Shown: in pieces, positions 1-64,000 of the stretch
How the letters are laid out: each line of letters starts with the position of its first letter
Numbering within the stretch: position 1 is the stretch's first letter
Origin: Burkholderia plantarii
Lineage (GTDB): Bacteria; Pseudomonadota; Gammaproteobacteria; Burkholderiales; Burkholderiaceae
Direction: 5' to 3'
Assembly: GCF_001411805.1 (NCBI RefSeq)
Contig: NZ_CP007212.1
Location: 992,001 to 1,056,000 of the forward strand
DNA length: 64,000 nucleotides
Made by a program: the position numbers and the translations under genes
The notes under the pieces: model-generated
Told to the model about the DNA's origin: nothing
Database searches by the model: none
Seen by the model: only the letters and a program-made list of their open reading frames with translations

Positions 1-792
1 CTGCGCCTCGGCCGCGTGCTGTTCGCGGGCGACGCGGCTCACGTCCACAGCCCGGCCGGCGCGCAGGGAATGAACACGGGCATCCAGGAGGCGTTCAATC
101 TCGGCTGGAAGCTCGCGCGCGTGCTGAAGGCCGGTGCGCCCGAGCGGCTGCTCGACAGCTATCACGCCGAGCGCCACCCGATCGAGCGCGACGTACTGCG
201 CCAGACGAGCTTCATCACGCAAGTCGTCGAGGCCGATCGCGGCCCGCTGAAGCTGCTGCGCGAGCATCTGGTGCCGGTGCTCGCGTCGCTCGGGCCGGTG
301 CGCGACGCGCTGCGCCGCTCGGTCAGCGAACTCGCGGTGCAGTATCGGAAGAGCCCGTTGACGCTCGAACGCGTGCTCGACGGCGGTCCGCGCGCCGGCG
401 AGCGCGCGCCCGACGCGCTGCTGCGCGTCCATGACGGGCCGCTCGGGCAGGCCCCGGGCATCGCGCGCCTGTTCGACCTGCATGACCCGGCGCACTTCAC
501 GCTGCTGACGATCGAGGCGCCCGAGCAGGCGGCCGAAGGCGACCCGGACGACCGTGAACTGGCGGCCGCGCTCGATCGCCTGATGCCGGGCGCGATTCGT
601 CACTGGCGCGTGACCGAGGCCGACTTGCCGGGCGCGCCGCCGCTCGGCGACGTCTACGGCCATACGCTGCCGAGCGTCTATCTGTTGCGCCCGGATGGCT
701 ATATCGCCGCGCGCGGGCGGCCCGCGTCCGATGCGAACGCGCTGCTGCGACATTGCGAGATGTGGTTCGCGGCGGCGAACCGGCACGCCTGA
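1..792 (+). CDS. FAD-dependent aromatic monooxygenase, C-terminal part (5' end outside window)
   Basis: Only the last 263 residues are present. The frame is open from base 1, so the gene starts upstream. The segment LFAGDAAHVHSPAGAQGMN near the left edge is the GD motif that binds the FAD ribityl chain in class A flavoprotein hydroxylases of the phenol hydroxylase/PheA/TfdB type. It is followed by a C-terminal thioredoxin-like domain (roughly the last 120 residues, ending in LLRPDGYIAARG), which is typical of that subgroup. The enzyme would hydroxylate an aromatic substrate using NAD(P)H and O2 in the cytoplasm. The substrate cannot be told from this part. The 216 bases that follow hold nothing I recognise. 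Confidence 0.85.
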   Translation: MRLGRVLFAGDAAHVHSPAGAQGMNTGIQEAFNLGWKLARVLKAGAPERLLDSYHAERHPIERDVLRQTSFITQVVEADRGPLKLLREHLVPVLASLGPVRDALRRSVSELAVQYRKSPLTLERVLDGGPRAGERAPDALLRVHDGPLGQAPGIARLFDLHDPAHFTLLTIEAPEQAAEGDPDDRELAAALDRLMPGAIRHWRVTEADLPGAPPLGDVYGHTLPSVYLLRPDGYIAARGRPASDANALLRHCEMWFAAANRHA

Positions 793-1008
793 TGATGCTG
801 CCGGCGGCGGGGGGCGGTATCGACAGGAGGGCGTGGACGGCGGCATCCGCGGCGGCGCGGCGCTCGACGTCATGGCGCGGCGAGCGCCGCAATGAAACGC
901 GCGGAACGGCACGCACCGCGCTACGCGCGGTACATGCCATTGCGCCCTGAAGGCAGCGGGCCAGCCGTTGCCGGGCGAGCCCGTCGCGGGGACAACCCGC
1001 GATTCAGC

Positions 1009-1266
1009 TCAAGCCGCCGGCGACACCATCGGCTCGAGCGCCGTGCGATGCGTGAGCAGCGCCTCGCGCACGACCGGCAGCAAGGCGCGGGCGGCCTCGT
1101 CGCCGCCCGCGTCGTCGAGCGCCGCGAGCAGCGTGCGGCGCATGCGCGGTTCCCAGAAGCGCCGGATGTGATCGGCGATGCCGTTCACTGCTTCGTCGTG
1201 GTCCGGCATCGATCCGAAGAACGTGCCGATCTGGTTCGCCATCGTGATCAGGTGATCGACTTTCAT
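1009..1266 (-). CDS. fdsD: NAD-dependent formate dehydrogenase, delta subunit
   Basis: This 85-residue protein of the FdsD family (start MKVDHLITMANQIG, ending in LEPMVSP) is the small accessory subunit of the soluble molybdenum-containing formate dehydrogenase. A longer frame continues upstream, but the ATG at 1266 fits the family start and lies 13 bases after the fdsA stop, so the two are surely co-transcribed. FdsD is needed for activity or assembly of the Fds complex in Cupriavidus, but its exact role is not settled. In the reference operon order fdsGBACD a sulfurtransferase-like gene, fdsC, sits between fdsA and fdsD. There is no room for it here. Confidence 0.9.
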   Translation of the reverse strand: MKVDHLITMANQIGTFFGSMPDHDEAVNGIADHIRRFWEPRMRRTLLAALDDAGGDEAARALLPVVREALLTHRTALEPMVSPAA

Positions 1267-1279
1267 CGTGTCCTCGTAC

Positions 1280-4234
1280 TCACTTGCCCGAGCCGACCGG
1301 CACGGCCGTCGCATCGCGCTGCCGCAGCAGGTCGATCTGCTCGGCGTTGAACCGCGAATACTGGCGCTGCCATTCCGACGGCTGCGTGACGGGCAGCACC
1401 TGCACCGCCGTCACCTTGTACTCGGGGCAGTTGGTGGCCCAGTCCGAGCTGTCGGTCGTGATCACGTTCGCGCCCGATTCGGGGAAGTGGAACGTGGTGT
1501 AGACCACGCCCGGTTGCATCCGGTCGGAGACCAGCGCGCGCAGCACGGTCTGTCCCGCGCGCGACTCGATGCCGACCCAGTCGCCGGTGTCGATGCCGCG
1601 CTCCTCGGCGTCGTGCGGATGGATCTCGAGGCGGTCCTCGTCGTGCCAGTGGACGTTCTCGGTGCGCCGCGTCTGCGCGCCGACGTTGTATTGCGAGAGG
1701 ATCCGCCCGGTGGTCAGGATCAGCGGATAGCGCGCGTTGACCTTCTCCGGCGACGCCACGAACTGCGTGATCACGAAGCGGCCCTTGCCGCGCACGAAGC
1801 TGTCGATGTGCATGGTCGGCGTGCCTTCCGGCGCGTCGTCGTTGCACGGCCACTGGATGCTGCCGAGCTGGTCGAGCTTCGCATACGAGACGCCCGAGAA
1901 GGTCGGCGTGAGCGAGGCGATCTCGTCCATGATCTCGGACGGATGCGTGTAGTGCATCTCGTAGCCGAGCGCGCGGGCCAGCAGCAGCGTCACCTCCCAG
2001 TCCGCGTAGCCGGCCAGTGGCGGCATCACGCGGCGCACGCGCGAGATGCGGCGCTCCGCGTTGGTGAACGTGCCGTCCTTCTCGAGGAAGGTCGAGCCCG
2101 GCAACAGTACGTGCGCGTATTTCGCGGTTTCGTTGAGGAAGATGTCCTGCACCACGATGCATTCCATCGACGACAGCGCGGCCGCCACGTGCTGCGTGTT
2201 CGGGTCCGACTGCACGATGTCCTCGCCCTGGCAGTAGAGGCCCTTGAAGCTGCCGTCGAGCGCCGCGTCGAACATGTTCGGAATCCGCAGGCCCGGCTCG
2301 GGCTGCAGCGTCGCCGACCAGGCCGCCTCGAACTGCGCGCGCACCGTCGAATCGCCGATGTGGCGGTAGCCGGGCAGCTCGTGCGGGAACGAGCCCATGT
2401 CGCACGAACCCTGCACGTTGTTCTGGCCGCGCAGCGGGTTGACGCCCACGCCCTCGCGGCCGACGTTGCCGGTGGCCATCGCGAGGTTCGCGATGCCCAT
2501 CACCATGGTCGAGCCCTGCGCGTGCTCGGTCACGCCGAGCCCGTAGTAGATCGCCGCGTTGCCGCCCGTCGCATAGAGCCGCGCGGCCAGGCGCACCTGC
2601 TCGGCCGGCACGCCGGTGATCGCCTCGTTGGTTTCCGGCGAGTTTTCCTCGCGTGCGGCGAACTCGCGCCATTGCTCGAATGCGCGCGACTCGCAGCGCT
2701 CGGCGATGTAGGCCTCGTCGAGCAGTCCCTCGGTGACGATCACGTGCGCGAGCGAGTTGATCATCGCGACGTTGGTGCCCGGCCGCAGCTGCAGGTGATG
2801 CGAAGCCTTCACGTGCGCGCCGTCGACGATGTCGATGCGGCGCGGGTCGATCACCACCAGCTTCGCGCCTTCGCGTACACGCCGCTTCAGGCGCGAGCCG
2901 AATACCGGGTGGCCGTCGGTCGGGTTCGCGCCGATCACGACGATCACGTCGGCCTTCGAGATCGAGGCGAAGGTCTGCGTGCCGGCCGATTCGCCGAGCG
3001 TCGTCTTGAGGCCATAACCGGTCGGCGAGTGGCACACGCGCGCGCAGGTGTCGACGTTGTTGTTGCCGAACGCGGCACGCACCAGCTTCTGCACGAGGTA
3101 GGTTTCCTCGTTGGTGCAGCGCGACGAGGTGATGCCGCCGATCGAGTCGCGGCCGTATTGCTGCTGCAGCTGGCGGAAGCGCGAGGCGGCGTAGCCGATC
3201 GCCTCGTCCCAGCTCACCTCGCGCCACGGGTCGGTGATCTTCTCGCGGATCATCGGCTTGGTGATGCGGTCCTTGTGGGTGGCGTAGCCCCAGGCGAAGC
3301 GGCCCTTCACGCAGGCGTGCCCCTCGTTGGCGAGGCCGTTCTTGTGCGGCGTCATGCGCACCACCTGCGAGCCCTTCATCTCGGCCTTGAACGAGCAGCC
3401 CACGCCGCAATAGGCGCAGGTGGTCACGACCGAGTGCTCGGCCTGGCCGAGGAACGTGACGCTCTTCTCCTGCAGCGTCGCGGTCGGGCAGGCGGCCACG
3501 CAGGCGCCGCACGACACGCATTCCGATTCCATGAACGTGCCGCTCTCGCCGGCCGCGACGCGCGATTCGAAGCCGCGCCCCGCGATCGTCAGCGCGAAGG
3601 TGCCCTGGGTTTCCTCGCAGGCACGCACGCAGCGGTTGCAGACGATGCACTTCGACGGGTCGTAGCTGAAGTACGGGTTCGACTCGTCCTTCTGCGCCTG
3701 CAGGTGGTTGTCGCCGCCGAAGCCGTAGCGCACCTCGCGCAGCCCGACCACGCCGGCCATGTCCTGCAGCTCGCAGTCGCCGTTGGCGGGGCAGGTCAGG
3801 CAGTCTAGCGGGTGATCGGAGATGTAGAGCTCCATCACGTTGCGGCGCAGCTTCTGCAGCCGGTCGCTCTGGGTGCGCACCTTCATGCCCGCCTCGACGG
3901 GCGTGGTGCAGGAAGCCGGCGTGCCGCGCCGCCCCTCGATCTCGACGAGGCAGAGCCGGCACGAGCCGAACGGTTCGAGCGAGTCGGTCGCGCAGAGCTT
4001 CGGCACGTTCACGCCGGCCTCGATCGAGGCGCGCATCACCGAGGTGCCGGCCGGCACCGTCACGGCCTGGCCGTCGATCTCGAGCGTGACGTCGGTATCC
4101 GAATGGCGGAACGGCGTGCCGTAGTCGGTGTCGTCGAACGGATCGCGGCGTGCCTGCGCGGCGCTCTTGCAGGCGCAGTTGCCGGAGCCGCAGCCGCCGG
4201 CGGGGGCGCTGCTGTCGAATGCTTGGGTGGACAT
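1280..4234 (-). CDS. fdsA: NAD-dependent formate dehydrogenase, alpha (catalytic) subunit
   Basis: This 984-residue catalytic subunit oxidises formate to CO2 at a molybdenum bis-MGD centre. The iron-sulfur ligands are all visible. A 2Fe-2S ferredoxin domain has C81, C92, C95 and C109. A His-Cys cluster has H141, C145, C148 and C154. Two 4Fe-4S motifs follow (C196/C199/C202/C206 and C239/C242/C245/C249), then the molybdopterin-proximal 4Fe-4S site CAYCGVGC at 273-280 with C308. The motif CARVCHSPTG places the probable Mo-ligating Cys at 401 with His402 next to it. The C-terminal third is the molybdopterin dinucleotide-binding domain. A good Shine-Dalgarno sequence (AGGAGA) lies inside the end of fdsB, 12 bases upstream. 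An extra Cys-rich N-terminus (GGCGSGNCACK) is present. Confidence 0.96.
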   Translation of the reverse strand: MSTQAFDSSAPAGGCGSGNCACKSAAQARRDPFDDTDYGTPFRHSDTDVTLEIDGQAVTVPAGTSVMRASIEAGVNVPKLCATDSLEPFGSCRLCLVEIEGRRGTPASCTTPVEAGMKVRTQSDRLQKLRRNVMELYISDHPLDCLTCPANGDCELQDMAGVVGLREVRYGFGGDNHLQAQKDESNPYFSYDPSKCIVCNRCVRACEETQGTFALTIAGRGFESRVAAGESGTFMESECVSCGACVAACPTATLQEKSVTFLGQAEHSVVTTCAYCGVGCSFKAEMKGSQVVRMTPHKNGLANEGHACVKGRFAWGYATHKDRITKPMIREKITDPWREVSWDEAIGYAASRFRQLQQQYGRDSIGGITSSRCTNEETYLVQKLVRAAFGNNNVDTCARVCHSPTGYGLKTTLGESAGTQTFASISKADVIVVIGANPTDGHPVFGSRLKRRVREGAKLVVIDPRRIDIVDGAHVKASHHLQLRPGTNVAMINSLAHVIVTEGLLDEAYIAERCESRAFEQWREFAAREENSPETNEAITGVPAEQVRLAARLYATGGNAAIYYGLGVTEHAQGSTMVMGIANLAMATGNVGREGVGVNPLRGQNNVQGSCDMGSFPHELPGYRHIGDSTVRAQFEAAWSATLQPEPGLRIPNMFDAALDGSFKGLYCQGEDIVQSDPNTQHVAAALSSMECIVVQDIFLNETAKYAHVLLPGSTFLEKDGTFTNAERRISRVRRVMPPLAGYADWEVTLLLARALGYEMHYTHPSEIMDEIASLTPTFSGVSYAKLDQLGSIQWPCNDDAPEGTPTMHIDSFVRGKGRFVITQFVASPEKVNARYPLILTTGRILSQYNVGAQTRRTENVHWHDEDRLEIHPHDAEERGIDTGDWVGIESRAGQTVLRALVSDRMQPGVVYTTFHFPESGANVITTDSSDWATNCPEYKVTAVQVLPVTQPSEWQRQYSRFNAEQIDLLRQRDATAVPVGSGK

Positions 4235-4246
4235 CGTGGTCTCCTG

Positions 4247-5821
4247 TCAGGCCGCGGCTTTTGACGCCACGGGGGCGCCGGCGAGGCCGAAATCTTCCGG
4301 AAAATGATCGAGCGCGGACAGCACCGGGTACGGCGTCATCCCGCCCATCGCGCAGAGCGAGCCGGCCATCATCGTGTCGCACAGATCGCGCAGCAGGTGG
4401 ACCTGCTTCTCGGACGTGTCGCCGCCGCGGATGCGCGCGATGGTCTCGACGCCGCGCGTCGAGCCGATCCGGCACGGCGTGCATTTGCCGCACGATTCGA
4501 GGACGCAGAACTGCATCGCGTATTCGGCGAGTTCGGCCAGGTTCGAGGTGTCGTCGTGCAGCACGATGCCGCCGTGTCCGACCACCGCGCCGACGGCCGC
4601 ATAGGCTTCGTAGTCGAGCGGAATGTCCCACTGGCTCTCGGGCAGGTAGGTGCCGAGCGGGCCGCCCACCTGCGCGGCGCGCGCCGGGCGGCCGCTCGCG
4701 GTGCCGCCGCCGAACTCGAACAGCAGTTCGCGCAGCGTCACGCCGAACGCGAGCTCGACAAGGCCGCCCTGGCGGATGTTGCCGGCCAGCTGGAACGGCA
4801 GCGTGCCCCGCGAGCGGCCCATGCCGTAGTCGCGATAGAACGCGGCGCCGCGCGCGAAGATGATCGGCGCGGTGGCCAGCGTGATCACGTTGTTGATCAC
4901 GGTCGGCTGGCCGTGCAGGCCTTCGAGCGCCGGCAGCGGCGGCTTGGCGCGCACCACGCCGCGCTTGCCTTCGAGCGATTCGAGCAGCGCGGTTTCCTCG
5001 CCGCACACGTAGGCGCCGGCGCCTTTCGCGACCTCGAGCTCGAACGCGGGGCCCGAGCCGAGCACGCTCTCGCCGAGCCAGCCGGCCGCGCGGGCCCGCG
5101 CGATCGCCTCGTCGAGCGCCGCGATCGCGTGCGGATACTCGCTGCGCACGTAGATATGGCCGCGCGTCGCGCCCGTCACCACGCCGGCGATGATCATCCC
5201 TTCGATCAGGCAGTACGGATCGCTTTCCATGATCAGGCGGTCCGAGAACGTGCCCGAATCGCCCTCGTCGGCGTTGCAGACCACGTATTTCTGCGCGGCG
5301 CGCGCCTGGCGCACCGTGCGCCACTTGATGCCGGCCGGGAACGCGGCGCCGCCGCGTCCGCGCAGGCCCGATTCGATCAGTTCCTCGCAGGCCGCGGCGC
5401 CGTCGAGCGTGAGCGCGCGTTTCAGGCCGTCGAGGCCGCCGTGCGAGAGATAATCGTCGATCGACAGCGGATCGGTGATGCCGATTCGCGCGAAGGTCAG
5501 GCGCTGCTGGCGTTTGAGCCAGGGCAGCTCGTCGACGAGGCCGACGCGCGACGGGTGCTCGCCGCCTTCGAGCCAGCCGGCGTCGAACAGCGCGCCGACG
5601 TCGGCGGCCGACAGGTTCGCGTAACCGACGCGGCCGGCCGGCGTGGCGATCTCGACCAGCGGTTCGAGCCACAGCAGGCCGCGCGAGCCGTTGCGCACGA
5701 GATCGATGGCAATGCCGCGCGCGGCGGCCTCGGCCGCGATCGCGCGGGCCAGCGCCTCGGCGCCGACCGCCAGCGCGGCGGAATCGCGCGGCACATGAAT
5801 GCGGACGACGGGCTGGCTCAT
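4247..5821 (-). CDS. fdsB: NAD-dependent formate dehydrogenase, beta (diaphorase) subunit
   Basis: This 524-residue NuoF/HoxF-like flavoprotein passes electrons from the FdsA cluster chain to NAD+. The glycine-rich FMN/NADH site (GLRGRGGAAFPAGIKW, about 152-167) is intact, and the C-terminal 4Fe-4S ligands are C444, C447, C450 and C490. The first 100 residues form the thioredoxin-like 2Fe-2S-type domain remnant that is usual for FdsB. The start ATG at 5821 overlaps the fdsG stop in an ATGA junction, which implies translational coupling. A much longer frame continues upstream through fdsG but is a shadow. Confidence 0.95.
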   Translation of the reverse strand: MSQPVVRIHVPRDSAALAVGAEALARAIAAEAAARGIAIDLVRNGSRGLLWLEPLVEIATPAGRVGYANLSAADVGALFDAGWLEGGEHPSRVGLVDELPWLKRQQRLTFARIGITDPLSIDDYLSHGGLDGLKRALTLDGAAACEELIESGLRGRGGAAFPAGIKWRTVRQARAAQKYVVCNADEGDSGTFSDRLIMESDPYCLIEGMIIAGVVTGATRGHIYVRSEYPHAIAALDEAIARARAAGWLGESVLGSGPAFELEVAKGAGAYVCGEETALLESLEGKRGVVRAKPPLPALEGLHGQPTVINNVITLATAPIIFARGAAFYRDYGMGRSRGTLPFQLAGNIRQGGLVELAFGVTLRELLFEFGGGTASGRPARAAQVGGPLGTYLPESQWDIPLDYEAYAAVGAVVGHGGIVLHDDTSNLAELAEYAMQFCVLESCGKCTPCRIGSTRGVETIARIRGGDTSEKQVHLLRDLCDTMMAGSLCAMGGMTPYPVLSALDHFPEDFGLAGAPVASKAAA

Positions 5822-6306
5822 GCGGGCTCCTTCTGGTCGGCGGCGGTGTCGGCGACGGCCGCGGCGAGCAGCGCGTCGAAGCGCGCCGGGTTCAGGCGTG
5901 CGTGCGGCTCGCCGTTGATCATCGCGGACGGCGACTGCGCGCAGAAGCCGAGGCAGTAGACCGATTCGAGCGCGACGTCGCCGTCGTGCCCGGCATCGAT
6001 CCGGCAACCGGTGCGCGCCTGCGCGTGCTCGACCAGCGCCTCGCCGCCGAGGCTGCGGCAGGCCTCGGCGCGACACAGCTGGATCGTCACGCGCGCGGGC
6101 GGCGTGGTGCGGAAATGGTGGTAATAGGTGAGCACGCCATGCACTTCGGCGCGCGACAGGTTCAGCGCTTTCGCAAGCGGCGGCACGCAGCCCTCGGGCA
6201 CGTAGCCGGCTTCATCCTGAATCGCGTGCAGAATTGCCACGAGCGATTGACCGGCGCGCGCATGTCGCAAGACAAGCGCGTCCGCTGAAACGGGGGATGG
6301 GGACAT
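5818..6306 (-). CDS. fdsG: NAD-dependent formate dehydrogenase, gamma subunit
   Basis: This 162-residue NuoE-like subunit carries a single 2Fe-2S cluster. The ligands C78 and C83 (spacing of four) and C118 and C122 (spacing of three) match the family. It is the first gene of the fds operon. An ATG 21 bases upstream (6327) is in frame. I chose 6306 because GGAGGAG lies about 6 bases before that ATG, whereas the upstream ATG has no ribosome binding site. Together with FdsB it forms the diaphorase half of the cytoplasmic enzyme. Confidence 0.93.
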   Translation of the reverse strand: MSPSPVSADALVLRHARAGQSLVAILHAIQDEAGYVPEGCVPPLAKALNLSRAEVHGVLTYYHHFRTTPPARVTIQLCRAEACRSLGGEALVEHAQARTGCRIDAGHDGDVALESVYCLGFCAQSPSAMINGEPHARLNPARFDALLAAAVADTAADQKEPA

Positions 6307-6433
6307 CCTGAGCTCCTCCAGGTCCATATGCTCGGAATTTCATATATCCGGGCACTGACGCTGTTGTTTGATCGAGTGCTGGAGACGATAAGCCGTTAGA
6401 ATCCAGGTCGCAATAAGAAACGAGGTTGCATAA
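6307..6433. promoter_or_regulatory. Divergent fdsG / regulator control region
   Basis: This 127-bp region separates the fds operon from its divergent regulator. It is AT-richer than its surroundings and has CATATG and CATATA elements 16 bases apart near fdsG. The regulator start is preceded by GAGG at a good distance. This is where the regulator would be expected to bind, but I cannot define an operator from one sequence. Confidence 0.5.
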
Positions 6434-7513
6434 ATGATTCGAGTCGAATGCGACGCACATCTGATCGTGCGCGACAGCGAAGGGCGCACGGCCAGCCTGT
6501 CGGACGTGGTGCCGCTGCTGGAACTGGTCGCGACGACGGGCAGTATCGCCCAGGCCGCCGAGGCCAAGGGTTTGTCCTATCGTCACGCCTGGGGCCTGCT
6601 GCGCTCGCTGGAAGCCTGCGTCGGCGGCGTGCTGATCGAGACCGCGCGCGGCAAGGGTACTTCGCTGTCCGAGTTGGGCGCGGCCGTGGTCGGCGCGCAG
6701 CGGCTGGTCGGCGAACGGCTGGGCGGCAACCTGCGGGCGCTGGCCGCCGAGGTCGCGAGCGAGCTGAACCGGCGCCTGACCCAGCATCCCGGCGCGCTGC
6801 GGATCCATGCCTCGCACGGCTACGCGGTCGCGGCGCTGGTGTCGTCGCTGGTCGACGGGCACGCGCAGGTGGACATCAAGTATCGCGAGAGCGTCGAAGC
6901 GGTGATGGCGCTCGCGCGCGGCGAGTGCGATCTGGCCGGCTTCCATCTGCCGCACGGGGCGTTCCGCGCGAACTGCGCGCAGATCTACCGGCCCTGGCTC
7001 GACGACACGCGCCACGTGCTGATCCACCTGACGCGGCGCAAGCAGGGCCTGTTCATTCCGCGCGGCAATCCGAAGGGCGTGGTGGGGCTTGCCGACCTGG
7101 CACGCGACGACGTGCGTTTCGTCAATCGCCAGCCCGGTTCGGGCACGCGGATGCTGCTCGATCTGGCCCTGCGCGAGATCGGTGTCGATCCCGAGGCGAT
7201 CAACGGTTACGCCTCGGCCGAACTGACGCATTCCGCGATCGCGGCGTTCGTCGCGAGCGGGATGGCGGACCTCGGCTTCGGCGTCGAGCCGGCCGCGCAT
7301 CATTTCGGGCTGGCGTTCATTCCGGTGGTCGACGAGGACTATTACTTCGCCTGCGACCGCGACCGGCTCGGCGAGGCGCCGCTGGCCGGCGCGCTCGCGC
7401 TGCTGCGAGAGATGCCGTATCGCGATACCGTCGCGCGGCTCGACGGCTATGATCCGGGCGCCTGCGGCACGCTGCTGTCGGTTGCCGACGGGCTGTCGGG
7501 GGGGGCCTCGTGA
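6434..7513 (+). CDS. ModE-type winged-helix regulator with periplasmic-binding-like sensor domain, probable fds regulator
   Basis: This 359-residue regulator has an N-terminal ModE/LysR-like winged helix (about 20-90, with TGSIAQAAEAKGLSYRHAW as the helix-turn-helix). A PBP-like domain fills the rest (about 115-330), of the kind found in one-component molybdate or tungstate sensing proteins (GSGTRMLLD is the typical ligand-loop sequence). It is divergently transcribed from the fds operon, which needs molybdenum and responds to formate, so it probably controls that operon. A regulator in the same position in Cupriavidus has been called FdsR. Whether this protein senses formate, molybdate or another oxyanion cannot be read from the sequence. 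Confidence 0.85.
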   Translation: MIRVECDAHLIVRDSEGRTASLSDVVPLLELVATTGSIAQAAEAKGLSYRHAWGLLRSLEACVGGVLIETARGKGTSLSELGAAVVGAQRLVGERLGGNLRALAAEVASELNRRLTQHPGALRIHASHGYAVAALVSSLVDGHAQVDIKYRESVEAVMALARGECDLAGFHLPHGAFRANCAQIYRPWLDDTRHVLIHLTRRKQGLFIPRGNPKGVVGLADLARDDVRFVNRQPGSGTRMLLDLALREIGVDPEAINGYASAELTHSAIAAFVASGMADLGFGVEPAAHHFGLAFIPVVDEDYYFACDRDRLGEAPLAGALALLREMPYRDTVARLDGYDPGACGTLLSVADGLSGGAS

Positions 7514-7740
7514 CGCGGCGCCGCCCGGCCTTGCTCGGTCGCCAGAGATCCGTGGCGCAATCCGTGACGAAACGAGGACATGGGCGGATGCCGGACCGGC
7601 ACGCACGCGCATCCGGCCCCGGAAATTGCCGGTAACGTGGCGCGGGTGCCGAGATCGCTGCACGCGGCGACCATTTGCGCTACGCTTTTCGTTTAGCCAA
7701 CGTTACCAGCCACCACGCCGCAACCCGGCGCCCCGACTTC

Positions 7741-8007
7741 ATGAAACTCCTTGCCAATCTTGCCGCCGTCGCCGTGACGGCGGGCGTGCTGTCCGCCGTC
7801 GCCTCGGTTTCGTTCGCGCAGAATTCGCCGGGCGTGCCGGGCGGCATCCTGACTGACCAGTTCAAGTTCAACGAGCATCCGCAGATGCCGTTCGCCGCGT
7901 CGGCGCCGTCGAAGAAGTACCAGACCGGCAAGCGCTCCGAGGCGCGCAAGAAAGGCGACATGGGCGACCCGAACGGCTGCAACCTGCAGTGCCCGGACGA
8001 CCAGTAA
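7741..8007 (+). CDS. Small exported protein of unknown function
   Basis: I do not recognise this 88-residue protein. It starts with a clear Sec signal peptide (basic MKLLANL, a hydrophobic core to about residue 24, then SFAQN as a likely cleavage site). The mature part of about 60 residues is rich in Lys, Pro and Gly and has only two cysteines, close together near the end (CNLQC), which could form a disulfide. I took the ATG at 7741 because the signal peptide begins there; an in-frame upstream extension to 7675 would spoil it. It is monocistronic between the fds regulator and a convergent LysR gene. Confidence 0.65.
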   Translation: MKLLANLAAVAVTAGVLSAVASVSFAQNSPGVPGGILTDQFKFNEHPQMPFAASAPSKKYQTGKRSEARKKGDMGDPNGCNLQCPDDQ

Positions 8008-8227
8008 GCACCGGCCGGTAGCGGGCGCGCGGGTTCACCCCCCGCCCGTCGATGCCGGAGCGGCGGGTCGTTCCGGCGAGCGCCTGCTTGCTTCGCTTGT
8101 TTCCCCTTGCGCTTCCGCGTTACGCCCGCTTTTCCCGCCGAGCCGAAGGTTGCTCCACCGGCTCGCGGCTCCCGTCCCTTGGCAAGCCCCTGCCACCTCA
8201 CCCCTCCACGTTGATCCCGCCGTCGAT

Positions 8228-9112
8228 TCACGCCAGATGATCGTGCTCGTCGGCGAAGGTGCGGATCAGAAAATCGACGACGGTCCGCGTCGGTAGATCC
8301 TTGCGGCCCTCCCGCCGCGTCAGCAGCCACAGTTCGCGAGGCGGCGGCGCGTGATCGAGCGTGCAATGCACGAGCGCCGCGTCGCCGCGGCCGATGAAGT
8401 TCAGCAGCAGCACGACGCCGGCGCCAGCGCGCGCGGCAGCGGCCTGCGCGAGCTGGCTGCCGCCGCGGATGGCGATCCGTGCCTGCGGGAAATGCCGCGC
8501 GAGCCAGACCGCTTCGGGCAGATGCGCGTTTGCCTCGTCGAAGCCGACAAACACGGGCGCCTCGCCTGCCGCGATCCGCCCGGCCCATTGCGGCGTCGCG
8601 TAGAACCCGTAGCCCGGCGTCGCCACCGATTTCGCGATCACGTCGCCGTCGTCGGGGCGCCCGAAGCGCAGCGCGATATCGGCTTCGCGGCGATCGAGGC
8701 TGACCGCCCGGAAGTCCGACGCCACGTCGATGTCGAGCGACGGATGCCGCGCGGCGAGCGTCGCGAGCCGCGCGATCAGGAAGTGCTGCACGAGGCTCGG
8801 CGGTGCGTTGAGCCGGACCAGCCCGCGCGGGTTGTCGTCGCGACCGCCTCGGCTCAGCCGCGCGGCCGCCGTTTCCATCTCGCTCGCGCCCGCCAGCGCA
8901 CGGGTCCCGGCAGGCGTCAGCACGTAGCCGTCGGGGCGGCGCTCGACCAGCCGCTCGCCGAGCGTGTGTTCGAGCGACTGGATCCGCCGCGAGATCGTGG
9001 CGTGCGAGACCGACAGCGCGCGGGCCGCCGCCGACAGGCTGCCATGTCGCGCCAGCGCAACGAATACGCGAACGTCCTGCCAGTCGAGGGGTGTGCGAAT
9101 TTGATCAGCCAT
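8228..9112 (-). CDS. LysR-family transcriptional regulator
   Basis: This 294-residue protein has the LysR layout: an N-terminal winged helix (DVRVFVALARHGSLSAAARA, then a recognition helix around SHATISRRIQSLE) and an effector-binding domain from about residue 90. It is transcribed divergently from the broken metallo-beta-lactamase-fold gene at 9188, with a 75-bp gap between the starts containing GAAATT-CGGT-AATTTT, an imperfect inverted repeat. LysR regulators usually control the divergent neighbour, so its likely target here is now a pseudogene. The effector is unknown. Confidence 0.9.
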   Translation of the reverse strand: MADQIRTPLDWQDVRVFVALARHGSLSAAARALSVSHATISRRIQSLEHTLGERLVERRPDGYVLTPAGTRALAGASEMETAAARLSRGGRDDNPRGLVRLNAPPSLVQHFLIARLATLAARHPSLDIDVASDFRAVSLDRREADIALRFGRPDDGDVIAKSVATPGYGFYATPQWAGRIAAGEAPVFVGFDEANAHLPEAVWLARHFPQARIAIRGGSQLAQAAAARAGAGVVLLLNFIGRGDAALVHCTLDHAPPPRELWLLTRREGRKDLPTRTVVDFLIRTFADEHDHLA

Positions 9113-9187
9113 TGTATGAAATTCGGTAATTTTCGAACATTTAGGTGCAGCCTAGCATGGGGCCTCGATAGCCGACCGGGATTTGCG

Positions 9188-9962
9188 ATGACGACTTCGA
9201 ACCCCTCCCTGACGCTGATCGGCGGCCCGACCGTGCTGATCGAATTCGACGGCGTGCGGCTGCCGACCGATCCGACCATCGACCCGCCCGGGCTCTACCG
9301 GGAAACGCCCGTTCGGTTCGCGAAGACCTCGGGGCCGGCCCTGTCGGTCGAGGCGATCGGCGCGCTCGACGCGGTGCTGCTGAGCCACGACCATCATTTC
9401 GACAATCTCGATCACGCGGGCCGCGCGATGCTGCCCGGCGTGCCGGTGGTGCTGGCGACGCAGGCCGGAGCGGGGTGCCTCGGCGGCAATGCGCGCGGCC
9501 TCGCGCCGTTCGAAACCTGCATGCTCGACACGCGGCGGCCGGCGCCTGCTGGTGACCGCCACGCCGGCGCGCCACGGCCCGGTCGGCATCGAGCCTTAGC
9601 CGGGCGACGAGGTCGGCTTCGCGCTCGGCATCGAGCAGCCGGGCGACCTGCGCTACGTGACGGGCGACACCGTCCGGTATCGCGGCACGGCCGAGGTGGC
9701 CGAGCGGTTCGCGCCGCGCGTGGTGGTGCGGCATACCGGCGCCGCGGCGCCGCGCGGGCGCTTTCACATGACGATGGGCAGCGAGGACGCGCTCGAGGCG
9801 GCGAGCGCGTTTCCCGACGCCACGCTGGTCGCGGTCCACAACGAGGGCTGGGTCCATTTGAAGGAGACGCATGCGCAGCTCGAGGGCAGTTTCGCGAAGC
9901 TGGGGGCGGGCGGCCGGCTGACCGCGCTCGAGCGCGGCCGGCCGTTGCGGACCGAGTGGTGA
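9188..9962 (+). pseudogene. Metallo-beta-lactamase-fold hydrolase, broken by a frameshift and a stop codon
   Basis: The first 115 codons encode the N-terminal half of an MBL-fold hydrolase, including the metal-binding motif LSHDHHFDNLD. Near 9530-9540 the homologous frame shifts by one base. In the new frame the sequence continues as RLLVTATPARHGPVGIEP, meets a TAG at 9597-9599, and resumes as PGDEVGFALGIEQPGDLRYVTGDT to the natural stop at 9960-9962. So there are two lesions, about 60 bases apart. A single sequencing error would not explain both. The family includes lactonases and many uncharacterised hydrolases. Confidence 0.85.
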
Positions 9963-9973
9963 GCGCGTGAAGG

Positions 9974-10011
9974 CACGGGTTGCGGCGCGGGCTGGCCCGT
10001 CGCGACCCGTG
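9974..10011. terminator. Possible terminator hairpin between convergent genes
   Basis: CACGGGTTGCG at 9974-9984 pairs with CGCGACCCGTG at 10001-10011 with one wobble pair, and further pairing of GGGC with GCCC inside. It lies between the pseudogene and the convergent decarboxylase gene. No T-run follows on either strand, so its role as a terminator is uncertain. Confidence 0.4.
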
Positions 10012-10030
10012 TGCTTGGCCCGCTACCGTA

Positions 10031-12328
10031 TTACTGCTTCAGGCAGCGCACCCAGTAGTTGCCTTCGTCGTCGACCTCGACGCCTTGCAGCTCCGACTCG
10101 AAGCCGGGGAACAGGCGGCTGAACCGTTCCATCGCGAGCAGGTAGTCGACGATGGCGTGCGCGTCGGGCGCGACGCGTTCGCCGGGCATGATGACCGGGA
10201 TGCCCGGAGGATAGGGCGTGACCATCACGCCGACGGTGCGCCCCACCATGTCGCGCACGCGTACCTTCTCGGTGCCGTCGCTGATGAGCCGCTGGTATGC
10301 CTCGCTCGGCGACATCACGGGCGATGCTTTGGCGGTGCAGGCCGCGTCGGACAACTGCGTCATCTTCAGCTCGCGCTTGGTCCGGTGGATTGCCGCGCAG
10401 AGTTCGCGCAGCGTCATGTCGCGGTAGCGCGGCGCCAGTGCGACGAGCTCGGGCAGCGCCGTGGCGAGGCTCGCGTCGGTGTCGTGCAGCCGCTTGAACT
10501 CGAGCAGCGATTCGATCAGCGTTCCCCACTTGCCCTGCGTCGAGCCGAGCGCATAGAGGATCAGCAGGTTGTAGTCGCCGTTGCGGGCCGGGATCGTGCG
10601 GCGCGTGCCGAGGAAGCGCGAGACGACCGGCGCGGGAATGCCGAAGTCCGTTTCGCGGCCGAGCGCGTCGATGCCGGGGCAGGTGATCGTCACCTTGATC
10701 GGATCGAGCATCGCGTAGCCGTCCTCGATCTCGCCGAAGCCGTGCCACGCCTCGTTGGCGCGCAGCCACCAGCAGGTCGGGTCGCGCTCGAGCGTGGCGT
10801 TGGGCACGTCGAGGAACGGCACGCGCTTGCCGTCCACCTGAACCTCGTCGGGCTGCCAGACGCCGAACCACCAGCCGTGGTCGCCCGACTTCCCGAGCTT
10901 GGCCGCCATCGTCAGCATCGTCTTGCGGAAGTCGACGGCGTCGTTGATCGCGTCGCGCAGCAGCGCCTTGCCCGATTCGCCCTTCATCATCGACGTGGCG
11001 ACGTCGATCGACGCGATGATCGGGTAGAACGGCGAGGTCGTGCCGTGCATCATGAACGACTGGTTGAACACGTCGTGGTCGATCGGCGCGCGTTCGCTGT
11101 TGCGGATGTGGATCATCGAGGCCGACGAGAACGCCGCGAGCATCTTGTGCGTGGACTGCACCGCGATCAGCGTCGGCCGCTCGGGCAGGTCTTCCGGCAC
11201 GCCCATCGCGTAGCGGCCCGCATAGAGCGGATGGAATTTCGCATAGGCATACCAGGCCTCGTCGAACTTGATGCGCGGCACCGCCCCTGCCAGCTGGCGC
11301 GTGATGCGGTCGACGTCGTAGATCAGGCCGTCGTAGGTGGAATTGGTCACCACCGCGTAGACCGGTGCCTTGCCGCGCGCGCCCTCATGCATCGGGCTCG
11401 TCGCGATCTCGTCGCGGATCGCCGCCGCCTCGAACTGTTCGGGCGGGATCAGCCCGATCAGCCCGTACCCGTTGCGGGCCGGCTTGAAATAGATCGGCCG
11501 CGCGCCCGTGATGGTGAGCTCGTGGTTCACCGACTTGTGGCAGTTGCGGTCCACCAGCACCATCTCGCCGGGCCGCAGCATCGCGTGGCCGACGATCTGG
11601 TTCGACTGCGAGGAGCCGCCGACCACGTAGTAGGTGGCGTCGGCGCCGAAGGTGCGGGCCGCCTCGCGTTCGGATTGGCCGGGCACACCGCGATGTTCGA
11701 GCCAGTTGCCGAGGTCGGGCGTCGCGATGCCGATGTCGGCGCGCATGATGTTCTCGCCGAAGAAGCGCAGGAACTCGCGGCCGACCGGATGCTTGAGGTA
11801 GGCCACGCCGCCCTGGTGGCCGGGGCAGTCCCAGTAGTAGGGGCGATCCTCGGCATAGGACTTGAGCGCCTTGAAATACGGCGGCAGCAGCGAATCCATG
11901 TATTGCTTCACGGCGAAATCGACGCGGCCGGCGATGAAGGTCGAGGTGTCCTGGCCCAGGTGGACGTATTCGCGCACCTCGCCGAGGATGCCGATCGGCA
12001 GGTCGGTCATCACGGCGCGTTCCGCCGCGAGGATGATCGGCACGCCGGTGTTGTGGCGCCGGATCTCCTCGATCATCGAAATGTAGTGCAGGCCGTCCTG
12101 CTCGTCGCCGCAGAGATCGGCATCGATCACGATGCAGCCGAGCGTGCTTTCCGCTTCCTTCGTCAGCAGGCCCGGTTTCAGCGTCGTTTCGTGCAGGATC
12201 GAGTAGCCGTAGCTGTCTTTCAGCAGCTGGCCGATCTTGCGGACCTCCTCGGCGCCGGGCTTGCTCATCGATTCCTTGTCGAAGCCGATGACGAGGATGG
12301 GAAAGTGCGTGTTGTCACGATGGTTCAT
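10031..12328 (-). CDS. adiA: PLP-dependent basic amino acid decarboxylase (arginine decarboxylase AdiA type)
   Basis: This 765-residue protein follows the inducible Arg/Lys/Orn decarboxylase layout. It has an N-terminal response-regulator-like wing domain (1-130), the large PLP domain with the Schiff-base lysine in STHKML and the upstream HQGG and FDEAWY motifs, and the C-terminal domain ending in WVRCLKQ. Overall length and many segments match E. coli AdiA (APGHQGGVG, PYPPGIP, FPGFE). It would consume a proton while converting arginine to agmatine, or lysine or ornithine to the diamine. It lies 99 bases downstream of a matching antiporter gene, so the pair forms an acid-resistance or polyamine-export module. 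The arginine assignment rests on resemblance only. Confidence 0.85.
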   Translation of the reverse strand: MNHRDNTHFPILVIGFDKESMSKPGAEEVRKIGQLLKDSYGYSILHETTLKPGLLTKEAESTLGCIVIDADLCGDEQDGLHYISMIEEIRRHNTGVPIILAAERAVMTDLPIGILGEVREYVHLGQDTSTFIAGRVDFAVKQYMDSLLPPYFKALKSYAEDRPYYWDCPGHQGGVAYLKHPVGREFLRFFGENIMRADIGIATPDLGNWLEHRGVPGQSEREAARTFGADATYYVVGGSSQSNQIVGHAMLRPGEMVLVDRNCHKSVNHELTITGARPIYFKPARNGYGLIGLIPPEQFEAAAIRDEIATSPMHEGARGKAPVYAVVTNSTYDGLIYDVDRITRQLAGAVPRIKFDEAWYAYAKFHPLYAGRYAMGVPEDLPERPTLIAVQSTHKMLAAFSSASMIHIRNSERAPIDHDVFNQSFMMHGTTSPFYPIIASIDVATSMMKGESGKALLRDAINDAVDFRKTMLTMAAKLGKSGDHGWWFGVWQPDEVQVDGKRVPFLDVPNATLERDPTCWWLRANEAWHGFGEIEDGYAMLDPIKVTITCPGIDALGRETDFGIPAPVVSRFLGTRRTIPARNGDYNLLILYALGSTQGKWGTLIESLLEFKRLHDTDASLATALPELVALAPRYRDMTLRELCAAIHRTKRELKMTQLSDAACTAKASPVMSPSEAYQRLISDGTEKVRVRDMVGRTVGVMVTPYPPGIPVIMPGERVAPDAHAIVDYLLAMERFSRLFPGFESELQGVEVDDEGNYWVRCLKQ

Positions 12329-12417
12329 GAGATTTCTCCGAAGGAAGTTGCCATGGCCTTGCCAGAATGGTTCGCATTCCTTAAAAAATGAATCCGGATG
12401 CGGGCCGGTTGGCCCGC
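12315..12417 (-). promoter_or_regulatory. adiC-adiA leader with hairpin and possible overlapping 20-codon upstream frame
   Basis: Downstream of adiC the arms GCGGGCC (12400-12406) and GGCCCGC (12411-12417) form a 7-bp hairpin with loop GGTT on the plus strand. On the transcribed strand a run of six T follows 14 bases later. A 20-codon frame then starts at 12377 and ends at 12315, overlapping the adiA start by 14 bases in another frame. adiA itself has GGAG about 6 bases before its ATG. The hairpin may reduce read-through; the short frame may be chance. Confidence 0.3.
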
Positions 12418-12427
12418 GTGTGACGCG

Positions 12428-13750
12428 TCAGGCGCGGGCGGCCTTGTTGCGGACCACGAGCGAGTAGAGCGGGATCGTTACCATGATCAGCGCGGTGCCC
12501 CAGAAAATCGACCGGGAGCCCGAGCCGAGCAGCGCGAAGATGCTGTAGACCACGCCGATCAGGGCCAGCACGGCGTAGAGCTTGAAGGTCGGGCCGATGT
12601 TCATCTTCTTCGAGGCCATGATGATGGGCAGTGCCACCACCGCGTACATGTAGGGCAGCAGCGAGGCGAACACCGACATCAGGATGATCACCTGGAACTG
12701 CGCGGCCAGATCGGGGGAGGCCGTCAGCAGCAGCACGCCCGACATCAGCACGCCGGTGACGACGAGCCCCTTGACCGTCACGTCGTTGCGGTTGGTGTCG
12801 GCGAAGAAGCGCGGGAACAGGCCCCGTTCGGCACCCGAGCGGGCCGATTCGCTCTGCAGGATCAGCCAGCCCGAAATCGAGCCGAGGCAGGCGATGATGC
12901 TGAGCGCGGAGACGATTTCGCCGGCGCGCGGACCGAACATGTAGCGTGCCGAATCGGCGAACGGCGCGGCCGACTTGATCAGCACTTCATGCGGGACGAT
13001 CCCCATGATGACCGTGCAGCTCGCCACGTAGCAGACCGCCGCGATCAGCAGGCCGATGACGGTGGCGCGTGGCACCGTGTACTCGGGGCGTTCGACCTGG
13101 CCGGTCGACACCACGGCGGATTCGACGCCGAGAAACCCCCAGAGCGCGATCGAGGCCGCCGTGATGATCGCCGTGCCGCTGCCGTGGGGCGTGCCGTTGT
13201 AGACCTCCGTGAAGGTGTGGGGGTTGAACCAGCCCCAGCCGCCGAGCCCGATGCCGAGCACGACGATCAGCATGCAGGAGGCGGTGAAAGATTGCGCCCG
13301 CCCGGCCACCTTGGCGCCGAAACAGGACAGGCCGATGAACGCCCACAGAATGACGATGGCCGTCACGCTGCCGATCATCGGGTCCTTCATCTGCGGAAAA
13401 AAGTAGCTCAGGTAGCCGACGCCCGCCACCAGCAGCGCGACGTTGCCGACCCAGGCGCTGATCCAGTAGCAGAACGTGGACTGGAAGCCGATGAACGGCC
13501 CGAACGCGTCGCCGGCGTAAGCCACGATACCGCCCGCGCGCTGCTGGACCAGGTTGGTCTTGGCGAACACCAGCGCGAGCGCCATGACCCCGACGATCGT
13601 CAGCGCCCATCCCCACATCGAGATGTAGCCGACGTTGGCGAGGTTGGTGGGGAGGAGGAACACCCCGGAGCCCATCATGTTCGAGGCGGTGACGAGCGTC
13701 AGCGCGACGAGCCCCATCTTTTTGGTCGACATGACCTGTGCATTTCCCAT
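12428..13750 (-). CDS. adiC: APC-superfamily basic amino acid/polyamine antiporter (AdiC/PotE/CadB type)
   Basis: This 440-residue inner-membrane protein has about 12 hydrophobic segments and the APC signature near the N-terminus (NMMGSGVFLLPTNLA), together with WGFLGVESAVVSTG in the middle, both shared with AdiC, CadB and PotE. It would exchange external arginine (or lysine or ornithine) for the amine made by the adjacent decarboxylase. The start at 13750 has GGAG six bases upstream. In-frame ATGs at 13762 and 13732 are alternatives. It is the first gene of the adiC-adiA pair, and a GntR-like operator lies 40 bases upstream. Confidence 0.87.
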   Translation of the reverse strand: MGNAQVMSTKKMGLVALTLVTASNMMGSGVFLLPTNLANVGYISMWGWALTIVGVMALALVFAKTNLVQQRAGGIVAYAGDAFGPFIGFQSTFCYWISAWVGNVALLVAGVGYLSYFFPQMKDPMIGSVTAIVILWAFIGLSCFGAKVAGRAQSFTASCMLIVVLGIGLGGWGWFNPHTFTEVYNGTPHGSGTAIITAASIALWGFLGVESAVVSTGQVERPEYTVPRATVIGLLIAAVCYVASCTVIMGIVPHEVLIKSAAPFADSARYMFGPRAGEIVSALSIIACLGSISGWLILQSESARSGAERGLFPRFFADTNRNDVTVKGLVVTGVLMSGVLLLTASPDLAAQFQVIILMSVFASLLPYMYAVVALPIIMASKKMNIGPTFKLYAVLALIGVVYSIFALLGSGSRSIFWGTALIMVTIPLYSLVVRNKAARA

Positions 13751-13779
13751 TTTCCGCTCCATGAAAGTGAAGGACGCGC

Positions 13780-13809
13780 TTCACTATAAAGCTTGTATAG
13801 ACAAGTGAA
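13780..13809. promoter_or_regulatory. Operator-like inverted repeat and -10 element upstream of adiC
   Basis: CTTGT-ATAG-ACAAG at 13792-13805 is a perfect inverted repeat that fits the FadR-class GntR pattern (TNGT, short spacer, ACNA). It is nested between TTCACT (13780-13785) and AGTGAA (13804-13809). On the adiC strand a -10-like TATAGT lies at 13783-13788, so a bound repressor would cover the promoter. No GntR gene is visible nearby. Confidence 0.5.
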
Positions 13810-14035
13810 AGGGCGGGACCGATGGTTGATTGGCGCAGCAATTGACGTCAATCAGGGTAATTGTTCGACTATTTCGCGATAGCGTGCGGCAGTCATCGCC
13901 GTGTCTTTTTTCTTCGTGTGGCGGAACGATTTGGGCCGCGCGCTTCGCATCGGCGTACATCGTTTCCGCCCGTGCCGGACGCTGATGCGCTGCCCCCTTA
14001 CGCTTTTCGTGCTCTCACTTTCATCGGGGTTTGAC

Positions 14036-14956
14036 ATGTCCCTTGCGATCGGCAATGTGAACGGCAGCGACGGTATCGACACGCTCGGCGCCGCCAATTC
14101 GGCCCAGAGCCAGTTGATCCAGTTGCTGCAGCAGATCGAGAATGCGATTCATCAACTGCTGGCCCAGATGAGTTCCGACGACAACAACAAGATCGGCGGC
14201 GGCCCGTCCGGCGCCGGTGGCGGTGGTGGCGGCATGGGCGGCGGGTTCCCGCAGCTGGCCGCGCAACCGGCGGGCGCCAGCGCCGGCACGCCCGCCGCGG
14301 GATCGCCCGCCGCGGGATCCCCGGCGGGCGCGACGCCGAATGCCTCGACGCTGGCTGTCACGTCGCCCGCGGGCGCAACGCCGGGGGCGACGACCGACTC
14401 GTCCGCCGCGTCGGGTGCCGCCGGCCTCAGCAACAACGCGGGCGGCGTGGCGCAGGCCGCCGCGACGAATGGCGTCAGCCCCAATTCGGTCAAGGTCGTG
14501 AACACCGGCACTGGCGACGACAAGACGTTCAACGTAACCAACAACACGAACCGCGAGCAGTCGTTCACGTACTCGGTGCAGGGGCAGAACAAGGGGACGA
14601 TCACGCTGGAGCCGGGGCAGACCGGTTCGTTCACGGCTGGCTCGGGTGACATCGGGGTGCGGATCTCGCCGTCGGACGCGAGCGGCAACACGCACCCGGA
14701 CGAGGTGCTGTACGAGGACGGCGGCGCCGACAACGGCCAGGCGTCGGGCGCGGGCAACCCCGACATCAGCAAGGTCGACGGCAACAAGGATTTCGGCGGC
14801 CAGGCGACCAACATGACGGTCACGATGTCGGATGGCCGCACGGCCGGCGACGGCGACGCGATCCATGCCTACCAGTACTCGACCGACGACGCGGCCTCGA
14901 TGGGCCTGGCCGGCGACCCGAGCAAGACGGCGAATATCGTGCTGTCGGACGCGTAA
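14036..14956 (+). CDS. Glycine/alanine-rich, harpin-like putative secreted protein
   Basis: This 306-residue, Cys-free protein has no Sec signal peptide. The N-terminus (MSLAIGNVNGSDG) is followed by an amphipathic Gln/Leu helix (SQLIQLLQQIENAIHQLL, about 22-39), a run of Gly (GGGGGGMGGG), and then a low-complexity linker with repeated AAGSP and SPAGATP units (about 85-135). The last 150 residues look like a beta-rich domain (NNTNREQSFTY, GTITLEPGQTGSF). Harpins of plant pathogens, which leave by the type III system, share the lack of Cys, the Gly richness and the Gln/Leu helices, and PopA of Ralstonia also starts MSVGN. That is resemblance of composition, not demonstrated homology. I found no TTCG-N16-TTCG hrp box upstream. 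The ATG at 14036 is preceded by GGGG. Confidence 0.55.
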   Translation: MSLAIGNVNGSDGIDTLGAANSAQSQLIQLLQQIENAIHQLLAQMSSDDNNKIGGGPSGAGGGGGGMGGGFPQLAAQPAGASAGTPAAGSPAAGSPAGATPNASTLAVTSPAGATPGATTDSSAASGAAGLSNNAGGVAQAAATNGVSPNSVKVVNTGTGDDKTFNVTNNTNREQSFTYSVQGQNKGTITLEPGQTGSFTAGSGDIGVRISPSDASGNTHPDEVLYEDGGADNGQASGAGNPDISKVDGNKDFGGQATNMTVTMSDGRTAGDGDAIHAYQYSTDDAASMGLAGDPSKTANIVLSDA

Positions 14957-14974
14957 GCGTTTTCGGCCACCAGC

Positions 14975-15004
14975 AACCCCGCGCGGCGAACCCGGCGGGG
15001 TTTT
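14975..15004 (+). terminator. Rho-independent terminator after the harpin-like gene
   Basis: AACCCCGC at 14975-14982 pairs with GCGGGGTT at 14995-15002 and runs into four T. It lies 19 bases after the stop codon. Confidence 0.75.
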
Positions 15005-15245
15005 GCTCTTCCGGGCATCGGGGATCATCCGGCGCCGGGGCACCTCGTGCGCGGCGTGCGGCGCGGCCGGAATCGGGCTGCGGCGATAGTGTAAAGTTGC
15101 GTGCGCCGAGCCCGGCCCGCGCTGGCTGCGGGCATCCCGTCCCGGTCGCCGGACCTTCCGGGCGGTTGCCGGGGCGGCACGACCACGAGGAAATCCCCAT
15201 GTACGAGAAAGGCACCGCGACGGCAGCGCGCGGCGGCGCCGCATC

Positions 15246-15647
15246 ATGATCCGCTACACGCTTGATCTGGCCGAGGTCGAGCTGTCGGCGATGCGCGCGC
15301 AGGGCGCGGGCGGCCAGAACGTCAACAAGGTGTCGAGTGCGATCCATTTGCGCTTCGATATCCGCGCGTCGTCCTTGCCCGAGGTGCTGAAAGAGCGCCT
15401 GCTCGCGCTGTCCGATCAGCGGATCACGCGCGAGGGCGTCGTCGTGCTCAAGTCGCAGGAATACCGGACCCAGGAGCAGAACCGCGTGGCGGCGCTGGCG
15501 CGGCTCGACGCGCTGATCGCGAGCGTCGCCGTGGTGCGGCGCGCGCGCGTGGCGACGCGCCCCACGCGCGCCTCGAAGGAGCGCCGGCTCGACGCGAAGA
15601 ACCGGCGCGGGGCGATCAAGGCGGGCAGGGGGAAGGTCGGCGAATGA
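15246..15647 (+). CDS. arfB: Alternative ribosome-rescue peptidyl-tRNA hydrolase ArfB
   Basis: This 133-residue release-factor-like protein has the catalytic GGQ at 22-24 ([15 protein letters not shown]) and a long basic C-terminal tail ([29 protein letters not shown]). The tail enters the mRNA channel of stalled ribosomes in the E. coli protein YaeJ. It hydrolyses peptidyl-tRNA on ribosomes with no mRNA in the A site, as a backup to trans-translation. The tmRNA gene is only 1 kb away on the other strand. Length and motif agree fully with the family. Confidence 0.94.
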
Positions 15648-15826
15648 CGCGAAGGGCGCGCTGGCGGCACCTTGTGAAGTCCGTGCGGCCGCCGGCCATT
15701 CGTTGAGCCGACTTTCATGCGCGTTGCCGTGGATCGCCGGTGCAGCGGGACGAGATCGGCCGATCGACAGACGGCCGCCAATCCGTGACAATACGCCCCC
15801 TCTCGCGTCAGCCCGGCACAGGCCAG

Positions 15827-16444
15827 ATGAAACTCGACAAGTGGATCCTCGCGGTATTGTTCGGCTGCGTCATGCGGGGCGCCTCGGCGGCCGGCTACGA
15901 TTTCTCGCTCGCCGCCTCGCAGGCGTGCCCCGGTCTCGATCGTTTCACGCCGACGCACAACGTCGGCGAGGTCATGACGGAGGTCCGTGCGATGCCGCAC
16001 GACTTCGAGGACGCCAATCCCGCCAACAAGAGCGTTTGCACGCCTCACTACGGCAGCTACCTGCAGATGTCGCGTTCCGGCCCGAGCTGTCGCATCTTCG
16101 ATAACGAGGCGATCGGCGTGGTGTTGTTCGGGATGGAGGATTCGCAGGCGAAGAGCCTGCTGAGCAACGGCGCGCTGCTGTATTTCCTGGCCGATGCCGA
16201 TGACGCGCGTGAGCGGGCGGCCCGCCGCCTGCGCGCCGATGGCTTCGTGCGCGTGGCGAATGCGGAGTATCCGGGCCTGCTGGGGCGCTCGCTCGCGACC
16301 GACGAGCAACTCGACATCTATCGCAGGGGCGAACTGCTCGTCACGCTGAATCGCGACATCAGGCAGCATCGCTTTTCGGCGATGATCTCGGATCGCGCGA
16401 TGCTGAAGATCGTGAATCGCGACGAGACGAATTGCGCGAAGTGA
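15827..16444 (+). CDS. Exported protein of unknown function with four cysteines
   Basis: I do not recognise this 205-residue protein. It begins with a Sec-type signal peptide (MKLDKWILAVLFG, likely cut after MRGASA). The mature part holds four cysteines (in QACPG, SVCTP, SCRIF and NCAK), enough for two disulfides in the periplasm. No membrane segment or known motif is visible. An in-frame extension to 15740 has no signal-like character, so I start at 15827. It is a single gene between arfB and the convergent tmRNA gene. Confidence 0.65.
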   Translation: MKLDKWILAVLFGCVMRGASAAGYDFSLAASQACPGLDRFTPTHNVGEVMTEVRAMPHDFEDANPANKSVCTPHYGSYLQMSRSGPSCRIFDNEAIGVVLFGMEDSQAKSLLSNGALLYFLADADDARERAARRLRADGFVRVANAEYPGLLGRSLATDEQLDIYRRGELLVTLNRDIRQHRFSAMISDRAMLKIVNRDETNCAK

Positions 16445-16514
16445 TGGCAGCCGCGCAGGCCGGGCGGTGGTCCGGCTCCCCGCGTTCGACAACGCTGCGT
16501 TCGTGGCGCCGACA

Positions 16515-16550
16515 ACAAAAAACCCGCGGGGCTTTGCGCCGTCGCGGGTT
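16515..16550 (-). terminator. Terminator of the tmRNA gene
   Basis: AACCCGCG (16521-16528) and CGCGGGTT (16543-16550) form an 8-bp stem. On the minus strand it is followed by TTTTTTGTTG, which suits transcription ending after ssrA. Confidence 0.8.
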
Positions 16551-16584
16551 TCCTGTTGATGCCGGTACAGCCTCGGGTGTTGGG

Positions 16585-16954
16585 TGGTGGAGACGGCGGG
16601 AATCGAACCCGCGTCCAGAAGCGGTCCACGACCAGTTCTACATGTTTAGTTCAGTCTTTTGATTTAACCGCCACGTCGCGGACGAACACGCTGCGGGACG
16701 GCGATCCGCTAGGTTTTCGACCCTGCCGTCGCGGCGCCGGCAGGGCTTAACTGACGTATATGACCTCTGGCGGTATTGCTACCGGTCTTGCGACACTAGC
16801 CCGTCAGTGAACTAGGCAGAGGACGGCGGCCGTTAGGCTGCCAGTGCGAACGTATCGTCGTTTGCAGTTACGTTTTTCCCATTGATTAACGAGGTGACGG
16901 GTCCTCGACATGCCCTAGCCGCTTCGCAACCCCTGTCGAAACCAGGTCGCCCCC
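16585..16954 (-). ncRNA. ssrA: Transfer-messenger RNA (tmRNA)
   Basis: The 370-nt gene has a tRNA-like 5' end (GGGGGCGACCTGGTTTCGAC) and a 3' end with the T-arm TTCGATTCCCGCCG and a genomic CCA. The acceptor stem GGGGGCG pairs with CGTCTCC with two wobbles. The resume codon starts the tag frame GCA AAC GAC GAT ACG TTC GCA CTG GCA GCC TAA at 16865-16833 and gives ANDDTFALAA, the tag known for Burkholderia. tmRNA rescues ribosomes stalled on broken mRNAs and marks the nascent peptide for proteolysis. Confidence 0.97.
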
Positions 16955-16965
16955 ACGGACCTGAC

Positions 16966-16971
16966 ATTATA
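16966..16971 (-). promoter_or_regulatory. Probable -10 element of ssrA overlapping the gph stop codon
   Basis: TATAAT on the minus strand ends 11 bases before the mature tmRNA 5' end and includes the TAA stop of gph. The -35 region (around 16988-16994) is weak. A promoter inside the 3' end of gph would let tmRNA be made independently. Confidence 0.6.
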
Positions 16972-17683
16972 GCGCAACATTGCGCAGAAGCTCGTGCAAC
17001 GCGTCCGTGGTCGCGGCGAAGTGCTGGGCCTGCCACGTCTCGGGCGGCGCGCCGTCGCCGCAGTAGCCGTAGGCGGCGGCGATCGTCGCCATGCCGGCGG
17101 CGGTGCCTGCCTGGATGTCGCGCAGATCGTCGCCGACATAGACGATGCGCTGCGGCGCGATGCCCATCTGGTCGGCTGCGTGCAGCAGCGGCGCCGGGTG
17201 CGGCTTCGAGTGCGCGGTGGTGTCGCCGCAGACGATGCTGGCCGCGCGCGGCGCGAGGCCGAGCAGCGCGACGAGCGGTTCGGTCAGCCGCGTCGCCTTG
17301 TTCGTGACGATCCCCCAGCGCACGCCGCGCGCGTCGAGCGCGTCGAGCAGTTCGGCGATCCCGGGAAACAGCGTCGTATTCACGCAGATCGCGGCGGCGT
17401 AGTTGGCGAGAAATTCCACGCGCATTGCCTCGTATTCGGGCGCGCCCGGCGCGATGCCGAAGCCGCCGCCGAGCAGCCCGCGCGCGCCGGCCGAGGCGAG
17501 CGGCCGTAGCGCGTCGAGCGGCGTTTCGGGCAGGCCGCGCTCGCGCTGCATCTTGTGAACGGCGCCGGCGAGGTCGGGCGCCGTGTCGGCGAGCGTGCCG
17601 TCGAGGTCGAACAGCACGGCGTCGCAGGCAGCGAGAGACGGCGCCGCGACGGCGGCGGCGAGCGGAGCGGGGGAGGTGGACAT
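16967..17683 (-). CDS. gph: Phosphoglycolate phosphatase (HAD family)
   Basis: This 238-residue HAD hydrolase has motif I FDLDGTLADT (D26 and D28 are the nucleophile and the acid), motif II with the Thr in GIVTNK, the Lys in HSKPHPAP, and motif IV in YVGDDLRD. It dephosphorylates 2-phosphoglycolate, the by-product of DNA repair and oxidative reactions. It follows ubiG by 17 bases on the same strand, the same order as in many betaproteobacteria. The start at 17683 fits the ubiG spacing. Confidence 0.92.
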   Translation of the reverse strand: MSTSPAPLAAAVAAPSLAACDAVLFDLDGTLADTAPDLAGAVHKMQRERGLPETPLDALRPLASAGARGLLGGGFGIAPGAPEYEAMRVEFLANYAAAICVNTTLFPGIAELLDALDARGVRWGIVTNKATRLTEPLVALLGLAPRAASIVCGDTTAHSKPHPAPLLHAADQMGIAPQRIVYVGDDLRDIQAGTAAGMATIAAAYGYCGDGAPPETWQAQHFAATTDALHELLRNVAL

Positions 17684-17700
17684 GCGGGCGGCGATCCGGA

Positions 17701-18399
17701 TCAGGCGTGGCGGCGGCAGGCGACGAGATAGTTCACGTCGGTGTCGTTCGACAGCGCGAAGCGCTTCGTCAGCGGGTGGTAGGTGATGCCGCGAATCTCC
17801 GCGACGTGCAGGTCGGTCGCGCGGATGAAGCCGGCGAGCTCGGATGGGCGAATGAAGCGCGCGTAGTCGTGGGTGCCCTTCGGCAGCAGCTGCGCGACGT
17901 ACTCGGCGCCGATCACGGCAAGCAGATACGCCTTCACGTTGCGGTTCAGCGTCGAGAAGAACACCCAGCCGCCCGGCTTCACGAGCGTCGAGCAGGCGGC
18001 CACGATGTTGGCAGGCGACGGCACGTGCTCGAGCATCTCCATGCAGGTGACCACGTCGTAGCTGCCCGGCTCGCGCTCGGCGATCGCCTCGGCCGCGATC
18101 GCCTCGTAGTCGACCGTCACGCCGCTTTCCAGGCTGTGCAGGTCGGCCACGCCGAGCGCCTCGGTCGACAGGTCGATGCCCTTGACATGGGCGCCGAGGG
18201 CCGCCATCGACTCGGACAGGATGCCGCCGCCGCAGCCGATGTCGAGCACGCGCTTGCCGGGCAGGTGCGCATGCGCGTCGATCCAGCCGAGACGGACCGG
18301 ATTCAGGTCGTGCAGCGGCTTGAACTCGGCGTTCGGATCCCACCACTTGTGGGCGAGATCGCTGAATTTCTGTAGTTCGTGCGGGTCGGCGTTGGTCAT
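17701..18399 (-). CDS. ubiG: Ubiquinone biosynthesis O-methyltransferase
   Basis: This 232-residue class I SAM-dependent methyltransferase has the SAM site [13 protein letters not shown], post-motif DLS and the UbiG-typical segment [10 protein letters not shown]. The opening [17 protein letters not shown] is diagnostic of UbiG. It performs both O-methylation steps in ubiquinone synthesis at the membrane surface. It is the first gene of ubiG-gph and lies downstream of the terminated ompA-like gene on the same strand. Confidence 0.95.
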
Positions 18400-18500
18400 G
18401 TCGGCAAGCGGAAAACGCGGAGATGGAGCGAGCCCCGAGTATATAAGCGGGCGGGATCGGCTGCCACCGGGCGGTCGGTGGCCAGGCGTCGAAATGAAAA

Positions 18501-18520
18501 AGCCCCGCCGAGGCGGGGCT
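18501..18520 (-). terminator. Terminator of the ompA-family gene
   Basis: AGCCCCGC and GCGGGGCT form an 8-bp stem with a CGAG loop. On the minus strand the right side runs into TTTTT, 40 bases after the stop at 18560. Confidence 0.88.
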
Positions 18521-18559
18521 TCAAGGCTGCGGTAACCCGAGAGGTTACTGCCGACCCAT

Positions 18560-19216
18560 TTACTTCTGCACTTGCTGCGTGCCAACCACTTCCACTTCCA
18601 CGCGGCGATCCGGTGCGAGGCAGGAGATGAGTTGCTTGCGGTTCTTCTGGTTGCAGCCCGTCGTGACCGGATTGCGCTTGCCCTTGCCTTCCGTGTAGAC
18701 CTTGCTCGATTCGACGCCCTTGCTGACCAGGTACGACTTGACGGCTTGCGCACGGCGCAGCGACAGACGGTCGTTGTACTTGTCCGAGCCGATGCGGTCG
18801 GTGTAGCCGGTAGCGACCACGACTTCGACGTTCATGCCCTGGATCTTGGCAGCCAGCTCGTCCAGCTTCTGCTTGCCCAGCGGCTTGAGCGTCGCCTTGT
18901 CGAAGTCGAACAGCGCGTCGGCCTGATACGTGATCTTCTGGCTCGTGATCGCCGGCGGGGCGACCGGAGCGACCGGCGTCGGAGCCGGTGCTTGCGCGAC
19001 CAGCGCGCCGTCGCACTTGGCGTTGGCCGTTGCCGGCGTCCAGAACGCATCGCGCCAGCAAAGCTCGTTCGTGCCGTTCATCCACACGTATTCGCCCGTG
19101 CCATTCACCCAGTTGTCATTCACGGCTTGTCGCGACGCCGGCACCGACTGAGCCGAGGCGGATGCAGCCACAACTGCGGTAGCTGCAATGAACGCGAGCT
19201 TTGAAAATTTATTCAT
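18560..19216 (-). CDS. ompA: OmpA-family outer membrane protein
   Basis: This 218-residue protein has a signal peptide (cut near ASASAQ), a short N-terminal region with Trp and Asn-Gly-Thr repeats ([19 protein letters not shown]), a Pro-rich linker ([13 protein letters not shown]) and a C-terminal OmpA/MotB peptidoglycan-binding domain (about 95-215). That domain includes [10 protein letters not shown] and [12 protein letters not shown]. It has no room for an eight-strand beta-barrel, so it is better seen as an OmpA-domain protein tethering peptidoglycan than as a true OmpA porin. Betaproteobacteria often carry such a protein at this site next to gyrA. It is monocistronic with a strong terminator. 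Confidence 0.87.
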
Positions 19217-19683
19217 ATTTCTCCTCTCGAAATTGAGATTACCGCAGGTTTACTGCGAGCCTGATGACGATGACAAGTCATACATTGCTCGGAGTATAAC
19301 ATTGGTGCGGCACAAAAAACGCGGCACCGCTCCGGCAGAGCAGCGGCTGAATTTCAGTGCTTCGGCATTTTGCCATATCGTTCCCTTGCCACGAAAAAAA
19401 ATCCTCCCCACCCCAAGAACGCCCCGGCGTTTGTGGTTCCAGTGCAACAATCGCCTGCAGGATGTTTGAGGGAATGTCAAGAAAATCCTGCTCGTCGTAC
19501 ACGGTTCCGACACAATCGCGCGCTAGGCGGCGGGTGGTGCGCGTGGGCAAACCGTCGATGATCGACGGCAACGATGGCAGCAGCATGTCGACGGATGGGG
19601 GGCGGATGAGCGAGGGCTGAAAGGGGGCGGTGACATAACGACCCCGTGGGTGATGCCGGGTCGATTCCGGACCATCGCGTCGC

Positions 19684-19732
19684 GCACCGCCCGCCCGGGG
19701 CGCCCGCCGGAGCCAACCCGGGCGGGCGGTGC
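19684..19732. repeat. Perfect 16-bp GC-rich inverted repeat
   Basis: GCACCGCCCGCCCGGG at 19684-19699 and its exact reverse complement at 19717-19732 enclose a 17-base loop. No T-run lies on either side, so it is not a typical terminator. It sits about 50 bases before the gyrA promoter. Confidence 0.8.
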
Positions 19733-19782
19733 CGGCCCTGCGGCCAATCTTCGCTATATACATATAGAGGGGGCCAACGGCG

Positions 19783-19810
19783 TTGGCGCGGTTTTGCCGC
19801 ATGATAGAAT
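19783..19810 (+). promoter_or_regulatory. Probable sigma70 promoter of gyrA
   Basis: TTGGCG (19783-19788), 16 bases, then TAGAAT (19805-19810). Transcription would start near 19817 and give a leader of about 65 bases. The -35 is part of an inverted repeat, GCCAAC-GGC-GTTGGC. Confidence 0.55.
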
Positions 19811-19882
19811 CGCACGTTGCGTCGTGACCACGGCGTTCACGCGAAAGGCGGTCCCGTCTTCGCTCCGAAACGACACGGATAC

Positions 19883-22492
19883 ATGGATCAATTCGCCAAA
19901 GAGACCCTGCCCATCTCCCTAGAGGAGGAAATGCGCCGTTCGTATCTCGATTACGCGATGAGCGTGATCGTCGGACGTGCCCTCCCGGATGTCCGCGACG
20001 GCCTGAAGCCCGTGCATCGGCGCGTGCTGTTCGCGATGCACGAACTGAACAACGACTGGAACCGGGCCTACAAGAAGTCGGCGCGTATCGTCGGCGACGT
20101 GATCGGTAAGTACCACCCGCACGGCGACAGCGCGGTCTACGACACGATCGTGCGGATGGCGCAGGACTTCTCGCTGCGCTACATGCTGGTCGACGGTCAG
20201 GGCAACTTCGGTTCGGTCGACGGCGACAACGCCGCCGCGATGCGCTACACCGAAATCCGCATGGCGAAGATCGGTCACGAACTGCTGGCCGACATCGACA
20301 AGGAAACCGTCGATTTCGGACCGAACTATGACGGCAGCGAGAACGAGCCGACGATCCTCCCGGCGCGGATCCCGAACCTGCTGATCAACGGCTCGTCGGG
20401 CATTGCGGTCGGGATGGCGACCAACATCCCGCCGCACAACCTGTCCGAAGTCGTCGACGCCTGCCACCATCTGCTCGCGAATCCGGAAGCGACGGTCGAC
20501 GAGCTGATCGAGATCATCCCCGCCCCCGATTTCCCGACGGCCGGCATCATCTACGGCGTGGCCGGCGTGCGCGACGGCTATCGCACCGGCCGTGGCCGCG
20601 TCGTGATGCGCGCGACCACGCACTTCGAGGAAATCGATCGCGGGCAGCGCATGGCGATCATCGTCGACGAACTGCCGTACCAGGTGAACAAGCGCTCGCT
20701 GCTGGAGCGGATCGCCGAGCTCGTCAACGAGAAGAAGCTCGAAGGCATCTCCGACATCCGCGACGAGTCCGACAAGAGCGGCATGCGCGTCGTGATCGAG
20801 CTGAAGCGCGGCGAGGTGCCCGAGGTCGTGCTGAACAACCTCTACAAGTCCACGCAGCTGCAGGATACGTTCGGCATGAACATGGTCGCGCTCGTCGACG
20901 GCCAGCCGAAGCTGCTGAATCTGAAGGAGATGCTGGTCTGCTTCCTCGCGCACCGGCGCGAGGTGCTGACGCGGCGCACGATCTACGAACTGCGCAAGGC
21001 GCGCGAGCGCGGCCACGTGCTCGAGGGCCTGGCCGTCGCGCTCGCCAACATCGACGAATTCATCGAGTTGATCAAGGCCGCGCCGACGCCGCCGATCGCA
21101 CGTCAGGCACTGATGGCGAAGTCGTGGGATTCGTCGCTGGTGCGCGAGATGCTCACGCGCGCCGAGACCGAGAACGCGTCGGCGGGCGGCCGCGAGGCGT
21201 ACCGCCCGGAAGGCCTGAACCCGGCGTTCGGGATGCAGGCCAACGGTGAGTACAACCTGTCCGAGACGCAGGCCCAGGAAATCCTGCAGATGCGTCTGCA
21301 GCGCCTGACCGGCCTCGAGCAGGACAAGATCATCGGCGAGTATCGCGAGGTGATGGCGCAGATCGCCGACCTGCTCGACATCCTCGCGCGCCCGGAGCGG
21401 ATCACGACCATCATCACCGAGGAACTGACCGCGGTGAAGGCCGAGTTCGGCGACGCGCGGCGCTCGAGGATCGAGCTGAACGCGACCGAGCTGAACACCG
21501 AGGACCTGATCACGCCGCAGGACATGGTCGTGACCATGTCGCATGCCGGTTACGTGAAGTCGCAGCCGCTGTCCGAATACCGTGCGCAGAAGCGCGGCGG
21601 GCGAGGCAAGCAGGCCACGCAGATGAAGGAAGACGACTGGATCGAGACGCTCTTCATCGCCAACACGCACGACTACATCCTGTGCTTCTCGAACCGCGGC
21701 CGCGTCTACTGGGTCAAGGTCTACGAGGTGCCGCAGGGCTCGCGCAACTCGCGCGGCCGGCCGATCGTCAACATGTTCCCGCTGCAGGAAGGCGAGAAGA
21801 TCAACGTCGTGCTGCCGGTGCGCGAGTTCTCGGCCGACAAGTACATCTTCATGGCGACCTCGCTCGGCACCGTGAAGAAGACGCCGCTCGAGGCGTTCAG
21901 CCGTCCGATGAAGAAGGGCATCATCGCGGTCGGCCTCGACGACGGCGACTTCCTGATCGGCGCGTCGATCACCGACGGCGAGCACGACGTGATGCTGTTC
22001 TCCGATTCGGGCAAGGCGGTACGCTTCGACGAGAACGACGTGCGCCCGATGGGCCGCGAGGCGCGCGGCGTGCGCGGCATGCAGCTCGAGGATGGTCAAC
22101 AGGTGATCGCGATGCTGGTGGCGGGCGGCGAGGAGCAGTCGGTGCTGACCGCGACCGAGAACGGTTACGGCAAGCGCACGCCGATCACCGAATACACGCG
22201 CCACGGGCGCGGCACGAAGGGCATGATCGCGATCCAGACCTCGGAGCGCAACGGCCGCGTGGTGGCCGCGACGCTGGTCGATCCGGAGGATCAGATCATG
22301 TTGATCACGACCGCGGGCGTGCTGATCCGCACGCGCGTGTCGGAGATCCGCCAAATGAGCCGCGCAACGCAAGGTGTTACACTCATCAGTCTCGATGAGG
22401 GCACCAAGCTTTCTGGCCTGCAGCAGATTGCGGAGGCGGACGCGGACAGCGATGTCGACGCCGACGACGTACCGGAGGGCGGCGACGCCTGA
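19883..22492 (+). CDS. gyrA: DNA gyrase subunit A
   Basis: This 869-residue breakage-reunion subunit of DNA gyrase introduces negative supercoils together with GyrB. The catalytic tyrosine is Y122 (AAAMRYTE). The quinolone-resistance region reads [10 protein letters not shown] with Ser83 and Asp87, the susceptible form. The C-terminal beta-pinwheel carries the GyrA box QKRGGRGK, which separates it from ParC. The acidic tail ends in [17 protein letters not shown] start at the ATG at 19883 ([10 protein letters not shown]), which aligns with GyrA family starts; the frame is open to 19817. Confidence 0.97.
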
Positions 22493-22585
22493 CCGGGCGG
22501 CGGCGGCCGGCCGTCGGGCGGGAACCGCTGAAGCGGTCGCGCCCGACGGTGCAACAATCGTTCATATTTCCATGAGGGAGTGATG

Positions 22586-23185
22586 ATGCAAAAACAATTC
22601 AAGCAACTGGTGCTGCTGGCAGCCATCGTGCCGACTTTCGCGCTGGCGCAGTCGCTGTCGAATCAGGCACCGGCTGCTTCGGCCACTGCGGCGCCGATCG
22701 ATGCGGACAAGAAGGCGGCGATCACCGACCTGCTGAACGCCATCGACGCACCGAAGCTGGTCGGCGCGATCGCGAACAGCGCGGAAATGCAGTCGAAGCA
22801 GCTGGTGCCGGCGATCCTGTCGGACGCGCTGTCGGAAAACAAGACGCTGACCGACGCACAGAAGCAGGCGGCCGTGCCGACGCTGCAGAAGAACGCGGTG
22901 CAGAAGCTGGTTGACGGTTCGGGCAAGGTGTTCGACACGCAAGGCTTCAAGAACGACGCGATGCAGGCGCAGTACGACGCCTACGCGAAGTACTACAGCA
23001 CGTCGGAGATCAAGGATCTGACGACGTTCTACAAGAGCCCGACGGGCCGCAAGTTCATCCAGGTGCAGGATCAGGTCGGTCGCGACGTCGTGAACGGCCT
23101 GATGCAGAAGTACATGCCGCAAGCGATCCAGGCGACCCGCGCCCAGGCCGACAAGGAAGTCGCGGCCATCAAGCCCGGCAAGTAA
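22586..23185 (+). CDS. DUF2059-family exported protein
   Basis: This 199-residue protein has a signal peptide (QKQFKQLVLLAAIVPTFALAQ) and a helical mature part with the DUF2059 pattern near the C-terminus (YYSTSEIKDLTTFYKSPTGRKF). The function of the family is unknown; it is common in proteobacterial periplasms, often beside gyrA or serC. There is a run GTG-ATG-ATG at 22580-22588. I chose 22586 because GAGGGAG ends five bases earlier. A strong terminator follows, so it is probably separate from serC. Confidence 0.85.
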   Translation: MQKQFKQLVLLAAIVPTFALAQSLSNQAPAASATAAPIDADKKAAITDLLNAIDAPKLVGAIANSAEMQSKQLVPAILSDALSENKTLTDAQKQAAVPTLQKNAVQKLVDGSGKVFDTQGFKNDAMQAQYDAYAKYYSTSEIKDLTTFYKSPTGRKFIQVQDQVGRDVVNGLMQKYMPQAIQATRAQADKEVAAIKPGK

Positions 23186-23250
23186 GCACGCGTTCTGCCC
23201 CACGCCGGTGCAGTCCGCCGGTTTGGCGGGGCGGGGACGTCGGTGCGATA

Positions 23251-23291
23251 ATGGCCGTTTGCGCGCAAGCGCAGGCGGCCATTTCTTTTTT
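23251..23291 (+). terminator. Strong Rho-independent terminator with GNRA-type loop
   Basis: ATGGCCGTTTGCGC (23251-23264) pairs with GCGCAGGCGGCCAT (23269-23282), with two G-U pairs, around a GCAA tetraloop. TTCTTTTTT follows. It separates the DUF2059 gene from serC. Confidence 0.92.
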
Positions 23292-23344
23292 GGCGCGGCA
23301 CCCGGTTCGTTCCGGCGCGGTCGCGTCCCTCCCGAGGTTCTACG

Positions 23345-24427
23345 ATGCGCGTGTTTAATTTCTCCGCGGGGCCCGCGGCGTTGCCCGAGGATGTGCTGCG
23401 CCAGGCGGCCGACGAGATGCTCGACTGGAACGGCAGCGGCATGAGCGTGATGGAGATGAGCCACCGCGGCCGCGAATTCACCTCGATCCACGAAACCGCC
23501 CTGGCCGACCTGCGCGAACTGATGGCGGTGCCGGACAACTACCGCGTGCTGTTCCTGCAGGGCGGCGGGATCGCCGAGAACGCGATCGTGCCGATGAACC
23601 TGCTCGGCACGCGCCAGACCACCGATTTCGTCGTGACGGGCTCGTGGTCGCAGAAGTCGTTCAAGGAAGCGCAGAAATACTGCACGCCGCATCTGGCCGC
23701 GAGCGGGCGTACCGAGGATGGCTACACGCGCGTGCCGGCGTTCTCCGAATGGCAGCTGTCGGCCGATCCGGCCTACGTGCATCTCTGCACCAACGAGACG
23801 ATCGACGGTGTCGAGGCGTTCGATATCCCCGATACCGGCGACCTGCCGCTCGTGGCCGACGTCTCCTCGCACATCCTGTCGCGCCCGATCGACGTCACCA
23901 AATATGGTGCGCTGTTCGGCGGCGCGCAGAAGAACATCGGGATGGCGGGCGTGACGCTGGTGGTGGTGCGCGAAGACCTGCTCGACCGGGCGCTGCCGAT
24001 CTGCCCGTCCGCATTCGAGTGGAAGACGGTCGCCGCGAACAATTCGATGTACAACACGCCGCCGACGTACGCGATCTACATCGCCGGCCTCGTGTTCAAG
24101 TGGCTGAAGGCGCAGGGCGGCCTGACCGCGATCGCGGCGCGCAACGCCGAGAAGGCGGCGCTGCTCTACGACGCGATCGATTCGAGCAGCTTCTATATCA
24201 ACAAGGTCGAGAAAGCGTCGCGTTCGCGCATGAACGTGCCGTTCTTCCTGGCCGACGAAACGCGCAACGAAGACTTCCTTGCCGGTGCGAAAGCGCGCGG
24301 GCTGCTGCAGCTGAAGGGCCACAAGTCCGTCGGCGGCATGCGGGCGTCGATCTACAACGCGGTGCCGCTCGCGGGCGTGAAGGCGCTCGTCGAGTACATG
24401 AAGGAATTCGAGCGCGCGCATGCCTGA
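23345..24427 (+). CDS. serC: Phosphoserine aminotransferase
   Basis: This 360-residue class V aminotransferase converts 3-phosphohydroxypyruvate to phosphoserine, and also acts in pyridoxal phosphate synthesis. It opens with [14 protein letters not shown], the SerC signature. The PLP lysine lies in [12 protein letters not shown], and the closing [16 protein letters not shown] is conserved. The start has GAGG upstream. It leads the serC-pheA-tyrA-aroA-cmk gene string. Confidence 0.96.
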
Positions 24428-24461
24428 CGGCGGCGCGCTCATCAAAGCACGGCAAACCAGC

Positions 24462-25544
24462 ATGGACGACGAACTCAATTCCCGACTCAAACCGCTGCGC
24501 GAGCGCATCGACGCGATCGATGCGCAGTTGATCGCGCTGCTGAACCAGCGCGCGGCGATCGCGCTCGAGGTCGGCGAAGTCAAGAAGGAATTCAACGCGC
24601 CGGTGTTCCGGCCCGAGCGCGAGCAGCAGGTGATCGCGCGGCTGCAGGCGATGAGCGACGGCCCGCTCGTCAGCGGGCACATCAACGCCATCTGGCGCGA
24701 GATCATGGCCGCGAGCCGCGCGCTCGAGAAGACGATCCACGTCTCGTTCCTGGGGCCGGTCGGCACCTACAGCGAACAGGCGATGTTCGAGTATTTCGGT
24801 CAGTCGATCGAGGGGCTGCCGTGCCCGTCGATCGACGAGGTGTTTCGTGGCGTCGAGGCCGGCGCGTCCGAATTCGGCATCGTGCCGGTCGAGAACTCGT
24901 CGGAAGGCGCGGTGTCGCGCACGCTCGACCTGCTGCTGCATACGCAGCTGCTGATCGGCGGCGAGCTGTCGCTGCCGATTCATCACAACCTGCTGACGCG
25001 CTCGGGCTCGCTCAAGGGCGTGACGCGCGTCTGCGCGCATCCGCAGGCGCTCGCGCAGTGCCAGCGCTGGTTGTCGGCCAACGCGCCGCAGCTCGAACGG
25101 CAGGCGGTGGCGAGCAACGCCGAGGCGGCGCGGCTCGCGGCCGGCGACCCGAGCGTCGCGGCGATCGCGGGCGACCGCGCGGCCGCCCACTACGGGCTGC
25201 CGGTCGCGCACGCGATGATCCAGGACGATCCGCACAACCGCACGCGCTTCGTCGTGATCGGCAAGGCGCCGACCGGCGCGAGCGGCCACGACCAGACCTC
25301 GCTGATCGTCTCGGTGAAGAACGAGCCGGGCGCGGTGTTCAAGCTGCTCGAACCGCTCGCGCGGCACGGCGTGTCGATGACGCGTTTCGAATCGCGCCCG
25401 GCGCGCGTGGGCACCTGGGAGTATTACTTCTATATCGACATCGAAGGGCATCGCGACGAAGCGCAGGTCGCGGCGGCGCTCGCGGAGCTCGGCGCGAAGG
25501 CCGCGTTCCTGAAGATTCTCGGTTCGTATCCGCGCGCCCGGTGA
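24462..25544 (+). CDS. pheA: Bifunctional chorismate mutase / prephenate dehydratase
   Basis: This 360-residue fusion enzyme makes phenylpyruvate from chorismate. It has an AroQ-type chorismate mutase domain (1-90, with LKPLRERIDAIDAQLIALLNQRA), a prephenate dehydratase domain (about 92-270, with GPVGTYSEQA and PVENSSEGAVSRT), and an ACT domain (about 280-355, with SVKNEPGAVFKLL and FESRP). The ACT domain binds phenylalanine for feedback inhibition. The frame is open up to 24420, overlapping serC, but the ATG at 24462 gives the usual P-protein start. Confidence 0.96.
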   Translation: MDDELNSRLKPLRERIDAIDAQLIALLNQRAAIALEVGEVKKEFNAPVFRPEREQQVIARLQAMSDGPLVSGHINAIWREIMAASRALEKTIHVSFLGPVGTYSEQAMFEYFGQSIEGLPCPSIDEVFRGVEAGASEFGIVPVENSSEGAVSRTLDLLLHTQLLIGGELSLPIHHNLLTRSGSLKGVTRVCAHPQALAQCQRWLSANAPQLERQAVASNAEAARLAAGDPSVAAIAGDRAAAHYGLPVAHAMIQDDPHNRTRFVVIGKAPTGASGHDQTSLIVSVKNEPGAVFKLLEPLARHGVSMTRFESRPARVGTWEYYFYIDIEGHRDEAQVAAALAELGAKAAFLKILGSYPRAR

Positions 25545-25646
25545 GGCTTGTCGACGATCCGCCGGCCCGGTGCCGGGGGCGAGTGGTTCCATCGTGTCGG
25601 ACGCGGGCCGTTGCCGCGCGCCCGACCCGGCTAACAGGCGGCTGCC

Positions 25647-26573
25647 GTGTCTGATTTCTCGTTCAACAAACTGGTGATTTTCGGCGTCGGCCTGATCGGC
25701 GGCTCGCTCGCGCGCGCGTTGCGCGAGCGCGATACCGGGCAGGCCGGCAGCGTGATAGGCGTGGGGCGTTCGCCGGCCTCGGTCGAGCGCGCGCGTGAAC
25801 TCGGCGTGGTCGACGCGATCGCCGCGCTCGACGACGACGCGCAGCTGCGCGAGGCGCTGGCGGGGGCCGACCTGGTGCTGCTCGCCGTGCCGGTCGCGCA
25901 GACCGGGCCGCTGCTCGAACGGATCGCGCCGCTGCTCGACGCGGCGACGATCGTGACCGACGCGGGCAGCACCAAATCCGACGTGGTCGCGGCCGCGCGC
26001 GCGGCGCTCGGCGAGCGCATCGCGCAGTTCGTGCCGGCCCATCCGATCGCGGGCCGCGAGGCGAGCGGCGTCGAGGCCGCGCTGCCCGATCTCTACGTCG
26101 GCCGCAACGTGGTGCTCTGCGCGCTGCCCGAGAACGCGCCGGCCGCGGTCGAGCGCGTCGCCGCGATGTGGCGCGCCACTGGCGCGGTGGTGCGCGAGAT
26201 GAGGCCCGCGCAGCACGACCGTGTGTTCGCCGCTGTCAGCCATCTGCCGCACGTGCTGTCGTTCGCGCTGGTCGAGCAGATTCTCGGCGAAGCCGACGCG
26301 GAGCTGAAATTTTCGTTCGCGGCAGGCGGTTTCCGCGATTTCACGCGGATCGCCGCGTCGAGCCCGGAAATGTGGCGCGACGTCTGCGTGGCGAACCGCG
26401 AGGCGCTGCTCGACGAGCTCGACGCCTACACCCAGGTGCTCGCGCGCTTGCGCGCGGCAATCGAGGCGGGCGACGCCGCCGCGCTCGAGGCAGTCTTCAC
26501 CCGTTCGCGCGTCGCGCGCACGGCCTGGCAGGAGCGCGGCGGGAAAGCCGCGCCCGGTTCCGTTCAGTCATAA
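25647..26573 (+). CDS. tyrA: Prephenate dehydrogenase
   Basis: This 308-residue NAD(P)-dependent dehydrogenase makes 4-hydroxyphenylpyruvate for tyrosine. The Rossmann motif [13 protein letters not shown] is at the N-terminus. The catalytic His region is [14 protein letters not shown], and [12 protein letters not shown] is conserved. The start is a GTG at 25647 with AGGCGG five bases before it. In related genomes a hisC-type aminotransferase gene lies between pheA and tyrA; here only 102 bases separate them. Confidence 0.94.
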
Positions 26574-26583
26574 CAGGATCTTT

Positions 26584-27885
26584 ATGGAATTCCTCGATGT
26601 CGGTCCCTACTCCCATGCGTCGGGCACGGTGCGTCTACCCGGGTCCAAGAGCATCTCGAACCGCGTGCTGCTGCTCGCCGCGCTGTCCGAGGGCGTGACG
26701 ACGATCACCAATCTGCTCGACTCCGACGACACGCGCGTGATGCTGGCCGCGCTCGAAGCGCTCGGCGTGCGGCTCGAACGCCATGCCGATACCTGCGTCG
26801 TGAACGGCACACGCGGCGCGTTTCCGGCGAAGACGGCCGACCTGTTCCTCGGCAACGCCGGCACCGCGGTGCGCCCGCTCACGGCCGCGCTGGCCGTCAA
26901 CGGCGGCGACTACCGCGTCCACGGCGTGCCGCGCATGCACGAACGGCCGATCGGCGACCTCGTCGATGGCCTGCGCCAGATCGGCGCCGTGATCGACTAC
27001 GAGCAGAACGAGGGCTATCCGCCGCTGCGGATCCGGGCCGGCACGATCGCCGTCGATGCGCCGATCCGCGTGCGTGGTGACGTATCGAGCCAGTTCCTGA
27101 CCGCGCTGCTGATGACGCTGCCGCTGGTCGGCAAGAAGGGCGACGCGAGCGTGGTCGAGATCGACGGCGAGCTGATCTCGAAGCCCTACATCGAGATCAC
27201 GATCAAGCTGATGGCGCGCTTCGGCGTGACGGTCGAGCGCGACGGCTGGCAGCGCTTCAGCGTGCCGGCGGCGCGCTACCAGTCGCCGGGCACGATCATG
27301 GTGGAGGGCGATGCGTCGTCGGCGTCGTACTTCCTCGCGGCCGGCGCGCTCGGCGGCGGCCCGCTGCGCATCGAGGGCGTGGGCCGCGCCAGCATCCAGG
27401 GCGACGTCGGCTTTGCCAACGCGCTGATGCAGATGGGCGCGAACGTCTCGATGGGCGACGACTGGATCGAGGTGCGCGGCATCGGCCACGACCACGGCAA
27501 GCTCGAGCCGATCGACATGGACTTCAACCTGATCCCCGACGCGGCGATGACTATTGCGGTGGCCGCGCTGTTCGCCGAGGGCACCAGCACGCTGCGCAAC
27601 ATCGCGAGCTGGCGCGTCAAGGAAACCGACCGGATCGCCGCGATGGCCGCCGAGCTGCGCAAGGTCGGCGCGACCGTCGAGGAGGGGGCCGACTATCTCG
27701 TCGTCACGCCGCCGGCGAAGCTCGTGCCGAACGCCGCGATCGACACCTACGACGATCACCGCATGGCGATGTGCTTCTCGCTCGTGAGTCTCGGCGGCGT
27801 GCCGGTGCGGATCAACGATCCGAAGTGCGTCGCCAAGACCTTCCCCGATTATTTCGACCGTTTTACCGCGCTCGCGCAGCGCTGA
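26584..27885 (+). CDS. aroA: 3-phosphoshikimate 1-carboxyvinyltransferase (EPSP synthase)
   Basis: This 433-residue enzyme adds phosphoenolpyruvate to shikimate-3-phosphate in the sixth step of the shikimate pathway. Both family signatures are present: [10 protein letters not shown] near the N-terminus with [17 protein letters not shown], and [19 protein letters not shown] in the C-terminal lobe. It begins ten bases after tyrA with AGGA at a proper distance. In some Pseudomonas this gene is fused to tyrA; here the two remain separate. Confidence 0.96.
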
Positions 27886-27898
27886 CCCGTTTGTTCCG

Positions 27899-28585
27899 AT
27901 GAAATCGACTCGACCATTCCACCCGACCCCCGTCATCACGATCGACGGTCCGACCGCGTCCGGCAAGGGCACGGTCGCCGCGCTCGTGGCGGCACACCTC
28001 GGCTTTCACCTGCTCGACAGCGGCGCGTTGTACCGGCTCGCGGCCCTCGCGAGCGTGCGCTACGGGATCGAGCCCGACGACGAGGCGGGGCTGGCGAAGC
28101 TGGTCGACGATCTCCACATCACGTTCCGCGAGGGCTGCGCGCAGCTCGACGGCGTGGACGTCTCGGACCAGATCCGCGCCGAGGCGGTGGGCAACCGCGC
28201 CTCGGCGATCGCGGTCCACGCCGGCGTGCGCGCCGCGCTGGTGGCGCGCCAGCGGGCCTTCCGCAAGACCCCGGGCCTGGTCGCGGACGGTCGCGACATG
28301 GGCACCGTGATCTTTCCCGATGCGGGCCTCAAGGTGTTCCTGACGGCCAGCGTCGAGGCTCGCGCCGCCCGGCGGCATAAGCAATTGATGCAAAAAGGTT
28401 TTTCTGCTAATATGGATGACTTGCTCCGGGATTTGCGTGAGCGGGATGCGCGAGACAGCAACCGCGCGGCCGCGCCGCTCAAGCCCGCGGCGGATGCGAA
28501 GCTGCTGGACACGTCCGGCCTGTCGATCGAACAAGCGGTCGAGCAGGTGCAGGCGTGGTACCGGGAGTCGGCGCCATCCGCCTGA
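27899..28585 (+). CDS. cmk: Cytidylate kinase
   Basis: This 228-residue kinase phosphorylates CMP and dCMP. The P-loop [10 protein letters not shown] is at residues 14-23, LLDSGALYR binds the nucleotide, and [15 protein letters not shown] is the conserved central motif. It starts 13 bases after aroA and precedes rpsA, a linkage kept from beta- to gammaproteobacteria. Confidence 0.95.
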
Positions 28586-28799
28586 CGGCATCAGCCGTCG
28601 CGGCACCGAAGTGGCAGTAAAGCAACACTCCGGCAGTCATGCAGCAGGCAGTAACCAGCAGTCGCGGTAGGTGCTTCGGGCCATCGGCATGGGCCGGTCT
28701 CGAAGCTTGTTTCAACCCTTAACCCCGTGTGGCGTTCGCACCGGCAAGCTCGGCCAGATGGCGCGAGCGTGGCGCGGCACCATGCACAATCCGATTTTT

Positions 28800-30512
28800 A
28801 TGTCCGACCTGCAAACCTCCACCCCGAATACCGAATCCTTTGCGGCTCTGTTCGAAGAGTCGCTGACCCGCCAAGACATGCGCGCCGGCGAAGTGATCTC
28901 CGCCGAAGTCGTGCGTGTCGACCACAACTTCGTGGTCGTCAACGCGGGCCTGAAGTCCGAGGCCTACATTCCCATCGAGGAATTCCTGAACGATCAGGGC
29001 GAGGTTGAGGTTCAGTCGGGCGATTTCGTTTCCGTCGCGATCGACGCGCTGGAAAACGGCTATGGCGACACGATCCTGTCGCGCGACAAGGCGAAGCGTC
29101 TGGCTTCGTGGCTGTCGCTGGAAAAGGCACTCGACAACAACGAACTCGTCACCGGCACCATCACGGGCAAGGTGAAGGGCGGCATGACCGTGATGGTGAA
29201 CGGCATCCGCGCATTCCTGCCGGGTTCGCTCGTCGATACGCGTCCTGTCAAGGACACGACCCCGTATGAAGGCAAGACGCTCGAGTTCCGCGTCATCAAG
29301 CTCGACCGCAAGCGCAATAACGTCGTGCTGTCGCGCCGTGCCGTCATCGAAGCGACCCAGGGCGAAGAGCGCGCGAAGCTGCTCGAGACGCTGAAGGAAG
29401 GCGCGATCGTCAACGGCGTGGTCAAGAACATCACCGACTACGGCGCGTTCGTGGACCTCGGCGGCATCGACGGCCTGCTGCACATCACCGACATCGCATG
29501 GCGTCGCGTGCGTCACCCGAGCGAAGTCCTCTCGGTCGGCCAGGAAGTCACCGCGAAGATCCTCAAGTTCGACCAGGAAAAGAACCGCGTCTCGCTCGGC
29601 ATCAAGCAGCTCGGCGACGATCCGTGGGAAGGCATCTCGCGCCGCTACCCGTCGGGCACGCGCCTGTTCGGCAAGGTCACCAACATCACCGACTACGGCG
29701 CGTTCGTCGAAGTGGAATCGGGCATCGAAGGCCTGGTCCACGTGTCGGAAATGGACTGGACCAACAAGAACGTCGCCCCGTCGAAGGTTGTGCAGCTCGG
29801 CGACGAAGTCGAAGTCATGGTCCTTGAGATCGACGAAGACCGCCGTCGGATCAGCCTCGGCATGAAGCAGTGCAAGCCGAATCCGTGGGATGACTTCAGC
29901 CGCAACTTCAAGAAGGGCGACAAGATCACGGGCGCGATCAAGTCGATCACCGACTTCGGCGTGTTCATCGGTCTGCCGGGCGGCATCGACGGCCTGGTCC
30001 ACCTGTCGGACCTGTCGTGGAGCGAGTCGGGCGAGGAAGCCGTTCGCAAGTACAAGAAGGGCGACGAAGTCGAGGCAATCGTGCTCGGCATCGACGTCGA
30101 GAAGGAACGCATCTCGCTGGGCATCAAGCAGCTCGAAGGCGATCCGTTCAGCAACTACGTCGCGATGAACGACAAGGGCTCGATCGTCGACGGCGTCGTG
30201 AAGACGGTCGATGCGAAGGGCGCCGTCGTCACGCTGACGGGCGATGTCGAAGGCTACCTGCGCGCGTCGGAAATCTCGCAGGATCGCGTCGAAGACGCTC
30301 GCAACGTGCTGAAGGAAGGCGACAAGGTCAACGCGATGGTGATCAACATCGATCGCAAGTCGCGCGGCATCAACCTGTCGATCAAGGCGAAGGATTCGGC
30401 CGAGCAGCAAGAGGCGATCCGTGGCCTGCAGTCGGACAACAGCTCGGCTGCCAGCGGCACGACGAACCTCGGCGCGCTGCTGAAGGCAAAGCTCGACGGC
30501 CAGAACCAGTAA
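28800..30512 (+). CDS. rpsA: 30S ribosomal protein S1
   Basis: This 570-residue protein is made of six S1 RNA-binding repeats (for example [42 protein letters not shown] and [21 protein letters not shown]). It brings mRNA to the 30S subunit. The start [14 protein letters not shown] at 28800 is typical for the genus. It has no strong Shine-Dalgarno sequence, as expected for an S1 gene that is autoregulated through its leader. The 214-base gap after cmk probably holds that leader and a promoter. Confidence 0.97.
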
Positions 30513-30534
30513 GCCTCGCGAGGTCTGCTGAAGT

Positions 30535-30861
30535 ATGACCAAATCCGAGTTGGTCGCCCAGTTGGCAACGCGATTTCCGCAACTTGTCCTCAAGGATGCG
30601 GATTTCGCGGTGAAAACGATGCTCGATGCGATGTCGGATGCGTTGTCCAAGGGGCATCGCATCGAGATCCGCGGCTTCGGAAGCTTCGGTCTCAACCGCC
30701 GTCCGGCCCGCGTGGGCCGCAATCCGAAATCGGGCGAGAAGGTACAGGTACCCGAGAAGTACGTACCGCACTTCAAGCCCGGCAAGGAATTGCGCGAACG
30801 CGTCGATGGCCGCGCTGGCGAGCCGTTGAAGCACGACAGCGGCGGCGACGACGATCAGTAA
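30535..30861 (+). CDS. ihfB: Integration host factor subunit beta
   Basis: This 108-residue HU/IHF-family protein has the dimerisation helices ([15 protein letters not shown]), the core [25 protein letters not shown] and the DNA-intercalating Pro in the arm after GRNP. The extra acidic C-terminal tail (HDSGGDDDQ) is typical of betaproteobacterial IhfB. As a heterodimer with IhfA it bends DNA sharply. It follows rpsA by 22 bases and ends in a strong terminator. Confidence 0.94.
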
Positions 30862-30903
30862 GCGTCACGCCGCCCGAAGCCTGCCTGCCGGCATGGCTGT
30901 GAA

Positions 30904-30928
30904 AAGCGCCCCTAGCGGGCGCTTTTTT
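30904..30928 (+). terminator. Terminator of the rpsA-ihfB unit
   Basis: AAGCGCCC (30904-30911) and GGGCGCTT (30917-30924) with a CTAGC loop and a run of six T. Confidence 0.92.
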
Positions 30929-31124
30929 ATTGCTCGCGCGATCGGTGCCGCGCCGGCGGGGCAGGGTGGCCGTGCCGCGCCGGCCTTGAGCGGCTGCAAC
31001 GATTGAAGCGGCACCGGCTGCGATCGGTTGCACGGATCGTGAAACGCATCCTTTACAATACGGGCACTTCAAGCGCGGCGAACGGGAAACCTCGGCCGTG
31101 CAACAAGTTCGACAGGAGGGCTCA

Positions 31125-31418
31125 ATGAAATTCGTCGTCTGGCTGATCCGGGTACTGGTGTTCGTCCTGCTGCTCGTACTGGCGCTCGCCAATACGCAAC
31201 CCGCGACGCTGAACTTCCTCGCCGGCTACAACTGGCAGGCGCCGCTGATCCTGATCGGCCTCGCGTTCTTCGGTGTCGGGCTGCTCGCCGGCCTGCTGTC
31301 CGCGCTGCCCGCCGTGCTGCGGATGCGCCTCGAGAACGGGCGCCTGAAGCGCGACCTGCGCTCGGCGCGCGAAACCCCGGTGGTGATCGATCAGCCGCCG
31401 ATGCCGCCCGTCATTTAA
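31125..31418 (+). CDS. lapA: LapA-domain membrane protein
   Basis: This 97-residue protein has two membrane helices (about 5-25 and 40-65) and a short cytoplasmic coiled tail (RLENGRLKRDLRSARE). It matches the DUF1049/LapA family, the partner of LapB in controlling LPS synthesis. AGGAGG lies six bases before the ATG at 31125. It is 52 bases ahead of lapB. Confidence 0.86.
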   Translation: MKFVVWLIRVLVFVLLLVLALANTQPATLNFLAGYNWQAPLILIGLAFFGVGLLAGLLSALPAVLRMRLENGRLKRDLRSARETPVVIDQPPMPPVI

Positions 31419-31470
31419 CGTTCGTCGGCGCCGCCTCGCAGGCGGCCCCGACCTTGCTTCGATATCACGC

Positions 31471-32643
31471 ATGGATCTGGATTTCTGGTGGCTGCTGGCC
31501 ATACCCGTTGCGTTCGCATGCGGATGGGTGGCGGCGCGCTACGACCTCAACAAGCTGCTGTCCGAAAGCGCGACCCTGCCGCGTTCGTATTTCCGCGGCC
31601 TCAATTTCCTGCTCAACGAGCAGCCGGACAAGGCGATCGACGCGTTCATCGAGGTCGCCAAGCTCGACCCCGAAACGGTCGAGCTGCATTTCGCGCTCGG
31701 CAACCTGTTTCGCCGGCGCGGTGAAACCGACCGTGCGATCCGCGTGCATCAGAACCTGCTGAACCGCGACGACCTGCCGGTCAACGAGCGCGACCACGCG
31801 CTCTACGAGCTCGGCCAGGATTTCCTCAAGGCCGGCCTGCTCGACCGCGCCGAAGAATCGTTCCACCTGCTCGCCGACGGCGACTACGCGCTTGGCGCGC
31901 AGCGAGCGCTGCTGACGATCTATGGCATCGAGAAGGACTGGAACAAGTCGATCGTGACGGCACGCAAGATCGAGGCGATGGACGGCGGCCCGCTCGCCAT
32001 CGAGATCGCCCAGTTCCATTGCGAGCTGGCCCAGGACGCGCTCGCGAAGAAAAACGCCGAGGCGGCCGCGGCCCAGCTGCGCGATGCGCTCGCGGTGAAT
32101 CCGCAAAACGTGCGCGCGACCATCCTGTCCGGCGACGCGGCCGCGGCGGCCGGCGACCACGACGCGGCGATCGCGCACTGGCGCCGCGTCGAGCAGCAGA
32201 ACGCGGCCTATCTGCCGCTCGTCGCCGAGAAACTGATGAAGTCGTATCTCGCGCTCGGCCGCGGTCCGGAAGGCGCCGAACTGCTGACCGGCTATGCCGA
32301 CCGCTATCCGTCGAACGACCTGCTCGACATCGTGTTCCAGTACGTTTCCGAGCTGCGCGGCACCGAGTCGGCGCATGCGCTCGCGCGCACCCAGATGCAG
32401 AAGGCGCCGAACCTGTCCGGCATGCTGCACCTGCTCGAGGCGCAGATCGCGGCGGCCGACGAGCCGCGCCGCGCCGAACTGGAAATGATGCGCGCGCTGG
32501 TGAAGCAGCGCACCAAGAACCTGCCGCGCTACACCTGCCACGACTGCGGTTTCCGCGCCCGCCTGTTCTACTGGCAATGCCCGGGCTGCAGCGGCTGGGA
32601 GACCTACGCGCCACGGCGCGTCGAGGCCGGCGTGCCGAACTAG
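31471..32643 (+). CDS. lapB: Lipopolysaccharide assembly protein B
   Basis: This 390-residue protein has one N-terminal membrane anchor (WWLLAIPVAFACGWVAAR), nine or so TPR units (about 35-340) and a C-terminal rubredoxin-like metal site with two Cys pairs (CHDCGF and CPGCSGW). In E. coli LapB (YciM) couples LPS assembly to FtsH-mediated breakdown of LpxC, and both parts are needed. The match in layout is complete. It sits directly ahead of the genes for nucleotide sugar and heptose synthesis. Confidence 0.94.
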   Translation: MDLDFWWLLAIPVAFACGWVAARYDLNKLLSESATLPRSYFRGLNFLLNEQPDKAIDAFIEVAKLDPETVELHFALGNLFRRRGETDRAIRVHQNLLNRDDLPVNERDHALYELGQDFLKAGLLDRAEESFHLLADGDYALGAQRALLTIYGIEKDWNKSIVTARKIEAMDGGPLAIEIAQFHCELAQDALAKKNAEAAAAQLRDALAVNPQNVRATILSGDAAAAAGDHDAAIAHWRRVEQQNAAYLPLVAEKLMKSYLALGRGPEGAELLTGYADRYPSNDLLDIVFQYVSELRGTESAHALARTQMQKAPNLSGMLHLLEAQIAAADEPRRAELEMMRALVKQRTKNLPRYTCHDCGFRARLFYWQCPGCSGWETYAPRRVEAGVPN

Positions 32644-32715
32644 GCGCCACGACGCTTCGTCACGAACACGGCGCAGAATCATGCTTAACCTCCGGAACGA
32701 ATCACCGGGAAACCT

Positions 32716-34116
32716 ATGAAAATCACCATCATCGGCACCGGCTATGTCGGTCTCGTCACCGGCGCCTGCCTCGCGGAAATCGGCCACGACGTGTTCTGCC
32801 TCGACGTCGATCCGCGCAAGATCGAGATCCTCAACAACGGCGGGATTCCGATCCACGAGCCCGGCCTGCAGGAGATCATCGCGCGCACGCGCGCGGCGGG
32901 ACGCATCACGTTCTCGACCGACGTCGAGGCCAGCGTCGCGCACGGTGAGATCCAGTTCATCGCGGTCGGCACGCCGCCCGACGAGGATGGTTCCGCGGAC
33001 CTGCAATACGTGCTCGAAGCGGCCCGCAACATCGGCCGCTACATGACCGGCACCAAGGTGATCGTCGACAAGTCGACGGTGCCGGTCGGCACCGCGCAGC
33101 GCGTGCTGGGCGTGGTGGCCGAGGCGCTCGCCGCGCGCGGCCTGGCCGGCAGCGACGCGCACCGCTTCTCGGTGGTCTCGAATCCCGAGTTCCTGAAGGA
33201 AGGCGCGGCCGTCGACGATTTCATGCGGCCCGACCGGATCATCATCGGCGTCGACGACGACGCGGCCGGCGCGATCGCGCGCGAGAAGATGAAGAAGCTC
33301 TACGCGCCGTTCAACCGCAACCACGAGCGCACCCTCTACATGGATGTGCGTTCGGCCGAATTCACCAAGTACGCGGCCAACGCGATGCTGGCCACGCGCA
33401 TCTCGTTCATGAACGAGCTGTCGAACCTGGCCGAGCGCGTGGGCGCCGACATCGAGGCGGTGCGCCGCGGCATCGGTTCCGATCCGCGCATCGGCTATCA
33501 CTTCCTCTACGCCGGCGTTGGCTACGGCGGCTCGTGCTTCCCGAAGGACGTGCAGGCGCTGATCCGCACCGCGGCCGAGAACGGCCAGCCGCTGCGCATC
33601 CTCGATGCGGTCGAGGCCGTCAATCATGCGCAGAAGAGCGTGCTGCTCGCGAAGATCGACGCGCGCTACGGCGCCGACCTGTCGGGCCGCACGTTCGCGG
33701 TCTGGGGCCTCGCGTTCAAGCCGAACACCGACGACATGCGCGAGGCACCGAGCCGCACGCTGATCGCCTCGCTGCTCGCGCGCGGCGCCTCGGTGCGCGC
33801 CTATGATCCGGTCGCGATCGACGAGGCGCGCCGCGTGTTCGCGCTGGACCTGGCCGACCAGCCGGCGGCCGGCGCGGGCCTCACGTTCGTCGCCACCAAG
33901 GAGGAGGCGGTGACGGGCGCCGACGCGCTCGTCGTCGTCACCGAATGGAAGGAATTCAAGAGCCCGGACTTCACGCATCTGAAGTCGGTGCTGAACGCGC
34001 CGGTGATCTTCGACGGCCGCAATCTCTACGAACCCGACGCGATGGCCGAACTCGGGATCGACTACTACGCCATCGGACGCCCGCATGTCGCCGCTCAATC
34101 CTCCGCGCGCGGCTGA
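32716..34116 (+). CDS. ugd: UDP-glucose 6-dehydrogenase
   Basis: This 466-residue enzyme oxidises UDP-glucose to UDP-glucuronate with two NAD+. The Rossmann motif [14 protein letters not shown] is at the N-terminus and the catalytic cysteine lies in [10 protein letters not shown]. The C-terminal UDP-binding domain includes [20 protein letters not shown]-glucuronate feeds capsule polymers and the L-Ara4N modification of lipid A that makes Burkholderia resistant to polymyxin. Its stop overlaps the hldA start by 32 bases. Confidence 0.95.
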
Positions 34117-35065
34117 GCCCGCGGCCGCCGTGCCCGCATCGGTTGCGCGCGAGCGCCTCGCGGCCTCGCGCGTGCTGGTGGTCGGCGACGTGATGCTCGA
34201 TCGCTACTGGTTCGGCAACGTCAACCGCATCTCGCCCGAGGCGCCGGTGCCGGTCGTCCACGTGCAGCGCCAGGAGGAGCGGCTCGGCGGTGCCGCGAAC
34301 GTCGCGCGCAACATCGTGACGCTCGGCGCGAACGCGGGGCTGCTCTGCGTGGTGGGCACCGACGAGCCGGGCGAGCGTATCGTCGAACTGCTCGGCGAGA
34401 GCCGCGTCGAGACGCATCTCGAACGCGACGCGCTGCTGCCGACCACCATCAAGCTGCGCGTGCTCGCGCAGCAGCAGCAGCTGCTGCGCGTGGACTTCGA
34501 GGCGTCGCCGCAGCATGAAGTGCTGCTGGCCGGCCTGGCGCGCTTCGAGACGCTGCTGCCCACGTATGGCGTGGTGCTGATGTCCGATTACGCAAAGGGC
34601 GGCCTCACGCACGTCACGACCATGATCGCAACCGCGCGCGCGGCCGGGCTGCCGGTGCTGGTCGACCCGAAGGGCGCCGACTGGGCGCGCTACCGCGGCG
34701 CCTCGCTGATCACGCCGAACCGCGCCGAGCTGCGCGAGGTGATCGGCCAGTGGCGCTCCGAGGACGAGCTGCGCGCGCGCGTGGCCGACCTGCGTGCGCA
34801 GCTCGCGCTCGATGCGCTGTTGCTGACGCGCTCGGAGGAGGGCATGACGCTGTTCTCCGACGCGGGCGAGCTGAACGTGGCAGCGCTCGCGCGCGAGGTG
34901 TTCGACGTGTCGGGCGCGGGCGACACCGTGATCGCGACCGTGGCCGCGATGCTCGGCGCCGGGATGTCGCTCGACGAGGCCGTGATGCTCGCGAACCGCG
35001 CGGCCGGCATCGTGGTCGGCAAGCTCGGCACGGCCACCGTCGAATACGACGAACTGTTCCATTGA
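34085..35065 (+). CDS. hldA: D-glycero-beta-D-manno-heptose-7-phosphate kinase
   Basis: This 326-residue PfkB-family kinase corresponds to the first domain of HldE (RfaE). [19 protein letters not shown] and the catalytic [12 protein letters not shown] are clear. The second, adenylyltransferase domain of HldE is absent, so a separate hldC must lie elsewhere, as is usual in Burkholderia. It adds the 1-phosphate in ADP-heptose synthesis for the LPS core. The start at 34085 overlaps ugd; an ATG closer to the kinase domain is not evident. Confidence 0.92.
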
Positions 35066-35119
35066 GCGGCGCCCGGGCGCGCCGCGCGACTTATTCATCC
35101 TTCTGACAGCAGGACGATC

Positions 35120-36112
35120 ATGACTCTCATCGTCACCGGCGCGGCCGGCTTCATCGGCGCGAATCTCGTGAAGGCGCTTAACGAGCGAGGCGAGACGCGC
35201 ATCATCGCGGTCGACAACCTGACCCGCGCGGACAAGTTCAAGAACCTCGTCGATTGCGAGATCGACGACTACCTCGACAAGACCGAGTTCGTCGAGCGCT
35301 TCGCGCGCGGCGATTTCGGCAAGGTGCGTGCCGTGTTCCACGAGGGCGCCTGCTCGGACACGATGGAAACCGACGGCCGCTACATGATGGACAACAACTT
35401 CCGCTACAGCCGCGCAGTGCTCGACACCTGCCTCGCGAACGGCACGCAGTTCCTCTACGCGTCGTCGGCGGCGATCTACGGCGGCTCGACGCGCTTCGTC
35501 GAGGTCCGCGAGGTGGAGGCACCGCTCAATGTCTACGGCTATTCGAAATTCCTGTTCGACCAGGTGATCCGCCGCGTGCTGCCGCAGGCGCAAAGCCAGA
35601 TCGCGGGCTTCCGCTACTTCAACGTCTACGGCGCGCGCGAGACGCACAAGGGCCGCATGGCGTCGGTGGCGTTCCACAACTTCAACCAGTTCCGTGCCGA
35701 GGGCAAGGTCAAGCTGTTCGGCGAGTACAACGGCTATGGCGCCGGCGAGCAGACGCGCGACTTCGTGTCGGTCGAGGACGTGGTGAAGGTCAACCTGTTC
35801 TTCTTCGACCATCCCGAGAAGTCGGGCATCTTCAACCTCGGCACCGGACGCGCCCAGCCGTTCAACGACATCGCGACCTCGGTCGTCAACACGCTGCGCG
35901 CGCTCGGCGGCGAGCCGCCGCTCACGCTCGACGAGCAGGTCCGGCAGGGGCTCATCGAGTACGTGCCGTTCCCCGACGCGCTGCGCGGCAAGTACCAGTG
36001 CTTCACGCAGGCCGACCAGTCGAAGCTGCGCGCGGCCGGCTACGACGCGCCGTTCCTGACCGTTCAGGAAGGCGTCGACCGCTACGTGCGTTGGCTGTTC
36101 GGCCAGCTGTAA
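35120..36112 (+). CDS. hldD: ADP-L-glycero-D-manno-heptose-6-epimerase
   Basis: This 330-residue short-chain dehydrogenase-type epimerase performs the last step of ADP-L,D-heptose synthesis. [12 protein letters not shown] binds NADP, and YGYSKF holds the catalytic Tyr and Lys. [12 protein letters not shown] is specific to HldD. AGGA precedes the ATG, and the gene follows hldA by 54 bases. Confidence 0.95.
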
Positions 36113-36186
36113 GCCACGCGGCATCGTCCCTACACTGGGTCTCACGGTCGGCAGCCGCCGGCCGTTTTTCCTGATGGGAGATCCCG

Positions 36187-36522
36187 ATGCTGAAGAAGAT
36201 TCTGGTGGTGGCGATGTGGTTCGCGGGGCTTGCGCAGGCGTGGGCCGCCGTCGACGTCAATCAGGCGAACAGCGACGCGCTGCGTGGCATCAAGGGCATC
36301 GGCGCCGCGAAGGCGCAGGCGATCGTCGACGAGCGCAACGCGCACGGCCCGTTCAAGGATACCGCCGACCTCGCGCGGCGCGTGAAGGGCATCGGTCCGA
36401 AATCGGTCGACCGGCTGGTGTCCGAGGGCCTCACGGTCGGCCCGGCCAAGACCCCGGCCAAGACCCCGGCGGCGCCCGCCGCGCGAGGTGCTGCCGCGCC
36501 GAACAAGGCTGCGCGCAAGTGA
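36187..36522 (+). CDS. ComEA-like helix-hairpin-helix DNA-binding protein
   Basis: This 111-residue protein has a signal peptide (MLKKILVVAMWFAGLAQAWA) and two helix-hairpin-helix motifs (LRGIKGIGAAKAQAIVDERN and ARRVKGIGPKSVDRLVSEG). The tail is low complexity (AKTPAKTPAAPAARG) and basic. Periplasmic proteins of this type bind incoming DNA in naturally competent bacteria. Many non-competent species also carry one, so a role in uptake is only probable. Confidence 0.85.
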   Translation: MLKKILVVAMWFAGLAQAWAAVDVNQANSDALRGIKGIGAAKAQAIVDERNAHGPFKDTADLARRVKGIGPKSVDRLVSEGLTVGPAKTPAKTPAAPAARGAAAPNKAARK

Positions 36523-36599
36523 TGCCGCACCGCGCGCGACAGGCGCGCGGTGCGGCATGCCTCGGAGCAACTCCTTCAGCCGTCCTGGTTCGACGGTGT

Positions 36600-36625
36600 C
36601 CCGCAGCGTTGCTGCGGGTTTTTTT
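36600..36625 (+). terminator. Terminator after the comEA-like gene
   Basis: CCCGCAGC and GCTGCGGG around a GTT loop, followed by seven T. Confidence 0.9.
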
Positions 36626-36781
36626 ACGTGAGGCGCGAGCGCGGCGCGCGATGAATGACCATGAGAAACGATTGCGGCCAACGACCGAGACGCGGACAGG
36701 GACATTCCCGGCGCCGACACGACCGATCCGGCGCTGGATTACAATCGACGGATTCATCGGCCTCGCATTCACTTATCGCTC

Positions 36782-37684
36782 ATGGCTTACAAAACTATTG
36801 AAGACACGATCGGCAACACGCCGCTCGTGCAGTTGGTCCGCGTCACTGACGACGAGATCCGGGCCCGCAACAACGTGATCCTCGCGAAGCTCGAAGGCAA
36901 CAATCCCGCCGGTTCGGTCAAGGACCGGCCGGCGCTGTCGATGATCCGCAAGGCCGAGGAACGCGGCCGCATCAAGCCCGGCGACACGCTGATCGAGGCG
37001 ACGAGCGGCAACACCGGCATCGCGCTCGCGATGGCGGCCGCGATCCGCGGCTACCGGATGGTGCTGATCATGCCCGAGGATCTGTCGGTCGAGCGCCGCC
37101 AGAGCATGGCCGCCTACGGCGCGGAAATCGTGCTGACGCCGACCAAGGGCGGCATGGAACTCGCGCGCGACCTCGCCGACCAGATGCAGCGCGAAGGCAA
37201 GGGCGTGATCCTCGACCAGTTCGCGAACCCGGACAATCCGCTCGCGCACTACGAGACGACCGGCCCGGAAATCTGGCGCGAAACCGAAGGCCGCATCACG
37301 CATTTCGTCTCGGCGATGGGCACCACCGGCACCATCATGGGCACCACGCAGTTCCTGAAGGAGCAGCGCCAGAGCATCGAGATCATCGGCGCCCAGCCGG
37401 AGGAAGGCTCGCGCATTCCCGGCATCCGCAAGTGGCCCGAGGCCTACCTGCCGAAGATCTTCGACCGCAGCCGCATCGACCGCGTCGAGAACGTGAGCCA
37501 GGCCGCCTCGGAAGCGATGGCGCGCAAGCTCGCGGCGATCGAGGGCCTGTTCTGCGGGATCTCGTCCGGCGGCGCCTGCGAGGTGGCGATGCGGATCGCG
37601 CGGCAGGTCGAGAACGCGACGATCGTGTTCATCGTCTGCGACCGCGGCGACCGCTATCTGTCGACGGGCGTGTTTCCCGCCTGA
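36782..37684 (+). CDS. cysM: Cysteine synthase B
   Basis: This 300-residue PLP enzyme makes cysteine from O-acetylserine and sulfide (or thiosulfate). The PLP lysine is in NNPAGSVKDRPAL, and TSGNTGIALAMAAA binds the substrate. Family features point to CysM rather than CysK: the opening TIEDTIGNTPLVQLVRV and the QPEEGSRIPGIRKWPE segment. It is monocistronic, ending at a bidirectional terminator shared with mltB. Confidence 0.94.
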   Translation: MAYKTIEDTIGNTPLVQLVRVTDDEIRARNNVILAKLEGNNPAGSVKDRPALSMIRKAEERGRIKPGDTLIEATSGNTGIALAMAAAIRGYRMVLIMPEDLSVERRQSMAAYGAEIVLTPTKGGMELARDLADQMQREGKGVILDQFANPDNPLAHYETTGPEIWRETEGRITHFVSAMGTTGTIMGTTQFLKEQRQSIEIIGAQPEEGSRIPGIRKWPEAYLPKIFDRSRIDRVENVSQAASEAMARKLAAIEGLFCGISSGGACEVAMRIARQVENATIVFIVCDRGDRYLSTGVFPA

Positions 37685-37728
37685 GCGTCGTATTTACGCG
37701 AGCCGCGCGTGCGGCTCGCTGCTTCGCC

Positions 37729-37770
37729 GCCCATGAAAAAAGCGCCTTGACCGGCGCTTTTTTCATGGGC
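37729..37770. terminator. Bidirectional terminator with perfect 18-bp stem
   Basis: GCCCATGAAAAAAGCGCC (37729-37746) and its exact reverse complement (37753-37770) enclose a TTGACC loop. A-runs and T-runs on each side of the GC core serve cysM on the plus strand and mltB on the minus strand. Confidence 0.93.
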
Positions 37771-37797
37771 TTTGCGGAGGCGCCGCAGCGTCTTGCA

Positions 37798-39045
37798 TCA
37801 CTGCGTGGCCAGCATCTTCTGCTTCACGCGTTCGCCGAGCTGATAGACGGCCAGCGCGTAGAAGAAGCTGCGGTTGTAGCGCGTCAGCACGTAGAAGTTC
37901 TTCAGGCCGAGCTTGTACTCGGTGGCGCGGCCCGGGCTCGGCAGATCGACGACCGTGACCGGCGTGCCGGCCTCGGCGGCCAGATTCACCGAGGGCTCGT
38001 CGAGCGCGAGGCCGGCCTGCGTGAGCTGCGACAGCGTGAGGTGCGGCTCCGGCTTGCCGTCGGCCGCGGCCTGCGCCACGCCCTGGCTGCCGGCGTCCGG
38101 CGCGATCTGCCAGACCACCGGGCGGCCCGGCTCCCAGCCGTGCTGCTTCAGGTAGTTCGCGACGCTGCCGATCGCGTCGGCCGTGCTCGCGCGCAGGTCG
38201 ATGTGGCCGTTGCCTTCGTAATCGACCGCGTAGCTGCGGATGCTGCTCGGCAGGAACTGCGGAATGCCGATCGCGCCCGTGTACGAACCGAGCACGCTGG
38301 TCGGATCGAGCTGGCTGTCGCGCGTCCACACCAGGAAGTCCTCGAGGTTCTTGCGGAACGTGGCCTGCCGGTCGTCGCGGTTCGGCGTGTCGGGATAGTC
38401 GAACGCGAGCGTGGTCAGCGCGTCGAGCGTCGGGAAGTTGCCCATGTAGCGGCCGTAGATCGTCTCGACGCCGATGATGCCGACGATCACCTCGGGCGGC
38501 ACGCCGAATTCGGCCGACGCGCGCTGCAGCGTCGCCTGGTTCGCGCGCCAGAACTTCACGCCGGCGTTGATGCGGATCGGATCGAGGAAGCGCGCCTGAT
38601 AGACGCGCCAGTTCTTGACCGACGGCGACGGGGCCGGCCGCACCAGCCGCACGGCCGTCGCCGAATAGTTCGCACTCGCGAACAATGCATGCAGCTTCGC
38701 CGGATCGAAGCCGTCGCGCGCGGCCACTTCGCTGATGAACGCGTCGATCTTCGGATTGTTCGCGTACTGCTGCGGCACGATCTGTTCTTCGGAGGCCGAC
38801 AGACCGGCGGCAGGCACCAGCTGCGATGCGCCGGCTGCCGGCGGCGCGGGAGGCACGACAGGCGCGGCCGGGGCGGCGGGCACGGTCGGCGCGGTGGACG
38901 TTGCCGGTGCCGCGGCCTGCGGCTCGGTCGGCGTCTGCGCGCATGCGGCCAGCGTCGCGACCACGGCCGCGAGCGACAGCGACGCGAGCGGGAAACGTGA
39001 GCGGAAACGAAGCGGATGGAAGACGGCGGACGATCGGAAAGTCAT
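37798..39045 (-). CDS. mltB: Membrane-bound lytic murein transglycosylase B
   Basis: This 415-residue lipoprotein has a lipobox LAAC with C35, a Pro/Ala-rich linker (about 40-80), and the MltB catalytic domain. The catalytic Glu is in GVETIYGRYMGNFPTLDAL, and GAIGIPQFLPSS is conserved. It cleaves peptidoglycan strands to form 1,6-anhydromuramic ends. The start at 39045 gives a proper signal peptide; the frame stays open far upstream but as a shadow of the convergent region. Confidence 0.93.
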   Translation of the reverse strand: MTFRSSAVFHPLRFRSRFPLASLSLAAVVATLAACAQTPTEPQAAAPATSTAPTVPAAPAAPVVPPAPPAAGASQLVPAAGLSASEEQIVPQQYANNPKIDAFISEVAARDGFDPAKLHALFASANYSATAVRLVRPAPSPSVKNWRVYQARFLDPIRINAGVKFWRANQATLQRASAEFGVPPEVIVGIIGVETIYGRYMGNFPTLDALTTLAFDYPDTPNRDDRQATFRKNLEDFLVWTRDSQLDPTSVLGSYTGAIGIPQFLPSSIRSYAVDYEGNGHIDLRASTADAIGSVANYLKQHGWEPGRPVVWQIAPDAGSQGVAQAAADGKPEPHLTLSQLTQAGLALDEPSVNLAAEAGTPVTVVDLPSPGRATEYKLGLKNFYVLTRYNRSFFYALAVYQLGERVKQKMLATQ

Positions 39046-39224
39046 GGGTACCGGAGGGTGGACGACGCGGTGGAGGTCGGGCCAGTATAACTGACGCCTC
39101 CACGGCGACGGATCGCCGCGAAGCCGTTGTGGTAAGTTAGCGGCGAATTCGCGCGCGACCCGCGCGGCGTCATTAATTGAAGGAGACCTGCGGCGCCGGC
39201 TGGGTTCGCGCCGCGGAACAGGCC

Positions 39225-40148
39225 ATGGCAACCGCCCTTTACACGCATCCCGACTGTCTGCTGCACGAGATGGGCGAGTGGCATCCCGAATGCCCGTCGC
39301 GGCTCTCGGCGATCCAGGACCAGCTGATCGCGAGCCGGATCGACGAACTGCTCGTACACGAGAGCGCGCCGTTCGCGAGCGAGGCCGCGCTCGCGCGTGT
39401 CCATACGCGCGCGCACATCGACTACGTGAAGTCGAACGCGCCGGCCGAGGGCTACTTCGAGTTCGATCCCGACACACGGATGAATCCGCATACGTGGCGC
39501 GCGGCCCTGCGCGCGGCGGGCGCGGCCATCGCGGCGACCGACGCGGTGATCGAGGGGCGCTACGACAACGCGTTCTGCAGCGTGCGTCCGCCCGGCCATC
39601 ACGCCGAGCCCGCACGCGCGATGGGCTTCTGCTTCTTCAACAACGTCGCGATCGCGGCGCGTCACGCGCTCGACGTCCACGGGCTCGAACGGGTTGCCGT
39701 GATCGACTTCGACGTGCATCACGGCAACGGCACCGAAGCGGCGTTCTCGAACGATCCGCGCGTGCTGATGTGCGGCTTCTTCCAGCACCCGCTGTTCCCG
39801 TTCTCGGGTACCGATCATCCCGCGTCGAACATGCTCAACGTGCCGGTGCCGGCGCGCACCCAGGGCATGGCGGTGCGCGAGATCGTCGACCTGCTCTGGC
39901 TGCCCAGGCTCGAGGCGTTCCGGCCGCAGATGCTGTTCGTGTCGGCCGGGTTCGACGCGCATCGCGAGGACGAACTCGGCCGCATGGGGCTCGTCGAGGC
40001 CGACTACGAATGGCTGACCGGGCAGATCTGCCAGGTCGCGCGCCGTCATGCGCGCGGCCGCATCGTCAGCTGCCTGGAGGGCGGCTATCACCTGTCGGCG
40101 CTCGGCCGCAGCGTGGTGGCGCATCTGCGCGTGCTGGCGAGCGTCTGA
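39225..40148 (+). CDS. Histone deacetylase/acetoin-utilisation family metal-dependent amidohydrolase
   Basis: This 307-residue member of the arginase/deacetylase fold family has the zinc and active-site motifs RPPGHHAEP, GFCFFNNVAIAA and DFDVHHGNGT, and ends with LEGGYHLSALG. Bacterial members deacetylate acetylpolyamines, acetoin-linked proteins or other small acylated compounds; the substrate cannot be told here. I start at the ATG at 39225 (MATALYTHPDCLLHEMGE), which aligns with the family. Confidence 0.9.
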   Translation: MATALYTHPDCLLHEMGEWHPECPSRLSAIQDQLIASRIDELLVHESAPFASEAALARVHTRAHIDYVKSNAPAEGYFEFDPDTRMNPHTWRAALRAAGAAIAATDAVIEGRYDNAFCSVRPPGHHAEPARAMGFCFFNNVAIAARHALDVHGLERVAVIDFDVHHGNGTEAAFSNDPRVLMCGFFQHPLFPFSGTDHPASNMLNVPVPARTQGMAVREIVDLLWLPRLEAFRPQMLFVSAGFDAHREDELGRMGLVEADYEWLTGQICQVARRHARGRIVSCLEGGYHLSALGRSVVAHLRVLASV

Positions 40149-40220
40149 CGAGGCCGGCGACGCCGCGCGATCGTTCGTGCGGCGCCATCGATGACACTCG
40201 CTTTCAAGGTTCCGGGCGTG

Positions 40221-41090
40221 TCAGGTGCGGGCCCGCACCCAGTCGATCAGCGCGCCGGTCACGCGCTCGCGTTCGAGCTCGTTGAGCGTCTCGTGGTAAT
40301 TGCCATCGTAGAGCGTGAGCGTCAGGTCGGACGGCCCCGCCTGCGCGGCGAACTCGCGGCTGCCGGCCGGTTCGGTCAACTGGTCCGCGGTGCCGTGCCA
40401 GATCAGCGTCGGCCGCGTCAGCGCCGCGCGGCCGCGCGCGATGCGTTCCATCGCGACGAGCAGTTCGGCGCCGGTGCGCGCCGGCACCGCGCCGTGATGG
40501 ACCAGCGGGTCCGCGCGGTTCGCGGCCACCACGGCCGGATCGCGCGACAGCAGCGCCGCGTCGATTTTCAGCGCCGGAAAGCGTGGCCAGATCCGGCTCA
40601 TGACATGGCTCGCCGCGAGCATCCAGCGCGGCACGTCGCGGCCCGGCGCGAGCGCCGGGCTCGACAGCAGCAGCCCGGCTATGTGCGGCGCACGCTCGAT
40701 CGCGTCAAGCGCCGCGATCGCGCCGCCCATGCTGTGCCCCATCAGAAATAGCGGCACGCCGTCGCGTCTGGCGAACGCGATCAGCGCGTCGGCATCGTCG
40801 AGATAGCGGTCGAAGCGCTCTACCCAGGCCCGCCGGCCCGGCGAGCGGCCATGGCCGCGCAGATCGACGGCGACGAGTTCGATGCCGGCCGTCGCGAGCC
40901 GTGCCGCCAGCGCGTCGTAGCGCCCCGCGTGCTCGGCGAGCCCGTGCAGCAGCGCGATCGTCGCACGCGGCGGCGCCTCGACGGGCCAGCGGCACGCGGC
41001 CAGTTCGACGCCGTCGGCGCTGCGCACCCGCGTCCAGGCCGCGCCGTCGGAGCCGTCCGGATCTCGGGCCTGCGGGGCGGTGGCGTTCAT
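40221..41090 (-). CDS. Alpha/beta hydrolase (monoacylglycerol lipase-like)
   Basis: This 289-residue serine hydrolase has the nucleophile elbow GHSMGG, the oxyanion segment LLHGLAEHAGRYD and a C-terminal His (GNYHETLNE). It belongs to the serine aminopeptidase S33 / monoacylglycerol lipase (PldB-like) group, and its true substrate is open. The ATG at 41090 has GGAGA about 8 bases upstream; a longer frame to 41129 lacks this. Confidence 0.87.
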   Translation of the reverse strand: MNATAPQARDPDGSDGAAWTRVRSADGVELAACRWPVEAPPRATIALLHGLAEHAGRYDALAARLATAGIELVAVDLRGHGRSPGRRAWVERFDRYLDDADALIAFARRDGVPLFLMGHSMGGAIAALDAIERAPHIAGLLLSSPALAPGRDVPRWMLAASHVMSRIWPRFPALKIDAALLSRDPAVVAANRADPLVHHGAVPARTGAELLVAMERIARGRAALTRPTLIWHGTADQLTEPAGSREFAAQAGPSDLTLTLYDGNYHETLNELERERVTGALIDWVRART

Positions 41091-41314
41091 CGGCGAGGTC
41101 TCCGTCGTTTTCGTGATGCCGACGATCATAGTCGCGCGCTCCGCACGCCGCGCGGGTCCGATCCTCTAATTTCTCCAGGTTATGAAAGAAGCCGAATCGA
41201 TTATTAAGTGAAATGAGATGCTTGCGCTAAAATGCGCGGCTATTCCCGGATATGACGGCGGCCGCCGGCGGGGCCCGACACGATCGGCACCGCAGCTTCC
41301 GCCGTTTTGTTTAC

Positions 41315-42349
41315 ATGATCGAAATTCGCAATCTGTCGCAGCGTTTTCCCGGCCCGCGTGGCTGGATCGAGGCGCTGCACGACGTCAACCTGACGATTCC
41401 CCGCGGCGAGGTGTTCGGCATCATCGGCCGCAGCGGCGCGGGCAAGAGCACGCTGATCCGCACCATCAACCTGCTGACGCGCCCGACCGAGGGCAACGTA
41501 GTGGTGGACGGTCGCGACCTGACGCTGCTGTCGGCGGCCGATCTGCGCGCCGCGCGCCGCGACATCGGCATGATCTTCCAGCACTTCAACCTGCTGTCGT
41601 CGCGCACCGTCTACGAGAACGTCGCGCTGCCGCTCGAACTGGCCGGCGTCAAGCGCGCCGACATCGACGCGGCAGTGCTGCCGCTGCTCGAACTGGTCGG
41701 CCTCACCGCGCAGAAGGACCGTTACCCGGCGCAGATCAGCGGCGGCCAGAAGCAGCGCGTGGGCATCGCGCGCGCGCTCGCGAGCAAGCCGAAGGTGCTG
41801 CTGTCCGACGAGGCCACCTCGGCGCTCGATCCCGAGACCACCCGCGCGATTCTGGATCTGCTGCGCCGGATCAACCGCGAGCTCGGGCTCACGATCGTGC
41901 TGATCACGCACCAGATGGAAGTGATCAAGCAGGTCTGCGACCGCGTCGCCGTGCTCGACGCGGGCCGCGTGGTGGAAACCGGCCCGGTCATCGACGTGTT
42001 CCTGCAGCCGCGCCACGAGGTGACGCGCGCGCTGCTCGGCGACGTGATCGCGCAGGAGCTGCCCCCAGCGCTGAAGGCGCGCGTGGCCGACAAGCTCAAG
42101 AGCGGGCGCAGCCACCTGCTGCGGCTGGCGTTCACGGGCAGCGGCGTCGATCAGCCGATCCTCTCGGAGACGATCCGCCGCTACGAACTGGACTTCAACA
42201 TCCTGCACGGCCAGATCGACGAGATCCAGGGGCAGGCGTTCGGCTCGCTCGCGGTGCTCGCGGGCGGCGAACCCGGCAAGGTCGGGCAGGCGCTCGCGTA
42301 TCTGCGCGAGCAGGGCGTGGTGGTCGAGGAGTTGTCGCATGTTGAGTGA
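41315..42349 (+). CDS. metN: D/L-methionine ABC transporter, ATP-binding protein
   Basis: This 344-residue ATPase has Walker [10 protein letters not shown], signature [15 protein letters not shown], Walker [14 protein letters not shown] and a C-terminal NIL domain (from about 270) that binds methionine and inhibits transport. It is the first gene of metNIQ. The frame is open upstream to 41252, but [11 protein letters not shown] at 41315 is the family start. A TAAAAT element at 41228-41233 may be its -10. Confidence 0.95.
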
Positions 42350-42992
42350 AATGCTGGATATGTTCGTGCAGTCGTTCTGGGAGACGCTGATCATGGTCGG
42401 CATCTCGGGCGTGGTCGGCGCGCTGGTCGGGCTGCCGCTCGGCGTGCTGCTCTACCTGACCGACCGTCAGGGCGTGCTGCAGAACCTCGCCGTCAATCGC
42501 GCGCTGGGCGGCCTCGTCAATGCGGTGCGCTCGACGCCGTTCATCATCCTGCTGGTGGCGGTGATCCCGTTCACGCGGCTGATCGTCGGCTCGTCGATCG
42601 GCACCGCGGCGGCCGTGGTGCCGCTGACGATCGCCTCGGCGCCGTTCATCGCGCGGCTCGTCGAGACCGCGCTGCGCGAGGTCGACCGCGGGCTGATCGA
42701 AGCGGCGCTCGCGATGGGCGCGACCACGCGCCAGATCGTGTTCAAGGTGCTGTTGCCCGAGGCGTGGCCCGGCATCGTCGCCGGCCTGACCATCACGTTC
42801 GTGTCGCTCGTCGGCTATTCGGCGATGGCCGGCGCGATCGGCGGCGGCGGGCTCGGCGATCTCGGCATCCGCTACGGCTACCAGCGCTACGAGCCGGAAG
42901 TGATGTGGACCGTGGTGGTGATCCTGATCGTGTTCGTGCAGATCGTGCAGTCGTTCGGCGACTGGCTGGTGCGTCGGCTCAGCCATCGCTAA
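42339..42992 (+). CDS. metI: Methionine ABC transporter, permease
   Basis: This 217-residue inner-membrane protein has five predicted helices and the permease EAA-type loop ([26 protein letters not shown]) that contacts MetN. It overlaps the end of metN by 11 bases, so translation is coupled. Confidence 0.95.
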
Positions 42993-43073
42993 GCCGAAAG
43001 TCGCTGAACCGCCAAGCCGTCGGGCCGCTGCCGCGCCGGCGCCGTTTCGTGATTCCTTTCCGGAGTTCGACCG

Positions 43074-43868
43074 ATGCAACGACGTACCGTATTCGCCGGC
43101 TTGCTGCTGGCCGGATGGCTTGCCGGGTTCGGCGTCGCGCGGGCGGCGGCCGAGACGATCCGCGTCGGCGTGACGGCCGGCCCGCATGCGCAGGTGATGG
43201 AAGTCGTCAAGCGCGTGGCCGCCGAACAGGGCCTTGAGATCCGCATCGTCGAGTTCTCCGACTACGTGCAGCCGAACGCGGCGCTCGCGGCCGGCGACCT
43301 CGACGCGAACAGCTACCAGCACGCGCCGTATCTGGCCGCGCAGGTCAGGGACCGCGGCTACCGGATCGTCGGCGTGGCGAACACGGTGACGTTTCCGATG
43401 GGCGTCTATTCGACGCGCGTGAAGTCGCTCGCGGCGCTGCCGAAGGGCGCACGAATCGCGATTCCGAACGATCCGACCAACGGCGGCCGGGCCTTGCTGC
43501 TGCTGCAGAAGCAGGGGGTGATCCGGCTGCGCGACGGCGCGGGCCTGAGCGCGACGCGTTTCGACGTGGTCGGCAATCCGTCGGGCGTGAAGATCGTCGA
43601 ACTCGACGCCGCGCAGATCCCGCGTTCGCTGGCGGACGTCGACGCGGCCGTGATCAACACCAATTTCGCGATGGAGGCGGGCCTGCAGCCGAAACGGGAC
43701 GCGATCGCGATCGAGGGCGCCGACGGACCCTACGTAAACGTGCTGGCGGTGCGCGCCGCGGATCGCGACAAACCGTGGGTCGCGAAGCTGGTGGCGGCCT
43801 ACCATTCCTCGCAGGTCAAGCAATATCTCGAAGGCAGATTCGGCGGCGCGGTGATAGCGTCGTGGTGA
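43074..43868 (+). CDS. metQ: Methionine ABC transporter, substrate-binding protein (NlpA family)
   Basis: This 264-residue protein belongs to the MetQ/NlpA family (EIRIVEFSDYVQPNAAL, DANSYQHAPYL, IPNDPTNGGRALLLL). The signal peptide ends ARAAAE and has no cysteine, and there is none in the whole protein, so it is not a lipoprotein as in E. coli but a soluble periplasmic protein. It closes the metNIQ operon and is followed by a terminator. Confidence 0.93.
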   Translation: MQRRTVFAGLLLAGWLAGFGVARAAAETIRVGVTAGPHAQVMEVVKRVAAEQGLEIRIVEFSDYVQPNAALAAGDLDANSYQHAPYLAAQVRDRGYRIVGVANTVTFPMGVYSTRVKSLAALPKGARIAIPNDPTNGGRALLLLQKQGVIRLRDGAGLSATRFDVVGNPSGVKIVELDAAQIPRSLADVDAAVINTNFAMEAGLQPKRDAIAIEGADGPYVNVLAVRAADRDKPWVAKLVAAYHSSQVKQYLEGRFGGAVIASW

Positions 43869-43921
43869 GCGCCGCGGGCGCGAGCATCGGGCGTGCCGGC
43901 GATTAGAGGCGAGGGTCGAGA

Positions 43922-43947
43922 GCCCGGGCTTGGCGTCCGGGTTTTTT
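43922..43947 (+). terminator. Terminator of metNIQ
   Basis: CCCGG and CCGGG around a 9-base loop, followed by six T. Confidence 0.78.
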
Positions 43948-43956
43948 CTCTCTTAA

Positions 43957-43978
43957 AATAGAACGATCGTTCGCTATT
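43957..43978. promoter_or_regulatory. TetR-type operator-like palindrome upstream of etfBA
   Basis: GAACGATCGTTC at 43961-43972 is a perfect 12-bp palindrome inside AATAG...CTATT. Many TetR-family regulators bind this AACG-N2-CGTT form. It lies about 130 bases ahead of etfB, with no TetR gene in sight. Confidence 0.5.
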
Positions 43979-44058
43979 GCCGGCGTATCGCCGAATGACG
44001 TTATCCTCGACGGTCGAGGGCCGGATGGCCCGGATCACCGCCCCCCGGTGGGCGACGC

Positions 44059-44064
44059 TATAAA
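44059..44064 (+). promoter_or_regulatory. Possible -10 element of etfBA
   Basis: TATAAA lies 39 bases before the etfB start. The -35 region around 44036-44041 is poor, so a regulator may be needed. Confidence 0.4.
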
Positions 44065-44102
44065 ATGGCCGTCGGTCGTATTCGTAACTTTGGAGCGTGT
44101 GC

Positions 44103-44852
44103 ATGAAAATCCTGGTGCCGGTAAAAAGAGTGGTCGATTACAACGTGAAGGTGCGCGTGAAGTCGGACGGAACGGGCGTCGATATCGCGAACGTGAAGAT
44201 GTCGATGAACCCGTTCGACGAAATCGCCGTGGAAGAGGCGGTGCGCCTGAAGGAAGCGGGCACCGCGACGGAAGTGGTGGCCGTCTCGATCGGCGTGGCG
44301 CAGGCGCAGGAAACGCTGCGCACGGCGCTGGCGATCGGCGCCGACCGCGCGATCCTGGTCGAGGCTGGTGACGGCGTCGAGCCGCTGGCGGTCGCGAAAC
44401 TCCTTAAGGCGCTGGTCGACAAGGAACAGCCGCAGCTGGTGATCCTCGGCAAGCAGGCGATCGACGACGATTCGAATCAGACGGGCCAGATGCTGGCCGC
44501 GCTGGCGGGTCTGCCGCAGGCGACGTTCGCCTCGAAGGTCACGATCGCCGACGGCAAGGCTACCGTCGCGCGCGAAGTGGACGGCGGTTCGGAAACGCTG
44601 GCGCTGACGCTGCCGGCGGTGGTGACCACCGACCTGCGTTTGAACGAGCCGCGCTACGTGACGCTGCCGAACATCATGAAGGCGAAGAAGAAACCCCTCG
44701 AGAACGTCAAGCCGGAAGACCTCGGCGTGGATGTCACGCCGCGCCTGAAGACGCTGAAGGTGGCCGAGCCGCCCAAGCGCGCGGCGGGTGTGAAGGTGGC
44801 CGACGTGAAGACGCTGGTCGAGAAGCTGAAGACCGAAGCGAAAGTGCTGTAA
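44103..44852 (+). CDS. etfB: Electron transfer flavoprotein, beta subunit
   Basis: This 249-residue AMP-binding subunit forms the soluble heterodimer that takes electrons from acyl-CoA dehydrogenases. [20 protein letters not shown] and the ETF beta recognition loop [10 protein letters not shown] are conserved. The ATG at 44103 is chosen over a GTG two codons upstream. etfA follows 15 bases later. Confidence 0.96.
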
Positions 44853-44867
44853 AGGGGAGACGACAAG

Positions 44868-45803
44868 ATGACGATCCTGATCATTGCCGAACACGACAAC
44901 GCCTCGATCAAGGCGGCGACGCTCAACACCGTAGCCGCCGCGCAGAAGATCGGCGGCGACATTCACGTGCTGGTGGCCGGGCACGACGCACAGGGCGCGG
45001 CCGACGCGGCGGCGAAGATCGCCGGCGTGGCGAAGGTGTTGCTGGCCGACGCGCCGCAACTGGCCGCCGGTCTCGCCGAGAACGTCGAGGCCACCGTGCT
45101 GGCCATCGCGAAGGACTATTCGCACATCCTCGCTCCGGCTACCGCCTACGGCAAGAACGTCGCGCCGCGCATCGCCGCGAAGCTCGACGTCGCGCAGATC
45201 TCCGACATCACGGCGGTCGACAGCGCCGATACGTTCGAGCGCCCGATCTATGCCGGCAACGCGATCGCGACGGTGCAGTCGAGTGATCCGGTCAAGGTGA
45301 TCACGGTGCGCGCGACCGGCTTCGATCCGGTGGCGGCCGAGGGCGGCAGCGCGTCGGTCGAGAAGATCGAGGCGGCAGCCGACAGCGGCAAGTCGCAGTT
45401 CGTGAACCGCGAGGTCACCAAGCTCGACCGTCCGGAGCTGACGAGCGCCGCAATCATCGTGTCGGGCGGCCGGGGTCTCGGCAGCGGCGAGAACTACACG
45501 AAGGTGCTGGAGCCGCTCGCCGACAAGCTGCAGGCCGCGCTGGGCGCCTCGCGCGCGGCGGTGGACGCGGGCTACGTGCCGAACGACTTCCAGGTCGGCC
45601 AGACCGGCAAGATCGTGGCGCCGCAGTTGTACGTCGCGGTCGGCATCTCGGGTGCGATCCAGCATCTGGCCGGCATGAAGGACTCGAAGGTGATCGTCGC
45701 GATCAACAAGGACGAAGAAGCGCCGATCTTCAGCGTGGCCGACTACGGCATCGTCGGCGACCTGTTCACGGTCGTGCCGGAACTGGTGGCGGCGCTCGGC
45801 TGA
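44868..45803 (+). CDS. etfA: Electron transfer flavoprotein, alpha subunit
   Basis: This 311-residue FAD-binding subunit has the family signature near the C-terminus ([29 protein letters not shown]) and [13 protein letters not shown] in the middle. It passes electrons to ETF-ubiquinone oxidoreductase. It is co-transcribed with etfB and ends at a terminator. Confidence 0.96.
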
Positions 45804-45860
45804 ACCCGGGGCGCGGCGAACCCGCGTATCGACTGCCGATGCGGCTGACCGCACGGAACA

Positions 45861-45887
45861 AGGGGCGCGGCGAGCGCCCCTTTTTTT
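45861..45887 (+). terminator. Terminator of etfBA
   Basis: AGGGGCGC and GCGCCCCT with a GGCGA loop, then seven T. Confidence 0.92.
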
Positions 45888-45917
45888 ACCCATAAGCAGA
45901 CAGAGGAGAGGAGCACC

Positions 45918-47708
45918 ATGAGCTACATCGCGCCCGTCAAGGACATGCTGTTCGTGATGAAGGAACTGGCCGGCATCGACGAGGTCGCGAAGCTGCCGGG
46001 CTTCGAGGACGCCGGCTTCGACACCGCGCAGGCCGTGCTCGACGAGTCGGCGAAGTTCTGCGGCGAGGTGCTCGCGCCACTCAACGTCGAAGGCGACCAG
46101 CAGCCGAGCGCGTGGCGCGACGGCGAGGTGACGGCGACCGCCGGCTTCGGCGAGGCGTTCCGCCAGTTCGCGGCGGGCGGCTGGCAGGGGCTCCAGCATC
46201 CGGCCGAATACGACGGCCAGGGCCTGCCGAAGCTGATCGCCACGCCCTGCATCGAAATGCTGAACGCCGCGAACCTCTCGTTCGCGCTCTGTCCGCTCTT
46301 GACCGACGGCGCGATCGAGGCGCTGCTGACGGCCGGCACCGACGCGCAGAAGGCGCGCTACGTGCCGAAGCTGGTGTCGGGCGAATGGACCGGCACGATG
46401 AACCTGACCGAGCCGCAGGCCGGCTCCGATCTCGCGCTGGTGCGCGCGCGTGCGGAACCGCAGGGCGACGGTTCGTACAAGGTGTTCGGCACCAAGATCT
46501 TCATCACTTGGGGCGAGCACGACATGACGGACAACATCGTCCACCTCGTGCTGGCGCGCACGCCGGGCGCGCCCGACGGCGTGAAGGGCATTTCGCTGTT
46601 CACCGTGCCGAAGTTCCTCGTCAACGAGGACGGCAGCCTGGGCGCGCGCAACGACGTGCATTGCGTGTCGATCGAGCACAAGCTCGGCATCAAGGCGAGC
46701 CCGACCGCGGTGCTGCAATACGGCGACCACGGCGGCGCGATCGGCCATCTGGTCGGCGAGGAGAACCGCGGCCTCGAATACATGTTCATCATGATGAACG
46801 CCGCGCGCTTCGGCGTCGGCATGCAGGGCATCGGCGTGGCGGACCGCGCCTACCAGAAGGCCGCCGCGTTCGCGAAGGAGCGCGTGCAGAGCCGGCCGGT
46901 GGACGGCTCGGCGAAGCAGTCGGTCACGATCATCCATCACCCGGACGTGCGGCGCATGCTTGGCACGATGCGCGCGCTGACCGAGGGCGCCCGCGCGCTG
47001 GCCTACGTCGCGGCCGCGCACAGCGACCACGCGCGCGCGCATCCCGACGGGGCCGAACGCGCGCGCCACCAGGCGATCTACGAGTACCTGGTGCCGATCG
47101 TGAAGGGCTGGAGCACCGAGATGGTCAACGAGGTCGCGAGCCTTGGCGTGCAGGTCCACGGCGGCATGGGCTTCATCGAGGAGACGGGCGCCGCGCAGTA
47201 CTACCGCGACGCGCGGATTCTCGCGATCTATGAAGGCACCACGGCGATCCAGGCCAACGATCTGGTCGGCCGCAAGACCGCGCGCGACGGCGGCGCGGTG
47301 GCGAAGGCGCTGGCCGCCGCGATCGGCGAGACCGTCGCGGCGCTCGGCGCCCACGACACGCCGGCCTGCGCCGCGATGCGCCGGCACCTGTCGGACGGCC
47401 TGAAGTCGTTCGAGGCAGTGGTCGAGTTCGTCGTCGCGAACACCAAGGGCGATCCGAACGCCGTGTTCCTCGGCAGCGTGCCGTACCTGAAGTTGGCCGG
47501 CATCGTGCTGGGCGGCTGGCAGATGGCGCGCGCGCTGCTGGCCGCCGGGCGCCTGCGGGCCGACGACGCGGCCTTTTACGACGCGAAGATCGCGATCGCG
47601 CAGTTCTATGCGCAGCACGTGCTGGTGCAGGCGCCCGGGATTGCCGCGTCGATCGTCACGGCGAGCGGCGCCGACAGCGTGCTCGCGCTGACCGAGGACC
47701 AGTTCTGA
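45918..47708 (+). CDS. Acyl-CoA dehydrogenase (DmdC-like long form)
   Basis: This 596-residue flavoprotein has the acyl-CoA dehydrogenase core (MNLTEPQAGSDLALVRARA, GGMGFIEETGAAQYYRDARI, YEGTTAIQANDLVGRK) plus the extra C-terminal domain found in the DmdC-like subgroup. That subgroup includes 3-methylthiopropanoyl-CoA dehydrogenase and long-chain acyl-CoA enzymes. The Glu of YEGTT is the usual catalytic base. It lies directly after etfBA, its expected electron acceptor, but behind a terminator. The Shine-Dalgarno sequence GAGGAGAGGAG is strong. Confidence 0.9.
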   Translation: MSYIAPVKDMLFVMKELAGIDEVAKLPGFEDAGFDTAQAVLDESAKFCGEVLAPLNVEGDQQPSAWRDGEVTATAGFGEAFRQFAAGGWQGLQHPAEYDGQGLPKLIATPCIEMLNAANLSFALCPLLTDGAIEALLTAGTDAQKARYVPKLVSGEWTGTMNLTEPQAGSDLALVRARAEPQGDGSYKVFGTKIFITWGEHDMTDNIVHLVLARTPGAPDGVKGISLFTVPKFLVNEDGSLGARNDVHCVSIEHKLGIKASPTAVLQYGDHGGAIGHLVGEENRGLEYMFIMMNAARFGVGMQGIGVADRAYQKAAAFAKERVQSRPVDGSAKQSVTIIHHPDVRRMLGTMRALTEGARALAYVAAAHSDHARAHPDGAERARHQAIYEYLVPIVKGWSTEMVNEVASLGVQVHGGMGFIEETGAAQYYRDARILAIYEGTTAIQANDLVGRKTARDGGAVAKALAAAIGETVAALGAHDTPACAAMRRHLSDGLKSFEAVVEFVVANTKGDPNAVFLGSVPYLKLAGIVLGGWQMARALLAAGRLRADDAAFYDAKIAIAQFYAQHVLVQAPGIAASIVTASGADSVLALTEDQF

Positions 47709-47734
47709 CGCTTCGTCTGTTGTGAGTTCCATGT

Positions 47735-47764
47735 GAAGAAGGGCGCCCTCGGGCGCCCTTCTTC
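47735..47764. terminator. Bidirectional terminator between acyl-CoA dehydrogenase and dadA
   Basis: GAAGAAGGGCGCC (47735-47747) and its exact reverse complement (47752-47764) around a CTCG loop, between converging genes. Confidence 0.88.
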
Positions 47765-47797
47765 GTTTTGCACGCGCCGCCCGAGGCGGCCCGCCGC

Positions 47798-49084
47798 TTA
47801 TGCGTAGGCGGGGCGCGTGGCGCCGGCCGTTTCGCTGAGATAGCGGTGGACCGACAGGTCGTCGGCCTGGATCGCCGGCTTCCTGCCCGACATCAGGTCC
47901 GCGAGCAACTGGCCCGAGCCGCACGACATGGTCCAGCCGAGCGTGCCGTGGCCCGTGTTGAGGTAGAGGTTCGGGATCGGCGTGCGGCCCACCACCGGCG
48001 TGCCGTCCGGCGTCATCGGGCGCAGGCCGGTCCAGAACGTCGCCTTCGAGGTGTCGCCGCCGCCCGGGAACAGATCGTTCACGCACATTTCGAGCGTCTC
48101 GCGGCGCGCCGTGTTGAGACGCTTGTCGAAGCCGGCGATCTCGGCCATGCCGCCCACGCGAATGCGCGAATCGAAGCGCGTGATCGCGATCTTGTAGGTC
48201 TCGTCGAGCACCGTGGAGACCGGCGCGGCCGACGCATCGACGATCGGCGCCGTGATCGAGTAGCCCTTGAGCGGATAGACCGGGATTTTCACGAGGTTCG
48301 ACAGCAGGCGCGTGGAGTACGAACCGAGCGCGACCACGTAGGCGTCGCCGCGCACCAGTTCGCCGCCGCACTGGACGCCGGCGATCCGGCCGCCCGCCAC
48401 GGCCAGCGCATCGACCGGCGTGTTGTAGCGGAACTGCACGCCGAGTTCCGCGGCCATTTCCGCGAGGCGCGTGGTGAACAGCTGGCAGTCGCCGGTCTCG
48501 TCGCCAGGCAGGCGCAGGCCGCCCGTGAGCTTGTGCGAAACCGCGGCCAGCGCCGGCTCGGCGCGCGAGAGCTCCTGCGCGGTCAGCAGCTCGAACGGCA
48601 CGTTGGCCTCGCGCAGCACGGCCATGTCCTTCGCGGCGCCGTCGAACTGCGCCTGGGTGCGGAACAGCTGCAGCGTGCCGCCAGTGCGGCCTTCGTACTG
48701 GATCTGCGTGTCGGCGCGCAGCGCCTGCATGCAGTCGCGGCTGTATTCGGCCAGCCGCACCATGCGGCCCTTGTTGACCGCGTAACGTTCGGACGTGCAG
48801 TTGCGCAGCATCTGCCACATCCATTGCAGCTGGAAGCGCGAGCCGTCGAGCCGGATCGCGAGCGGCGCATGTTTCTCGAACATCCACTTGACCGCCTTCA
48901 GCGGCACGCCGGGCGCGGCCCACGGCGCCGCGTAGCCGGGCGAGATCTGGCCGGCGTTCGCGAAGCTGGTCTCGAGCGCGGGGCCGGCCTCGCGGTCGAT
49001 CACCGTCACCTCATGGCCGGCGCGCGCCAGATAATAGGCACTCGTCACGCCCACCACACCGCTTCCCAGAATCACGACTCGCAT
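47798..49084 (-). CDS. dadA: D-amino acid dehydrogenase small subunit
   Basis: This 428-residue FAD enzyme oxidises D-amino acids, mainly D-alanine, to keto acids and feeds electrons to the respiratory chain. The FAD motif [16 protein letters not shown] is at the N-terminus; [27 protein letters not shown] and [15 protein letters not shown] are DadA hallmarks. The ATG at 49084 gives the standard 428 residues. It is divergent from an Lrp-type gene that probably controls it, as Lrp does for dad genes elsewhere. Confidence 0.95.
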
Positions 49085-49231
49085 AGCTGCTCCGAAATGG
49101 AAAAAGCCGGGGCGTCGAGAGTGCATTCGTCTAACCGCTGCTCGCGCGATCCAGCCTAGTTTTTTTCGCTATGGTATTGTCGAAGATCTAGGTTTTGTTA
49201 TTGTATTTTTTAGAAATTCAGAAAAAACACG
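49085..49231. promoter_or_regulatory. AT-rich divergent dadA/lrp control region
   Basis: This 147-bp region is much richer in A and T than its surroundings between 49158 and 49230 (TTTTTTCG, GGTTTTGTTATTG, TTTTTTAGAAATTC). Such tracts suit Lrp-type binding and promoters on both strands, but I cannot place one with confidence. Confidence 0.5.
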
Positions 49232-49720
49232 ATGAGAACCCAACGTCAACCAGTACGCGCGCTGGACAAGCTCGACCGCCGGATCCTGCGGCTGCTCCAG
49301 CAGGACGGACGCATGGCGATGAAGGACCTGGCCGAGCAGGTCGGACTGACCGTCACGCCGTGCATCGAGCGCGTGCGACGCATGGAGCGCGACGGCGTGA
49401 TCACCGGCTATCACGCACGCGTCGACCCCGCCCAGCTGGGCGCCGCGCTGCTGGTGTTCGTCGAGATCACGCTCGATCACAAGAGCGGCAACATGTTCGA
49501 GCAGTTCCGGCGCGAGGTGATGAAGATCGACGAGGTGCTCGAATGCCACCTCGTGTCCGGCGATTTCGACTACCTGATCAAGGCGCGCATCGGCGAGATG
49601 GCAGATTACCGCAAACTGCTCGGCGACATCCTGCTGCAACTGCCCGGCGCGGTGCAGTCGAAGAGCTACGTGGTGATGGAGGAAATCAAGGAGACGCTGA
49701 CGATCGCCGTCGACGACTGA
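49232..49720 (+). CDS. lrp: Lrp/AsnC-family transcriptional regulator
   Basis: This 162-residue protein has the N-terminal helix-turn-helix (LDKLDRRILRLLQQDGRMAMKDLAEQVGLTVTPCIERVRRME) and the C-terminal RAM ligand domain (about 75-155, with ECHLVSGDFDYLIKARIGEM). The CPC-like TPCIERVRRME is typical of global Lrp. It is divergent from dadA, so amino acid-responsive control of D-alanine use is likely. Confidence 0.92.
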   Translation: MRTQRQPVRALDKLDRRILRLLQQDGRMAMKDLAEQVGLTVTPCIERVRRMERDGVITGYHARVDPAQLGAALLVFVEITLDHKSGNMFEQFRREVMKIDEVLECHLVSGDFDYLIKARIGEMADYRKLLGDILLQLPGAVQSKSYVVMEEIKETLTIAVDD

Positions 49721-49744
49721 CGGCCGGACACTTACTGCGACAAC

Positions 49745-49773
49745 TTGGCAGCATGAGCCGAATACTGTATAAA
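49745..49773 (+). promoter_or_regulatory. Sigma70 promoter of the radical SAM gene
   Basis: TTGGCA (49745-49750), exactly 17 bases, then TATAAA (49768-49773). Transcription would start near 49780, about 48 bases before the gene. The -10 overlaps the LexA box. Confidence 0.75.
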
Positions 49774-49794
49774 TAAACAGTATTCGGCTCATGC
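49751..49794. repeat. Perfect 18-bp inverted repeat around a LexA box
   Basis: GCATGAGCCGAATACTGT (49751-49768) and its exact reverse complement (49777-49794) flank ATAAATAA. As RNA read through from lrp it would form a strong hairpin. The U-run needed for a standard terminator is missing. Confidence 0.9.
49765..49780. promoter_or_regulatory. LexA (SOS) box
   Basis: CTGT-ATAAATAA-ACAG matches the CTGT-N8-ACAG LexA consensus at all eight fixed positions, with an AT-only centre. It covers the -10 of the promoter above, so LexA would repress the downstream radical SAM gene. Confidence 0.85.
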
Positions 49795-49827
49795 GACGTT
49801 TCGCTTGTGCCGGCGAGACGAAGAGGC

Positions 49828-50997
49828 ATGATGAGTGATCGATCCGATGTCGAATTTCCGGTGGCGCCGCCCGTGCCGCGCAAGGGCCGTGGCGCGGTGG
49901 GCAATCTGCAGGGGCGCTACGAGACGGACCAGCGCGAGCGCGTCGACGACGGCTGGCAGGCGGGCGCCGGCCACGACGCGGGCGACGAGGCAGATGGCGA
50001 CGACGCGGCCGGCCCGCGCCTGCGCACGCTGGTGTTCGACGAGCGCGCGAAAAGCATCCTGACGCGCAACGCCTCGCCCGATATCCCGTTCAACGTCTCG
50101 CTGAACCCGTACCGCGGCTGCGAGCACGGTTGCATCTATTGTTTCGCCCGGCCGACACACAGCTACCTCGGGCTCTCGCCCGGGCTCGATTTCGAGAGCC
50201 GGATCTACGCCAAGGTCAACGCGGCCGAACTGCTCGAACGCGAGCTCGGCAAGCGCGGCTACGTACCCGAGCCGATCGCGCTCGGCGTCAACACCGACGC
50301 CTACCAGCCCTGCGAGCGCGAGCGCCGCATCACGCGCGACGTGATCCAGGTGATGCATGATCACGGGCAGCCGTTCGCGGCGATCACCAAGTCGTCGCTG
50401 ATCGAGCGCGACCTCGACCTGCTCGCGCCGATGGCCGGGCGCGAGCAGGTGATCGCCGCCGTGACCATCACCACGCTCGACGCCGATCTGGCGCGCGCGC
50501 TCGAACCGCGCGCGGCCACGCCGTCGCGGCGGCTGCGCACGATCCGCGCGCTGCGCGAGGCCGGCGTGCCGGTGGGCGTGAGCATCGCGCCGGTGATCCC
50601 GTTCGTCACCGAGCCGGACCTGGAGCGCGTGCTGGAAGCCTGCGCCGAGGCCGGCGCGACGCACGCGAGCTACATCGTGCTGCGGCTGCCGTGGGAAGTG
50701 GCACCGCTCTTTCGCGAATGGCTGGGCGCGCACTTCCCCGACCGCGCCGAGCGCGTGATGGCGCGCGTGCGCGACATGCGCGGCGGCAAGGACTACGAGT
50801 CCGATTTTCGCAGCCGGATGAAGGGCGAGGGCCTGTGGGCCGATCTGCTGAAGCAGCGTTTCCAGAAGGCGGTCAAGCGGCTTGGCCTGAACGAGCGCGC
50901 GCGCGGCATCCTCGATTTCTCGCAGTTCCAGGCGCCGGAGCGCGTGAAGGGCGCCGCGCGCGCGGCGCCCGAGACGCCGCAGCTGAACCTGTTCTGA
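49828..50997 (+). CDS. PA0069-family radical SAM protein (DNA-damage-inducible)
   Basis: This 389-residue protein has the radical SAM 4Fe-4S motif as C98, C102 and C105 (RGCEHGCIYCF), and the PA0069/Rv2578c family pattern GVNTDAYQPCERERRITRDV with TKSSLIERDLDLL. It is a distant relative of spore photoproduct lyase. Its reaction is not known. From memory, PA0069 is one of the few LexA-controlled genes of Pseudomonas aeruginosa, which agrees with the LexA box here and suggests a part in DNA repair. A first 70-residue segment is polar and probably disordered. Two adjacent ATGs (49828 and 49831) follow GAGG. Confidence 0.9.
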   Translation: MMSDRSDVEFPVAPPVPRKGRGAVGNLQGRYETDQRERVDDGWQAGAGHDAGDEADGDDAAGPRLRTLVFDERAKSILTRNASPDIPFNVSLNPYRGCEHGCIYCFARPTHSYLGLSPGLDFESRIYAKVNAAELLERELGKRGYVPEPIALGVNTDAYQPCERERRITRDVIQVMHDHGQPFAAITKSSLIERDLDLLAPMAGREQVIAAVTITTLDADLARALEPRAATPSRRLRTIRALREAGVPVGVSIAPVIPFVTEPDLERVLEACAEAGATHASYIVLRLPWEVAPLFREWLGAHFPDRAERVMARVRDMRGGKDYESDFRSRMKGEGLWADLLKQRFQKAVKRLGLNERARGILDFSQFQAPERVKGAARAAPETPQLNLF

Positions 50998-51030
50998 GAA
51001 GGGTGCCGGCGCGGCAGGCTCACAGGCTGG

Positions 51031-51525
51031 CTATTGCGACAGCGCCTTGGCCGCCTGCACCTGCGATTCGAAGTAGGTCTGGAACGACAGCGCGAGCCCC
51101 GTCATCAGCAGGAACGCGCCGATCAGGAGCGAGAAGATCACCACGAACACGACCGTCCAGCCCGACCGGCTGCGGCGGCCGGTGTCGGCATTGAATCGTG
51201 CGTCCCAGCGATCGTCGGGGCGCAGCCCGTAGACGATCGCGGCCAGGAACGCGGCCAGCAGCGAAATCGCGCCGGGCATGGCGAGACTCCAGCCGAGCAC
51301 CGACGCGCGCTCGGTGGACACGAGCAGCAGCACGCCGCGCGCGCCGAGCAGCGTGCCGACCAGATGCGCCCAGCCGGCCAGGTCGCGGCGTCCGTACAGA
51401 TAGAAGCGATGCGCGCCGAACGCGCCGAGCAGGAACGCGAGCGCGGCGGCCAGCGTCTTCGAGCGAAAACGTGGCGAGTGCGGTGAGTGCGGAGCGGGCA
51501 GGGAACGCGACGGCTGGCTGGACAT
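51031..51525 (-). CDS. TM2-domain membrane protein
   Basis: This 164-residue protein has a TM2 domain near the N-terminus ([23 protein letters not shown]) and three or four membrane helices in all, with a cytoplasmic Arg-rich loop ([11 protein letters not shown] region). TM2 proteins have no agreed function. It is convergent with the radical SAM gene. Confidence 0.82.
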
Positions 51526-51621
51526 GGCGATCCGATAGGAAAGGCGAGGCGGGGAAGGGACGGCGCAGGTGCCGCCGGCCTCATTCTACGCCGCGCGCAA
51601 CGCCGCGATCAGCCGCCGCCG

Positions 51622-52773
51622 TCAGTGCCCGGTATAAGTGATCCGATAGATCGCGCCCGCGTAATCGTCGCTGACGAGCAGCGAGCCGTCGGGCAGCGGC
51701 AGCACGTCGGCGGGCCGCCCCCAGACGCTGCCGTCGGGCCGCAGCCAGCCCTGCGCGAACACCTGCATGCGTGCGCCGCGGCCGTCCGGCCCAGCGGTCA
51801 CGCTCACCACGCGGTAGCCGACCTTGCTGCTGCGATTCCACGAACCGTGCTCGGCGATGAAGATCGCATCGCGGTACCCGGCCGGAAACATCGTGCCGGT
51901 GTAGAAGCGCATGCCGAGCGCCGCCACGTGCGCGCCGAGCTTCAGCGCCGGCGGCGTGAAGCCGCTGCACGGATGGCCCTTGCCGTATTGCGGGTCGGGC
52001 GTGTCGCCGGCATGGCAATACGGATAGCCAAAGTCGAGGCCCGCGCGCGGCGCCTGGTTCAGCTCGTCGTCGGGCACGTCGTCGCCGAGCATGTCGCGGC
52101 CGTTGTCGGTGAACCACAGCGCGTGCGTGGCCGGATGCCAGTCGAAGCCGACGGTGTTGCGGATGCCGCGCGCGAACACCTGATAATTGCTGCCGTCCGG
52201 GTTCATTCGGCCGAGCATCGCGTAGCGGTCGCGATCGGGTTCGCAGATGTTGCAGGGCGCGCCGGTCGGCACATAGAGCTTGCCGTCCGGCCCGAACGCG
52301 ATGAATTTCCAGCCGTGCTGCCGGTCGGACGGCAGCGAATCGATCACGACCACCGGTTTCGGCGGCGCGGCGAGCTTCGCGTCGATGTCGTCGAGCCGCA
52401 GGATCCGCGAGATCGCGGAAATGTAGAGCGCGCCGTCACGGTAGGCCACGCCGACCGGCATCTCGAGCCCGGAGGCGACCACGTGGCGGCCGGTGACGCG
52501 GCCCCGTTCGACCGTCAGCGCGTGGACGGCACCGTCGGTCGAGCCGACGTAGAGGATGCCGCGCGGCGACCAGGCCATTTCGCGCGCGGTCGGCACGTCG
52601 GCGGCGAACAGCTCGACGTGGAAACCGGGCGGCACGCCGAGCCGCTCGACGGGCGGCGCGGCATCGCTGTCGGCGATGGCCGTGGCGAGGACGAGACAGG
52701 CGGCGCCGGTCGCACGCAGGCAGCGGCGCACGGCGGCGAGCGAACGGCGAGAGGCGAAACGGGTCGGGCGCAT
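51622..52773 (-). CDS. Sorbosone-dehydrogenase-like beta-propeller protein, exported
   Basis: This 383-residue protein has a signal peptide (cut near DSDAAPP) and a six-bladed propeller of the PQQ-dependent glucose/sorbosone dehydrogenase family ([55 protein letters not shown]). Members oxidise sugars or aldehydes in the periplasm using PQQ, but many lack proven activity. Two cysteines in APCNICEPD could form a disulfide. I start at 52773 (MRPTRF) for the signal peptide; an ATG at 52809 is possible. Confidence 0.83.
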
Positions 52774-52974
52774 GGCGGAGCGGGGCGGGGAGCGTGCGCG
52801 AGGCACCATGCGGGGATTGTAGAAGCTTGCGAGCGGCTTGGCCGGCGGATCGCCGGCAGTCGGGTACGCCGGGGAACGGGTTCGTGCGTCGGCCGGTCTC
52901 GGGCGTGGCGGGCCGACGTTGGTGCCGTCGCGCCTCGCGTGCCGCGCTTTTTTGCGGCGCGGCGTGGTAAGTGT

Positions 52975-53003
52975 TTGTTATGCCGCTGGTTTCCAGCTAT
53001 AAT
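52975..53003 (+). promoter_or_regulatory. Sigma70 promoter of the rpsP operon
   Basis: TTGTTA (52975-52980), 17 bases, then a consensus TATAAT (52998-53003). The leader would be about 40 bases. Confidence 0.82.
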
Positions 53004-53049
53004 CGCTCGTTTCAGCAGTTTCGAACCCGGTTTTCCCGAAGGATTTCAT

Positions 53050-53304
53050 ATGGTTATCATCCGTCTGGCTCGCGGCGGCTCGAAGAAGCGCCCGTTCTAC
53101 AACATCGTCGCCACCGATTCGCGCAATCGTCGTGACGGCCGCTTCATCGAACGCGTCGGCTTCTACAACCCGGTCGCGACGAAGGGCGAATCGCTGCGTA
53201 TCGCTCAGGATCGCCTGACGTACTGGCAAGGCGTCGGCGCGCAACTGTCGCCGACCGTCGCTCGCCTCGTGAAGGAAGCGCAAAAGGCGCAGCCGGCTGC
53301 CTGA
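53050..53304 (+). CDS. rpsP: 30S ribosomal protein S16
   Basis: This 84-residue protein has the S16 signature [20 protein letters not shown] and the conserved [11 protein letters not shown]. It helps assemble the 30S subunit. It is the first gene of rpsP-rimM-trmD-rplS, an order shared with E. coli, and has a near-consensus promoter. Confidence 0.97.
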
Positions 53305-53347
53305 CATGGCACGGTTTTCCGGTGGTCGCGGCCGCGAGGTGGTCTGA

Positions 53348-54061
53348 ATGTCCGGTCACGATTCATCCGGCGATGCAAAGCGCGGCACACGCGAAGCTTC
53401 ACAGTTTGGTGTGTTCGTCCGCAAGCCGGTCGAGCGCGCGCCCGCCAAGGGCGACGCGAAGCCGGAAGCAGCAGGCGGGAACCCGGGGCATGCCTCGGCC
53501 AGCATCGAGCCGGCGCAGTCCTGGCCTGACGATGCGGTCGAGGTCGGCGCGATCGTCGATGCCTACGGCCTGAAGGGCTGGGTCAAGGTCGTGCCCCACG
53601 CGGGCGCGGGCCGCGGCGGCGATGCGCTGCTGAAGGCGCGCCTCTGGTGGCTCGGCAAGGACGCCGAAAGGCTGTCCGCGCAGGTCACGCAGTCCAAGTT
53701 GCATGCCGATACCGTCGTCGCGCATCCGGCCGGCCTGGTCGATCGCGATCAGGCGCTGGCACTGCGCGGCTACCGCGTGTTCGTGCGCCGTGAGGATTTC
53801 CCGGCGCTCGACACCGACGAATTCTACTGGGTCGATCTGATCGGCCTCGAAGTGGTCAACGAAGCAGGTGTTGCGCTCGGCCACGTCGGCGACATGATCG
53901 ACAACGGCGTGCATTCGATCATGCGGGTCGACTATCCGGCCAGCGGCAAGGATGGGCGCCCGGTCACCGGCGAGCGGCTGATTCCGTTCGTCGGCGTGTA
54001 CGTGAAAACGGTCGATCAGGTGGCGAAGCGTATCGTCGTCGACTGGGAAGCCGATTACTGA
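53348..54061 (+). CDS. rimM: 16S rRNA processing protein RimM
   Basis: This 237-residue protein has the RimM N-terminal domain ([20 protein letters not shown], from about residue 64) and a C-terminal PRC-barrel ([20 protein letters not shown]). It binds S19 and helps 30S maturation. The first 60 residues are polar and unordered and have no counterpart in E. coli RimM (about 180 residues). A later start would drop them, but no better ATG with a ribosome binding site is evident. Confidence 0.94.
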
Positions 54062-54089
54062 AATGAATGACGCCAAGGAGCGCGCGATG

Positions 54090-54860
54090 CAGTTCGATGT
54101 CGTCACGCTCTTTCCCGAGATGTTCGCCGCGCTGACCGACTGGGGCATCACCAGCCGCGCCGTGAAGCAAGGCAGTTTCGGGTTGCGCACGTGGAATCCG
54201 CGCGATTTCACCACGAACAACTACCGCACGGTCGACGATCGCCCCTACGGCGGCGGTCCCGGCATGGTGATGATCCCGAAGCCGCTCGAGGCGGCGATCG
54301 GCGCGGCGAAGGCCGCGCAGGCCGCCCAGGGGATCGCCGCGACGCGGGTCGTGATGATGTCGCCGCAAGGCGCGCCGCTCACGCATGAACGCGTGATGCG
54401 GATGGTCGAGGAGCCCGGTGTCGTGCTGCTGTGCGGCCGCTACGAGGCGATCGACCAGCGTCTGCTCGATCGCTGCGTGGACGAGGAAATCAGCCTCGGC
54501 GATTTCGTGCTGTCGGGCGGCGAACTGCCGGCGATGGCGCTGATGGATGCGGTGGTGCGTCAGTTGCCCGGCGTGCTGAACGATACGCAGTCGGCCGTGC
54601 AGGACAGTTTCGTCGACGGCCTGCTCGATTGTCCGCACTACACGCGGCCCGAGGATTACGAGGGCGTGCGGGTGCCCGACGTGCTGCTCGGCGGCCATCA
54701 TGCCGAAATCGAGAAGTGGCGGCGCCAGGAATCACTGCGCAACACGTGGCAGAAGCGCCCGGACCTGATCGAACGGGCGCGCAGCAAGCAGTTGTTGAGC
54801 CGGGCCGACGAGGCCTGGCTGGCAAGTCTCGCGAAGGCCGCGAAGAAAGCCTTGAACTGA
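54090..54860 (+). CDS. trmD: tRNA (guanine-N1)-methyltransferase
   Basis: This 256-residue SPOUT enzyme methylates G37 in tRNAs reading CNN codons, which prevents frameshifting. The knot motifs are [21 protein letters not shown] and [17 protein letters not shown], and [10 protein letters not shown] is conserved. AAGGAG lies six bases before the ATG at 54090; an ATG at 54063 would add nine residues. It follows rimM by 28 bases. Confidence 0.95.
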
Positions 54861-54996
54861 GGCGTTTTCGCGGCGGACCGGGAACCAGGCGGTGTCGCGC
54901 ATGCGTGCGCGGCGCCAGTTGTGAATCCATCCTCTATCGGGGCCAGGTCCGAACCGGACAGGCGCAAACGCCGACACGATGGCATTGGGAGCAGTC

Positions 54997-55386
54997 ATGA
55001 ATCTGATCGCAAAACTTGAGCAGGAAGAAATCGAGCGCGCGCTCGCAGGCAAGACGATCCCCGAATTCGCCCCCGGCGATACGGTGATCGTGAACGTGAA
55101 CGTGGTGGAAGGTAACCGCAAGCGCGTTCAGGCTTACGAAGGCGTCGTGATCGCGAAGCGCAACCGTGGCCTCAACTCGTCGTTCATCGTCCGCAAGATT
55201 TCGTCGGGCGAAGGCGTCGAGCGTACGTTCCAGACGTACTCGCCGCTGCTCGCGAGCATCGTCGTCAAGCGTCGTGGCGATGTCCGTCGCGCGAAGCTGT
55301 ACTACCTGCGCGAGCGTTCGGGCAAGTCGGCTCGAATCAAGGAAAAGCTGGTGTCGAAGGATCGCGCCGCGGCCCAGCAGGCGTAA
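54997..55386 (+). CDS. rplS: 50S ribosomal protein L19
   Basis: This 129-residue protein has the L19 pattern [19 protein letters not shown] and the signature [24 protein letters not shown]. It lies at the interface of the two subunits. It is the last gene of the operon. The frame is open to 54979, but [12 protein letters not shown] is the family start. Confidence 0.97.
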
Positions 55387-55397
55387 ATGCTGTAAGG

Positions 55398-55425
55398 AAA
55401 AAGCACCCACCCGGGTGCTTTTTTT
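55398..55425 (+). terminator. Terminator of the rpsP-rplS operon
   Basis: AAAAAGCACCC and GGGTGCTTTTT with an ACCC loop, then further T. Confidence 0.93.
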
Positions 55426-55474
55426 ATTCCGGCGCGACAATACGGTTCCGTCTGACTTTTCCGCGAGCGAGCCC

Positions 55475-56161
55475 GTGATACGCCGTCCGATCATCGATCC
55501 CGAAGTGCTGCCAGTCGAATCGACCGGCGCCGGCCTGCCGGACGTCCCGCGCGAGGTGCTGACGCCGGCGGGCCTGCGTGAGCGCTTCAGCCAGACCTAC
55601 GACTGGACACAGGAAGCCCACGAGGCGCGGCACGCCGATCGCGATCCGCGCGTCGCGGCCGTGCTGGTGCCGCTCGTCGCGCGCGCCGACGGGCTCACCG
55701 TGCTGCTCACGCAGCGCGCCGACCATCTCACCGATCACGCCGGCCAGATCAGCTTTCCCGGCGGCCGCCACGAACCGGGCGATGCCGACGCGACCGCCAC
55801 CGCGCTGCGCGAGGCCGACGAGGAGATCGCGCTGAGCCGCGAGCACGTGGAGGTGCTTGGCGAGTTGCCCGAATACCTGACCGGCACCGGCTATCGCGTG
55901 ACGCCGGTGGTCGGCATCGTGCATCCGCCGTTCACGGTGAAGGCCGACACGCTCGAGGTGGCCGAGATCTTCGAGGTGCCGCTCGCGTTCCTGATGGCGC
56001 CCGAGCACCACGAGGTGCGTCTCTTCAAATGGGAGGGCGGCGAGCGTCGTTTTTTTGCGATGCCCTATCCGAACGGACGCGACGACGGCCATTACTTCAT
56101 CTGGGGCGCAACCGCGGGCATGTTACGTAATCTGTACCGTTTCCTGGTCGCGCGCGCCTGA
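55475..56161 (+). CDS. Nudix hydrolase, CoA pyrophosphatase type
   Basis: This 228-residue protein has a Nudix box of the CoA-pyrophosphatase (YeaB/NUDT7) form: FPGGRHEPGDADATATALRE followed by ADEEIAL. LTQRADHLTDHAGQISFPGG just before it matches the UPF0035 signature of that group. It probably splits CoA or oxidised CoA. I propose a GTG start at 55475 (MIRRPIIDPEVLPVES). The frame is open much further left, through rplS, and no ATG is available nearby. Confidence 0.87.
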   Translation: MIRRPIIDPEVLPVESTGAGLPDVPREVLTPAGLRERFSQTYDWTQEAHEARHADRDPRVAAVLVPLVARADGLTVLLTQRADHLTDHAGQISFPGGRHEPGDADATATALREADEEIALSREHVEVLGELPEYLTGTGYRVTPVVGIVHPPFTVKADTLEVAEIFEVPLAFLMAPEHHEVRLFKWEGGERRFFAMPYPNGRDDGHYFIWGATAGMLRNLYRFLVARA

Positions 56162-56272
56162 GCCGGCGGCGCCCCGCGCATGGCGCACGGGGCCAGCCCG
56201 ACGCATCGGGCGGGTCCGCTGTGCTATCGTTATGTGAAAAATCGTATAACCCAGAACGGCACGGCCTTTCGC

Positions 56273-57211
56273 ATGACTTTCTTTTCGGTTCTCCTCGCCC
56301 TCATCATCGAGCAGGTGCGCGCGCTGTCGCCGGGAAATCCGGTATTCGCGCTGTTCCAGTTCCATGCGGAAACCGCGGCGCACGGCTTCGATGCCGGCAA
56401 GAAGAAGCATGGCGTGCTCGCGTGGCTGGTGGTGGTGGTGCCCTGGGTGCTGGCCGTCGCGCTCGTCTACTACCTGCTGTTCAAGCTCGGCTTCGCGTTC
56501 GCGTTCGTCTGGAACGTGGTGGTGGTCTATTTCACGCTCGGCTTCCGGCAGTTCAGCCATTACTTCACCGACATCCATCTCGCGCTCAACAACGACGACG
56601 TGCCGCGCGCGCGCGAAGTGCTCAACGAGTGGACCGGGCTCGACACCGTGGACATGCCGGTCGGCGAGATCGTCCGCCACACGCTGATCCACGCCGTGGT
56701 CGCCTCGCATCGCCACGTGTTCGGCGTGTTCTTCTGGTTCGTGCTGCCGTTCGGCCCGGCGGGCGCCGTGCTGTACCGGATCGCCGAATACCTGTCGCGC
56801 AGCTGGTCGGTGCCGGGCGACGACCGCACCGCCGCGTTCTCGAATTTCGCGCAGCGCGCGTTCTTCGTGATCGACTGGATTCCGTCGCGGCTGACCGCGC
56901 TCGGCTTCGCGATCGTCGGCAACTTCGAGGACGCGATCTACGCGTGGCGCAACCACACGCGACAATGGCCCGATTCGAACGACGGCGTGCTGCTGGCCTC
57001 CGGAAGCGGCGCGCTCGGCGCGCGGCTGGCCGGCCCGCTCGCGGAGCCGTCGAGCGTTGACGCGCTCGCGGTCGGCGACAGCGGCCCGCTCGCGGTCGGC
57101 GACGACTGCACGCCGCGAACGCTGCAGTCGGCGGTCGGCCTCGTCTGGCGCGCCGTGATCCTGTGGATGATCCTGCTGCTGATGCTGACGCTCGCGGTCT
57201 GGGTGTCGTGA
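56273..57211 (+). CDS. CobD/CbiB-like (AmpE-like) membrane protein
   Basis: This 312-residue inner-membrane protein has four or five helices (around 2-20, 52-95, 160-185 and the extreme C-terminus ILWMILLLMLTLAVW). It resembles the CobD/CbiB and AmpE group (FRQFSHYFTDIHLALNNDDV, PRAREVLNEWTG, and EIVRHTLIHAVVASHRHVFGV). There are no cobalamin genes here, so a role in B12 synthesis is doubtful. Its function is open. Confidence 0.78.
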   Translation: MTFFSVLLALIIEQVRALSPGNPVFALFQFHAETAAHGFDAGKKKHGVLAWLVVVVPWVLAVALVYYLLFKLGFAFAFVWNVVVVYFTLGFRQFSHYFTDIHLALNNDDVPRAREVLNEWTGLDTVDMPVGEIVRHTLIHAVVASHRHVFGVFFWFVLPFGPAGAVLYRIAEYLSRSWSVPGDDRTAAFSNFAQRAFFVIDWIPSRLTALGFAIVGNFEDAIYAWRNHTRQWPDSNDGVLLASGSGALGARLAGPLAEPSSVDALAVGDSGPLAVGDDCTPRTLQSAVGLVWRAVILWMILLLMLTLAVWVS

Positions 57212-57243
57212 CCGCGCGGCGCGAGAGGCGCCGCGGAAATTGG

Positions 57244-57270
57244 AAAAGCCGGCCTGCGAGCCGGCTTTTT
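57244..57270 (+). terminator. Terminator after the CobD-like gene
   Basis: AAAAGCCGGC and GCCGGCTTTT around CTGCGA, with a T-run. Confidence 0.88.
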
Positions 57271-57314
57271 CGTTGACGACGCCGTAGGGCATGAGCGTTC
57301 CTGGCCGGTACGCG

Positions 57315-57650
57315 TTAGCCGTCGCCGGGCGCCTCGTCGTCGCGCGGGTCGCGGATCCGCGCGCAGCGCCAGCAGGCCGTGAACTGGGCTTCGAGCAGCT
57401 CGCCGCAGCCGCCGCAGCGCCAGCGCGACGCGCCAGCGGGCGGTCCGGCGGCGGCTGCCGCGAGCAGCCGGCGCGCGAGTGCGGTATCGCGCTCGTCGTG
57501 CAGCCAGATCTCCGGCGCGCACTGATCGGGCGGCAGCCCGCCGAGCGCGCCGGTGGCGAAGCGGTTGTGCAGTTCGCAGCCGACGCCGGCCGTGCTCAGC
57601 ACGTTGACCCAGTGGTGAGCGGTAGCGAGGTCGGGAGCCGTGAAGCGCAT
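57315..57650 (-). CDS. DUF2007-type protein with C-terminal zinc ribbon
   Basis: This 111-residue protein has an N-terminal signal-transducing DUF2007 fold (MRFTAPDLATAHHWVNVLSTAGVGCELHN; EIWLHDERD) and a C-terminal pair of Cys-x2-Cys motifs (CGGCGELLEAQFTACWRC) able to bind zinc. The function is unknown. It lies 29 bases after rsgA on the same strand, so it may be the last gene of the M48-rsgA unit. Confidence 0.8.
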   Translation of the reverse strand: MRFTAPDLATAHHWVNVLSTAGVGCELHNRFATGALGGLPPDQCAPEIWLHDERDTALARRLLAAAAAGPPAGASRWRCGGCGELLEAQFTACWRCARIRDPRDDEAPGDG

Positions 57651-57679
57651 CGCGGGGGGCGGCGGAGTGGGCGGTGTGC

Positions 57680-58630
57680 TCAGCGCACGATCTGGCTCGC
57701 CTCGTGGACGAGCTGCGCATAGAGCGCGTGGCGCGATTTCGCGATCCGCCCGTCCTCGACGGCGGCGAGGATCGCGCAGCCCGGCTCATGCAGGTGATGG
57801 CAGTTGTAGAAGCGGCAATCGGCCAGCAGCGGCCGGAACTCCGGGAACGCGCGTTCGAGCCGGCCTTCCGTCAGGTGATGGAGCCCGAACTCCTGGAACC
57901 CCGGCGAATCGATCAGCGCGCCGCCGTCGGCAAGCGGATAGAGCCGCGTGAAGGTGGTGGTGTGCCGGCCGCTGTTCAGCGCCGCCGAGATCTCGCGCGT
58001 GGCCGCCTCGGCCTCGGGCACGATCAGGTTCACCAGCGTCGACTTGCCCATCCCCGACTGGCCGAGCAGGATCGTCGAATGGCCGGCCAGGCGCGGCATC
58101 AGCTGCGCGAGCGTGGCCTCGGGCGCGCCCTTCACCGACAGCTCCACCACGTCGTAGCCGAGCGCGCGATACGGCGCGAGCCGCTCGCGCGCGACCGGCA
58201 GCGCGGCCTCGACGTCGATCTTGTTGAGTACCACGATCGGCTTCAGCTCGTTGGCCTCGGCCGCGATCAGCGCGCGGCCGAGCAGGTCCTCGCTGAAGTA
58301 CGGCTCGGTGGCGAGCACGATCAGCAACTGGTCGAGGTTCGCGGCGAACAGCTTCGACTTGAACTGGTCCGAGCGATAGAGCAGGTTGCGGCGCTCGCCG
58401 ATCTCGACGATTACGCCCTGGTCGGCCGAACTCTGCTCGTAGAACACGCGATCGCCGACCGCGACCTCGCTCTTCTTGCCGCGCGGGAAGCATTGCAGCA
58501 TCGGCCCGCCGGCCGCCGGCGCGACGAGGTAATGGCGCCCGTGCGCGGCGATCACGCGCCCCTCGAGGCGCCCGGCGCCCTGGCCCGCTTTGGCCGGCCG
58601 GGCCGGCGCGTTCTGGCGGCCGCGCGTCAT
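57680..58630 (-). CDS. rsgA: Small ribosomal subunit biogenesis GTPase RsgA
   Basis: This 316-residue circularly permuted GTPase has an N-terminal OB domain, then G4 (VVLNKIDV) ahead of G1 ([10 protein letters not shown]) and G3 (DSPGFQEFG). The C-terminal zinc knuckle is [14 protein letters not shown]. It acts in late 30S assembly. Its ATG overlaps the stop of the M48 peptidase gene as ATGA. Confidence 0.96.
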
Positions 58631-59886
58631 GCGTGCCGCATCAGGCGATCGATCCGCTGCGAGGCCGGCGGATGCGAGTAGTAGAACGCGGTGTAGACGG
58701 GGTCGGGCGTCAGCGTCGAGGCGTTGTCCTCGTAGAGCTTCACGAGTGCGTTGACGAGATCCTGCTTGTCGGTCTGGCTGGCCGCGAACGCGTCGGCCTC
58801 GAATTCGTGCTTGCGCGAGCTGAGGCTGCCGAGCGGCGTGAAGAAGAACAGGAACACCGGCAACGCGAGGAAGAACAGCACCAGCGCGAGGCCCGCATTG
58901 CTGCCCGCCATCGACGGCAGCGCGCCGAGCCCGGTGTAGAACCAGACGCGGCCCGCGAGCCAGCCGAGCAGCGCGAGCAGCACGAGGCTCAGCGCGAACG
59001 CGACGATCATCCGCTTCAATACGTGGCGCAGCTTGAAATGGCCGAGCTCGTGGGCCAGCACGGCCTCGATCTCGCTGCCGGACAGCCGTTCGAGCAGCGT
59101 GTCGAAGAACACGATGCGCTTGGTCGCGCCGAAGCCCGAGAAATAGGCGTTGCCGTGCGCCGAACGGCGGCTGCCGTCCATCACGAACAACCCCTTCGCC
59201 GCGAAGCCGCAGCGCTTCATCAGGCCTTCGATGCGCGAGCGCAGCGCCTCGTCGCCGAGCGGTTCGAACTTGTTGAACAGCGGCGCGATGAAGGTGGGGA
59301 AGATCACCTGCCCGACCAGCTGGAACGCGATCCAGACCGCCCAGGCCCACAGCCACCAGAGCGGGCCGGCGCGGTTCATCAGCCACAGCACGACGAACAG
59401 CAGCGGCAGGCCGAACGCGGCGCCGAGCAGCGTGCCGCGCACGAGATCGGTGAAGAACAGCCGGCGCGTCATGCGGTTGAAGCCGAAGCGGCTCTCGATG
59501 CCGAACTGGCGGTAGTAGTTGAACGGCAGCTCGACGGCGCTCGTGATCAGCAGCACGATCACGATCAGCGCGATCTGCTGGCCATAGCCGGCGCCGAGCC
59601 AGCCGCGCAGCGCATGATCGAGCGCGCCCACGCCGCCCAGCAGCGTCAGCGCGATCAGCACCACGGCGCTCGCGACCACCTCGAGCATCGCCAGGCGTGT
59701 GCGCGCCACGGTGTAGTCGGCCGCGCGCTGGTGCGCGTCGAGCGCGATCGTCTCGCGGAACTGGCCCGGCACGCTGGCGCGATGGGCCGCGACGAAGCGG
59801 ATCTGGCGCGAGGCGAGCCAGAGCTTGGTGCCGACCATCGCGAGGATGGCGGCGGCGAACAGCAGGGTGAACGGTTGGGCGGACAT
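58627..59886 (-). CDS. M48-family membrane zinc metallopeptidase (Ste24-like)
   Basis: This 419-residue protein has the zinc motif HELGH ([15 protein letters not shown]), the downstream Glu in [11 protein letters not shown], and about six membrane helices. It resembles Ste24/CAAX prenyl protease 1 more than HtpX in length and in its N-terminal membrane part. It probably helps membrane protein quality control. It is co-transcribed with rsgA. Confidence 0.9.
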
Positions 59887-59965
59887 CGGGGGGAGCCAGT
59901 AGTATCTATGCGAGAATTATATGTTCTTGCGGTCGGGGCCCGCTCATCGGTCTTCGGCTGCCTAG

Positions 59966-60613
<648 letters not shown>

Positions 60614-60722
60614 CGCTTCCTGTCGTGACGGCGGTGGTGGCGCGCACGGCAGCTGCGGCCGTGGCGATGCCGCCGCGCCGCTTACTCCGCGGCCAGAGCG
60701 CCCGCCCGGGCCGCCCCGGGCG

Positions 60723-61349
60723 TCACGCCTCGCGCGGCGGTCGCTGTGCGCTCCTGGGCCGGAACGCGGCCGTCACCTCGGGCCGCGTCTCGATGTAAGG
60801 GCCGCCGATCAGGTCGATGCAGTAAGGCACCGCGGCGAAGATGCCCGGCACCGTCACCGCGCCGCCCGTGTCGCGCAGCCCTTCGAGCGTTTCCCGGATC
60901 GATTTCGGCTGTCCCGGCAGGTTGATCACGAGCGCCGCGTGATCGGCCGTCTCGCGGATCACCGCGACCTGCCGCGAGAGGATCGCGGTCGGCACGAAAC
61001 GCAGGCTGATCTGGCGCATCTGCTCGCCGAAACCGGGCATTTCTTTCGTGGCGACCGCCAGCGTGGCCTCCGGCGTCACGTCGCGCCGCGCCGGGCCGGT
61101 GCCGCCCGTGGTCAGCACCAGGTCGCAGCCGGCCACGTCGATCAACTCGACGAGCGTGGCCGAGATCAGCGCGGCTTCGTCGGCGATCAGACGCGTCTCG
61201 GCGCGCCACGGCGAGGTGAGCGCGCCGCCGAGCCAGCCTTCGAGCGCCGGGATGCCTTGATCCTCGTAATCGCCGCGGCTCGCGCGGTCGCTGATCGACA
61301 CGAGGCCGACGATCAGCTCGTCGGGGTGCTTACGCTTGGTCGTCGTCAT
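60723..61349 (-). CDS. mog: Molybdopterin adenylyltransferase
   Basis: This 208-residue MogA/MoaB-type enzyme adenylylates molybdopterin before molybdenum insertion. The motif [18 protein letters not shown] is complete, as is [12 protein letters not shown]. Its product serves the formate dehydrogenase at the other end of the window. It overlaps darP by 20 bases, so they are co-transcribed. Confidence 0.93.
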
Positions 61350-61944
61350 GGTCGTCTTCGTCGTCGCGATCCTCGTCGCGCTCGCCGTCGGCCTCGCCCG
61401 GCGTGCCACTCGCGGTCTTGATCCACTGGAACAGCTCGCGGAAGTAGCGCGGCGGCTTGCCCTGCTCGGCTTCCTTGCGCGCGTTGCGGATCAGCGTGCG
61501 GCCTTCCTGCACGTCGGCGGCCGGGTAGTCGCGGATGAAGGCGGTCAGCGCGTCGTCGGTGGCGAGCAGCTGGTCGCGCGTGCGCTCGATCCAGTGCAGC
61601 CGCGCGGTTTCGGCTTTGTTCACGCCGCGCTGCGCGTCGAGCGCGGACTGCAGCGCCGCGATCTCGGGCTCGGTCAACGCGCGCATCACCTTGCCGATGT
61701 ACTGCAGCTGGCGGCGCTTGCCTTCGTGGTCGGTGATGCGGCGCGCCTCGCGCACGGCGTCGCCGAGGCTCTCCGGCATCGGCATGCGCTTGAGCGCATC
61801 CTTCGGCAGCTCGACGAGGTCGCGGCCAAGCTGCTGCAGCGCGTGCATCTCGCGTTTCAGTTGGGACTTGCTGGGGCGGTCGTAGCCGTGGCCGCTGTCG
61901 TCGTCGGCGGGCTCGATCGGTTGGATACGGGTTTTGCGGTTCAT
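61330..61944 (-). CDS. darP: Ribosome-associated protein DarP (YjgA, DUF615)
   Basis: This 204-residue helical protein has the DUF615 features [23 protein letters not shown] and [18 protein letters not shown], close to the E. coli ribosome-associated YjgA/DarP, which helps late 50S assembly. The C-terminus is very acidic ([17 protein letters not shown]). It is the first gene of darP-mog and divergent from pmbA, as in E. coli where yjgA and pmbA are also neighbours. Confidence 0.93.
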
Positions 61945-62093
61945 GGGCGAGATTGTATCGCGCCGCGAGCCGCCGCCGGTCGCGCGGATGGGGCGGCACG
62001 GATAGGTGACGGGGGCCGGACCTTGTTATGATCGCGGGATACGCCAATTTCGAAACAAGCGGGTGCCCGCGCCCGCCACCGGATATCACGACG

Positions 62094-63464
62094 ATGCCTG
62101 CCCATATCGACGCACCCGCGCGCCACTTCCCGCACACGCAGGAGCAACTGAAAGAAATCGCCTCGGACATCCTCCGGCACGCGAAGTCGCTCGGCGCGAC
62201 CGACGCGGCGACCGAAATCTCGGAGGGCGACGGCCTGTCGGTGTCGGTGCGGCGCGGCGAAGTCGAGACGATCGAGCACAACCGCGACAAGATGGTCGGC
62301 GTCACGGTATTCATCGGCAAGAAGCGCGGCAACGCCAGCACCTCGGACTTCTCGTCGAGCGCGCTGAAGGACACGGTCGCGGCGGCCTACAACATCGCGC
62401 GCTTCACGGCCGAGGACGATGCGGCGGGCCTCGCCGAAGCCGAGCTGCTGGAGACGGCGCCGCGCGACCTCGATCTCTACCACCCGTGGGCGCTCAGCGC
62501 CGACGAGGCCGTCGAGATCGCGCGCCGCTCGGAAGACGCCGCGTTCGCGGTCAGCCCGCAGATCCGCAACTCGGAAGGCGCGAGCGTGTCGGCGCAGCAT
62601 TCGCAGTTCGTGCTGGCCACCTCGCGCGGCTTCCTGGCCGGCTACCCGTATTCGCGTCACTACGTGGCCTGCGCGCCGATCGCCGGCAGCGGCCGCAACA
62701 TGCAGCGCGACGACTGGTACAGCTCGAAGCGCAACGCCGACGAACTGGCCAGCCCCGAAGCGGTCGGCCGTTACGCGGCCGAGCGCGCGCTGGCGCGGAT
62801 GGGCGCGCGCCGGCTCGACACGCGCAAGGTGCCGGTGCTGTTCGAGGCGCCGCTCGCGGCGGGCCTGCTCGGCGCGTTCGTGCAGGCCACCAGCGGCGGC
62901 GCGCTCTATCGCAAGACCACGTTCCTCGTCGACAGCCTCGGCAAGCCGGTGTTCGCGCCGCACGTGCAGGTGGTCGAGGATCCGCACGTGCCGCGCGCGA
63001 TGGGCAGCGCGCCGTTCGACGAGGAAGGCGTGCGCACGCACGCGCGCAGCGTGGTGAAGGACGGCGTGGTGGAGGGCTACTTCCTGTCCACCTACTCGGC
63101 GCGCAAGCTCAAGACGCAGACCACCGGCAACGCCGGCGGCTCGCACAACCTCGCGCTGCGCAGCACCAGCACGAAGGCCGGCGACGATTTCGACGCGATG
63201 CTGAAGAAGCTCGGCACCGGCCTGCTGCTGACCGAGCTGATGGGGCAGGGCGTGAACTACGTGACGGGCGACTATTCGCGCGGCGCGGCGGGCTTCTGGG
63301 TCGAGAACGGCGTGATCCAGTACCCGGTCGAGGAGATCACGGTGGCGAGCACGCTGCAGGAGATGTTCCGCCACATCGTCGCGATCGGCGCCGACACGAT
63401 CGTGCGCGGCACCAAGGAAACCGGCTCGGTGCTGATCGAGCAGATGACGATCGCCGGGCAGTAA
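62094..63464 (+). CDS. pmbA: Metalloprotease TldE/PmbA
   Basis: This 456-residue protein is the TldE subunit of the TldD/TldE protease, which removes leader peptides of microcins and other modified peptides and acts on CcdA. EISEGDGLSVSVRRGEVETIEHNRDK near the start and TGDYSRGAAGFWVENGVIQYPV near the end are characteristic. The active zinc is carried by TldD, which is not in this window. I start at the ATG at 62094 (MPAHIDAPARHF). Confidence 0.95.
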   Translation: MPAHIDAPARHFPHTQEQLKEIASDILRHAKSLGATDAATEISEGDGLSVSVRRGEVETIEHNRDKMVGVTVFIGKKRGNASTSDFSSSALKDTVAAAYNIARFTAEDDAAGLAEAELLETAPRDLDLYHPWALSADEAVEIARRSEDAAFAVSPQIRNSEGASVSAQHSQFVLATSRGFLAGYPYSRHYVACAPIAGSGRNMQRDDWYSSKRNADELASPEAVGRYAAERALARMGARRLDTRKVPVLFEAPLAAGLLGAFVQATSGGALYRKTTFLVDSLGKPVFAPHVQVVEDPHVPRAMGSAPFDEEGVRTHARSVVKDGVVEGYFLSTYSARKLKTQTTGNAGGSHNLALRSTSTKAGDDFDAMLKKLGTGLLLTELMGQGVNYVTGDYSRGAAGFWVENGVIQYPVEEITVASTLQEMFRHIVAIGADTIVRGTKETGSVLIEQMTIAGQ

Positions 63465-63501
63465 GCACCGCGCGGGATTCCCCGCGTTCGGCCGAAACGA
63501 A

Positions 63502-63524
63502 AAGCGCCGCTCGAAGCGGCGCTT
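63502..63524. terminator. Terminator between pmbA and folA
   Basis: AAGCGCCGCT and AGCGGCGCTT with a CGA loop, between converging genes. Short A/T runs on both sides suit both directions. Confidence 0.82.
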
Positions 63525-63558
63525 CTTGCTGTGCGTGAGAGCGGGCGCCAGGCGGCGC

Positions 63559-64000
63559 TCAGGGCGCCGGCGCGCGCGTATAGACGACGAACGCGTAGTC
63601 GAAGTTGTTCGGCGCGGCCGCGTGATGGCGCTCGCGCGACACCTCGCGCCACTGCGTCGGGTCGGGCGCCGGGAAATGCGCGTCACCGTCGAAATCGGCG
63701 TCGATCTCGGTGACGATCAGCTTGTCCGCGTCGCGCAGTCCCTCGGCGTACAGCTGCGCGCCGCCGATCAGGAACGCCTCGGCCGCGCCGTCGCGCGCGG
63801 CCGCCGCGAGCGCCTCGGCCAGCGAGTTGACCACGTCGCAGCCGTCGAAGTGCCGCGTCGCATCGCGCGTGACGACGATGTTGCGGCGCCCCGGCAGCGG
63901 GCGGCCGATCGACTCGTGGGTCTTGCGGCCCATCACGATCGGCGCGCCCATCGTGGTGCGCTTGAAGAACGCGAGATCCTCGGGGAGCTTCCAAGGAAGC
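63559..64000 (-). CDS. folA: Dihydrofolate reductase, C-terminal part (5' end outside window)
   Basis: The frame is open to the window edge and reads [37 protein letters not shown], the core of bacterial DHFR; about the first 20 residues are missing. [11 protein letters not shown] and the closing YAFVVYTR are also conserved. It reduces dihydrofolate to tetrahydrofolate and is the target of trimethoprim. The true start lies outside the window, although an internal ATG at 63951 is present. Confidence 0.95.

Follow-up and report, generated by a model that had tools for sequence, protein, structure and literature searches.

The gene described here lies in a 64-kb window (the whole stretch of DNA that was analysed), 3' of lrp and on the same strand, and a putative LexA operator ahead of it forms the centre of a much longer inverted repeat. 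The features at the locus, with the evidence for each in brackets, are as follows.

49232..49720, + strand: lrp, the leucine-responsive regulator and upstream neighbour (NF008370, 215.2 bits, slightly below the cut-off of 233; Pfam AsnC/Lrp domains)
49745..49750, + strand: -35 element TTGGCA (CTTGGC just 5' of the box in 65/65 genus genomes)
49751..49768, + strand: left arm of a perfect inverted repeat, GCATGAGCCGAATACTGT, occupying the -35/-10 spacer (read from the sequence; covariation)
49765..49780, no strand: predicted LexA-type operator, CTGTATAAATAAACAG (pattern and genus conservation)
49768..49773, + strand: -10 element TATAAA, within the operator (loop starts ATAAAT in 61/65 genus genomes)
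49769..49776: 8-base core between the arms, ATAAATAA
49777..49794, + strand: right arm of the inverted repeat, ACAGTATTCGGCTCATGC, within the putative 5' untranslated region (sequence; covariation)
49828 or 49831..50997, + strand: PA0069-family radical SAM gene, 388-389 aa (NF033668; PF04055; predicted SPL fold)
50119..50142, + strand: codons of C97, C101 and C104, the CxxxCxxC 4Fe-4S motif (41-member alignment)
50980..50994, + strand: codons of the C-terminal QLNLF, a beta-clamp-binding-like pentapeptide (motif count; low-confidence tail of the model)

The first-pass annotation of this DNA had described an exact CTGTN8ACAG box on the -10 element of a TTGGCA-N17-TATAAA promoter, and both direct reading and conservation in the genus confirm it: TATAAA begins 17 bp past TTGGCA. 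A promoter rule demanding T at the sixth -10 base did not call this TTGGCA/TATAAA promoter. The pattern CTGTN8ACAG occurs once in the window, with 0.40 occurrences expected, and 39 times in the genome versus 29 for a reversed-pattern control; the 8-base consensus by itself is thus weak evidence, its count in the genome being near chance. The CTGTATAAATAAACAG box stands beyond chance because it is conserved across the genus, and since this conservation, unlike the count of the bare pattern, is not near chance, a chance origin of the box was rejected. Elsewhere in the genome, five places share one pair of CTGTN8ACAG sites (G000:C1:288794, 493242 and 3158758; G000:C2:509978 and 683119), with partner sites CTGTAGGCGAAAACAG 833-845 bp off; they are probably rRNA operons, and their recurrence inflates the genome count of LexA-like sites.

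The radical SAM protein was matched in all 65 Burkholderia genomes searched, and lrp lies 5' of the gene on the same strand in 65/65, as it also does in L047-L058, L062 and L064. The upstream regions, whose alignment the first-pass annotation had proposed as a way of telling whether the box or the whole palindrome is kept, have the box in 65/65 genomes, 56 of them with exact CTGTN8ACAG and 9 with CTGTN8CCAG. The symmetry of the arms is kept too (mean pairing of 0.91 in 51 distinct sequences at positions 6-15, counted outward from the T of CTGT and lying past the usual LexA contacts), but the sequence of the arms is not. By its letters the site has the marks of a LexA-type operator of the beta/gamma kind, namely an AT-rich core, overlap with a promoter and conservation ahead of orthologues. 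Among 79 non-genus loci (L047-L125), an exact box was found in 46 and a one-mismatch box in 10, within about 250 bp of the start, and 11 more have an alpha-type GTTCN7GTTC motif at most 300 bp upstream (L099, L103, L104, L106, L107, L111, L113, L115, L116, L117 and L123); two different LexA motifs would therefore precede the radical SAM gene in different groups. The ten one-mismatch boxes are weak because chance gives about one locus in nine, which is not so for an exact or alpha-type box. Neither kind of box was found in 12 of the 79 loci, among them L079, which has just 84 bases upstream and is uninformative. The record of L099 is named Mycobacterium sp. KBS0706, a name that may be wrong. 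Three Pseudomonas loci have boxes, exact in L109 and L125 and with one mismatch in L120.

PA0069, as the first-pass annotation stated, would be a member of the P. aeruginosa LexA regulon; the open-licence literature yielded no paper joining PA0069 and LexA, nor one joining Rv2578c and LexA. The operator has a precedent in a study from 2012, which we take to be by Sanchez-Alberola et al. In the available part of that paper (PMC3323433), splB, a spore photoproduct lyase homologue, is predicted to be LexA-regulated in alpha- and beta-Proteobacteria, including Burkholderia and within it B. glumae. This splB is very probably the radical SAM gene studied here, and the SOS box is accordingly not new: SOS control of the gene in Burkholderia was already predicted there (PMC3323433). 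The same part of the paper states that the LexA-splB trait has not been seen in gamma-Proteobacteria, in contrast to the boxes at the three Pseudomonas loci, and its account of splB mentions neither the long palindrome nor a clamp-binding tail. SplB-like radical SAM proteins are also tied to SOS systems in the accessible text of PMC3765255. Among the open-licence papers listed on the overlap of LexA boxes with terminators and on clamp-binding pentapeptides, none seems to deal with this gene.

The assignment of the downstream gene to the PA0069 type was borne out, as NF033668 scores 458.7 bits against a cut-off of 360, while the runner-up, the Rv2578c family (NF038135), reaches 239 bits and stays below its own cut-off of 430. 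The closest named homologues among the best 120 of 7999 come from Burkholderia perseverans (98%) and from B. glumae and B. plantarii (95%), which places the window within that group of Burkholderia, and the plasmid-borne relatives in PLSDB are all below 60% identity. More distant second homologues (35-38% identity) lie at G010:C2:3209770-3210654, with one in-frame TAG, and at G062:C4:480109-480819. The proposed kinship with spore photolyase stands for the predicted fold, where the six best structural matches are SPL, and does not stand for the sequence profile. Both structural comparisons of the predicted model (one model, mean pLDDT 78.6) placed SPL clear of the remaining radical SAM folds in the list, and this predicted fold is combined with the CxxxCxxC cluster motif. 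The enzyme and SPL (PDB 4fhc and mutants) share the fold in the predicted model at 12-16% identity. No SPL sequence family was among the NCBIfam matches up to 0.001, and no SPL chain appeared up to E 10 in a profile search of solved structures, in which SkfB, a peptide-modifying enzyme, was the only structure below 0.001 (0.00031); a single-sequence search of solved structures gave no match. In SPL itself, a conserved cysteine (C140, as numbered in PDB titles) acts as the H-atom donor. The 41-member alignment contains no conserved fourth cysteine, since past the three of the cluster at most 14 of 41 members have Cys in any one column. An SPL fold, as predicted by the model, would be no proof of a DNA substrate.

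The other distinctive part of the protein is its end. A Qxx[LMIF][FWPL] motif lies within four residues of the C-terminus in 107 of 110 family loci and at the very last residue in 101 of them, a count that covers L016-L125 without 34 further genus genomes and in which L030 and L046 are one genome. For the non-genus loci the figures are 76/79 and 72/79, and the three misses (L094, L096 and L105) carry near-forms at the end. The background frequency of the motif is 3 in 1179 mechanical ORFs (150 aa or longer, from L046-L125). The tail takes the form of QLNLF, QLSLF, QLDLF, QGSLF, QMSLL and others, on a linker of varying length and sequence, and SPL has no counterpart of such a variable tail ending in QLxLF. 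Residues 385-388 have pLDDT below 50 and no secondary structure in the one model available. A polymerase under SOS control, Pol V, offers a comparison. In the available part of a review of clamp binding (PMC11139829), QLDLF is the strongest clamp-binding pentapeptide and QLNLF is that of Pol V, placed atypically in the clamp pocket; Pol V thus bears the same pentapeptide on a flexible tail, yet is a polymerase, unlike the radical SAM enzyme. The words radical, photolyase, photoproduct and PA0069 are absent from that part of the review, and the open-licence literature yielded no paper linking a clamp-binding motif with radical SAM. A clamp-like tail on a radical SAM enzyme with the predicted SPL fold but no conserved fourth cysteine looks new, and as the most useful lead to come from these comparisons, it suggests that the sliding clamp may bring the enzyme to DNA. 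A motif this short can also be conserved for a different partner.

Two genomes, G017 and G046, add an instructive variation. Their radical SAM gene is interrupted near codon 99-113, leaving pieces some 30 and 47 kb apart (L159 and L160 in G017; L161 and L162 in G046), and the 3' piece is adjoined by a full-length, divergent member of the family that is 49% (G017) or 55% (G046) identical to the query and has a LexA-type box and a QLxLF end of its own. A tyrosine recombinase gene adjoins the 5' piece in G046 (L162:136-1449, minus strand); in G017, two ORFs beside the 5' piece were searched and matched no family. This looks like an integrative element that targets the SOS gene and carries its own copy, and an incoming copy with both box and tail supports the two as parts of the gene's working unit.

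The palindrome of 18 bp per arm reported by the first-pass annotation is perfect at 49751-49768 and 49777-49794, and inverted-repeat extension takes the arms to 21 nt at 95% complementarity. Beyond the value of 0.91 in Burkholderia, mean pairing at positions 6-15 is 0.53 in Paraburkholderia/Caballeronia (12/12 loci), 0.49 in L059-L072 (12/14 loci) and 0.33 in the remaining non-genus loci (32/53), these means being taken only over loci whose box has no more than one mismatch. Control boxes from 30 Burkholderia loci each gave 0.19 for recA (29 boxes, 18 distinct) and 0.25 for lexA (60 boxes, 38 distinct, which come in pairs 20 bp apart so that each restricts the flanks of the other). The G000 lexA promoter (L010), for instance, carries two CTGTN8ACAG boxes at this 20-bp spacing, the core of one being less AT-rich, and the pair is also present at the other lexA loci compared. 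Because the recA and lexA boxes lack long arms, LexA contacts are insufficient to account for the palindrome, and the earlier suggestion that it needs a second cause was thus upheld. Pairing is partly lost in L018, L020, L021, L023, L027 and L042.

The arms change together. Across the 12 outer pairs of an alignment of 58 distinct sequences (A1), pairing amounts to 80.9%, double-changed cells number 95 versus 29.9 in shuffles (0/500 as high), and the covariation score is 0.383 versus 0.134, the best slid version reaching 0.165; these figures include the two outermost pairs, which are mostly unpaired (49 and 47 of 58). The symmetry of the palindrome is maintained while the sequence of its arms drifts, and such co-changing outer arms look new. 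This wide variation in arm sequence leaves a second sequence-specific binding protein, one of the roles first considered for the palindrome, without support.

Parsimony was used to follow individual pairs on a midpoint-rooted tree of two genes from the 65 genomes (31 of 62 inner branches well supported). For the ten outer pairs it gave, as one of possibly several equal solutions, 42 double swaps from Watson-Crick to Watson-Crick, 4 double changes out of an unpaired state, and single changes to G-U (7), to A-C (7) and to other mismatches (18). Apparent double swaps could also come from allele exchange. In an RNA stem G-U is tolerated but A-C is not; a DNA-level cause should produce the two equally, because a site that is G-T in one strand is A-C in the complementary one. 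The 7 against 7 has a P of 0.012 if RNA gave 80% G-U and of 0.093 if it gave 70%, where the fractions are assumed and the numbers small. Together these counts point to upkeep of the arms at the DNA level, most likely templated correction of a quasipalindrome, over an lrp terminator; the arms co-change with symmetric intermediates, as in a quasipalindrome, few though these intermediates are.

Template switching of this kind has been described elsewhere. In E. coli reporters with 18-bp quasipalindromes, according to the available parts of PMC6357072 and PMC7202029, a stalled fork templates one arm on the other and a perfect repeat results. The thyA and lacZ QP5/QP6 hotspots of these papers likewise turn an 18-bp inverted repeat perfect, but whereas mutation was measured there, what we see here is a genus-wide evolutionary pattern at a regulatory site. 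Others have suggested that template switching gives rise to RNA hairpins and upholds them by compensatory changes (PMC8794818), and that it inverts the spacer separating the arms (PMC8604942). Inversion-like differences occur between the loops ATGTTTAT (L029) and ATGTTTGT (L159) on one side and ATAAACAT (L039) on the other, and between ATATTTAT in 7/12 Paraburkholderia/Caballeronia and ATAAATAT in 28/65 Burkholderia and L057; these pairs look like template-switch inversions, and 2-3 substitutions in the short AT-rich core would suffice too. While template switching accounts for the symmetric drift, the equal G-U and A-C counts and the missing T-run described below, it fails to explain why recA and lexA boxes, whose core is similar, are armless. 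Seeding by the operator is not general, because those boxes, in the same genomes, grew no long arms; we assume that a rare event in the genus ancestor founded the arms, and neutral upkeep throughout the genus would need a high rate of correction.

Other uses of the symmetry have to be weighed against templated correction. Promoter geometry suggests a start site near 49780, which would leave the left arm out of the gene's own mRNA, and a hairpin would therefore be possible only in DNA or in RNA reading through from lrp. The palindrome could accordingly be a 3' hairpin of lrp: read-through RNA would form a stem of 18 bp, tipped by the operator, which terminates or protects lrp mRNA and shields the SOS promoter. 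Selection on an RNA stem would explain the covariation, lrp is upstream on the same strand throughout the genus, and a stable stem-loop spans the box in most of 18 folded genus examples; moreover, a long hairpin without a T-run of its own occurs at another gene end in the window (36522-36558). Against this, the longest T-run from box to start codon is just 1-2 in 59/65 genus genomes, whereas the terminator after the gene that we take by eye to be cysM keeps a T-run of at least 5 in 24/30 (the cysM/mltB control, made up of the 30 best-matching of the 65 genomes). No intrinsic terminator was called at the palindrome, and the lrp terminator that the first-pass annotation had entertained was rejected for Burkholderia, where the stem-loop is present but the T-run missing. 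A T-run of 4 or longer does occur from box to start codon in 9/12 Paraburkholderia/Caballeronia loci, which favours the hairpin and makes overlap with a terminator possible in that group. In addition, G-U intermediates are not commoner than A-C, and many non-genus loci with an apparent upstream gene on the same strand (from mechanical ORFs) have short arms. Nor do the outer flanks pair much beyond shuffled ones, as a putative outer stem sequestering the ribosome site of read-through RNA has a mean z of -0.45 and reaches p<=0.05 in 7/65 with about 3 expected, being strong in single species such as L129 and L157. Given all this, we hold an lrp hairpin to be unlikely. Another use of the symmetry would be in DNA itself, through a cruciform or a second dimeric protein that reads shape and tunes promoter opening or LexA release. 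The arms extend about 16 pairs from the T of CTGT in most species and end at the -35 element although their sequence varies, and equal numbers of G-U and A-C fit any cause at the DNA level. Symmetry free of sequence would nevertheless be an unusual target, for which we know of no partner, and 24 other distinct CTGTN8ACAG sites in the same genome pair at no more than 6 of 10 outer positions versus 10/10 here; this use of the symmetry seems quite improbable to us.

Doubt about the enzyme takes a different form. It might modify an RNA, a peptide or a metabolite under stress, its SPL fold reflecting shared ancestry and its tail binding something else. The lack of a conserved fourth cysteine such as that of SPL speaks for this, as does the peptide-modifying SkfB as the sole profile match below 0.001 among solved structures; the gap that both structural comparisons show between SPL and the remaining listed radical SAM folds, the presence of the gene behind two kinds of LexA box and the fit of the tail to the clamp consensus speak against it, and we regard a substrate other than DNA as improbable.

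Other hairpins occur in the window. A small gene (36187-36522, presumably ComEA-like, judged by eye) has a perfect 16-bp hairpin without a T-run starting at its stop codon and a second hairpin, with a T-run, after that, the region spanning 36522-36632. A perfect 18-bp hairpin with A- and T-runs (37729-37770) lies between the presumed cysM, which ends at 37684, and a convergent gene, and looks like a bidirectional terminator. At the palindrome, five matches to miRNA models fell far under their gathering scores and were rejected as an RNA family, being an effect of the hairpin.

On balance, we lean towards a LexA-repressed promoter ahead of a clamp-docking lesion enzyme with an SPL fold, with the long arms as a by-product of template switching seeded by the operator, a reading drawn from sequence comparison and a predicted model. 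Judging from the conservation of the box and the way LexA works, LexA would sit over the -10 element in undamaged cells and keep the gene off, and RecA-driven cleavage of LexA after DNA damage would release it. The product would then probably reverse or process a DNA lesion by radical chemistry related to that of SPL; the lesion would be a different one because there is no conserved fourth cysteine. The beta sliding clamp is the most likely docking site of its flexible C-terminal QLNLF, and docking there would place the enzyme at sites of replication and repair. The outer arms, for their part, would be a quasipalindrome held near-perfect at the DNA level, in which a short template switch at the fork carries a point change in one arm over to its partner, and the long palindrome would thus be a mutational by-product seeded by the operator, neither a terminator nor a second binding site. 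A bolder generalisation, which we offer as speculation and consider doubtful, is that the widespread SOS-induced SPL-fold family is a clamp-tethered enzyme that reverses lesions at the fork, both the lesion and the radical chemistry being other than those of SPL, and that the Burkholderia operator is a self-correcting palindrome, held symmetric through template switching at the fork by mutation pressure and not by selection.

If true, a direct-reversal enzyme borne by the clamp would be a new tie between SOS control and lesion repair, and its tail, a single peptide, would provide a ready handle. The palindrome, in turn, would document, in nature and throughout a genus, how mutation bias shapes an operator. 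Covariation need not imply a selected RNA structure, and the case of this operator would call for caution in the interpretation of covarying stems.
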